From the NCBI GenBank assembly GCA_016286785.1, contig JAEEUB010000009.1:1-37903 (forward strand): a DNA stretch of 37,903 bases, in the 5' to 3' direction. A program made the translations under genes and the position numbers. The stretch is from Candidatus Saccharimonadota bacterium. GTDB taxonomy: Bacteria > Patescibacteriota > Saccharimonadia > Saccharimonadales > Saccharimonadaceae. Positions within the stretch are counted from its first letter, which is position 1, and the number at the start of each line of letters is the position of its first letter. The notes below the pieces were generated by a model. It was given only the letters and a program-made list of their open reading frames with translations. It was not told the DNA's origin and did not search any database. Positions 1 to 37,903 of the stretch are shown piece after piece.

Positions 1-99
1 AACAGTAACGGTATCGGTTACGTCTGCGACCGCACCAAGTGCTGGCATTGCAGTGAGTGCTACGGCAACTGTACTACCTAAAATTGCTAATTTTTTCAT
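1..99 (-). CDS. Secreted beta-rich protein, N-terminal fragment (paralogue of 301-879)
   Basis: Only the first 33 codons are in the window; the gene continues past the left edge. The visible residues form a Sec signal peptide: MKK, a hydrophobic stretch, then a cleavage site AVA followed by DVTDTVTV. The start and the mature N-terminus match the next gene (301-879), which has VFA followed by DVTDTVQI, so the two are tandem paralogues. A strong Shine-Dalgarno GGGAGGAG sits 6 nt before the ATG, and a consensus promoter lies about 70 nt upstream of the start. Secretion is well supported; the function is unknown. By similarity to the neighbour it is probably an abundant surface or extracellular protein. 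Confidence 0.75.
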   Translation of the reverse strand, partial: MKKLAILGSTVAVALTAMPALGAVADVTDTVTV

Positions 100-176
100 T
101 TTTTTCTCCTCCCATTCTCTAAATGGAAATTAGTTATTATTTATGTTAATGGAGTGTATGACCTTTAACAATTTCT

Positions 177-205
177 ATTATATTTAAACACGAGCACGAT
201 GTCAA
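177..205 (-). promoter_or_regulatory. Consensus sigma70-type promoter of the first secreted-protein gene
   Basis: On the minus strand there is TTGACA (200-205), a 17-nt spacer and TATAAT (177-182), a perfect match to both hexamers. The predicted transcript start near 170 gives a ~71-nt leader that ends with GGGAGGAG before the ATG at 99. The same layout precedes the paralogue at 879. Confidence 0.85.
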
Positions 206-249
206 TATGTTTTTTTATTATTTCACGATTAAAATATTAACTTTTCCAC

Positions 250-280
250 AACAAAATACAGCTCCGCTAGGAGCTGTATT
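250..280 (-). terminator. Hairpin terminator of the 301-879 gene
   Basis: Perfect 11-bp stem: the arms are 255-265 (AATACAGCTCC) and 270-280 (GGAGCTGTATT), with a 4-nt loop. It lies 20 nt downstream of the TAA stop of the minus-strand gene. The following U-tract is imperfect (TTTTGTTGT), so termination may be partial and allow read-through into the tandem paralogue. Confidence 0.6.
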
Positions 281-300
281 GTAGTTTGTAGTATTTAAAA

Positions 301-879
301 TTAACTATTGCCAGCCGCAACGGTATAGGTTACCTTGCCCTGATAACTGTCGGCTTGCTGAGTTGCGCTAATCCATACGCGATAACCCGTGTAAATTGTT
401 TCTTCGGAGGTACTAGCGCTTGCACCAGCAACCTTAGTTGCTGTAGCTGGAACCGCCTTGAATGAAGTGTAGCCAGATACAACATTTGTACCAGCCAATT
501 TGAATGCCCAGTTAGATGTAGCGCCAGACGTTGCAGTACCAGTTGCAATTGGCGTACCAGAGCCAGTTGGCTTCATCGAAGTAACAGGTGTGCCCGCTCC
601 GGAACCTACGGCTTTTACATTCCAACCGTTAGCGGCGTTGCAAGATACTACTATTTTACCTCCGGCTGAGGAAGTTGCGTCCCACGTCTGGAGACTACCG
701 TTAGTCATAGTTTTGGTGAAGCTTTTGCCAGCACCAGATGTAGAAGTTGAGCCGCCAACCGTACATGAGCTATTAATTGTAATTTGAACGGTATCTGTCA
801 CGTCGGCAAAAACACCATTTACAGGCATAGCGGTCAAAGTAGCAGCTATCGCTCCCGTTACGATTAATGATTTTCTCAT
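301..879 (-). CDS. Secreted beta-rich Ser/Thr/Gly/Ala surface protein
   Basis: 192 aa from the ATG at 879, chosen because GGGAGG lies just upstream and a signal peptide follows at once; an in-frame start further up (948) would lie at the transcript start. MRKSLIVTGAIAATLTAMPV is a Sec signal ending VFA, then DVTDTV. The mature ~168 aa are rich in Ser, Thr, Gly and Ala, have two Cys (about residues 38 and 79 of the precursor) and end in a strand-like segment, YQGKVTYTV. The closing pattern WISATQ..(A)DSYQGKVTYTV resembles immunoglobulin-like beta-sandwich surface proteins such as WxL or spore-coat-U types, but I cannot assign a family. No LPXTG-type anchor or C-terminal membrane segment is visible, so it is secreted or held by assembly. 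It is a tandem paralogue of the gene at 1-99. Confidence 0.8.
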   Translation of the reverse strand: MRKSLIVTGAIAATLTAMPVNGVFADVTDTVQITINSSCTVGGSTSTSGAGKSFTKTMTNGSLQTWDATSSAGGKIVVSCNAANGWNVKAVGSGAGTPVTSMKPTGSGTPIATGTATSGATSNWAFKLAGTNVVSGYTSFKAVPATATKVAGASASTSEETIYTGYRVWISATQQADSYQGKVTYTVAAGNS

Positions 880-953
880 ATTTTTTTTCCTCCCATGTTT
901 TGTGAAAAATATTGACTTATTTTTGTTAAACGTATAACCTTTTAACACTTTTT

Positions 954-982
954 ATTTTATAAAAGCATAATCGCATTGTCAA
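954..982 (-). promoter_or_regulatory. Promoter of the 301-879 secreted-protein gene
   Basis: Minus strand: TTGACA at 977-982, a 17-nt spacer and TAAAAT at 954-959. The predicted start near 947 gives a ~68-nt leader. Spacing and several leader segments resemble the promoter at 177-205, which suggests the gene was duplicated with its promoter. Confidence 0.75.
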
Positions 983-1040
983 GCATTGTTTTTAAGTTTT
1001 TATTAAGTTTTCTTAGCTAGTTTTCCACATGTTTTTAAGG

Positions 1041-1949
1041 TTAGCGCCCTAGGGTTTTAATCTTCTTAAAATCTACTGATTCTACGGCGTTTCTTAGCTC
1101 TTGTTCGGTATTATAGTGGGTATGAATTCCCGGAGCATCGGATAACATATGCTGGGCGAACGGGAAACTAACTACGCGTTCTAATACTGCGCCAAATTTG
1201 CCCGTACGGCTGCTCGCTACGCTAAAATGCGAAACATTTTTTAATGGTATTTCTAGGGCTTGTTTCATTTCTTCTGGGAAGAAAGTTAGCGAAAACAAGT
1301 CTCCGTCTGGCTCGCCAGCAAGACGGCCGTACGCAATTGAGGTATTGCCTTCGATCCAGAGTTTTTTATTGAGTGGGCGCATCTTTGATTTCATTAGATT
1401 TGCCGTACATTCCACTTTTTTACTACCATCGCTGTTTTTCATTTCGCAAATAAAGTCACCCTCGCAGGTAGTGGTCATAACAGCGCCTTTACAGTCTGGT
1501 GATTTAAGGCCGTGGGCTTCGTCGTAGCTAATTGTATCGCTAATGTAGTCCATCATTACCCAAGAAAGAAGGCCGGTTTTAGTGTTTTTAGCTACTAGAT
1601 AATACTCGGCCCTTGCACCCCAAAACACGCTGGTATGAATCCTGAACATAGAGACGATGCCGTAATATTTTTCTCTGTCACCTTCAAAAATTGTTGATTT
1701 TGCTGGCTCAAATCCGTCCGGCATAAATTTCTCGACTTTTTCTGGTTTTGGTATCTCGTAGAACAAAAAGGTGCAGTAAGGTTCCACCACAAAAGGCATC
1801 ATTCCAGATTTTTTGGTGGCACTTTTAATGATTCTCTTTTGCAAGCATACTGGCAACTTAGCCAATTTGGTTTGCATGTAATGAGTTTTTCCAACCATCA
1901 TTGGGTCTACTAGACGTTCTACGCCTTTCGAATACTCTAATACATTCAT
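1041..1949 (-). CDS. Unrecognised 302-aa protein, third gene of a redox-like operon
   Basis: 302 aa, no signal peptide or clear membrane segment, so probably cytoplasmic. The start at 1949 is preceded by a near-perfect Shine-Dalgarno (TAAGGAGGT) and overlaps the stop of the upstream thioredoxin-like gene by 4 nt (ATGA), so the two are translationally coupled. The stretch from residue ~53 (VVEPYCTFLFYEIPKPEK) followed by Y..V..FRIH, ARAEYYLVAKN and later LWIEGNTSIAYG is vaguely like the acetoacetate-decarboxylase-like fold (a substrate-binding beta barrel), but I see no certain catalytic lysine. Treat that only as a possibility. Confidence 0.7.
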   Translation of the reverse strand: MNVLEYSKGVERLVDPMMVGKTHYMQTKLAKLPVCLQKRIIKSATKKSGMMPFVVEPYCTFLFYEIPKPEKVEKFMPDGFEPAKSTIFEGDREKYYGIVSMFRIHTSVFWGARAEYYLVAKNTKTGLLSWVMMDYISDTISYDEAHGLKSPDCKGAVMTTTCEGDFICEMKNSDGSKKVECTANLMKSKMRPLNKKLWIEGNTSIAYGRLAGEPDGDLFSLTFFPEEMKQALEIPLKNVSHFSVASSRTGKFGAVLERVVSFPFAQHMLSDAPGIHTHYNTEQELRNAVESVDFKKIKTLGR

Positions 1950-2443
1950 AAAAACCTCCTTATCCAGTTTTGGAATTCGTTGTAATCGTTGTAGATTGGA
2001 GCATCCTCGTCACTATCTGCCCTTAAAAATCCTACGACTTTGCCTTTTGAAATCATCGCTACTGACGGGTAATATTCTACATAGTTATGAAGCGACGTTT
2101 CTTTTTCTACCTCAAAAATCATGCGGTAAACTTTGATTTTATGATCGCGGGCATAGCTTGACACGTATTCTCTTAATCTATCAGCGGTAGTGCAGCCACC
2201 TTGGTCTATAAAGACAATGAATGATTTTTTCTTGCTAATTAAATCTTCGTATTCTTTGCCCGTAAGGTCTTGGAGCTCTCCGTCACATTCTTGCTGGCAG
2301 ATGTATTCTGGATCTAGCGACAGCTTTGAATCATCAAACCACCCGCTAACTGCACCCACAAATAATAAGCTACTTATAAGCACTATTACGAGCGCAATGA
2401 TTAGACCTAGTACTCCTGCCTGTTTCTTTTTTTCTGCGCTCAC
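1946..2443 (-). CDS. Membrane-anchored thioredoxin-like protein with a single active-site-type Cys
   Basis: 165 aa with a GTG start at 2443 and GGAG 8 nt upstream. A short basic N-terminus (MSAEKKKQ) is followed by one membrane segment (about 10-32), which would put the rest outside the membrane. Residues ~74-165 look like a thioredoxin fold: strand SFIVFIDQGGCTTADRL (Cys84 where thioredoxins have CxxC, here GGCTTA with no second Cys), then YYPSVAMI carrying the likely cis-Pro, then GKVVGFLRAD. A separate CQQEC pair at 49-53 could form a disulfide outside the fold. It lies 1 nt after the stop of the rhodanese-like gene. The lost resolving Cys suggests a thiol carrier or isomerase-like role rather than classical disulfide reduction; this is inference. 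Confidence 0.7.
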   Translation of the reverse strand: MSAEKKKQAGVLGLIIALVIVLISSLLFVGAVSGWFDDSKLSLDPEYICQQECDGELQDLTGKEYEDLISKKKSFIVFIDQGGCTTADRLREYVSSYARDHKIKVYRMIFEVEKETSLHNYVEYYPSVAMISKGKVVGFLRADSDEDAPIYNDYNEFQNWIRRFL

Positions 2444-2444
2444 T

Positions 2445-3125
2445 TTATTTCTCCGTTAGGGTAGAAAAATCAATCTCGTGGATTGGTACTTTGTAAAAAT
2501 CATAAACTGCTTTGTCGCCTACTTTGCGTTTTACCTCTACTTTATTATCTCCATCATAGAACCAGTAGCCGCCTACGTCGTAGATTTTGGATTCGTCCCA
2601 GCCTAGAGCCACCAACATCTTTTTCATCATGCCTGAATAGCCGCCACCGCCACACATCAAGAAAATAACTTTATCCTTTGGAAACAAACCTTCTAAAATA
2701 GCCATGGATTCCTCGTAATTTGGCGAGAATGAGCCATCTTGGCCTTGATAAAAGAGAGTTTTTCCGGTGTAGGTGTTTCCGACTTCTTTTGGTAGGCCAG
2801 TAACGTTAACTAGATACGGGAAAGGCACTACAGAAAAACCATTTACGAACCCCGAGAGATACGAGTCGCCACCGATTGCCTCGTAATTGCCGGGGTCTTT
2901 TAACATTCTAAGATCGCGATAAACCGAATCGGAGCGCCCAAGATAAGAATCTATGGTTTTTTCGTTGATGTTTTTATCGATACCAAGTTCGCCCCTTTGG
3001 CCTTCGGCCAGTTCTGGGGCGGGCAAAGCGGGCAACTGGCCGCTAAAGGCATAGCGCCCCAAAAGAAACGCCCCAACAATCAATATTAAACCGCCAACAA
3101 TACCGGTCCAAATGTATTTTTTCAT
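2445..3125 (-). CDS. Membrane-anchored rhodanese-like domain protein
   Basis: 226 aa from the ATG at 3125, with GGAGG upstream. One N-terminal membrane segment (about 5-23) is followed by an extracytoplasmic domain. The C-terminal half carries a rhodanese-like active loop: VIFLMCGGGGYSGMMKKMLVALGW (Cys158, then GGGGYSG), followed by KIYDVGGYWFYDG, the usual strand after the rhodanese loop. An earlier segment, VNVTGLPKEV, may be the first rhodanese strand. Rhodaneses carry sulfane sulfur on the loop Cys; exported forms are uncommon and their substrates unknown. First gene of a three-gene operon with the thioredoxin-like protein. Confidence 0.75.
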   Translation of the reverse strand: MKKYIWTGIVGGLILIVGAFLLGRYAFSGQLPALPAPELAEGQRGELGIDKNINEKTIDSYLGRSDSVYRDLRMLKDPGNYEAIGGDSYLSGFVNGFSVVPFPYLVNVTGLPKEVGNTYTGKTLFYQGQDGSFSPNYEESMAILEGLFPKDKVIFLMCGGGGYSGMMKKMLVALGWDESKIYDVGGYWFYDGDNKVEVKRKVGDKAVYDFYKVPIHEIDFSTLTEK

Positions 3126-3148
3126 AATTCCTCCACTTATTTATGATG

Positions 3149-3154
3149 ATTATA
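3149..3154 (-). promoter_or_regulatory. Extended -10 promoter of the rhodanese-like operon
   Basis: Minus-strand TGTTATAAT, an extended -10 with TATAAT at 3149-3154, lies 23 nt before the ATG at 3125. A GGAGG ribosome site falls in the short leader, so this transcript is leadered, unlike several neighbours. Confidence 0.6.
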
Positions 3155-3171
3155 ACATGAATAAGCGGTTT

Positions 3172-3909
3172 TTATACCCCGACTGCCATTTCGTTTGGAC
3201 ATTCTTTTAGGATGCTAGACATTGCGTTTTTCTCGGCCTCGGTAACCCAAAGCTGATATTTATATTTAACCGATATTTGCCTTGCGATGTATTGACATCT
3301 AAATTTTTTATTCTTAGGAAGCCAGGTGGCCGCATCGCCATCTGATTTTTGCTTGTTGGCTGAAGCATCGACAGCTAAGAGGTTAAGCGGGTCGGTAGCA
3401 ATTTTGTTTCTAGTGTCGTAATCAAAATACTTGGCACCTTTTTGCCAGGCGTCGCTAAGCGCAACCACGTGATCTATTTGAATCTTTTTAGAGATTTGTT
3501 CCTTGCTGGTAAAGACCAAGTGTTCGCCGGTGTATGGCTCGTCATATTCGCCAGATATTACGTTACAGCCGTCTAGCGCTGCGCTATCACCAAATTCCCG
3601 TTTGATGATGATTTGGCGAAGATTACAGCCATCTACGGTTGGCCAACCCGGATAAAATTCATCTCTTTCGTATCCTTCTTTTGGCGCCCTTCCTTTAACA
3701 TCTAGAAGTTCCAGTAGTTTAGAAGCTTGCAGGCCCGAATCTTCTGTTTGTCCCGTTAAAACGGCTTCCTGGCTGCTAGACGGTTGAATATCTTTGTCGT
3801 CTGTTTTTTGATACTCGGTCTCGTAACTATTTGGATTGGTGAAAATCCAAATCAAAATGCCGACTAGCGCTAGCATGGCCGCAAGAATTCTTCGCACCTT
3901 TAGTTTCAT
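3172..3909 (-). CDS. Secreted or membrane-anchored HNH endonuclease (DUF1524/GmrSD-C type)
   Basis: 245 aa. The N-terminus (MKLKVRRILAAMLALVGILIWIF) is a signal or anchor, followed by a low-complexity linker to ~60. The rest matches the extracellular HNH family common in Actinobacteria: LLDVKGRAPKEGYERDEF, WPTVDGCNLRQ, CNVISGEYDEPYTG, then the catalytic IQIDHVVALSDAWQKGA (Asp146-His147), DPLNLLAVDASANKQKSD (Asn176, Asn185, Lys186) and DAATWLPKNKKFRC. All expected His, Asn and Lys motif residues are present. Paired Cys (95/115, 205/236) fit an extracytoplasmic fold. Inferred role: degrading external DNA for nucleotide salvage in an organism expected to be a nucleotide auxotroph. The promoter predicts a leaderless mRNA. 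Confidence 0.88.
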   Translation of the reverse strand: MKLKVRRILAAMLALVGILIWIFTNPNSYETEYQKTDDKDIQPSSSQEAVLTGQTEDSGLQASKLLELLDVKGRAPKEGYERDEFYPGWPTVDGCNLRQIIIKREFGDSAALDGCNVISGEYDEPYTGEHLVFTSKEQISKKIQIDHVVALSDAWQKGAKYFDYDTRNKIATDPLNLLAVDASANKQKSDGDAATWLPKNKKFRCQYIARQISVKYKYQLWVTEAEKNAMSSILKECPNEMAVGV

Positions 3910-3915
3910 TTTTTT

Positions 3916-3921
3916 ATTATA
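3916..3921 (-). promoter_or_regulatory. -10 box giving a probable leaderless mRNA (HNH nuclease)
   Basis: Minus-strand TGCTATAAT with TATAAT at 3916-3921 is separated from the ATG (3909) by only six A residues. Transcription would start at or next to the A of ATG, and there is no Shine-Dalgarno. Confidence 0.65.
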
Positions 3922-3975
3922 GCAAAAACTAATTTCTTAGTTTACATAAGTGTTTTTTCTGCTAACACTAGCGAT

Positions 3976-4938
3976 TTATTCTAATCCTTCTGGGCGGTCG
4001 CTAGAGTTAATGATGGTGTTTAGTTTTTCGCTTCTTAGGATATCGGCGTTGTACGCTTCAACTTTGGCATTGTAGCTGTCGATTAAGCTATTGATTTCGT
4101 TGTAGAGTTGTTCTAGAGCCGACTGCTCGCCCACTAGGGCATTTCTTCTTGCATAAAAATCTGCTTCGGATTTAAAACATCCAGCCACATTAGCACAGCT
4201 ATTAAAACTAATAATATCTGCATTTAACTGGCTAACGCGACGATCGTAATCTGTGGTGTTTAATTCAATTTGTTCCGCCAAAGCATTCATCTCTTCTTCT
4301 AGTTGATGGAGCTCAGCTTCTAGCTCGCGAAAAACAACAATATATTTATCGTAAAACTCTACAACTTGGTCTTGGTTTTGAAAATACTTAGAGTAGTGAT
4401 TTTCTAGGACCAAGGGAAGGTTTTTGATCTCTGTGCCGGCGCGCACGTATAGCTCTTCAAACTTTTCTTCTTCTATGTAGTTTGATAGGTCTTCTTTTAA
4501 ATCTTCTTCGTTCTCTTTATAAACTTGATCTAAATATGGTTTTAGAGTGGATTTTTCGGATTCGCTCATACGCGCAAAAACAGCATGTAGCAACTCGTGC
4601 GCCGAGGTTAGCTCCCTTATGCCATCTAATTCCTGCTCCGTAATATTGTATACGTAGATGTTGTCTTCTGTGTAGCAGCCCAGGATTGCCTTTTCATCAT
4701 TTTCTCTCCTGCAGCGGGCATTAAAATCATCCTTAGAATTTAACTCTGGCTGGCTGGCATTAAATAAAAACTCTCCCTCGCCGGTGAGATTTAGGCTGGA
4801 GCGGATTTTGGCCATCTCTGGGGTAATAACGTATGTTTTACCACGCCAAAAATCGTAAAGCCACTGCCTATTTAGGGCGATTGCTATTACTATAGCAATT
4901 AAAGCTAGCAGTAATATGGGTTTAATTAACTTTTTCAT
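3976..4938 (-). CDS. Membrane-anchored HExxH coiled-coil protein, putative metallopeptidase
   Basis: 320 aa. The N-terminal membrane anchor (about 5-23) is followed by an extracytoplasmic region. LTSAHELLHAVFARMSE holds an HExxH zinc motif (His114, Glu115, His118). The acidic segment EELYVRAGTEIKNLP, about 50 residues later, offers a possible third ligand (a Glu). Residues ~200-310 are heptad-rich and probably form a coiled coil, broken by a Cys pair (NSCANVAGC). This could be a gluzincin-like surface peptidase, but a pseudo-enzyme cannot be excluded. Single-gene transcription unit with its own -10. Confidence 0.7.
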   Translation of the reverse strand: MKKLIKPILLLALIAIVIAIALNRQWLYDFWRGKTYVITPEMAKIRSSLNLTGEGEFLFNASQPELNSKDDFNARCRRENDEKAILGCYTEDNIYVYNITEQELDGIRELTSAHELLHAVFARMSESEKSTLKPYLDQVYKENEEDLKEDLSNYIEEEKFEELYVRAGTEIKNLPLVLENHYSKYFQNQDQVVEFYDKYIVVFRELEAELHQLEEEMNALAEQIELNTTDYDRRVSQLNADIISFNSCANVAGCFKSEADFYARRNALVGEQSALEQLYNEINSLIDSYNAKVEAYNADILRSEKLNTIINSSDRPEGLE

Positions 4939-4991
4939 TGTGTTTTCCTTTATCTAAACCAATGCGGTCATACATGTTTTATCATGGGTAT

Positions 4992-4997
4992 ATTATA
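4992..4997 (-). promoter_or_regulatory. -10 box of the HExxH protein gene
   Basis: Minus-strand GGTATAAT (TATAAT at 4992-4997) lies about 53 nt upstream of the ATG at 4938. AAAGGAAAA directly before the ATG serves as the ribosome site. No good -35 is visible. Confidence 0.5.
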
Positions 4998-5028
4998 CCT
5001 TGATTGAGATGCTTTTAAAAAACTGTTT

Positions 5029-6231
5029 TTATAGCGATTCGCTCATCGCCCAGTCAGAAATCTTAACGCCGTCGGTAAATGTTATATCTTCTGTAAAGAA
5101 TTTCATAATTGTTTCGTTATATCTCTTTTTTATTTCTCTATATTTTTTTAGTAGTGCCCTATAATCGTCTGGCTCCCATTCGGAGTAGAGATTTTTGGTT
5201 GCCTGAATTATGGCTGGACTGTCGTATTCTTCGTTAAAGTTCACCCTAAGCCCAAGAAAATTATTTCCGCTTGAAAAGGCTCTATTAGCCACGTCTGTTT
5301 GCCCTTTTTCTTCAATGATGCTGGCTAGCGCTAACCCAGCTATTGTCGTGCCCATACCACCGTCCGACATTGCGTAATTTAGACTTATCCGTTCCTCTGG
5401 AGTTAAGGCTAGTCGGTTCCTTTTATGCATCATTACACCTACCAGTCCTTGACTGCTTACCATAGAATTTATGTAAATATTTTTTCTATTAAGACTTTCG
5501 TCAAGTTCGCCTGTATATATCATTTCTCCCTGTAAATATTCTGTAGTAATCATGCCCATTTCCTTGGCTGGCTTTATGCCGTTGCTCAAAAGAAAGTCTC
5601 TTCTGCCGGAGCCGTCGTCGCCATCAAACCAATCATATTGTTTTAGATCAAACGCAAACCTATCGTTATGCGATATCAAATCGTTCACATGGGATAAGTC
5701 ACCATCCCTTATTAAATAATAGACCGCTCTTGACGTTCTTCCGTTTCCGTCTATAAAAAGGTGCAGATTATTTATCGCATAAAAAGCCAGAAGCGCCTTT
5801 TTCTCTTTACCTTTTGTCTTTTTTATTGCGTCAAGATATTCTTCAAACAGCTCTCTTTGTAATTCTGGTTCGGGAGCTATAAGCTCCTTACTGCCTCCTA
5901 ATATCGACGAGTCAACCATTACTCTTTGTGTTGTACTGCTAAACACTTCGCTTCTTTTTCTAAATTTATCGTTCCTCAATTGGCTATTTATGTGCATCAA
6001 AATCTTTAGCGCGACATCGGGCGTAATCTCGTCCAGTGCTTCCTCTATAGTGGTTTCTGGGGCAATTCTTTCTGTGTTTTCTTTATTTTTGTCGTAGAGC
6101 ATCAAAAGGCGCCTGGTAAAATGCCCGAGTTTTTGAGCATTGGTTCTACTTGGGCGAGATTGACCCAATTCTTTATTGGCGACATTATCTTGACTTTGAA
6201 TGGATTCTTCTCGCATTCTCTCTCTTATCAT
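5029..6231 (-). CDS. Fic domain protein, predicted protein AMPylase or related transferase
   Basis: 400 aa, no signal peptide. The Fic motif is complete: HLFIDGNGRTSR at residues 157-168 (His157, Phe159, Asp161, Asn163, Arg165, Arg168), preceded by an ALLAFYAINN helix as in active Fic folds. Fic enzymes transfer AMP or other nucleotide-derived groups to target hydroxyls. I see no clear (S/T)xxxE(G/N) inhibitory helix in the N-terminal 130 residues, so autoinhibition or a partner antitoxin is uncertain. The C-terminal ~200 residues match nothing I recognise. The gene is followed upstream (26 nt) by the DUF5680 gene on the same strand. AGGAAG precedes the start. Confidence 0.88.
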   Translation of the reverse strand: MIRERMREESIQSQDNVANKELGQSRPSRTNAQKLGHFTRRLLMLYDKNKENTERIAPETTIEEALDEITPDVALKILMHINSQLRNDKFRKRSEVFSSTTQRVMVDSSILGGSKELIAPEPELQRELFEEYLDAIKKTKGKEKKALLAFYAINNLHLFIDGNGRTSRAVYYLIRDGDLSHVNDLISHNDRFAFDLKQYDWFDGDDGSGRRDFLLSNGIKPAKEMGMITTEYLQGEMIYTGELDESLNRKNIYINSMVSSQGLVGVMMHKRNRLALTPEERISLNYAMSDGGMGTTIAGLALASIIEEKGQTDVANRAFSSGNNFLGLRVNFNEEYDSPAIIQATKNLYSEWEPDDYRALLKKYREIKKRYNETIMKFFTEDITFTDGVKISDWAMSESL

Positions 6232-6257
6232 TTCTTCCTACGATTTTTTGCAATTTT

Positions 6258-6722
6258 TTAGATTATTTTCCCGCCAAAACATTTTAATTCGCATATTTTT
6301 TTGCCAGCTTTATAAATTAGCTCTAGACCGCTAAAGCTCGATAAATCCCCCTCCGCTTCAAACGAATAAGAATAGTTGCCATTTTTGAAAGTTTTAGGGC
6401 CACGTACCGGAATAGTATCATCTTCTCCGACCAACATTAGCGCCGGCCTTAATCCTTCAGCTACAGCCTCGTCGGCCAAATCTTCGTCCAGAGTTATGCC
6501 ATAGTAATTCATTCCCCAGATTGGCTTTTCCTCCCCTACTTTATATACTACTTCTTCACCTATGAAAAAGGTTTTGCCGAAGTAAGTATCATGGTAGATA
6601 TAAGTGCCGTCGGTATACCCGTAATCTTTTGAGCCGGGCCGAGAGGAGGCTACTTTTTTAGCCTTAGCATTAGCATAGGTGTTTTTCTTGGCTTCGATTA
6701 AAAATCTTTTTAGGTCTTCCAT
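6258..6722 (-). CDS. Stand-alone DUF5680 protein
   Basis: 154 aa from the ATG at 6722 (MEDLKRFLIEAKKNTYAN). A longer in-frame start at 6776 would lie upstream of the promoter -10, so 6722 is preferred. The whole protein matches the DUF5680 pattern: FLIEAKKNTYA, SSRPGSKDYGY, YIYHDTYFG..FFIGEEVVY, PIWGMNYYG, and the closing GLELIYKAGKKICELKCFGGKII. In other bacteria I recall this domain at the C-terminus of XRE-type regulators, where it may sense a ligand; here it has no HTH. An XRE regulator is encoded about 1.6 kb away, divergently, at 8358. Predicted leaderless mRNA. Confidence 0.78.
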   Translation of the reverse strand: MEDLKRFLIEAKKNTYANAKAKKVASSRPGSKDYGYTDGTYIYHDTYFGKTFFIGEEVVYKVGEEKPIWGMNYYGITLDEDLADEAVAEGLRPALMLVGEDDTIPVRGPKTFKNGNYSYSFEAEGDLSSFSGLELIYKAGKKICELKCFGGKII

Positions 6723-6728
6723 AGTTGT

Positions 6729-6734
6729 ATTATA
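6729..6734 (-). promoter_or_regulatory. Extended -10 giving a probable leaderless mRNA (DUF5680 gene)
   Basis: Minus-strand TTTGGTATAAT (extended -10, TATAAT at 6729-6734) is followed by a 6-nt spacer and then the ATG at 6722. No ribosome-binding site is possible in so short a leader. Confidence 0.7.
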
Positions 6735-6748
6735 CCAAAGATATAAAT

Positions 6749-8245
6749 TTAATGGGCCTTTGGCCTGGTGCTCCATAGTTTTTGGTTTTCACGGAAAGCC
6801 TGAATGTATCTTTTTGCGAGTGGCTCTAAGGCGTCATAATAACTACTGTCGGCCTTTTTTATATCGTCTTCTTTTATCGCTCCATCTTCTAGTGCGCTAC
6901 CCTGCTCAAGCATTCTCTCACCATCATAGATAGCCGTGTTTACTATTGTGTTAGTATCTTTTAGTTCGAAAGAGATTGTTATCCGATTACATTCTCCGGG
7001 GAGTCCAGTGGGGGAAGATTTTTCGTCGCCATGTTCCGTGCTTTGGGTTTGGTTTAAAACATCCTTTATTAAAATAGCAAACTTTTTAAAATCCGGAAAA
7101 ATCGATGCCGACGGTATTGCCTCCCCTTTATTTGTTGCTGCGTTGAGTCGACTGATAGCTTCTTTAAGTGCGGCCTCGATATACTCTATTCTCTTAATTA
7201 GTTCGATTTTTGACACTTCAAAACATTTATCTTCTAGTGGCGTCTTGCCCTTTGGGTTTATACAGTCCTGAGATCTTCCAATCGCAGTAAGAGGTCGATA
7301 AGCATCTCTATTTTTAGGTATACTTGAAAACTCTGCTATTTTTTGGCATATGTCGCCATAATTATTGTTTATGCTTATCGAATTAAGTATCTCTTCAGAT
7401 TTTTGCTCTATTATTTTTTCATAAACCGATTTTTCGATATTGATGATTGGTATATGAAAAAACTGGGCGTGCGTAAGTGCGAAATTAGTAATGTTTCCAT
7501 CCTCAGCGATAATGTAATCTGGTTTTCTTGGCGCACCATTATCGGTGTAGCGCCTTAATAGAATTTCATCGTAGCAATTTACCCCCAAAGATTCTTCTAG
7601 CTTCTTCATTGTATCTGGGTCCGTTAGGTTTGTCTCATTTTTGCCTAGCATATTGTCGGTTGCAGCATCGCAATCATAAGCATCAATGATAGAGTCACCC
7701 CAAACGTATTCAAAACCATAAAGTAGATTTCCTGGAACATAGCCCTCGGTGCTTTGCTCGGAATTCCTAAATGATGCAGAGATCGTGTCGCCTCTGGCGT
7801 TACTTTCTTTAGTGCCGAATCCGCTTGATTTTTCGGCCTCGTCGCGTCTTTCGGCCCAAATAGATGGGTCCGCTAAAACTTTCCTGTATGTTTCTGTTCC
7901 CCTCCGACCTAGCGAATTTTGGCTCTGATGATCCACGGTCGTTGAAAGTATGCAAAACGGAATGCCAATTAAATCGTAAACGGGTATGTTGGCCCCGTTA
8001 AAAGAAACGAAGCGTTTTTGCACCCCAGGGTTTCCCGCTGCGACTTCTTCTTCCAACTTTTCAACCGTTAAAAGACGTGCATTTAGATCTCGTTCTACTA
8101 TTTCCTGAATTCTTTGCCCCATGATTCGTTCATTCCTTCGCAAATCAAAATGGTCTCTTGCCCTAGCCATATCTTCTTCAAGGGCTAAATCTTTTGGGCT
8201 ATTATTCGCGTGTTCCTTGCTTTGATTATTTATTATTTCCGACAT
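6749..8245 (-). CDS. Unrecognised 498-aa protein
   Basis: 498 aa, no signal peptide or membrane segment; charged ends suggest a soluble protein. No family recognised. Distinct stretches: a helical N-terminus (1-70); FNGANIPVYDLIGIPFCILSTTVDHQ (about 82-107); ISASFRNSEQS..GYVPGNLLYGFEYVWGDSII (about 155-190); and a late segment with LLRRY...PRKPDYIIAEDG and FHIPIINIEKSVYE (about 231-277), where an Arg-rich turn, PDYI and IPIINI recur as in some toxin-like catalytic domains. A resemblance to an ADP-ribosyltransferase fold is possible but unproven. It precedes the DUF5680 and Fic genes on the same strand. No Shine-Dalgarno; a promoter -10 lies ~30 nt upstream. Confidence 0.7.
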   Translation of the reverse strand: MSEIINNQSKEHANNSPKDLALEEDMARARDHFDLRRNERIMGQRIQEIVERDLNARLLTVEKLEEEVAAGNPGVQKRFVSFNGANIPVYDLIGIPFCILSTTVDHQSQNSLGRRGTETYRKVLADPSIWAERRDEAEKSSGFGTKESNARGDTISASFRNSEQSTEGYVPGNLLYGFEYVWGDSIIDAYDCDAATDNMLGKNETNLTDPDTMKKLEESLGVNCYDEILLRRYTDNGAPRKPDYIIAEDGNITNFALTHAQFFHIPIINIEKSVYEKIIEQKSEEILNSISINNNYGDICQKIAEFSSIPKNRDAYRPLTAIGRSQDCINPKGKTPLEDKCFEVSKIELIKRIEYIEAALKEAISRLNAATNKGEAIPSASIFPDFKKFAILIKDVLNQTQSTEHGDEKSSPTGLPGECNRITISFELKDTNTIVNTAIYDGERMLEQGSALEDGAIKEDDIKKADSSYYDALEPLAKRYIQAFRENQKLWSTRPKAH

Positions 8246-8270
8246 AATGATTGAAATTTTTACTTATGTT

Positions 8271-8276
8271 ATTATA
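8271..8276 (-). promoter_or_regulatory. Extended -10 of the 498-aa protein gene
   Basis: Minus-strand TTTTGGTATAAT with TATAAT at 8271-8276, about 25 nt before the ATG at 8245. The same TTTGGTATAAT form occurs at 6729-6734. The short leader has no clear Shine-Dalgarno. Confidence 0.6.
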
Positions 8277-8357
8277 CCAAAATAATTCTACCTGTGGTTT
8301 GTGGAGTTTTAGCTATTTTTTTACTAAAATAAATGTAAAATAAGATGAAGGATTATT

Positions 8358-8963
8358 ATGGATCTAAATAGAATTGGTAAGTTTATTGCAAAATTGCGCC
8401 TTGAGAACGATTTGACACAGGAAGGTTTAGCCGAAAAGTTAGATATTTCTAATCGCTCTATTTCTAAATGGGAGCGCGGGATTTGCTTGCCAGATGCCAG
8501 CAATATGGCAAAACTTTGCAAGCTGTTTAATATTTCCTACAACGAACTTTTATCAGGTGAAAAACTAGAAAAGGATAATTATAAGAAAAAAGCCGAAAAG
8601 AATTTAAAAGAACTTACGAGTGTCGAAACCGCTCAAAATAAAAAGTTTTTTCTTTACGAGAATGTCATCGGCTATATTTCTACGATTACATTTTTATTCT
8701 TGATATTTATTGCTAGTTTTGTCGAGGAGCTCCCCCTTTGGACGAGAATAGCTTTAATTGCATTTGGTGTTGTCTTGATACTTGTGGGTTGTAGTTTTTG
8801 TATTAAGATTGAGACCGAAGCCGGTAAATACGAATGCGCGAAGTGTGGCTACCGGTATGTGCCAAAATACTCCAGTGTTTACTTTTCTCAGCATTTTGGC
8901 CGCACCCGCAAGATGACCTGCCCTAAATGCCACCAAAAATCCTGGCAAAAGAAAATCGCGTAA
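8358..8963 (+). CDS. XRE-family regulator with two membrane segments and a C-terminal zinc ribbon
   Basis: 201 aa. Residues 6-62 are a Cro/CI helix-turn-helix: IGKFIAKLRLENDLTQEGLAEKLDISNRSISKWERGICLPD. It is followed by a linker, two membrane segments (about 97-116 and 124-142), then a zinc-ribbon-like end with CAKCG and CPKCH. This HTH-TM architecture is known in Firmicutes-type membrane regulators. GAAGGA before the ATG is the ribosome site and TAAAAT at 8336-8341 the likely -10. It is divergent from the 498-aa gene (112 nt between starts), so it may act on that shared region; this is inference. Confidence 0.85.
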   Translation: MDLNRIGKFIAKLRLENDLTQEGLAEKLDISNRSISKWERGICLPDASNMAKLCKLFNISYNELLSGEKLEKDNYKKKAEKNLKELTSVETAQNKKFFLYENVIGYISTITFLFLIFIASFVEELPLWTRIALIAFGVVLILVGCSFCIKIETEAGKYECAKCGYRYVPKYSSVYFSQHFGRTRKMTCPKCHQKSWQKKIA

Positions 8964-8978
8964 GGCCCGGGAATTTGG

Positions 8979-9611
8979 TTATATTGTCAAGCTTTCGCCT
9001 GGCTTTAGCTCTTTATAATCTGTCCCCACTTTTTCGCAAGCCGCTTTCATCAAACTACCATTAATTGATTTGCCAAACTCAGACAAAAGCGCAGTATGCA
9101 CTGGAATTGCTATTCTGGGCTTAACGATCTCGACATAATTCATCGATTCTGCAGTTTTTAACCATGGCGCCGAAATTGGCACAAATAGAGTTTCTACTTT
9201 TACATTTGGCAAATCAAAAGAATCGCCAGGGTTTACGATTTTACCATCGTCAACCACTACACCAATATTCTCGCACGGTATTTTACCTTCGATAACTGCG
9301 GCGTGGTTTCCTCCAAAAAAGCTTAGTTTAAATCCACCAATTTCAAAACTGTCTCCTTCTTTTACAATAGTGGCGCCGCTAACAAGCGAAACGGCATCGC
9401 TGGTGGTAAAAGTTTTTGCCGAGGGGTTGTCGCTTTGGATTCTTTCTATTACTTCTGGCTGCAAATGATCACCATGTTTATGTGTAACAATAACCGCTAC
9501 CACGTTTTCTAGCTTTGGTATTTTTTCATTAAATTCCACCGGATCAAAAATTATTAGTTTTCCGTCTTTTTCGACTACTATTCCGGAGTGTTCTAGTTTT
9601 GTAATTTTCAT
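8979..9611 (-). CDS. UlaG-like metallo-beta-lactamase-fold hydrolase
   Basis: 210 aa. The zinc motif THKHGDH (His44, His46, Asp48, His49) begins a metallo-beta-lactamase fold; NHAAVIEG and IPVHTALLSEFG provide further metal-binding histidines. Similar to the UlaG/YtnP-like 'MBL fold metallohydrolase' group with short N-terminal MKITKLEHSGIVVEKDGKLIIFDP. Substrates vary widely in this group (lactones, phosphodiesters), so the reaction is not assigned. Convergent with the XRE gene, 15 nt apart, and predicted to be leaderless. Confidence 0.85.
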   Translation of the reverse strand: MKITKLEHSGIVVEKDGKLIIFDPVEFNEKIPKLENVVAVIVTHKHGDHLQPEVIERIQSDNPSAKTFTTSDAVSLVSGATIVKEGDSFEIGGFKLSFFGGNHAAVIEGKIPCENIGVVVDDGKIVNPGDSFDLPNVKVETLFVPISAPWLKTAESMNYVEIVKPRIAIPVHTALLSEFGKSINGSLMKAACEKVGTDYKELKPGESLTI

Positions 9612-9618
9612 ATTTATT

Positions 9619-9624
9619 ATTATA
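9619..9624 (-). promoter_or_regulatory. -10 box giving a probable leaderless mRNA (UlaG-like gene)
   Basis: Minus-strand GTTATAAT with TATAAT at 9619-9624, then 7 nt to the ATG at 9611. The spacer is all A and T, with no Shine-Dalgarno. Confidence 0.6.
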
Positions 9625-9689
9625 ACTTAATGTCTATTATATGACGATAAAAAAGATGGGGCTCGCTTTTTTCGAGATGCTTTCCTCTG

Positions 9690-10094
9690 TTATTTGCTTA
9701 ATCTGTTTAGTAGCTCTAACCAAGCTTCGCTATAGTAACCATCAAAATACTTACCAGCCTCATCAATATGTACCCACCACACTTCTTCAACCTCGTCCTC
9801 TTGTTTTCTTATCTCTTTATTTAGTGGCTCAGCAATAAATAGTAAAATTTCTTTATAGACAGTTCCACTATGTACTAAATGACCGGTTTTAATCGGCTTA
9901 TTGTCAATAATTTTAACGTCTAAATTAGTCTCTTCCTTAGTCTCCCGAATCGCTGCCCCAATGTCCGTTTCTCCTTCTTCCTGGTGTCCTTTAGGAAATG
10001 ACCAAAAAAGCTTACCGTCATCGTCCTTAGAACCAATTAGAAGTACTTTGTCATCTTTTAAAATGATACATCCGCAACTTTTCTCTTTGTTCAT
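9690..10094 (-). CDS. Nudix hydrolase
   Basis: 134 aa. A complete Nudix box runs from Gly36 to Leu58: GHQEEGE, seven residues, then RETKEETNL (the usual Gly before the final hydrophobic residue is Asn57). The glutamates bind the metals that activate water for hydrolysis of a nucleoside diphosphate linked to another group. The N-terminal KSCGCIILKDDKVLLIGS and the WSFPKGH before the box resemble Ap4A/diadenosine-type and MutT-like proteins (bis(5'-nucleosyl)-tetraphosphatase group); the substrate is uncertain. Predicted leaderless start at 10094. Confidence 0.88.
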   Translation of the reverse strand: MNKEKSCGCIILKDDKVLLIGSKDDDGKLFWSFPKGHQEEGETDIGAAIRETKEETNLDVKIIDNKPIKTGHLVHSGTVYKEILLFIAEPLNKEIRKQEDEVEEVWWVHIDEAGKYFDGYYSEAWLELLNRLSK

Positions 10095-10101
10095 GCCTTA
10101 T

Positions 10102-10107
10102 ATTATA
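10102..10107 (-). promoter_or_regulatory. -10 box giving a probable leaderless mRNA (Nudix gene)
   Basis: Minus-strand TTTTGGTATATAAT, with TATAAT at 10102-10107, is 7 nt from the ATG at 10094. The spacer contains AGG, too close to the ATG for a normal ribosome site. Confidence 0.55.
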
Positions 10108-10111
10108 TACC

Positions 10112-10192
10112 AAAATATGTTATAATTATACCAACAATAACAGATATCACAGGTTGATTATGGATTTAAAGATTGGAATCTTGTATTTCTAA
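10112..10192 (+). pseudogene. Truncated copy of the ychF promoter and first codons
   Basis: The ~72 nt at 10112-10183 align almost throughout with 10657-10726: a GTTATAAT -10 box, the identical segment TAACAGATATCACAG, and a start ATGGATTTAAAGATTGGAATC against ATGAATTTAAAGATCGGAATC in ychF (shortened to stay within a short motif: the first seven codons give MDLKIGI versus MNLKIGI). Beyond that the copy diverges and stops after 10 codons (MDLKIGILYF, TAA at 10190-10192). The 127-aa gene at 10235 lies between the two copies. Confidence 0.8.
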
Positions 10193-10223
10193 ACCAACCC
10201 ACTTCTTCTATCCTATTTAAATT

Positions 10224-10246
10224 AAAAAACGCCACTAATTAGCGGC
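10224..10246 (-). terminator. Terminator overlapping the stop of the 127-aa gene
   Basis: On the minus strand, a 6-bp stem (GCCGCT / AGTGGC, one G-U pair) with an AATT loop at 10231-10246 is followed by GTTTTTT. The stem contains the TAG stop codon of the gene at 10235-10618. Confidence 0.65.
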
Positions 10247-10618
10247 TAATAAATAATTAGAAATTTTTTCTAAAGGTTCTAAACCATAAATATATCCAGT
10301 CTCGCGCATCCACTTTATTGAACCATCGTCATCATATTCTACAAAAGTCCACGCTTCTCCATCATAAGCATCAACAACTTTATTTATCGTCTTCGCAAGA
10401 GCAATGTTATCCATTAAAACATCGTAATCCTCTTGCTTTATAGTATAATTACTAGCATCTTTCTTGTTTGGATTTTGCCTAGGGTTTTCATCATCAAGAT
10501 ATTCGTCCGTTTTGATAACAGATAAATCATCAAATATTTCCCACTTCGTATTATTCCACGAACCAGGACCTATCTCGCTCCAATTATGTCGACTTATTTC
10601 TAGTTTCTTTTTACTCAT
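10235..10618 (-). CDS. Small unrecognised acidic protein (127 aa)
   Basis: 127 aa, soluble and acidic, with no family recognised. It contains a Trp-rich N-terminus (HNWSEIGPGSWNNTKWEIFDD) and a middle segment DAYDGEAWTFVEYDDDGSIKWMRETGYIYG. The ATG at 10618 has GGGAGAG in good position, unlike its leaderless neighbours. It is inserted between the ychF gene and a decayed copy of the ychF start, which suggests it arrived through, or was trapped by, a local duplication. Confidence 0.65.
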   Translation of the reverse strand: MSKKKLEISRHNWSEIGPGSWNNTKWEIFDDLSVIKTDEYLDDENPRQNPNKKDASNYTIKQEDYDVLMDNIALAKTINKVVDAYDGEAWTFVEYDDDGSIKWMRETGYIYGLEPLEKISNYLLAAN

Positions 10619-10663
10619 TTCATACTCTCCCTACTTACTATTAACATTATATCATTAAAATGT

Positions 10664-10669
10664 TATAAT
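10664..10669 (+). promoter_or_regulatory. Extended -10 promoter of ychF
   Basis: Plus-strand TGTTATAAT with TATAAT at 10664-10669, about 33 nt before the ATG at 10703. The short leader (AACAGATATCACAG...) has no obvious Shine-Dalgarno but is conserved in the truncated upstream copy, which hints that it matters for start selection. Confidence 0.6.
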
Positions 10670-10702
10670 AATACTCATATTAACAGATATCACAGATTGG
10701 TT

Positions 10703-11692
10703 ATGAATTTAAAGATCGGAATCGTGGGCCTACCAAATGTTGGTAAGTCTACGCTATTTAACGCCCTCACAAACGCTGGCGCGCTGGCCGCCAACTATCC
10801 TTTTGCTACTATTGAGCCGAACGTCGGGATTGTACCCGTTCCGGACGAAAGGCTAGATGTTCTTGCTAAAATGTACGAAACTGATAAAGTTGTTCCCGCT
10901 ACCGTTGAGTTTGTGGATATTGCCGGCCTCGTAGCTGGGGCGAGCAAGGGCGAAGGGCTTGGCAATAAATTCCTTGCACATATTCGAGAGTGTCAGGCTA
11001 TTTGCCACGTTGTGCGTGCTTTTATTAATGATGATATTGTTCGCGCCGATAATAAGCCCGGGGAGGATATTCTAAAACAAGCTAAAGACGATATTGATAT
11101 TATTAATCTTGAGCTTCAGCTTGCTGATGATGAAACGCGTGCCAAGGTAGAATCTAAGCGAAAAAAAGATCCTGCCGATGAAAATATTCCGTACCTTACC
11201 GACAAGCCAGTAATCTACATGTTTAATGTAGATGAGGATGGTTTAACTGATAATAACCTACAAGCAAAGCTAAAAGAATTGGTAGCTCCGGCTAAGTCTA
11301 TCTTTGTTAACGCTAAGCTAGAAGAAGAAATGTCCGGCATGAACCGCATTGAACGCAAAGAGCTTCTTGAATCCTATGGGGTTAAAGACGATGCGCTCGG
11401 TGAGCTGATAAAAGCCGCTTACGAAACTTTAGGACTACAATCTTTTCTTACTGCTGGGAAAAAGGAGTGTCGCGCTTGGACGATTAAAAAAGGCGCTACC
11501 GCCCCCGAGGCTGCTGGAACAATTCATACCGATTTTGAACGCGGATTTATTGCGGCCAGTATTTGTAAATATAATGACCTCGCTCGCCTCGGCTCCGAAA
11601 AGGCCGTCCGCGAGGCCGGCCTTCTCCGCACCGAGGGCAAAACTTACATTATGCAAGACGGTGACGTAGTGGAATTTAAATTTAACGTTTAA
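10703..11692 (+). CDS. ychF: Ribosome-binding ATPase/GTPase YchF (OLA1/Obg family)
   Basis: 329 aa. Start chosen at the ATG 10703 (MNLKIGIVGLPNVGKST) rather than the in-frame TTG two codons earlier. The P-loop GLPNVGKST is at 8-16, followed by NYPFATIEPNVG, VDIAGLVAGASKGEGLGNKFL and HVVRAF. The central MFNVDED replaces the canonical NKxD, as in YchF/OLA1, which prefers ATP. The C-terminal TGS domain ends AWTIKKGATAPEAAGTIHTDFERGFI..., YNDLARLGSEKAVREAGLLRTEGKTYIMQDGDVVEFKFNV. Near-universal protein linked to ribosome and translation stress responses. Convergent with the next gene, sharing 4 nt at their stops. Confidence 0.97.
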   Translation: MNLKIGIVGLPNVGKSTLFNALTNAGALAANYPFATIEPNVGIVPVPDERLDVLAKMYETDKVVPATVEFVDIAGLVAGASKGEGLGNKFLAHIRECQAICHVVRAFINDDIVRADNKPGEDILKQAKDDIDIINLELQLADDETRAKVESKRKKDPADENIPYLTDKPVIYMFNVDEDGLTDNNLQAKLKELVAPAKSIFVNAKLEEEMSGMNRIERKELLESYGVKDDALGELIKAAYETLGLQSFLTAGKKECRAWTIKKGATAPEAAGTIHTDFERGFIAASICKYNDLARLGSEKAVREAGLLRTEGKTYIMQDGDVVEFKFNV

Positions 11693-12414
11693 TTGCTGTT
11701 TAAGCTCGAAATCGAATCTGTATCCACTGCATTATATGTAATGTTGTTCCCTTTTAGTTCTATATACTGTCCATTAAACCAGACCACACCGTCTTTATCT
11801 TTATTATTAATTCTTTCCGCTTCTTTTGAGGTAATATAATTGTTTTCGAACAGTGTGTCAGCAAGATCTTCTGTATTAAATCCAATCCAATAGCCATTCG
11901 GGTCATTTTTATTTTCATAACGATAAACATCTTTTCCTTGCCAGAAAAACATTGCCGTCTGGCCTTCTTCACCTAAATCAATAATAAAAGTCTCAGGCTC
12001 ATCTCTACCACTTGCAAAGGGGTCGTTCCGGAGATTTGGCCCATCCTTCGCAACAACCGATACGACACCTTCGACTTTATTAATTTCTCCTACAATTTTT
12101 TCGCTATTCATGATTTCGTCCGTCGAAAATACGCCACTTGCTACCAGTGCGCCTATAAGGGCTACTGACGCAATCGCCGACACTGCCAAGATCTTAGCCT
12201 TTTCCATCATGATAGCTTTCGCTTCTTTCGATCTTCCCAATCCTTCTTTATACCATTCGGTTTGCGGGATTCCACGTTGTTCGAAATCATCGTCTATAGA
12301 TTCCTGATTGCTTTCTTCGGCTACATGTTGCCCGGAATGACCACCTTCCATATTTTCCCAACCGGTACGCCCCGCCCTAGTCTGTCTACTGAAACTGTTT
12401 TCATGATTACGCAT
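11689..12414 (-). CDS. Single-pass membrane protein of unknown function
   Basis: 241 aa. A hydrophilic, Gly- and Gln-rich N-terminus (1-73) precedes one membrane segment (about 74-95, KILAVSAIASVALIGALVASG). The C-terminal domain (about 100-241), probably outside, is acidic with a late YIELKGNNITYNAVDTD strand pair. No family recognised. It overlaps the upstream 64-aa gene by 8 nt and the stop of ychF by 4 nt, so it is cotranslated with the 64-aa gene. Confidence 0.65.
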   Translation of the reverse strand: MRNHENSFSRQTRAGRTGWENMEGGHSGQHVAEESNQESIDDDFEQRGIPQTEWYKEGLGRSKEAKAIMMEKAKILAVSAIASVALIGALVASGVFSTDEIMNSEKIVGEINKVEGVVSVVAKDGPNLRNDPFASGRDEPETFIIDLGEEGQTAMFFWQGKDVYRYENKNDPNGYWIGFNTEDLADTLFENNYITSKEAERINNKDKDGVVWFNGQYIELKGNNITYNAVDTDSISSLNSN

Positions 12415-12601
12415 TTTTTTCCTCCAATACTGCTTCTCGCGCTAGCTTATCTGCATCGATATTATATTTATCTAGCAGTGCATTTAGCCCTTCTTCGCTC
12501 GGGTCTTTAAGCCAAGTCTGGAAATCGGTTTCCGCTTCCTCTGGTAAAGCTCCCAACAATTTTTCGATTATTCGTTCTGTTAATTCTTTATATGGTTCCA
12601 T
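12407..12601 (-). CDS. Small helical acidic protein (64 aa)
   Basis: 64 aa, helix-rich and acidic (MEPYKELTERIIEKLLGALPEEAETDFQTWL...). Strong Shine-Dalgarno GGAAAGGAGG just before the ATG and an extended -10 (TGGTACAAT, 12618-12623). It overlaps the start of the membrane protein at 12414 by 8 nt. It resembles the many short unannotated helical proteins of CPR genomes; no function is assigned. Confidence 0.6.
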   Translation of the reverse strand: MEPYKELTERIIEKLLGALPEEAETDFQTWLKDPSEEGLNALLDKYNIDADKLAREAVLEEKNA

Positions 12602-12617
12602 GTGCCTCCTTTCCTTT

Positions 12618-12623
12618 ATTGTA
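12618..12623 (-). promoter_or_regulatory. Extended -10 of the 64-aa/membrane-protein operon
   Basis: Minus-strand GTGGTACAAT with TACAAT at 12618-12623 and TGG immediately upstream. About 17 nt lie between it and the ATG at 12601, holding the Shine-Dalgarno GGAAAGGAGG. Confidence 0.55.
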
Positions 12624-12633
12624 CCACGTTAAA

Positions 12634-13995
12634 CTAATTCGAACCAATTACAAGCTTTCCATTTACTGAGCGAATCTCTTTATTACGATTCACGGCGCTT
12701 TCTGCCAGAACTTGGCCTTTTGTGCCAACCCTTGGAGCATTTTCTACATCTATAGCCATTATTTCGGGCCAAAAGTTTTTGTCTGCCCCAACTGCGCGCT
12801 CAATTTCTGCCGATAACTCTGCATTATCGCCCTGCTCTTTTTGTGCAAAATTCTCTTTTACGACTTTTTCGTCATCATAAAGCAGAATACCTCGCGGGCG
12901 ATGTCCGGTTCTTCTAATTACCTCTAACCAATGAGCTAAATCATGGTGACTAGTAACAAAATACATTTCTTCTACTGGGATTGCAACTCGGTCGGCCTTT
13001 TCTAACTCGGATTCATATTCATCGTCATATGTTTTTTCTTGTTGCCTGGCACAGCTTAGAATTCTAAAAAACAATGCTGTCTTATTTGCCCCGTTGTTTT
13101 CTGCAACTTTTTTTATCAAATCGTTTAACGACAGTCCCTCCGCTTCTGTTCCTTTAAACATGCCCGCATCTATCATATATTGCATCCACACCGCTGCTGG
13201 TGGCAGGTAGTTTTCGTCGAATTTTTGCTGATGAAGCTCAGGATTAATATATATCCTGCCGCCTTCCATCACCTCGTAGTGTTTACGTAGCTGCTCTGCC
13301 GGTAGGCCGCCACGATCAGCGAAATCAATTAGCAAAGAATCGAAATTAGCCCACTCTTCACCACTGTGATCCTTGCTCGCCAAATATAAGAAAAACAATC
13401 CACTATCCACCGAGGCCCTTTCGCTTATAGATAGATCCCTATAACCCCAGACTTCGTGTTGCTTTTTTACTTCGTATAGCCTTTCAGTATCAACACCGCC
13501 CGATATCTGTAGAAGTTCATACGGCGCCGGCCTAGATGGTATAACTAGTTTGTCTCCGACTAAGACTCTTTCGGGTGCGGCTACAAAACCCGCAATATGA
13601 CCTCTCGTTCCTGGCATAGCATCTATTCCGTTTGCGCTCCAAGATACGCCCTCTAGGCCAGAGTTCCTAGGAATCCATACTTTTTTAAGCTCTAGCTCAA
13701 TTTCTTCCTTACTTTTTCCCGCAGTTTCTAATTCTGTTCTTTTTTCATCTAACTTTTTTTCGTAAATAGTCCAAGCATTCATGAGTGCGCCAGACGAAAA
13801 GATCTCCTCAATTTGTTCAATTCTTGCCCCGTGATATAAAAATACACCACTTGGAAAATCGGCTGCCAGCGCCGACTCTTTACAGTTAATCATATCTACT
13901 GCCGTATCACGAAGTAGCTCTATGGGATCGCGTAAACTATCCCATTCTGTTTGCGTTACTCGACTTTCGGAATTGGGTATGCTCTCTATATTCAT
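12634..13995 (-). CDS. Large protein with a possible ADP-ribosyltransferase-like N-terminus
   Basis: 453 aa, no signal peptide. Residues 52-75 (FLYHGARIEQIEEIFSSGALMNA) resemble the first motif of ADP-ribosyltransferases (YHG...I..I...G), followed by GVSWSANGIDAMPGTRGHIAGF (117-137) and VIPSRPAPYELLQISGG (151-167) with Glu160 as a candidate catalytic residue. This order fits a PARP/KptA-like core, but spacing is loose and no database match is available to me, so the assignment is tentative. The C-terminal part contains a DELxH-free segment SHHDLAHWLEVIRRTGHRPRG. It is predicted to be leaderless. Confidence 0.55.
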   Translation of the reverse strand: MNIESIPNSESRVTQTEWDSLRDPIELLRDTAVDMINCKESALAADFPSGVFLYHGARIEQIEEIFSSGALMNAWTIYEKKLDEKRTELETAGKSKEEIELELKKVWIPRNSGLEGVSWSANGIDAMPGTRGHIAGFVAAPERVLVGDKLVIPSRPAPYELLQISGGVDTERLYEVKKQHEVWGYRDLSISERASVDSGLFFLYLASKDHSGEEWANFDSLLIDFADRGGLPAEQLRKHYEVMEGGRIYINPELHQQKFDENYLPPAAVWMQYMIDAGMFKGTEAEGLSLNDLIKKVAENNGANKTALFFRILSCARQQEKTYDDEYESELEKADRVAIPVEEMYFVTSHHDLAHWLEVIRRTGHRPRGILLYDDEKVVKENFAQKEQGDNAELSAEIERAVGADKNFWPEIMAIDVENAPRVGTKGQVLAESAVNRNKEIRSVNGKLVIGSN

Positions 13996-14002
13996 ATAGT
14001 AT

Positions 14003-14008
14003 ATTATA
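14003..14008 (-). promoter_or_regulatory. -10 box giving a probable leaderless mRNA (ART-like gene)
   Basis: Minus-strand TATAAT at 14003-14008 is 7 nt from the ATG at 13995. The flank is all A and T, with no Shine-Dalgarno. Confidence 0.55.
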
Positions 14009-14023
14009 TATTAAGCTTAAAAA

Positions 14024-14983
14024 CTAAACTAGTGGGAACCAGTCTTTAAGCTTAAAATCGTCACCAATAACTTCGGCGACCGACAATAATGGCTGTAGAC
14101 TATTTAGCTCAGGATTTGCCTTTAGGAAAACTTCGGCGGCAAACTTCATCTGTTTTTGTTTGACTGGAGTTATTGCTGCTAGGCCTCCGCCAAAATCGTT
14201 GTTTTTCCGATACTTTACTTCCGTAAAGTAGATTTTATTGTCTAAGATTGAGATTATATCTATTTCGCAAACTTTGGTTTTGTAGTTGCGAGCGATTATT
14301 TTGTGCCCATTGCCTGTTAAGTATTTTGCTATTTTTTCTTCGGCTTGGTTTCCTATAGCTGTTGTATTTTTTACAACATTTTGGTCTTTTCTACTAAACC
14401 CTACCATACTTTTGATTGGCTCAAAGCTCTTACGATGTTCTGGGCAAATACCATAATTATAAATTGCCTCTATATGTTTTTTGGTGCCATACCCAACGTG
14501 GGAATCAAAGCCATATTCTTGGTATTTCGCCGATAAGTCCACCATGTATTTATCTCGCGCCACTTTAGCAATAATTGAGGCCGCCGAAACTTCTCTTATT
14601 AAATCATCAGCTCTAGCTAAGGTGGAAACATAGTTTTCTAACTTGGTATCTTTTAAAAAGTTGACCTTACCATCTATTATGATCTGCGAAAATGCCGTGT
14701 GACTGGCCTGAACTTCTAGTACTGCTCTTTTTGTGGCAAGCTTTAGCGCTTCACTGATTCCGATATTATCTAATTCTTCTGAATTAACCCAACCAAGACC
14801 AGTAGCTGGTGACTCTTTTAGGATTATTTCGCTTAGGGCTTCGCGTTTTTTAGTAGATAGCTTTTTTGAATCTTTAAGATCTTCTACCCAATCCGGTTTG
14901 TTATCTGGTAGAATCACAGCACCAACAACAAGCGGGCCCGCCAGGGGCCCGCGTCCAACTTCGTCGATTCCTAAAATCGCCAT
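14024..14983 (-). CDS. rnhB: RNase HII fused to a YraN/UPF0102 endonuclease-like domain
   Basis: 319 aa; RNase HII alone is usually ~200. Residues 1-205 are RNase HII: GIDEVGRGPLAGPLV (Asp7, Glu8), DSKKLS, IIDGK with Asp104 and ARADD. RNase HII removes ribonucleotides from DNA. Residues 208-319 match YraN/UPF0102, a restriction-endonuclease-like family: AIGNQAEEKIAKYL, NYKTKVCEIDIISILDNKIYFTEVKYRKN (Glu240, Asp242, Glu255, Lys257), then FGGGLAAITPVKQ. In many genomes rnhB and yraN are adjacent; here they are one reading frame. The start overlaps no gene: it lies directly after the rplS stop (14984), so rplS and this gene are an operon. Confidence 0.93.
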   Translation of the reverse strand: MAILGIDEVGRGPLAGPLVVGAVILPDNKPDWVEDLKDSKKLSTKKREALSEIILKESPATGLGWVNSEELDNIGISEALKLATKRAVLEVQASHTAFSQIIIDGKVNFLKDTKLENYVSTLARADDLIREVSAASIIAKVARDKYMVDLSAKYQEYGFDSHVGYGTKKHIEAIYNYGICPEHRKSFEPIKSMVGFSRKDQNVVKNTTAIGNQAEEKIAKYLTGNGHKIIARNYKTKVCEIDIISILDNKIYFTEVKYRKNNDFGGGLAAITPVKQKQMKFAAEVFLKANPELNSLQPLLSVAEVIGDDFKLKDWFPLV

Positions 14984-15463
14984 TTAGGCTTCTTTTTGCT
15001 CTGAAGTTGTAGTTGTTTCTTCTTTTGGTTCTTCGGCTGGGGTTTCCTTGGGATCCTCTGCTTCTGCTGGAGCTTCTTCTTCTACGGTTACATCGTTAAC
15101 GCTGTTACGGTCAAAATCCTTACCGGTTAGACGTGCTGATTTGCCAGAGCGATTACGTAGATATGAAAGGTTATTGCGGCGAACCTTAGCGCGCTTAGTA
15201 ATCTCAATCTTCTCTACTAAAGGAGAATGGATTAGGTAGGATTTCTCGACGCCTATGCCAGAAGTAACTTTGCGAACTACGATTCTCGCAGTGTGAGAAT
15301 CCTTACGATCTACGCGGATTACTACGCCTTCAAATACCTGTAAGCGGAACTTTTCACCTTCCTTGATTTTTTGGGTGACTTTCACGGTATCACCAGAACG
15401 CACATCAACAACAGCTTTCTTTTTTTGCGCGTCACCAATTTGCTTTAGAATAGAAAAACTCAT
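14984..15463 (-). CDS. rplS: Ribosomal protein L19 with an acidic C-terminal tail
   Basis: 159 aa. Residues 1-~112 are bL19: VRSGDTVKVTQKIKEGEKFRLQVFEGVVIRV, TARIVVRKVTSGIGVEKSYLIHSPLVEKIEI, RRNNLSYLRNRSGKSARL. The last ~40 residues (from NSVNDVTVEEEAPAEAED) form a low-complexity Glu/Ala/Pro/Thr tail absent from typical L19 (about 115 aa). Promoter TTGAAA-17-TAAAAT upstream, AAAGG before the ATG. Followed without a gap by rnhB. Confidence 0.97.
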   Translation of the reverse strand: MSFSILKQIGDAQKKKAVVDVRSGDTVKVTQKIKEGEKFRLQVFEGVVIRVDRKDSHTARIVVRKVTSGIGVEKSYLIHSPLVEKIEITKRAKVRRNNLSYLRNRSGKSARLTGKDFDRNSVNDVTVEEEAPAEAEDPKETPAEEPKEETTTTSEQKEA

Positions 15464-15495
15464 ATTTTACCTTTATTATTTAACGATTAACCGTT

Positions 15496-15524
15496 ATTTT
15501 ACCATAGATAACGATTCTTTTCAA
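15496..15524 (-). promoter_or_regulatory. Promoter of rplS-rnhB
   Basis: Minus strand: TTGAAA (15519-15524), 17-nt spacer, TAAAAT (15496-15501) with TGG directly before it. The leader to the ATG at 15463 is ~26 nt and contains a small inverted repeat (TAACG / CGTTA at 15481-15496) that might be a leader hairpin. Confidence 0.75.
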
Positions 15525-15529
15525 GAGTT

Positions 15530-16114
15530 TTACTTGATAATCTCGTCAATGATTCCATATTTTAAGGCCTCTTCGGCACTCATCCAATTATCACGGTCCA
15601 TATCTTTTTCAACCTGCTTTAAGTCTTTACCGGTATTATTAGCAAAAATCTCGGCTAGGCGTTTTTTTAGGAATACGCCTTCGCGGAGCATTATTTCCTG
15701 ATCCGTAATTTTACCCTCTGTTCCAGAAGATGGTTGATGAATCATGATGCGAGCATTTGGCAGACAATATCTTTTGCCCTTAGCACCAGAGCTTAAGAGC
15801 ATTGCTCCCATCGAAGCTTGAAGTCCAATACCGATTGTTTCTACATCCGGTTCGATATAATTCATAGTGTCGATAATTGCGAGTCCATCATATACACTGC
15901 CGCCAGGAGAATTGATATAAAGCTTGATTGGTTTTTTAGAATCTTCATGCGCGAGGTAAAGTAGCTGCGCTACCACAAGATTGGCGGTATGCGAGTTGAC
16001 GTCCTCTCCTAGAAAAATGATTCTATCGTTTAAGAGCCTAGAATAGATGTCGTAGGCTCTTTCGCCTTTGTTGGTTTCTTCTACTACCGTAGGTACTAAA
16101 TAGTTTTTTGCCAT
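15530..16114 (-). CDS. clpP: ATP-dependent Clp protease proteolytic subunit
   Basis: 194 aa, the usual length. Catalytic Ser101 ([13 protein letters not shown]), His126 (MIHQPSSG) and the distal Asp region ([19 protein letters not shown]) are present. Residues [15 protein letters not shown] form the oxyanion region. Forms a tetradecamer that degrades proteins unfolded by ClpC. It lies 3 nt downstream of clpC on the same transcript, so both are under the CIRCE-bearing promoter. GGAG precedes the ATG. Confidence 0.97.
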
Positions 16115-16117
16115 TTT

Positions 16118-18586
16118 TTACTCCTTTACTAGTTTCAATTTCTTATTCTGATACTTTAAGGTTGGAATATCGCCTTTCTTTAGTTTTTCCGCTATGATTT
16201 CTTCTGAAAGTAGCGATTCTACGTCTTCTTCGATCTTGCGACGAAGTGGCCTGGCGCCGTTTTTCGGATCGTAGCCTTCTCTAATTAAGTATTCTTTGGC
16301 TTTTTCGTCTACCTTAAGGCCAATGCCTTTAGTAGCGAGACGCTTTTTTAGATCGTCAATAAGGTTATCGAAGATTCTTTCGACGTTTTTCTTAGTTAAA
16401 GCGTGGAAAACTAGGATATTATCTAGACGATTGATTAGTTCTGGCCGCATAACTTTCTTTAATGCTTTCATGGCATAGGATTTGTTTTCTTCATATTCTT
16501 CGGCCAAAGCCTTTTTATCTTTGGCGGTTTTTGCAGTAAAGCCAAGCTCCGACTCACGGTACATGTCAGCCGAACCGAGGTTGGAAGTTAAAATCACAAT
16601 CGTGTTATTAAACTTGATTTTATTACCCTGGCCATCGGTTAATATTCCGTCTTCCAAGATTTGAAGTAAGATATTGAATACATCTGGATGTGCTTTTTCG
16701 ATTTCATCAAACAAAATCACCGAATATGGCTTACGGCGTACGGCTTCGGTTAATTTGCCACCGTCATCGTAACCAATATAACCAGCTGGCGCACCTACGA
16801 GTCTAGAAACATTGTGTTTTTCGCCAAATTCGCTCATATCAATCTTAACTAGAGCATTTTCGCCGCCAAATACTTCGCGAGCAATTACACGAGCAAGTTC
16901 GGTTTTACCTACTCCAGTTGGGCCCATAAAGAGGAATGAGCCAATTGGTCTTTTAGAGTCTGTAATTCCGCTTCGGCCCCTCCTGATGGCTTTAGCCACA
17001 GCGTCTACAGCTTCGTCTTGGCCAATAATTGATTTTTTTAGCTCATCTTCAAGATTTAGAAGCATCTTCATTTCGCTACCATGTACTTTAGAGACTGGGA
17101 TGCCGGTTTTTAGAGAAACAGCGGTAGCTAAGTTCTCTTCCGTTAATGTTGGGTTTTCGGTTTCTTTGACACCGGCTTTTTCGAGTTTTTTGATTTCCTT
17201 TTTTAGGCGCTCGCTCTCGGTCTTATATTCGGCGGCTTTTTCATATTCTTCGGCCTCGGCGGCTTCTTCGATCTTTTTCTCTAGAGTCGCAACCTCTATT
17301 TTCATCTTTTTATACTTGCCGCCACCTTTTTTATCGGCTGCGACTTTACAAATTGCCGATGCCTCATCTATAATATCAATGACTTTATCCGGCATAAACC
17401 GATCGTTGATATAACGCTGCCCCATAGTGATGGCGGTTTCTAAAATCGTATCTGGAATCACTACGCCATGATGGTTTTCGTAATGTTTCTTGATGCCTTT
17501 TAGGATGCGGAGCGTTACTGCGGCGCTCGGCTCTTCTACCATTACCGTCTGGAAACGCCTAGAGAGCGCTTTATCCTTTTCGATTGTCCGACGATACTCA
17601 TCTAGAGTAGTGGCTCCAATTAGGTTGATTGAGTTACGTGCTAGAGCTGGCTTTAAGATATTAGCTGCATCAAGAGATCCCTCGCCAGAACCGGCACCAC
17701 AAAGCAAATGAATTTCATCGATAAATAGCAAAATTGAATCGTCACCAATTGCTTCATCGATTATGCCTTTGATGCGCTCCTCGAATTCACCCCTAAATTT
17801 AGTGCCGGCCACTACCGAGGATAAGTCAACCTGGAAGATGTGCTTACCGATTAAGTTTCCTGGAACTTCGTTATTGGCAATTCTAGTGGCTAGACCCTCA
17901 ACAATAGCGGTTTTGCCTACGCCGGCTTCACCGATTAATACAGGGTTTGATTTTGTGCGCCTAGAGAGGACGGTTACGACTCTCTCGATCTCACTTTCAC
18001 GGCCAATAACCGTATCTAAGTGTCCTGCTTTGGCTTCTTCTGTCAAATCTTTGCCGTAGCGATTGAGGAATTTCAACTGTTTTTTATTGAGATATTTCGC
18101 TTTTTCTGCTTTTGATTTTTCGTCCTTGGTTTGCTCTTCAACGAGCTTTTCGATATTGTCTAATACCTTTTCGTTATCTACCTTTAGGCCAGTTAAGATT
18201 AGCGATGCCCGAGAATTTGGCTGACTAAGCAAGGAATACAAAATATGCTCCGTGCCGATTACCGTTAAGCCTTGTTCTTTGGTGTAGTTTTGCGCCATCC
18301 TGAGCGTTAAAATCACTGCTTCTGACAGCGACATCATCGCCATATCTGAGCCCGGCACCTCCACCGCTACCTTGTTTAGTGCTTTTTCAACTTCCTCCGT
18401 TGTTACGCCTTCCTCTCGTAACATTTTTGCACCCGTCGAGTTGTCCATCGACATAATTCCAAGTAGCAGATGTTCTGTGCCCATATAGCCATTATTGTAT
18501 CTTTTGGCAAAATAATCCGCTTTTTGCAAGGCGAATCTTGCATTTTCGGATAATTTGTTCATTATTTCACTAAATTCTGCTTGCAT
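16118..18586 (-). CDS. clpC: AAA+ unfoldase ClpC
   Basis: 822 aa from the ATG at 18586 (MQAEFSEIMNKLSENARFAL), which is 6 nt from the promoter -10; the longer in-frame start at 18610 would lie inside the CIRCE site. Domains: Clp_N repeats (8-145); AAA1 with Walker A GEAGVGKT (about 219-226) and LLFIDEIH; a UVR-type coiled segment (about 430-470), which marks ClpC rather than ClpB; AAA2 with GPTGVGKT (about 555-562); and a C-terminal D2-small domain. The LGF tripeptide in ESELGFTAK is the ClpP-docking loop. Partner of the adjacent ClpP. Confidence 0.96.
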   Translation of the reverse strand: MQAEFSEIMNKLSENARFALQKADYFAKRYNNGYMGTEHLLLGIMSMDNSTGAKMLREEGVTTEEVEKALNKVAVEVPGSDMAMMSLSEAVILTLRMAQNYTKEQGLTVIGTEHILYSLLSQPNSRASLILTGLKVDNEKVLDNIEKLVEEQTKDEKSKAEKAKYLNKKQLKFLNRYGKDLTEEAKAGHLDTVIGRESEIERVVTVLSRRTKSNPVLIGEAGVGKTAIVEGLATRIANNEVPGNLIGKHIFQVDLSSVVAGTKFRGEFEERIKGIIDEAIGDDSILLFIDEIHLLCGAGSGEGSLDAANILKPALARNSINLIGATTLDEYRRTIEKDKALSRRFQTVMVEEPSAAVTLRILKGIKKHYENHHGVVIPDTILETAITMGQRYINDRFMPDKVIDIIDEASAICKVAADKKGGGKYKKMKIEVATLEKKIEEAAEAEEYEKAAEYKTESERLKKEIKKLEKAGVKETENPTLTEENLATAVSLKTGIPVSKVHGSEMKMLLNLEDELKKSIIGQDEAVDAVAKAIRRGRSGITDSKRPIGSFLFMGPTGVGKTELARVIAREVFGGENALVKIDMSEFGEKHNVSRLVGAPAGYIGYDDGGKLTEAVRRKPYSVILFDEIEKAHPDVFNILLQILEDGILTDGQGNKIKFNNTIVILTSNLGSADMYRESELGFTAKTAKDKKALAEEYEENKSYAMKALKKVMRPELINRLDNILVFHALTKKNVERIFDNLIDDLKKRLATKGIGLKVDEKAKEYLIREGYDPKNGARPLRRKIEEDVESLLSEEIIAEKLKKGDIPTLKYQNKKLKLVKE

Positions 18587-18592
18587 ACCCCT

Positions 18593-18621
18593 ATTATATA
18601 AAATTAGCACTCGTAAGTCAA
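18593..18621 (-). promoter_or_regulatory. Promoter of clpC-clpP, overlapping CIRCE
   Basis: Minus strand: TTGACT (18616-18621), 17-nt spacer, TATAAT (18593-18598), then 6 nt to the ATG, so the mRNA is probably leaderless. The -35 hexamer lies in the 9-nt centre of the CIRCE element, so repressor binding would block RNA polymerase directly. Confidence 0.8.
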
Positions 18622-18630
18622 GAGTGCTAA
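18604..18630. promoter_or_regulatory. Perfect CIRCE operator (HrcA site) on clpC
   Basis: TTAGCACTC, 9 nt, GAGTGCTAA: a perfect match to the CIRCE consensus inverted repeat. HrcA repressors bind CIRCE and usually control groE and dnaK; here it sits over the clpC -35 and spacer, predicting heat or protein-stress control of clpC-clpP. No hrcA gene is in the window. Confidence 0.93.
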
Positions 18631-18655
18631 TTTTTGATTATTTGACATATTCCAG

Positions 18656-19549
18656 CTAGAGCATCGATTCGTCGTATTTTATAATTGACCCATCACTAAG
18701 AACAAAAGCTGTAGTTGAGTAACCACCCGCCGAATATCCAACTTGTCCTACCGCTATTTTAAACGCATCAACAACAAACCCATCAATATTCAGCTCCTTA
18801 ACGCTGTAGTCGTTATTGGCAACGGCATTGTTAAAATTGAAGTATTGCACCGTTCCGTCCTGCATGATAAAACCGATGTTTTCATCTATATTCATATGTC
18901 CTGCCCAAATTTCCACCACTTTGTATATTTTACCGGTTAGGCCAGTAACACGACAGTCATTCAGCTCAGTCACCGCATAACCGCCATTCGTGCCCATATA
19001 TTCTCTACGACCAACTGAACAATTAGTAATTTCACCATCTTGAATCCTAATTAGGATATTGTCGGCGCCAGATTCGACGTAAACCTTTGAATCAAGGGAA
19101 AAGCTGTATTCTTCATTTGGGTCATCTGAAAGAATTATTGGATTTTGCTCCATCCTGGTTGGATTGGTATTAGTAGAATTACCAATATCGGTAATTTCGT
19201 TTAATTTATCTAACAACTCGTTGTTCTCTTGTTTTAGGGCGTTAATCTGAGTATTTAAATCTTCTTTTTGCCAACCCGCACTATAGAATTCCCATATGCC
19301 AAAAGAAATGCCGCCAACTGCTAGGATTCCTAAGAGAATCATACCAAGAACCGCGCCTTTGCCTTTCTTCTTGGCGCTTACGCCTTGCTTCATCATGTTT
19401 GGCTCTTCGGTTTTAGTACTAGGAGTTTGAGGGGATTCTAGGGCTGATTTTTGCACTAGTGCTGAGCCTGGCGTCATAACTGGGTTTGGCGACGAAGCTT
19501 GTGGTTGCGTGGTGTTTTGAGTAGCGTTTCCTTTTTGATTTGCTTCCAT
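18656..19549 (-). CDS. Single-pass membrane protein with coiled coil
   Basis: 297 aa. A disordered Gln/Ser/Pro/Thr-rich N-terminus (1-62), one membrane segment (about 65-87), a coiled coil (about 95-120) and an extracytoplasmic C-terminal domain of ~170 residues with alternating short strands (YSFSLDSKVYVESG, NILIRIQDGEI, YAVTELNDCRV, GYSAGGYSTTAFVLSDGSIIKYDE). No family recognised. Preceded by GGAAG and an extended -10 (TGGTATAAT). The stop lies 26 nt before the CIRCE element, so it is a separate unit from clpC. Confidence 0.65.
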   Translation of the reverse strand: MEANQKGNATQNTTQPQASSPNPVMTPGSALVQKSALESPQTPSTKTEEPNMMKQGVSAKKKGKGAVLGMILLGILAVGGISFGIWEFYSAGWQKEDLNTQINALKQENNELLDKLNEITDIGNSTNTNPTRMEQNPIILSDDPNEEYSFSLDSKVYVESGADNILIRIQDGEITNCSVGRREYMGTNGGYAVTELNDCRVTGLTGKIYKVVEIWAGHMNIDENIGFIMQDGTVQYFNFNNAVANNDYSVKELNIDGFVVDAFKIAVGQVGYSAGGYSTTAFVLSDGSIIKYDESML

Positions 19550-19578
19550 CTCTTCCTTTCAAAACTATTATTAGTTTT

Positions 19579-19584
19579 ATTATA
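19579..19584 (-). promoter_or_regulatory. Extended -10 of the 297-aa membrane protein gene
   Basis: Minus-strand ATGGTATAAT with TATAAT at 19579-19584 and TGG upstream. The leader to the ATG at 19549 is ~23 nt and holds AAGGAAGAG. It is divergent from the promoter at 19652-19657. Confidence 0.6.
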
Positions 19585-19651
19585 CCATATGCTTTTTACT
19601 GAATTTAGAGTATTTTTGCATTTTATGCTTGCGTTATGGAAAAATATGTGA

Positions 19652-19657
19652 TATAAT
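19652..19657 (+). promoter_or_regulatory. Extended -10 of the ANL-superfamily gene
   Basis: Plus-strand TGTGATATAAT with TATAAT at 19652-19657 and TTGCGT 17 nt upstream (19629-19634). The ATG at 19668 is 10 nt downstream, leaving a leader of only a few nucleotides. Confidence 0.6.
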
Positions 19658-19667
19658 ACCTTGCGGA

Positions 19668-21335
19668 ATGTTAAAAATAGAGCATCAGAAACGACCACCA
19701 GTTGTTCCGCCAATCAGTATATCGGCTCTGTTTTCTCTCTCTTGTTTTAGACATAATAAAGACATAGTTGTAGACCAAAAGAATCTCACTTTCACCCGCC
19801 AGGAAATGAAGCGGGATCGCAAGATTCTAGCAAAGGCCCTAATGCAGCTTGGCATTGGACCCGGGGACATCATCACCATCGCCTCGGGTCGTCCAGTCTA
19901 CGAAAGCATAGTTTTATTCCTCGCCGCTAACCAAATTGGAGCGGCGGTTTCTTTTTTCGATGAAGCAACGCCACGAAATACGCTTTTGCAATATCTGGAA
20001 GAATTTAAATCGCCACTCCTCGTTGTTTTTGAAAAAACCGATAACAAAATAAAGGGCTACAAAAGAGACGTTAAAACCATAAAAAATGTAATTAATTTTG
20101 ATGGAACTTCTTCTTTGGAGGGCGCCACGGTTGGCAAAACAAGTATTCCAAAAATTGCCGAAAAATATAAAGGGCATGTCCCTAAAAACACTTTTGGAGC
20201 AAATAATGTTGCGCTTATTACTTTTACTTCTGGCTCCACATCTGGGCCTAAGCCGTTAACTTTTACAAATAAGGCATTGGTGGCTGGCGCCATTTACAAC
20301 AAAACTGCAGCCAAGGTTAAAATGTGGGACAAAAAGATTCATTCTTGGATGCAGTTCGTAAAATTTAATTACCCTTATGGACTATGGGTTTCTACGATGT
20401 CGCCTATTCTTGGAGGCGGCAAGGTTATCCTTACACCCGATATTGGCCCCGATAGTTTTGACTTTTATCTTGGCAAAAATCCCAATACTATTTTTGCCGT
20501 CCCGGCACTAATTGAACTTCTAGATAAATACCTTTCGCCTAATGTTAACTTGGACCAAGTTAAAATGTTTGCCTCTGGCGGTGAGCGGCTCGATCCGGAA
20601 GCTGCAGAGCTCGCTATGAAGCTACTAAGCGACCATGGTGCCCGCGCCGTGCTTTGTAATGGATATGGCCTAGCCGAAGTTCTTGGACTAATATCGACAT
20701 CCGTAGGGCAAACTTACCACCCTGGCACCGTTGGCAAGGTTCCGGCTGGGGTAAACATTATGATAGTTGATCCGGAGACTGGCGAAGAATTAGATTATAG
20801 CCACGTTGGTATGATTTATGTTAATGGCAAGCACATGTTAAGAGAGTATTACAACCGCCCAGAGTTAAATGAAGAGAAATTTGTAAAAATTAAGGGGCGA
20901 CGTTATTTGATTACTGGTGATTTTGCTTCGGTTAGCCCTTCGGGATTCGTAACACTTGTGGGGCGTTCTAGATTCTTTATTAATAATGTGCCGGCTAAAG
21001 TATATTACGAGTACGTGCGGGCTGCAGTTATGCGCTCGGATTTAATAAAGACCTGTCAGATCGTAAAAGGACCGGACAAAAAATATGAAACCGCGGCTTA
21101 TGCCTACGTAGTACTAAAAGAAGGGGTTCCAAAAAACAATGTCACTCGCCGGGCCATCATGAAAACTGCAACCGAAACGTTTAATATTGGGCGCGACCGG
21201 ATTACCCTTAAACCATCAGAAATCCCACGCAAGATTATTTTTATGGACGATTTGCCACAAACTATGGCAAGCAAAGTAGACTTTCGTAAACTCAAGCGCA
21301 TGGTGCGCGAGATGGACGAAGAGAAGAAAAAGTAA
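19668..21335 (+). CDS. ANL-superfamily adenylate-forming enzyme (acyl-CoA synthetase-like)
   Basis: 555 aa from the ATG at 19668; a longer in-frame TTG start would lie at the -35 and is rejected. Motifs: ATP-binding ITFTSGSTSGPKPL (about 184-197), NGYGLAEVLG (A5), YLITGDFASVSPSGFVTLVGRS (A7/A8), and a C-terminal PQTMASKVDFRKL carrying the A10 lysine. These enzymes join a carboxylate to AMP and then to CoA or a carrier. No carrier protein or beta-oxidation gene is nearby and the substrate is unknown. Convergent with galU (7 nt between stops); near-leaderless start. Confidence 0.85.
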   Translation: MLKIEHQKRPPVVPPISISALFSLSCFRHNKDIVVDQKNLTFTRQEMKRDRKILAKALMQLGIGPGDIITIASGRPVYESIVLFLAANQIGAAVSFFDEATPRNTLLQYLEEFKSPLLVVFEKTDNKIKGYKRDVKTIKNVINFDGTSSLEGATVGKTSIPKIAEKYKGHVPKNTFGANNVALITFTSGSTSGPKPLTFTNKALVAGAIYNKTAAKVKMWDKKIHSWMQFVKFNYPYGLWVSTMSPILGGGKVILTPDIGPDSFDFYLGKNPNTIFAVPALIELLDKYLSPNVNLDQVKMFASGGERLDPEAAELAMKLLSDHGARAVLCNGYGLAEVLGLISTSVGQTYHPGTVGKVPAGVNIMIVDPETGEELDYSHVGMIYVNGKHMLREYYNRPELNEEKFVKIKGRRYLITGDFASVSPSGFVTLVGRSRFFINNVPAKVYYEYVRAAVMRSDLIKTCQIVKGPDKKYETAAYAYVVLKEGVPKNNVTRRAIMKTATETFNIGRDRITLKPSEIPRKIIFMDDLPQTMASKVDFRKLKRMVREMDEEKKK

Positions 21336-21341
21336 GTGGTT

Positions 21342-22169
21342 TTAACCGCCGCAAACCACGTTATTGGCGTGCAGCCAGCCTTCGATTGAACCGCCGTCTA
21401 GGAATTCGCCCGTAGTTGGAGCTACGCGCATAATTCCGCCATCTTTGATGTATTCGTCAATTGGATCTGTCACCATATATTCTTGATCGCCGGGCTTAAA
21501 GTCGTGTTCGTTGACATATTCTACGATTCTTTTTAGAAGTTCGGGGCTCATGATATATTTTGAAACATTGATTAAGTTTGATGGAGCATCTTTAGGATCT
21601 GGTTTTTCTACTACGCCTACCAGTTTTCCGTCTTTTGCGGAAAGCACTCCATATCTCCCAACGTTTTCTATTGGTATTTCAACACCTAGAATAGCAGATT
21701 CGCCTTCTCCTGTTACTTTGAGGAGAGATTCAGAGGCCGATTCGCCACCAGGATTCCAAATAAAATCATCACCCATAAAAACTAAAACCGGCTCGTTGAT
21801 TTTATATTGTTCGACTGCCATCGCAATTGGTACCGCCGTGCCATATTTGCCGGCTGGGTCTTGCACGGTGTAGTGAATTTTTACATCATCTGGCAAGGTT
21901 TTTGCAAGTTTCAAACCATCTTCTTTCCCGCGGGCCATGAGGTATTGATTCAAGGCAAGATTATCTCGGTAGAATTCGCGGACTTGGCAAGGTTCAACAT
22001 TAGAAATCACCATATAAATATCTTTAACTCCCGCCGCGATTAGCTCTTGTACGGAATAGTCTACAAGCGGACGATTGCCCACGGGCAGCATTGATTTTTC
22101 GATAACTTTGGTAATAGGAAGCCTTCTGGTTCCCCATCCAGCGACTGGAATAATAGCTTTTGTAATCAT
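21342..22169 (-). CDS. galU: UTP-glucose-1-phosphate uridylyltransferase
   Basis: 275 aa. Nucleotide-binding signature [32 protein letters not shown] (Trp replaces the usual Leu in GxGTR), GDDFIW, VVEKP, and [11 protein letters not shown]. Makes UDP-glucose from UTP and glucose-1-phosphate for cell-surface glycans. Start at 22169; its promoter lies inside the end of gpmI (TGCTATAAT, where the TAA of gpmI is part of TATAAT). No Shine-Dalgarno, leader about 2-3 nt. Confidence 0.95.
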   Translation of the reverse strand: [275 protein letters not shown]

Positions 22170-22178
22170 AATAAACCG

Positions 22179-22184
22179 ATTATA
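22179..22184 (-). promoter_or_regulatory. galU promoter embedded in the gpmI stop codon
   Basis: Minus-strand TGCTATAAT with TATAAT at 22179-22184. The TAA stop of gpmI (22180-22182) forms part of the -10 box. The ATG of galU follows 9 nt later. Confidence 0.6.
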
Positions 22185-23769
22185 GCACAGTAATTAAGGG
22201 CTCACACCAGGACTTCGGATAATCATCACACCCAAGAAACAAAGCTAGAGTAGATGCTAGGTTTTTTAATCCAGGGTTTTGTAATCCCGACAGCTGATAC
22301 TTTTCGCGGTTTGATGTGTTGTCGTAAAAAATGCAAGGAACCAAGTTGGTGGTATGCGCTGTTTTTGGATTACCATTTTCATCTAAAAGCTCTTCGGCGT
22401 TGCCATGATCCGCCACTATTATAAGGCATCCGCCTAGTTCATCTACGCGTTCTGCGATTCGCTTTAGAGAGAGGTCGATAGACTCAAGTGCGATTAAAGT
22501 AGCGTCATAATTAGCGGTATGGCCAACCATGTCGCCACCAGGAAAATTTAGTCTAACGAATCGATAATTCGGCATTGATTCTATAACTTCATCAGTGATT
22601 TCTGCTGTTTTCATCCATGGACGAGTCTCGAACGGCTCAACGTAAGAATCTATTTGTCTAAAGTCTTCGCCTGGGGCCTCGGCGTAGCTATTTCCGTTAA
22701 AATAATAAGTAATGTGCCCAAATTTGACAGTTTCTGACACTGCTAGCTGAGAGATATCGTGGCTGCCCAAAAATTGGTTCAAGGTTTCGTCGATTTTTAC
22801 CGGCTCCACCAAGCGGTGCTCCGGCACGTGTGTATCTGAATTGTACTCCGTCATTCCTACAAAATATACATCAACAGGGGAGTAGTCTCCTCTATCAAAA
22901 TATGGGAAATCCCAATACGTAAAAGCTTCGGCGATTTCTATTGCTCGGTCCGCACGAAAATCAAAATATATTAATGCATCCCCTTTTTCGATCTTCCCAA
23001 CGGGTTCTCCTTTTTCGTTCACTATTGCAAAAGCGGGGAGATATTGATCTTGCAAATTTGGATCTTTTTTACGTAGAGCTCTAATTCCTTCTTCGGCTGA
23101 CGAAAAATAATAGTCCGCCTGGCCCCAAACCATCATATCAAAGCCACGCTTAACAACACCCCAATCGTTTTCGTAGCGGTCCGCCACGGTGGTCATTCTA
23201 CCTCCGCCAGATGCAATCTTAATATCGGCATTCGTAAACTGCGATGCAAAGGCCTCGAACTGTTGAATAAACTTTGGTTCAGACTGAGGAGGAACATCGC
23301 GGCCGTCAAAAATCGCATGTATTCTGATTTTTCGCACTCCCTCACCGTAAGCTTTTGCTACCATTTGCTCGAGATGGTCGATATGACTATGCACTCCGCC
23401 ATCCGAAAAAATACCAGCAAAATGCAAAGTGCGCCCCGTGGTTAGAACTCTTGAAATTGCACCCTTCCAGGCGTCGGAATTATAGATTTTACCCGAGCTA
23501 AATTCATCTTCTATTTTTGCGATTCCCTGCTTAAAAGGGCGGCCTGCACCCATAGTATTATGGCCAACTTCGGAATTTCCCATTTGCCCAGGGAGCAAAC
23601 CAACTTCTTCGCCAGAAGCAGATATTGCAATGTGTGGATACTTTCTTACAGCCTCCCACAAAAATGGCAATTTAGCATCCGCTACTGCGTTTCCAGGATT
23701 ATCTGGTGCCAGCCCCACTCCGTCAAGAACTGCCAAAACTACCGGCCCATCAAACGATAATTTATTCAT
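22180..23769 (-). CDS. gpmI: 2,3-bisphosphoglycerate-independent phosphoglycerate mutase
   Basis: 529 aa, usual length. Catalytic Ser motif GNSEVGHNTMGAGRPF, GIFSDGGVHSHIDHL, and metal-binding DGRDVPP, FPGGDMVGHTANYD and DHGNAEEL, with TAHTTNLVP near the end. Interconverts 3- and 2-phosphoglycerate, a core glycolytic step, with Mn. Start at 23769 is 6 nt from a TAAAAT -10 (23776-23781), so the mRNA may be leaderless. It is separated from the antiporter gene by a strong terminator. Confidence 0.96.
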   Translation of the reverse strand: MNKLSFDGPVVLAVLDGVGLAPDNPGNAVADAKLPFLWEAVRKYPHIAISASGEEVGLLPGQMGNSEVGHNTMGAGRPFKQGIAKIEDEFSSGKIYNSDAWKGAISRVLTTGRTLHFAGIFSDGGVHSHIDHLEQMVAKAYGEGVRKIRIHAIFDGRDVPPQSEPKFIQQFEAFASQFTNADIKIASGGGRMTTVADRYENDWGVVKRGFDMMVWGQADYYFSSAEEGIRALRKKDPNLQDQYLPAFAIVNEKGEPVGKIEKGDALIYFDFRADRAIEIAEAFTYWDFPYFDRGDYSPVDVYFVGMTEYNSDTHVPEHRLVEPVKIDETLNQFLGSHDISQLAVSETVKFGHITYYFNGNSYAEAPGEDFRQIDSYVEPFETRPWMKTAEITDEVIESMPNYRFVRLNFPGGDMVGHTANYDATLIALESIDLSLKRIAERVDELGGCLIIVADHGNAEELLDENGNPKTAHTTNLVPCIFYDNTSNREKYQLSGLQNPGLKNLASTLALFLGCDDYPKSWCEPLITVL

Positions 23770-23775
23770 AAGCTT

Positions 23776-23781
23776 ATTTTA
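23776..23781 (-). promoter_or_regulatory. -10 box giving a probable leaderless mRNA (gpmI)
   Basis: Minus-strand TAAAAT at 23776-23781, then 6 nt to the ATG at 23769. No Shine-Dalgarno is present. Confidence 0.45.
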
Positions 23782-23807
23782 CTACAATAGTCTCTAAATG
23801 CCAAACA

Positions 23808-23839
23808 AAAATCTCCCTAGGGACTACTAGGGAGATTTT
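23808..23839 (-). terminator. Terminator of the pgi-arc operon
   Basis: Perfect 13-bp stem, arms 23808-23820 (AAAATCTCCCTAG) and 23827-23839 (CTAGGGAGATTTT), 6-nt loop. It follows the antiporter stop (23849) on the minus strand and ends in a T-rich tract, so it closes the ADI operon before gpmI. Confidence 0.8.
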
Positions 23840-23848
23840 GTGGCGGTT

Positions 23849-25606
23849 TTACAAAGAGAACAGGCAGAGTACTACAATGTTTACGACCGCAATGCAAGCG
23901 ACGACTCTAATACCCCATTTAAACCATGTCGAATAGTCAACTTTGGCAAGAGATAGGCCAGCCATAATTGCACCGCAAGTAGGTGTGATTAGGTTAACTA
24001 GACCGTTTGCAGAGACGATTGTCATCGCTGCCACATTGGTGCTATACCCTAGCGAAGCCGCTACTGGGGCGATAATTGGGGTGGACAAGGTTGCGAGGCC
24101 AGATGACGAAGGTACAAGGATAGACAATACAATATGGAGTAGATAGTTTAACGGCACGAATAGCATCTCTGGCATAGAAGCTAGCCAGGTAGCCGCATTT
24201 ACTACAATATAGTTATCTAACGAGGTCTGAGCCATCAATACCGATGCGCCACGTGCCACTGCGATAACTAAAACTACACCAATCATATCATCCGCACCAT
24301 CAATAAACGTATCGATAAAACCGTGTTCGCCTTCACGATTGATGATCGAGATTAGAATAGCCATTAGCAGGAACCAAAGCGCTGCTTCGTAGAACCACCA
24401 GTTACCAAGCGGCGCACCGGTTAGCCAACCGGTCCAGCCGTCGAAGAAAGTGATGCCAAAATCTCCCCAAGGGATAAATCCAACAATCATAACGACAAAG
24501 GTTAATCCAAAGAGAATCAAAGAGGCAATTTGCTTGCCGGTCAGTTTTAGGCTATCAGTTTTTTCTTCGAGGAACTGCGAATATTTCTTTTTGGCCGCAG
24601 CCTGCTCGCGAAGCGACAAAAAAGTCGAACCCTTATCACGTTGCACTTTTTTAGCATAACGGATAGTAAAGAATGCTGCAATTGCGAGAGTTGTAAGCCA
24701 CAAAACAGTAGCAATTAAAATCACTGTACCTTGATTAAACTCAATGCCAGCATCTTTCATGGCCGAAATCGCCACCCCGGTTGCAAATGGGTTAATTGTT
24801 GAGCCAAGTACGCCCGCGCCAGCACCAAGGAGGATTGTCGCTACACCTACCAATGGATCAAGTCCCGCCGCAAACATGGTAGCAGCGATTAAGACATAGA
24901 ACCCAACGCTTTCTTCGAGGAAGCCGTAAGTGGTGCCCATAACGGAGAAAATCAGCATGAGCGTTACAATTAGTAGATATTCCTTACCGTGAAGTTTCTT
25001 AACTAAGATCTTAATCCCTGTTTCTAGAGCTTTGGTCTTAGCCATGACCGCGAGGAACCCGCCTAGTATCATTACAAAAATACAGACATCAATGGCGTCC
25101 TCAAAACCAAGTATTGGCGCCATCAAGATTTGGTGTAACGCGGCACCTTCTACGCCAGAACCGTCTACGATAGCACAGCTATCTTTGCCGTAAGCTTCCT
25201 CGCAGGCTTCGAGCGAATCAAAAGTTTCTTCAACAACTTCGGATTCTGAGTCTAAAACAAGACTGGACTCTGCATTATTTTCTGGCTGTTCGTCACTGGT
25301 GGTTTCTTGTACCAATTCATTAGATTCTGGTACTTCCTCACTCGGAGCTTCACTAGTAACTACGGGCTCTTCTTGAGCTTCGCTACTTTCTTGCAACGTG
25401 GCCGGGGCTTCTAGTGGCGCTTCGCCTTCCCATTCCCCTGGGCCGACCTCTACGCCCGATTCTTCATCGAGTGAAGCTACGGCATATTTTGCTTTCGGTA
25501 AGACGTGAGACAAAATACCAAGCAAGATAATCAAAATCATGATAATCGAGTATGCCGAAAGCATTGCTCGACTTCGTTTTTTTGAGCGATTCTTCTTTTT
25601 AAACAT
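23849..25606 (-). CDS. arcD: YfcC-family antiporter (probable arginine/ornithine exchanger) with an acidic insert
   Basis: 585 aa from the ATG at 25606 (MFKKKNRSKKRSR), chosen over an in-frame GTG at 25651 because it directly follows the small-ORF stop and starts a typical basic cytoplasmic N-terminus. About a dozen membrane segments; GAGAGVLGSTINPFATGVAISA and LVPSSSGLATLSTPIIAPVAA fit the YfcC/DcuC-like family. Operon context with arcA, argF and arcC suggests arginine/ornithine exchange. Unusual: a ~105-residue Glu/Ser-rich region (about 45-150) between the first membrane segment and the main domain, with a Cys pair (135/144), predicted outside. The arc symbol rests on context, not on family alone. 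Confidence 0.82.
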   Translation of the reverse strand: MFKKKNRSKKRSRAMLSAYSIIMILIILLGILSHVLPKAKYAVASLDEESGVEVGPGEWEGEAPLEAPATLQESSEAQEEPVVTSEAPSEEVPESNELVQETTSDEQPENNAESSLVLDSESEVVEETFDSLEACEEAYGKDSCAIVDGSGVEGAALHQILMAPILGFEDAIDVCIFVMILGGFLAVMAKTKALETGIKILVKKLHGKEYLLIVTLMLIFSVMGTTYGFLEESVGFYVLIAATMFAAGLDPLVGVATILLGAGAGVLGSTINPFATGVAISAMKDAGIEFNQGTVILIATVLWLTTLAIAAFFTIRYAKKVQRDKGSTFLSLREQAAAKKKYSQFLEEKTDSLKLTGKQIASLILFGLTFVVMIVGFIPWGDFGITFFDGWTGWLTGAPLGNWWFYEAALWFLLMAILISIINREGEHGFIDTFIDGADDMIGVVLVIAVARGASVLMAQTSLDNYIVVNAATWLASMPEMLFVPLNYLLHIVLSILVPSSSGLATLSTPIIAPVAASLGYSTNVAAMTIVSANGLVNLITPTCGAIMAGLSLAKVDYSTWFKWGIRVVACIAVVNIVVLCLFSL

Positions 25607-25607
25607 T

Positions 25608-25751
25608 TTATACCCTTTTAACTTTAATATTTCCCCCCAACAAGTTAACACCTTTTACTTCCGCCCATGCAATTGTTTTTACTGTTCGAAAGTAAATGGT
25701 TTTAACTTCTCTTACATTAATTACTTTTCTTTCTTTAACATTTATTTTCAT
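25608..25751 (-). CDS. 47-aa basic small protein between arcA and the antiporter
   Basis: Unannotated-type short ORF. AAAAGGAGAAAAA is a strong Shine-Dalgarno directly before the ATG at 25751; the 47 codons end in TAA one base before the antiporter ATG, so translation should be coupled. The protein is basic with alternating hydrophobic positions (MKINVKERKVINVREVKTIY ... NIKVKRV), suggesting a small beta-rich or nucleic-acid-binding peptide. The alternative is a leader whose translation sets antiporter expression. It fills most of the 192-nt gap between arcA and the antiporter. Confidence 0.7.
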   Translation of the reverse strand: MKINVKERKVINVREVKTIYFRTVKTIAWAEVKGVNLLGGNIKVKRV

Positions 25752-25798
25752 TTTTTCTCCTTTTCTATTTTTATTTAAAAATTTGTTCTAGAATCTCG

Positions 25799-27028
25799 TT
25801 ATTCCTCCTCCCTGACGAGTGCCATCGTCATGCAATGTGACCCTCCCCGGCCCCTAGATAACTCTGAACTGGGTATTTCAATAACTTTAATTCCGTGTCG
25901 GCGCAAAGTCTCATTTGTTACAAAATTTCGATCGTACGCAAGAACGACGCCTGGACGGATACATAATAGATTGACTCCGTCGCTCCATTGCTCGCGCTCT
26001 GCATCGATTCTTTTGCCGTTACCGCATTTGATTAACTCTACCTTGTTTAGGTGTAAATACTTTTCGAGAACTTTTTGCAAGCTTTGATGGATTTCTACGA
26101 TTTCGATCTCACCACCACGTCCTGCAGTGATTTCGTAAATTGTCGAGATGTCCATAATTGCGTCTTGAACCGCAAATTTATCAACATCTACCTGAGTCAT
26201 TACAGTATCTAGATGCATAAAGCTTCTTTCGTCTGGAATATCAATTGCAAGTACGTATTTAAATTTGTTCGTTTTATCTTTAAATAGTTTTTTGGCAAAA
26301 TCAGCAATCGCGTCTGGTTCTGTACGCTGAGAAATACCAATTGCTACGACTTCATCTGACAAAACTTGAATGTCGCCACCTTCAATACTGTATGGTTCGC
26401 TACGATCGTAATAGAGTTTTACGTCATCGTAAAACGGATGATACCTAAATACGTATTCGGCAAAAATCGATTCTCTTGTGCGTGTTACGGACCACATTTT
26501 ATGCACCGTTGCACCATGCCCAATTGTCGCCATTGGGTCGCGTTGGAATAAGATGTTGGGGATTGGATCTAGAATCATTTTGCCAGTGTCGCGCGTTGCG
26601 TAAAATCCAGAAACTTTGCCTAGCTTTTTGAGTTCCGAAATATCCACTCCGGCAATGCATTTTTTTACCATGTCACGCGTATCCTTGATGGAATTTAAGA
26701 AGTCAAAGCAGTGCTTAGCGACTTTTGGAGATGTAACGCCAGCCTCGGAGATAAACTGTTCAAGGAATTTTTTGCGAACTGTTCTGCCGCCAGCTTCGAT
26801 TGCTTCCGCAACGAGATCTACAATATAAACAACTTCAATCCCTTCGGCTCTTAATGCATTGGCATAGGCGTCATGTTCTTGTTGGGCAATTTTTAGGTAT
26901 GGAATATCATCGAACAAAAGTCTTTCCAAGGTATTAGGAGTAAGATTTAAAAACTCATCCCCGGGCCGGTGCATTAAAACTTTTTTTAGTGGTTTGATCT
27001 CGCTAAAATTGCGAATTGAATCGCGCAT
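25799..27028 (-). CDS. arcA: Arginine deiminase
   Basis: 409 aa, usual length. Guanidino-modifying enzyme: LKKVLMHRPGDEF at the start, FYATRDTGKMILDPIPNILFQRDPM (substrate Asp), IEGGDIQVL, MHLDTVMTQVD (His-Asp), and the catalytic Cys in SRGRGGSHCMTM (Cys399). Converts arginine to citrulline and ammonia, first step of the ADI pathway. Its ATG overlaps the argF stop by one base (TAATG), so the two are coupled. Confidence 0.98.
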   Translation of the reverse strand: MRDSIRNFSEIKPLKKVLMHRPGDEFLNLTPNTLERLLFDDIPYLKIAQQEHDAYANALRAEGIEVVYIVDLVAEAIEAGGRTVRKKFLEQFISEAGVTSPKVAKHCFDFLNSIKDTRDMVKKCIAGVDISELKKLGKVSGFYATRDTGKMILDPIPNILFQRDPMATIGHGATVHKMWSVTRTRESIFAEYVFRYHPFYDDVKLYYDRSEPYSIEGGDIQVLSDEVVAIGISQRTEPDAIADFAKKLFKDKTNKFKYVLAIDIPDERSFMHLDTVMTQVDVDKFAVQDAIMDISTIYEITAGRGGEIEIVEIHQSLQKVLEKYLHLNKVELIKCGNGKRIDAEREQWSDGVNLLCIRPGVVLAYDRNFVTNETLRRHGIKVIEIPSSELSRGRGGSHCMTMALVREEE

Positions 27029-28029
27029 TATTTTGCCTCCTCTTTATATAGCGTTAAGAACATCACGGTCTTGATTGTATGCATGCGGTTTTCGGCTTGA
27101 TCAAAGACTAGTGATTGTTTAGATTGAAAGACTTCGTCTGTGACTTCCATTTCGGTAAGGCCAAATTTGTCGTTTATATCTTTTGCAATTGAAGTATTTA
27201 AATCATGGAAGGAGGGCAAGCAGTGTAAGAAAATTGCTCCAGGTTTAGCCCTGTTCATCAACTCGGTGTTAACCTGATATGGTTTTAATAGCTCGATTCT
27301 TTCGCCCCATTTTTCTTTATCTTCCCCCATGGATAGCCAAACATCTGTGTAAACTACATCCGCCTTGGCATTTAGGGCATTCAAGTCATCGGTAACCGTA
27401 ATAGTACAGTTATTCTTTGATGCTACTTCCTGGCATTTTCTTACGACTTCTTCGTCGGTGCGAAGGTGGTTAGGGCCGCAGGCGATAAAGTTAACTCCCA
27501 TTTTAGCGCTCATTGCCATTAAGGAATTAGCTACGTTATTTCTAGTATCGCCAACAAATGCTAGGGTAAGGCCTTCTAGATTGCCAAAATACTCTTCTAT
27601 GGTCATAAAATCGCCCAATGCCTGAGTGGGATGACACTCGTTAGTTAAGCCATTCCAAACTGGTACGTCAGAGTTTTCGGCTAAGGTTTCTACGATTTTT
27701 TGGTCGAACCCACGGTACTCAATACCATCATAGATTCGCGACAAGACCTTTGCCGTATCTGCAATTGATTCTTTGTGGCCCATCTGAGAGCCGGTCGGGT
27801 CGAGATAAGTTACGCCCATGCCAAGATCGTATCCAGCTACTTCAAAAGAACATCTTGTTCTAGTGGAAGTTTTCTCAAAAACAATAACAATGTTTTTGCC
27901 TGGAAAATATTTATGATTTTGCCCTGCTTTTTTTATTTGTTTAAATTTTTTGGCTGTCGCCAACATATAGTGAAGTTCTTCCTCACTAAAATCTAAGATT
28001 TTCAAAAAATCTCTATTGTAAAAATTCAT
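27028..28029 (-). CDS. argF: Ornithine carbamoyltransferase (catabolic, ADI pathway)
   Basis: 333 aa. Carbamoyl-phosphate site STRTRCSFEVA, then GSQMGHKES, NGLTNECHPTQALGDFMT and the ornithine-side HCLPSFHD. In the ADI pathway it runs in reverse: citrulline plus phosphate to ornithine and carbamoyl phosphate (often named arcB). It has its own likely promoter (TATAAT 28055-28060, TTGTGC 28078-28083) and AAAAGGTGG before the ATG, so the operon has an internal start. Confidence 0.97.
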   Translation of the reverse strand: MNFYNRDFLKILDFSEEELHYMLATAKKFKQIKKAGQNHKYFPGKNIVIVFEKTSTRTRCSFEVAGYDLGMGVTYLDPTGSQMGHKESIADTAKVLSRIYDGIEYRGFDQKIVETLAENSDVPVWNGLTNECHPTQALGDFMTIEEYFGNLEGLTLAFVGDTRNNVANSLMAMSAKMGVNFIACGPNHLRTDEEVVRKCQEVASKNNCTITVTDDLNALNAKADVVYTDVWLSMGEDKEKWGERIELLKPYQVNTELMNRAKPGAIFLHCLPSFHDLNTSIAKDINDKFGLTEMEVTDEVFQSKQSLVFDQAENRMHTIKTVMFLTLYKEEAK

Positions 28030-28054
28030 GTAGCCACCTTTTAATGTCTATTTA

Positions 28055-28083
28055 ATTATACAAAAGTTTAGCGATAAGCACAA
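28055..28083 (-). promoter_or_regulatory. Internal promoter for argF-arcA-antiporter
   Basis: Minus strand: TTGTGC (28078-28083), 17-nt spacer, TATAAT (28055-28060). It lies in the 67-nt gap between arcC and argF and could let argF onwards be expressed apart from pgi-arcC. Confidence 0.65.
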
Positions 28084-28096
28084 GCGTTAATATTTG

Positions 28097-29035
28097 TTAT
28101 TTTTGAACAATAGTCCCAGCTTTCCCAGCAAGCGCCTCTTTAAGATGATCTATGTCAGTAATAATACCTGTGCCACCTTTTTTAGCAAAAATTGTCGCTG
28201 CTTCTACTTTTGGCAACATTGAGCCAGCTTTAAAGTAACCGTATTTCTTCAAACCTTCCATCTCTCTGGCTGAGATTTTAAAAATAGCGCTTTGCTCGGT
28301 TGTGCCGTAATTAATAAATACATTTGGAACAGCGGTTACCGAAACGAATATGTCTGCGTCGGTTAGCTCGGCTAGTTTTTCGGCAGCAAAATCTTTATCA
28401 ATTACCGCGTCTATACCTTTTAGTCTTTTTAGTACCTTTGTACGGTAAACCGGAATTCCACCGCCACCTGCGGCTATCACGATAATTCCATCGTGCATCA
28501 ATTCTTTAATCGCTTTTTTCTCTACGATATCTATAGGTTTTGGCGAAGCAACTACGCGCCGCCACCCGCGACCAGCATCTTCTTTGACGGTCCAACCATT
28601 TCTTTGAGCCAAGACTCTTGCTTCTTTCTCGGAATAGAATTGCCCGATTGGTTTAGTAGGATTTTTAAAAGCAGGATCATTTTTATCTACCACAACCTGC
28701 GACACCACGGTGGCGACTTTTGATCTATGACCGTTTTTTGCAAAAGCGTTATTAATTGCCTGCGTCAGCCAATATCCAATTTGGCCTTGACTCATCGCAA
28801 CTGCAGTTTCTAATGGCATGGCTGGAGCCTCCTTGGTGCCCGCTGCTTCTTCATGAATTAGAATGTTTCCCACTTGTGGACCATTACCATGCGCTATAAC
28901 GATTTCGTATCTTGAGGCTAGTTCTGCGATTATTTTGCCAACTTGGCTCGCGATTTTCTTTTGAGCTTCGGCTGTTGCTTCGCCGTTTTTTTGTAAAGCA
29001 TTGCCGCCTAAAGCTAATACCACCCTTTTCTTCAT
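28097..29035 (-). CDS. arcC: Carbamate kinase
   Basis: 312 aa. VVLALGGNALQKNGE at the N-terminus, VIAHGNGPQVGN, GWRRVVASPKP, VIAAGGGGIPVYR, IDAVIDKDFAAEKLAELTDADIFV and the closing GSMLPKVEAATIF fit the amino-acid kinase family, ArcC branch. Makes ATP from carbamoyl phosphate, the energy-yielding step of the ADI pathway. Starts 2 nt after the pgi stop, with AGGAG spanning that stop. Confidence 0.97.
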   Translation of the reverse strand: MKKRVVLALGGNALQKNGEATAEAQKKIASQVGKIIAELASRYEIVIAHGNGPQVGNILIHEEAAGTKEAPAMPLETAVAMSQGQIGYWLTQAINNAFAKNGHRSKVATVVSQVVVDKNDPAFKNPTKPIGQFYSEKEARVLAQRNGWTVKEDAGRGWRRVVASPKPIDIVEKKAIKELMHDGIIVIAAGGGGIPVYRTKVLKRLKGIDAVIDKDFAAEKLAELTDADIFVSVTAVPNVFINYGTTEQSAIFKISAREMEGLKKYGYFKAGSMLPKVEAATIFAKKGGTGIITDIDHLKEALAGKAGTIVQK

Positions 29036-29037
29036 GC

Positions 29038-30171
29038 CTACTCCTTAGTCATTAATCTTTTCAATTCATTTTTATAAGCTTCTACGCCTGGCTGGTCAAA
29101 TGGATTAACGCCAAAAAGTTTGGCGCTCACGGCGCAAGCGAGTTCAAAGAAATAGATTAACTCGCCGAATCCTTTTTCGTCAAATGATGACACCCTGATA
29201 TCAAGTACTGGAATTCCGCCATCAGTATGGGCAATTCGTACGGCTTGTACTACCTTGGCGTTAGTTTCGTCTGTGGGGTAGTCTATAATTGTTTCAAAAA
29301 GATTGCGGCGCCCGTCCTGCATAAACTGCCCAAGTGAATGTAAATCCGTGGAATAGATTACAGAGGCGGGAAAGATTCCTTGTTTATTCTTTCCCTCCGA
29401 TTCGCCAAATAATTGCTTTAACCATTCGTTAAAGTACATAGTTGAAGGCTCAAAACTTGCAAAAACTTCTGTATCGTAGTTTTTTTGCCCAAGAGCATAT
29501 CTCATCCAGGCGTATTTGGTGGCAGGGCTTACCGCCGATTCTACCGCTTCGGCAGCCCCCTCGAGTAGCTTGTCGATATCTACTCCTGCTACAAGGAGCG
29601 GCAAAAGCCCTACTGCCGTTAATACCGAATAGCGACCACCGATATTATTTGGCACTATAAATCTAGTATAGCCAGATGCCACGGCTTCGTCGTGTAAGGC
29701 TCCTTCCTTTTTATCCGTGGTGGCATAGATTCTACTGTTGGCTTCTTCCTCGCCATATTTTTCAATTAGTTTCCTTTTAAAAGCCGAAAATGCAATCGCG
29801 GGCTCTAAAGTAGTGCCAGATTTAGATATAATATTAATAGAAAAATCGTGATCCCCTACGCACCTTAGCGCATAATCTAATTCTCTTTTTGATAAAGAAT
29901 TGCCAGCATAGATAATTCTGGTACTAGATTTTGGCCGAAGAGCCTCCATGATTGCGCGGTGGCCCAAATACGACCCGCCAATTCCAATACAAACAAGATA
30001 TTCGCTTTCTTCGTTAATTTTTTTGGCAGCCTCCTTAATCCGCATAAACTCGCCCATGTCGAACTTGCGAGGCAGAGTGAGCCAGCCACCCATTTTATCC
30101 CTAGCAATTTCTTTTAAAATACCTACGGTTTTTTTGGTATCTATCTCGGGGCTGCAATTTACTTCTATCAT
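29038..30171 (-). CDS. pgi: Glucose-6-phosphate isomerase (short form)
   Basis: 377 aa, shorter than the usual ~440-550. Signatures: CIGIGGSYLGHRAI, NIISKSGTTLEPAIAFSAFKR, VPNNIGGRYSVLTAVGLLPL, and FDQPGVEAYKNE at the end. Interconverts glucose-6-P and fructose-6-P. First gene of the operon pgi-arcC-argF-arcA-small ORF-antiporter, tying glycolysis to arginine catabolism. Extended -10 (TGTTATAAT) and TGGAGG upstream. Confidence 0.94.
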   Translation of the reverse strand: MIEVNCSPEIDTKKTVGILKEIARDKMGGWLTLPRKFDMGEFMRIKEAAKKINEESEYLVCIGIGGSYLGHRAIMEALRPKSSTRIIYAGNSLSKRELDYALRCVGDHDFSINIISKSGTTLEPAIAFSAFKRKLIEKYGEEEANSRIYATTDKKEGALHDEAVASGYTRFIVPNNIGGRYSVLTAVGLLPLLVAGVDIDKLLEGAAEAVESAVSPATKYAWMRYALGQKNYDTEVFASFEPSTMYFNEWLKQLFGESEGKNKQGIFPASVIYSTDLHSLGQFMQDGRRNLFETIIDYPTDETNAKVVQAVRIAHTDGGIPVLDIRVSSFDEKGFGELIYFFELACAVSAKLFGVNPFDQPGVEAYKNELKRLMTKE

Positions 30172-30190
30172 TTTACCTCCAGTTGTTTTA

Positions 30191-30233
30191 ATTATAACAC
30201 ATTAAAGCATTAGCGCCCGTCCTGGAGCTAATG
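30191..30233 (-). promoter_or_regulatory. pgi-arc operon promoter with an overlapping palindrome
   Basis: Minus-strand TGTTATAAT (TATAAT at 30191-30196). A perfect 7-bp inverted repeat, CATTAGC (30208-30214) and GCTAATG (30227-30233), covers the expected -35 zone and is a candidate operator for a regulator of the ADI operon. The tRNA-Leu promoter reads the other way from here. Confidence 0.5.
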
Positions 30234-30254
30234 GAATTATTTGTTTATCTATGG

Positions 30255-30260
30255 TATAAA
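30255..30260 (+). promoter_or_regulatory. Extended -10 of tRNA-Leu
   Basis: Plus-strand TGGTATAAA with TATAAA at 30255-30260, 8 nt before the first tRNA base at 30269. Confidence 0.55.
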
Positions 30261-30268
30261 TAAGGGGA

Positions 30269-30355
30269 GCCCGCGTGGCGGAATTGGTAGACGCGCTAGC
30301 TTCAGGTGCTAGTGTCTTTACGGATGTGCTGGTTCAAATCCAGTCGCGGGCACCA
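30269..30355 (+). tRNA. trnL(CAG): tRNA-Leu (anticodon CAG)
   Basis: 87 nt with an acceptor stem GCCCGCG / CGCGGGC, an anticodon arm CTAGC-TTCAGGT-GCTAG (anticodon CAG), the long variable arm typical of class II tRNAs, a T-loop TTCAAAT and an encoded CCA. A terminator-like hairpin follows. Confidence 0.95.
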
Positions 30356-30377
30356 CGTATATTTTGTACGTTTTTTT
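30355..30377 (+). terminator. Terminator of tRNA-Leu
   Basis: ACGTA (30355-30359), a 7-nt loop and TACGT (30367-30371) followed by a run of seven T. It overlaps the last base of the tRNA CCA and the stop codon of pepN on the other strand. Confidence 0.7.
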
Positions 30378-32841
30378 ATTGCACTATTATCTTTAATGCT
30401 TCGTAAACTTTTTCTTTATTGTTCTTAATTAGTTTGATTCTGGATTTAATTTCGTTTTCGCCAATTTCGATTGCGCGAGTAAGGGCTGGATCTTCTCTCA
30501 TCGGTCCAAAGAAATCAACGAAACGTTTTAGTTCTTCATCGGTACGAGCCAATCTGGATACTAGCGTTGGGTAATCACTCAAAGTCTTATCGCCACCAGT
30601 TTTTTTGATTAATTCCCAATTTTTCGTCAACCAGTCAAAAGTTTGTTTTTTGGATTTTGGGTTACGATAAAGATAAACAAATAAGTAGAGCTGGTCTTGC
30701 GGTTTAACAACTTCAAAATTACCAAGCAAAGCTACAATTTTTTCTAGTTGTTTTTTGTCACGCACGAGCGCCGCAGAAGAAAGATAATCAAACTTGATGT
30801 CTGGATCTGATGTGTTTTTGTATTTCTCCAAATAATCATCTGTAATTTCTGGCTCTAAGTAAATTTTTGCGCTTAAAATATCATCACGAATTTCGGGGTC
30901 CATTTTTTCTGGATTATTTTCGTACATTTTGGCGAGTTTTTTGAATCTTTTAATATCTTCTGCAAAATAATCTAGCCCCATCAAGTTGGCGCGCAGGCGA
31001 ATTGTATCCTCGTCATCATTCTTTCGAGTTACAATTCCGATTTCTTCTAGTTTTTCGTCAATCAGATTAAACACGTATTTTTTTAGCAATTTTTCTTCGG
31101 CTGATTCGTCATCGACGTAAACCTTGAGATTGCCAATTAATGATGCAACCTTGTTCCAGACGGCTGGTGCGTTTTCTGTTTTGAATTTTTGGGCGAGCGG
31201 AATCAATGAAGCTGCGCTGTCTAGTCCCGCCTGCGTAATTAGGTCACGGTCAATTAAGAGCCGGAGTTTTTGCTCTAGACCCAAATCATCAAAATCGTTT
31301 AATCTTTTTTCAAATTCTGTCTCGGTTAGATTTAGAACATAGTGCCCACTCATGTCCTCGGTGATTTCTGGAATTGGCCATGATTCTTTTTTTATTGGGC
31401 CATCTAGCAAAAATCTTTTTTGTTCGAACTCTTTAAAGTTGCCACCTAAGTTTGTAATTACTGGATATCCAGGCCTATCAATAAAAGCGTGCATTAACTC
31501 GCCCGGATCAAAGTCCGCGTAGGGTTTTAGAGCTTCCCACAAATCGTCACCAATAGTGTTTTGATATTTGTGCTTCTCAAAATAATCAGCGATTCCCTTG
31601 CAAAAGTTTTCCCAACCCATTAAGCGAATCAACATCAGCATTAGCCTGGCGCCTTTTGCATAAACGATAGCGCCATCAAACAAGGTTGCGATTTCTTCTG
31701 GGGTTTTTACATCTTGATGTACGGACTGCACACCCATATGCGCATCACGAAGCAGAGCCGCATAGCAGTCTCCAGTAAAGAAGCTTTCAAAAATCTTGTA
31801 TTCTGGATGGATCGAGTCGACCGCATAATATTCCATTACACTAGCAAAGGATTCGTTTAGCCACAGATCATCCCACCACTGCATTGTAACCAAATCACCA
31901 AACCACTGGTGCGAAAGCTCATGCGCTACCGTAATCGCGACCGACTTTTTGGCCCCTAGGGTAGCTGATTTTCCGACTAACAACATTGACTCGCGATAAG
32001 TTACTAGCCCCCAGTTTTCCATTGCCCCCGCTTCAAAATCCGGCAATGCAACTTGATCTAGTTTTTTTAATGGATAAGAAACTTTAAAATTGTCATCATA
32101 AAACTCTAGACTTTTTGCTGCGATTTTGTTAGCAAAATCTACAGAGTCGATATCCTGATTTAGGGCACAGTAGGTTGCGATTTTAATCCCATGCGCGTTG
32201 GTTATAGTTTTACCATGGAAGCGGCCAATTACCCAGGCAAGTAAGTATGTGGACATTCTGGGGGTTGGTTCAAAAATGTATTCGATATATTTATTTGTGG
32301 TCTTAGTGCCATCCTCGTTATAAAAAACCGCGAGTTTGCCGTCTGGTACCTTGGAATAATTGTTGGTTTTTGCCACTGGCATGTTAGAAAGAATAATTTC
32401 ACCTTCTATACTTGGTACCGTTAGAGACAATTCGAATACCGCTTTAGCAGCGGGTTCATCAATGCACGGGAAGGCCTCTCTTGCATAGTGCGACTCAAAC
32501 TGCGTAGTTACGATTATTTCTGTTTTTTTATTATGCTCGTAAGTGGATAGGTATGCTCCTTCCATGTTTTCATTTAAAGAGCCGTCGTAGGTTATTACGA
32601 TTTCCGCCTTGCCAGGCTTTACATTTAAGATTTCTAGTTCTTTTTTGTCAGCCTTAAACTCGGCATTTTTGCCATTCACTAGTACTTGTTTGATTTTTAG
32701 ATCAACCGCATGAAACTTTATAGACTCTTGCAGGGCTTCGCCAACAACTAGCACTGTGCCACCGATTTTTTTGTCAAACTTATTAATACCAAGGCTTAGC
32801 GTGTATTTTTCTGGCACAAAATAATCTAAAAATCTTTCCAT
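30376..32841 (-). CDS. pepN: M1-family aminopeptidase (PepN-type)
   Basis: 821 aa from the ATG at 32841 (MERFLDYFVPEKYTLSLG), chosen because GAGGAG lies just upstream; a longer in-frame start at 32865 would precede that site. M1 signatures: GAMENWGLVTYRE (about 272-284), zinc-binding HELSHQWFGDL (His307, Glu308, His311), and LWLNESFASVMEY with Glu330. C-terminal helical ERAP1-like domain. Removes N-terminal residues from peptides, which would suit an amino-acid auxotroph. Downstream of ftsH on the same strand, after a 113-nt structured element. Confidence 0.95.
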   Translation of the reverse strand: MERFLDYFVPEKYTLSLGINKFDKKIGGTVLVVGEALQESIKFHAVDLKIKQVLVNGKNAEFKADKKELEILNVKPGKAEIVITYDGSLNENMEGAYLSTYEHNKKTEIIVTTQFESHYAREAFPCIDEPAAKAVFELSLTVPSIEGEIILSNMPVAKTNNYSKVPDGKLAVFYNEDGTKTTNKYIEYIFEPTPRMSTYLLAWVIGRFHGKTITNAHGIKIATYCALNQDIDSVDFANKIAAKSLEFYDDNFKVSYPLKKLDQVALPDFEAGAMENWGLVTYRESMLLVGKSATLGAKKSVAITVAHELSHQWFGDLVTMQWWDDLWLNESFASVMEYYAVDSIHPEYKIFESFFTGDCYAALLRDAHMGVQSVHQDVKTPEEIATLFDGAIVYAKGARLMLMLIRLMGWENFCKGIADYFEKHKYQNTIGDDLWEALKPYADFDPGELMHAFIDRPGYPVITNLGGNFKEFEQKRFLLDGPIKKESWPIPEITEDMSGHYVLNLTETEFEKRLNDFDDLGLEQKLRLLIDRDLITQAGLDSAASLIPLAQKFKTENAPAVWNKVASLIGNLKVYVDDESAEEKLLKKYVFNLIDEKLEEIGIVTRKNDDEDTIRLRANLMGLDYFAEDIKRFKKLAKMYENNPEKMDPEIRDDILSAKIYLEPEITDDYLEKYKNTSDPDIKFDYLSSAALVRDKKQLEKIVALLGNFEVVKPQDQLYLFVYLYRNPKSKKQTFDWLTKNWELIKKTGGDKTLSDYPTLVSRLARTDEELKRFVDFFGPMREDPALTRAIEIGENEIKSRIKLIKNNKEKVYEALKIIVQ

Positions 32842-32857
32842 AATATTCTCCTCAAAT

Positions 32858-32970
32858 GCAATCAATAATACTTTTCTGGGGACGGGTCGTTCGCGCCCGT
32901 CTTTACGGGGCTCACGCCCTCATCCTCGGCAGCAGCCTCCGGAAGCCCCCGAAAAGTATTATTTGATTGC
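32858..32970 (-). other. Highly structured 113-nt element between ftsH and pepN
   Basis: An imperfect ~24-bp inverted repeat closes the element: arms 32858-32881 (GCAATCAATAATACTTTTCT then GGGG) and 32946-32970; the arms differ by one inserted A and one mismatch. The interior (~64 nt) is much richer in G and C than its flanks and can fold into several small hairpins, including GACGGG..CCCGTC (32881-32901) and GGGC-GTGA-GCCC read on the minus strand. It starts 13 nt after the ftsH stop and ends 16 nt before the pepN ATG, just ahead of its ribosome site. No T-tract, so it is not an ordinary terminator; candidates are a riboswitch-like leader, an RNA-processing site or a small mobile element. 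Confidence 0.65.
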
Positions 32971-32983
32971 GTTAATGATAATG

Positions 32984-34906
32984 TTAATGTAGTTTTACGA
33001 TTGTGGGTAATTTGGCGGGTTTTAATATTGGCTCTAATTCCGCTTCTTCTAGAGTTTCGTGGGCCAAAAGTTCCTCTGCTAGTTTATCAAGAACAGCTTT
33101 GTTAGCTTTTAATACTTCTTCGGCACGTTTAGCGGCTTCGTCGGAAAGCTTTTTAATCTCGGCGTCGATGGTTTCGGAAGTTTTTTCTGAATACGGCTTG
33201 CCAGCGGTAATCGTATAATATCCGGTGGCCTCGGATGGGAAAACTTGGTTGCGAGTGCCTTCACCCATACCTTCTTCTACGATCATCGACTTTGCGAGTT
33301 CGGCAACATTTCTTAGGTCGGAAGAAGCGCCAGTCGTGACTGCATCTTTACCAAAAATAAGTTTTTCGGCGATGCGGCCACCCATAGCTCTGGCTAGGAT
33401 GTCTTTCAGCTCGTAAATACTCTTGTAGCTACGATCTTCTGGAGGTAGGAACCAAGTTACGCCACCAGTTTGGCCTCTTGGAATAATAGTAACTTTATGC
33501 ACCGGGTCAGAGTCTGGGAGTACATGCCCCACTACGGCATGGCCGGCCTCGTGATAGGCCGTAATTTTGCGCTCTTTTTCGTTCATGACTTTAGATTTAC
33601 GTTCTGGGCCAATTGCTACTCTTTCAAAGGCTTCGGTTAAATCTTTATTTGATATGGCCTTATGGCCTTCACGGGCAGCGGTAATAGCGGCTTCGTTTGC
33701 GATATTAGCAAGATCCGCACCAGAAGAACCAGCCGTCTTTTTGGCGAGAGATTCTAAATCTACATTTTCTTCTACGGGTTTGCCTTTAAAATGCACTTTT
33801 AAGATTTCTAGGCGGTCTTTACGCTCTGGCAAGGTAACATTAACGTGTCTATCAAAACGACCAGGGCGAAGCAAGGCCTTATCTAGCATATCTACACGGT
33901 TGGTAGCGGCCATTACGATTACGCCAGAGTCATTATCAAATCCATCCATTTCTACCAGTATTTGGTTTAATGTTTGTTCGTCTTCTCGTCCTGCTCCACC
34001 GCGAGCATCACGCTTGTGAGCTACAGCGTCAATTTCATCTATAAAGATGATGGAAGGGGCATTCTTTTTAGCTTTATTAAATAGATCCCTAACCCTAGAA
34101 GCACCTACGCCAACAAACATTTCGGCAAATTCTGAGCCAGAGATTGAGAAAAACGGTACGTTAGCCTCACCAGCAACGGCACGGGCCATTAAGGTTTTGC
34201 CAGTACCAGGGTCGCCCGCTAGCAAAACGCCACGCGGGATTTTGGCGCCGAGCTTTTCGTATTTTTTGGGGCTTTTTAGAAAGTCTACGATTTCGGTTAA
34301 ATCTTGTTTGGCGGCTTCGTTTCCGGCTACGTCTTTAAATGTGACTTTTTTCTTATCGGGACCATATAATCTTGCTCTTGATTTGCCAAAAGACATAGAT
34401 TGGCTATTGGCCATGTTGGCCTGCTTCATCATCCACGAGAAGAAGATTACGATTGCGATGATTGGCAGTACGGTTAGAGCTACATCTAAAATGATTCCCC
34501 AAACGTTAACTTCTTCTTTATATTCGATAACTGGGTAGTTTTCTTGACATTTTGTGAGTTCTTCGCCGCTAAGTTTTTCGCAGTAGTTAACTAAGCCCTG
34601 GTCGTACAAAGTCCCGGAACCATCCTTAATTGATGTCTCCGTTGGCTGGTCTTTATCTTTTAAAGTAATATCTAGATTGTTGCCAGTAACAGTTATTTTA
34701 GCAATGTCACCCTCTGGGTCGTTTGCTCTAGCGATTACATCGGAAATCGGAACATCGGTTTTTTTAACTGGATTAGAGTTAAAGCTAAATAATAAAAATA
34801 CACCGAGGCCAATTAAAACAAAAGTAAACAAAAAACTTCTAGAAACATTAGAAGCATTATTATTTACTTTTTTGCCACTTGTACTGTTTTTAATTTTATC
34901 CGCCAC
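32984..34906 (-). CDS. ftsH: ATP-dependent zinc metalloprotease FtsH (copy 1)
   Basis: 640 aa with a GTG start at 34906 (AAGGAGG upstream). Two membrane segments (about 24-42, 137-158) frame an outside region of ~95 residues. AAA core: Walker A GDPGTGKT (231-238), IIFIDEID, and the pore-region [21 protein letters not shown]; zinc HEAGH (452-456) with a downstream Asp in the M41 domain. Membrane-protein quality control. Codons are AT-rich like the neighbours. A second, plus-strand copy starts at 36371. Confidence 0.97.
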
Positions 34907-34926
34907 TATGCCTCCTTATTTTGATT

Positions 34927-35002
34927 TGGTCTGGGTGATCAGACTTGAACTGACGACCTCAGCGTCCCGAACGCTGCGCGCTACCAACTGCGCCACACCC
35001 AG
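34927..35002 (-). tRNA. trnP(CGG): tRNA-Pro (anticodon CGG)
   Basis: 76 nt: acceptor CTGGGTG / CACCCAG, anticodon arm CAGCG-TTCGGGA-CGCTG (anticodon CGG), T-arm with GTTCAAGT, discriminator A and encoded CCA. It lies 20 nt upstream of ftsH copy 1, with its own TATAAT (35012-35017, TGATATAAT). Confidence 0.95.
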
Positions 35003-35045
35003 ATTCAACTAATTATATCACAGGATTTTTCTTCGCAAAATCGCG

Positions 35046-35051
35046 TATAAT
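35046..35051 (+). promoter_or_regulatory. -10 box giving a probable leaderless mRNA (VanY-like gene)
   Basis: Plus-strand CGTATAATAAAAATATG: TATAAT at 35046-35051 with 6 nt to the ATG at 35058 and no Shine-Dalgarno. It is divergent from the tRNA-Pro promoter. Confidence 0.65.
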
Positions 35052-35057
35052 AAAAAT

Positions 35058-36032
35058 ATGGGGCCAGATTCTACAAAAGAACGCATCATTAGAATCGTCA
35101 TTACGGTGCTTGCGATTGCTGTGCCGATTGCCGTTTCGGTTTTCGGATTTTTTATGCTCGGAAACTTTCATGACGACTCAAAAAATCTTGTTGATGAGTT
35201 TCGAAAACATAGTTCCGAAAAAATCGAAGAATTTTTCGAAAATTACAGGGAAGAAACTAAAGACGAAGAAGAGGCAGAAAATCATACTCCCGAGATTCCA
35301 GAACATGCTCCTAAGATCGAAGAACATGATAACGAAGTAATTGAGAATATTCCAAGCGCAAAAACCAATGCGCCATCGAAAAACTGCACGATTAAGCTTG
35401 GTAATTTGATGCTCATTAATCCAAATTATAAAGTCGAAAGTGAATTTATCGCGGCACGAAAAACCGAGCTCGTGAGTTTGTGGTCAAATTACGGAATCAA
35501 AGAACACCATTCTTGGAATGGCGACAATTTGCTAGACGCCGAGGCGGCAGCACACCTTGCGACTATGCTTGAAGATTATAAGAAAGCCTATCCGGGCCAC
35601 GAAATGGGCACAATGTCTTGCTTCCGTTCGGTAGGCACCAATTGTGGACGCATGTGCGCGGCAACCGGCGAGAGTGATCACCACACCGGCCTCACTTGCG
35701 ACCTAATTGACATTACCTATGGCTCGTCGCTCGACACCGACCACTATGCAAACCACCTTGAATGGCAATGGCTCTACGAAAATTCGTACAAGTATGGCTT
35801 TATTGATCGCTTCCCAGAGCCTTGGGCAGGCGGCCCAATGAGCTTGCCGGCCAACGTGGACGAAAACGGTACGACCGGCCTGTTCGAAACCTGGCATTAC
35901 CGCTACGTCGGCATCGAGGCCGCCACTGAAATCGCCACTGGTAAATATAATAATGGTGAGTATGACTCGCTTGAGCATTATCTAAAAGCCCGTGGGCTGT
36001 TGGATGATTTGGTTCAAGCTACGTGCAAGTGA
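35058..36032 (+). CDS. Membrane-anchored VanY-like D-alanyl-D-alanine carboxypeptidase
   Basis: 324 aa. One N-terminal membrane segment (about 11-33), a Glu-rich linker (about 40-105), then an M15 peptidase domain: MSCFRSVGTNCGR, SDHHTGLTCDLID (SxHxxG...D zinc motif), YENSYKYGFIDRFPE and the catalytic ETWHYRYVG (normally EPWHWRYVG). Trims the D-Ala end of peptidoglycan stem peptides, its own or that of a host cell. Predicted leaderless; flanked by two tRNA-Pro genes; its stop codon lies inside a structured region. Confidence 0.92.
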   Translation: MGPDSTKERIIRIVITVLAIAVPIAVSVFGFFMLGNFHDDSKNLVDEFRKHSSEKIEEFFENYREETKDEEEAENHTPEIPEHAPKIEEHDNEVIENIPSAKTNAPSKNCTIKLGNLMLINPNYKVESEFIAARKTELVSLWSNYGIKEHHSWNGDNLLDAEAAAHLATMLEDYKKAYPGHEMGTMSCFRSVGTNCGRMCAATGESDHHTGLTCDLIDITYGSSLDTDHYANHLEWQWLYENSYKYGFIDRFPEPWAGGPMSLPANVDENGTTGLFETWHYRYVGIEAATEIATGKYNNGEYDSLEHYLKARGLLDDLVQATCK

Positions 36033-36156
36033 CAGGGCTCTTGCTTTGGCTTCGCCAAACCAAGACCATAGGGCGTCGCCTCCAAAAATCTAAAATAAAT
36101 TTTAGATTTTTACTCGGCTCCTACTATGGCTGAACCTACGGTTCAGGGCCCTGCCA
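36030..36156 (+). other. Multibranch hairpin region after the VanY-like gene
   Basis: Nested inverted repeats: outer TGACAGGGCTC (36030-36040) with GGGCCCTGCCA (36146-36156); TTTGGC-TTC-GCCAAA (36045-36059); CCATAG with CTATGG (36066-36071, 36124-36129) enclosing a perfect 12-bp stem with a TAAA loop (36084-36111); and CTGAACC-TAC-GGTTCAG (36130-36146). The outer stem contains the VanY-like stop codon. No matching family is known to me; it may be a 3' UTR RNA structure or a short palindromic mobile element. Confidence 0.6.
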
Positions 36157-36162
36157 CTAAAT

Positions 36163-36206
36163 CACAAAGAAAAAAATCGACCCTGCGGGTCCATTTTTTC
36201 TTTGTG
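36163..36206. terminator. Bidirectional terminator between the VanY-like gene and tRNA-Pro
   Basis: 13-bp outer stem CACAAAGAAAAAA / TTTTTTCTTTGTG (36163-36175, 36194-36206) with an inner GACCC-TGC-GGGTC hairpin (36179-36191). T-runs on both strands let it end VanY-like transcripts going right and tRNA-Pro(TGG) transcripts going left. Confidence 0.75.
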
Positions 36207-36280
36207 GTCTGGGTGACAGGACTTGAACCTGCGACCTCGACTTCCCAAAAGTCGCGCGCTACCAACTGTGCTACACCCAG
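36205..36280 (-). tRNA. trnP(TGG): tRNA-Pro (anticodon TGG)
   Basis: 76 nt: acceptor CTGGGTG / CACCCAG, anticodon arm CGACT-TTTGGGA-AGTCG (anticodon TGG), T-arm GTTCAAGT, discriminator A and encoded CCA. Its promoter has TGATATAAT (TATAAT 36292-36297), the same form as for tRNA-Pro(CGG). It diverges from ftsH copy 2. Confidence 0.95.
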
Positions 36281-36343
36281 ACGGTAATATTATTATATCA
36301 CATTTATTTAATTAATAAAACTACTTTTCGAAGCCATTCATGA

Positions 36344-36349
36344 TAAAAT
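36344..36349 (+). promoter_or_regulatory. Extended -10 of ftsH copy 2
   Basis: Plus-strand TGATAAAAT with TAAAAT at 36344-36349. The ATG at 36371 has AAGGAG upstream, so this mRNA has a short leader with a real ribosome site. Confidence 0.6.
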
Positions 36350-36370
36350 GGTTACATTAAGGAGAAAAAC

Positions 36371-37903
36371 ATGTCAGATAATACTAGGCCAAAAATGCCG
36401 CCAAAAAATGCGCCAAAGAGTTCCAATACTGCACGCGGAATTCTCTTTGCTGTAGTTGTGGTTTGCCTTTGCTTGTTAATTGTCAACAATCTAAATTCCA
36501 AGGGTGTTGAAAAGATCGAAGTGCCAATTTCGGAAGTGATTGCTCGCGCCAACGACCCAGAAGGTAACATCAAAAAAATCACCGTAACCGGCGACAACCT
36601 CGAGATCACCCTGAAAGACCAAGACGAGCCAACTGAAACCTCTAGAAAAGACGCTTCGGGTACGCTCTATGACCAAGGCCTCGTTAATCGTTGCGCAGAC
36701 CTAGACGGCAACGAACTTGTTGAGTGCAAGAAACTTTATCCAACCATCGAATATAAAGAAGACATCGACGTGATGGGGATTGTGTTAAACGTTGGGCTCA
36801 CAGTTTTGCCAATTCTGGCTATTATCTTCTTCCTTTCTTACATGATGCGCCAGGCGCAATCCGCTAACAACCAAAGCATGAGCTTTGGCAAATCGCGCGC
36901 CCGCCTTTATGGCCCAGACAAAAAACGCATCACCTTTAACGACGTAGCGGGTAACGAAGCCGCTAAGCAAGACCTCACTGAAATCGTAGACTTTTTAAAG
37001 AATCCAAAGAAATACGAAAAACTTGGTGCCAAGATTCCGCGTGGCGTTTTGCTCGCTGGTGACCCAGGTACTGGTAAAACTTTGATGGCGCGCGCCGTGG
37101 CCGGCGAAGCCAATGTGCCGTTCTTCTCGATTTCTGGTTCTGAATTTGCCGAAATGTTTGTAGGTGTAGGCGCCTCCCGCGTGCGCGACCTCTTCGCCAA
37201 AGCCAAGAAAAACGCTCCATCAATTATCTTTATCGATGAAATTGACGCCGTGGCTCACAAACGTGACGCCAAGGGCGGCGCTGGTCGTGAAGATGAGCAA
37301 ACCTTGAACCAAATCCTCGTTGAGATGGATGGTTTCGACAACGAATCTGGCGTCATTGTGATGGCTGCCACCAACCGCGTCGACATGCTTGATAAAGCTT
37401 TGCTTCGCCCGGGCCGTTTTGATCGCCACATCAATGTGACCTTGCCAGAAAGAAAAGATCGTCTCGAAATTTTGAAAGTTCATTTCAAAAATAAACCAGT
37501 TGAAAGCGACGTAGATCTCGAAGCGATGGCCGCCAAAACCGCCGGCTCCTCTGGTGCCGACCTCGCAAACATCGCCAACGAAGCTGCTATTACCGCTGCG
37601 CGCGAAGGCCACAAAGCTATTTCAAATGCCGACCTCACCGAAGCCTTTGAGCGCGTCGCGATTGGTCCAGAACGCAAGTCCAAAGTCATGAACGACCAAG
37701 AAAAGAAAATCACGGCTTATCACGAAGCTGGCCACGCCATCGTTGGCCACGTGCTTCCAAATTCTGACCCGGTTCACAAAGTTACGATTATCCCACGTGG
37801 CAGCACCGGCGGTGTGACTTGGTTCTTGCCTCCAGAAGACCGCAGCTACAAGAGTATTTATGACCTTAAAGACATTTTGGCTCGCGCTATGGGTGGCCGT
37901 GTC
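36371..37903 (+). CDS. ftsH: FtsH metalloprotease, second copy, cut by the window edge
   Basis: 511 codons visible, reading open at the right edge. Same architecture as copy 1: two membrane segments, GDPGTGKT Walker [22 protein letters not shown], and HEAGH. Protein identity with copy 1 is very high across the AAA core, but codon choice differs sharply: in 55 aligned codons (37160-37324) I count about 31 ending in G or C, against about 15 in copy 1. AAGGAG precedes the ATG. The M41 third zinc ligand region and C-terminus lie outside the window. Confidence 0.96.

Follow-up and report, generated by a model that had tools for sequence, protein, structure and literature searches.

Palindromic elements with cores common to different sites and arms that vary from site to site are dispersed in Saccharibacteria, with one copy upstream of pepN

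Protein-coding palindromes were once described as a peculiarity of Rickettsia, as the title of Ogata et al. (2002; cited via PMC10969869) indicates. The Rickettsia palindromic elements (RPE) are palindromes of 105-146 bp that belong to several families, are dispersed through the genome and insert in frame in protein genes and also in RNA genes, including RNase P RNA; their mobility is unexplained (PMC2229807, PMC10969869). The YPAL/RU-2 elements of Yersinia, which are likewise small palindromic repeats, have targets that either extend across a region of dyad symmetry or lie next to one, and both empty and filled sites are described for them (PMC2229807). Template switching between inverted-repeat arms is reported to homogenise the arms and to invert spacers, also in coding sequence (PMC8604942), and it is also reported to create and maintain RNA hairpins (PMC8794818). 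The spread of protein-coding palindromes is a long-open question, and our search of open-access papers returned no account of them from Saccharibacteria or from elsewhere in the Candidate Phyla Radiation.

The window (the whole 37.9-kb stretch of DNA that was analysed) contains a 113-nt palindromic element between the stop codon of ftsH and the start codon of pepN, two genes on the minus strand (Table 1). It is the longest inverted repeat reported across the window. The left arm (GCAATCAATAATACTTTTCT) pairs with the right arm (GAAAAGTATTATTTGATTGC) with one bulged base. The preliminary description had given an imperfect stem of 24-25 bp around a GC-rich multi-hairpin interior; the imperfection and the interior were recovered, while the length was not, as the outer stem comprises ~19-20 bp and the inverted repeat reaches 41 nt only at 71% pairing. 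The unusually strong structure ascribed to the element was borne out on both strands: the MFE of the 113 nt on the plus strand was -52.9 kcal/mol (z -6.4), that of the minus strand, which is the gene sense, was -63.2 kcal/mol with 10-nt flanks (z -7.6), and 0 of 200 shuffles equalled either value. The pepN Shine-Dalgarno sequence GAGGAG (32853-32848) is intact beside the element. The placement between the two genes, just ahead of the pepN ribosome site, thus stands as first described, as does the absence of a T-tract, a feature of intrinsic terminators, after the stem on the minus strand (ATTGCATTTGAGGAG).

Table 1. Coordinates of the element, its parts and the adjacent genes in the window.
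Feature	Position	Strand	Basis
Palindromic mobile element, family 1	32858..32970 (covariance-model match 32856-32973)	-	Fold z, model match, gap mostly empty in relatives
Branched GC-rich core, common to different sites	32878..32950	-	Conserved across copies; inner helices covary
Outer-stem arm, 3' arm in gene sense (left arm)	32858..32877	-	Pairs with 32951-32970; arm sequence site-variable, complementarity kept
Outer-stem arm, 5' arm in gene sense (right arm)	32951..32970	-	Pairs with 32858-32877; arm sequence site-variable, complementarity kept
pepN (aminopeptidase N), downstream, intact	30376..32841	-	NCBIfam TIGR02412, 267 bits, under the model cut-off; ATG at 32841 from alignment to relatives
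ftsH, upstream, intact	32984..34906	-	NCBIfam TIGR01241, 724 bits, over the cut-off; stop codon at 32984

Searches with a 133-nt query gave matches in 46 of 100 relatives, nearly all of the same genus and many with multiple copies. A covariance model was built from 20 copies, including the one in the window, which as a member of the building set matched it with 118.5 bits (1.8e-28). Two-sided changes were present in 29 of the 38 pairs of the model, and the covariation score was 0.403 as compared to 0.158 when shuffled and at most 0.20 when slid. The model matched in 158 of 174 genomes of the genus, many of which carried at least 21 copies, and a class-wide search gave matches only in genera of the same family (a few sister genera), which confines family 1 to one bacterial family among those sampled. 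The exact core pattern was present in 67 stretches of GTDB contigs, all from Candidatus Saccharibacteria and many from the ruminant digestive tract. It was missing from the viral contigs of IMG/VR, and carriage by phages was rejected on this ground. The preliminary description had listed a small palindromic mobile element among its readings and had suggested a search of relatives for copies and compensatory changes; both were found, and the element almost certainly belongs, as one copy, to a palindromic mobile family that is dispersed.

Once known orthologous duplicates had been removed, 63 copies remained, several of them still from the truB site, and 41 of these were located in frame within a gene (27 sense, 14 antisense), the criterion being that the two flanks matched a single gene in a reference genome. 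The window's own genome has four other copies, which reside, again in frame, in der, ligA, leuS and the gene of an RlmD-type methyltransferase, so that four of its five copies are intragenic. The truB gene is a hot spot: in a large share of the 124 genus genomes with a TruB match the domain match is split by extra sequence, and the frame was open in the 39 truB genes that were fetched, in most of which the linker that follows EGEI contained an additional segment. These segments derive from several unrelated palindromic families. Peptides encoded by inserts (e.g., GLPEVTTEDEGASPVTTGASDPSP) would lie inside TruB or IleS if the inserts are translated and not removed. At the truB loci L092-L131, unrelated palindromic families were observed at sites that are also used by family 1. 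A ~105-nt palindrome of another family, not family 1, occupies a variable stem of the RNase P RNA of genome G143 (L268:4341-4446; RNase P RNA 4225-4658), and in the sister genome G055 this stem carries a short hairpin. Conserved protein genes and an RNA gene thus carry inserts, which affects the annotation of Saccharibacteria proteins.

The closest analogue of the Saccharibacteria element is the RPE, which it resembles in size (113 nt with a strong stem), in the existence of several families, in dispersal and in the in-frame insertions in protein genes; the likeness in RNA genes concerns the other palindromic family found in RNase P RNA and not family 1. The host is different, Saccharibacteria and not Rickettsia, and homology was not detectable when the encoded peptides were compared with NCBIfam and Pfam and the DNA with Rfam, a comparison made through these models. 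As five encoded peptides matched no NCBIfam or Pfam model at E<=5, the element works like an RPE but is not classed as one. Both core orientations within genes, site-bound arms and core replacement are features of the Saccharibacteria element, with no claim that RPE lack them.

The gap between ftsH and pepN measures mostly 1-20 nt in 29 further genus genomes, as compared to 134 nt here, and in four relatives (L033, L037, L040 and L061) it is occupied by other palindrome types. The window copy is an insertion into a short gap, by which neither ftsH nor pepN nor the ribosome site of pepN was damaged. Because even the genomes nearest to the window are distant (74% in the PepN N-terminus), its pre-insertion site cannot be read base by base; at orthologous sites, the element is inserted where relatives are empty. 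A structured cis-acting RNA, be it a riboswitch, a leader or a processing element, acting on pepN or in gene regulation generally, would agree with the strong covarying fold and with the location just before the pepN ribosome site. However, most relatives lack the element before pepN, and the orientation is not fixed, as the sense and antisense copies within genes illustrate. Rfam gave no match to the element stretch at E<=5, a result that would not reveal an undescribed RNA class, and tRNAs only across the whole window. Furthermore, template switching is reported to be able to generate covariation (PMC8794818) and could explain the covariation of the arms in the absence of an RNA function. 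A cis-acting RNA is therefore a very improbable explanation. The riboswitch-like leader for pepN that had been considered at first was rejected, with orthologous gaps mostly empty and copies dispersed in unrelated genes in both orientations. Any effect on the processing or stability of the ftsH-pepN mRNA would be an incidental by-product of the insertion. For the prediction of non-coding RNAs it follows that covariation of the kind seen here need not imply RNA function.

The unusual part of the family is its anatomy, in which shared cores are enclosed by unrelated, self-complementary arms. On a set of copies, cores of ~70 nt were near-identical at different sites, while the arms of ~20 nt were tied to the site, and at one and the same site the core could be inverted or replaced. 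Among pairs with 97-100% identical cores (66 copies), the arms were on average 57% identical, a value raised by three orthologous pairs; most of the other pairs had arms near 45-55% identity, as compared to 35% for shuffled arms, and copies at different sites of one genome had arms that were 47-49% identical. The arm complementarity score was 17.4 within a copy and 6.2 between copies. The terminal inverted repeats were accordingly complementary in each copy and mostly near background identity between sites, with a weak consensus, AATAAyACtyTTC. At the truB site, where the arms were 63-78% identical between species, related arms held the core in both orientations. Sister genomes differed in core family at orthologous spots: G143 (G143:C2:13682) as compared to G140 and G055, G143 (G143_C2:80031) as compared to G055, and L280 as compared to L341, where a second palindrome has taken the place of half of the first. 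These observations indicate that the arms probably belong to the sites and that the core is the transferable part. In the truB gene of genome G119 (L070), a coreless gene with decayed arm-like sequence (GATTCAGGAATATG..CATTTTAGAATCC) was observed, which is possibly a footprint of core loss.

Among the pairs of empty and filled alleles, one was clean. Its empty allele (L306), which lies where the ends of two convergent genes meet, forms a palindrome of its own (AACTGTAA followed by TTACAGTT), and in the filled allele (L288) the element is positioned exactly at the dyad centre of this palindrome, with both stop codons kept. The other pairs differ by 5-30 nt of host sequence at the junction, and with this divergence no clear target-site duplication was seen at the pairs examined. 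At L210 the site is empty and the whole element is absent. The preference for dyad symmetry and the occurrence of empty and filled sites are shared with YPAL, which differs in that its insertion produces target duplications of 3-26 bp and most of its copies lie between genes, while here duplications are not clear and the copies are mostly intragenic. A simple inverted duplication of the target, in which one arm is always native, was unsupported at L210 and at the ileS copies; the truB copies and L293 fit it partly.

These data bear on the possibility that the family is a conventional MITE, in which a transposase that acts in trans moves arms and core together and the arms diverge later with compensatory changes. 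The absence of whole elements from empty sites such as L210 is in line with this, and so is the weak arm consensus, which is clearest in intergenic copies (GCAATCA.AATAATACTTTT is common to the arms of the window copy, L281 and L293). On the other hand, cores of 97-100% identity within unrelated arms would require many paired changes in the arms and almost none in the core, and the variation of core orientation and core family within related arms at truB is not accounted for. The target-site duplication is not seen at the pairs examined, and a transposase of the Y1 class, the class that was searched, is missing in 58 of 60 genomes. We consider a MITE improbable.

The search for a mobilising enzyme also addressed REP/BIME-type repeats moved by a RAYT (Y1) transposase. 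Like these, the elements are palindromic, dispersed and partly intergenic, with conserved inner hairpins, and effects on mRNA stability are possible in both cases. Y1_Tnp was found in only 2 of the 60 genus genomes searched, and the window's own genome is among those that lack it; as genomes with many copies have no Y1 gene, RAYT-mediated movement is contradicted. The copies are mostly intragenic and not extragenic, and both the length and the long site-specific arms differ from REP/BIME, which makes this the most improbable of the explanations considered. RVT_1 reverse transcriptases are encoded in 40 of the 60 genomes (e.g., L421-L423). They are lacking in the window's own genome and in the copy-rich genomes G024, G025 and G035, and a reverse transcriptase was therefore rejected as a requirement. 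The searches for Y1 transposases and reverse transcriptases thus yielded no enzyme that would mobilise the family.

The reading that we favour, at a probability of about three in four with its inferred steps included, is that of a palindromic element that is non-autonomous: its core would be copied into hairpins, and its arms would owe their lasting complementarity to template switching. During replication or repair, the core would enter or replace the loop of a hairpin, which may be a prior palindrome or an earlier element. Template switching between hairpins would be the vehicle, and it would also preserve arm complementarity, cause spacer inversion and transfer a copy of one host flank to the opposite arm. 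Arm homogenisation and spacer inversion in coding DNA are features of the template switching described for quasipalindromes (PMC8604942), a process that is known at single-locus short repeats and not for the spread of a core between sites. That template switching is the agent, and not an unseen enzyme, is conceivable at somewhat less than even odds. The stronger proposal of a transposase-independent mobile DNA, in which a short core spreads only by copying into hairpin loops via template switching, is rather unlikely. If it were true, the loops used would be those of existing palindromes, terminators, RNA-gene helices and earlier elements, the arms would be owned by the host or the site, the cores would compete for sites, and truB and similar hot spots would act as docking hairpins that different core families occupy in turn.

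Several points weigh against the favoured reading. Most pairs of empty and filled alleles are not clean. The empty palindrome in L306 may be what core loss left behind and not the pre-insertion state; the more distant genome G001 has no palindrome at this site. Given the weak arm consensus, some of the arm sequence may move together with the core, and the conserved arms at truB could have arisen from insertions that recurred at a host sequence which is itself conserved. A core swap was not caught between near-identical strains. With this separate, abundant case in a large group of bacteria with reduced genomes, comparison by itself can test how such elements spread, as there are many species and empty sites as well as swapped cores and arms bound to their sites.

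Elsewhere in the window, the antisense ORFs at 36208-37903 resemble those over ftsH, which suggests a second ftsH-like gene on the plus strand that reaches the end of the window and is adjacent to a tRNA like the first ftsH. A 36-nt imperfect inverted repeat (72%) was present at 36140-36229, at the edge of the tRNA at 36208-36280.
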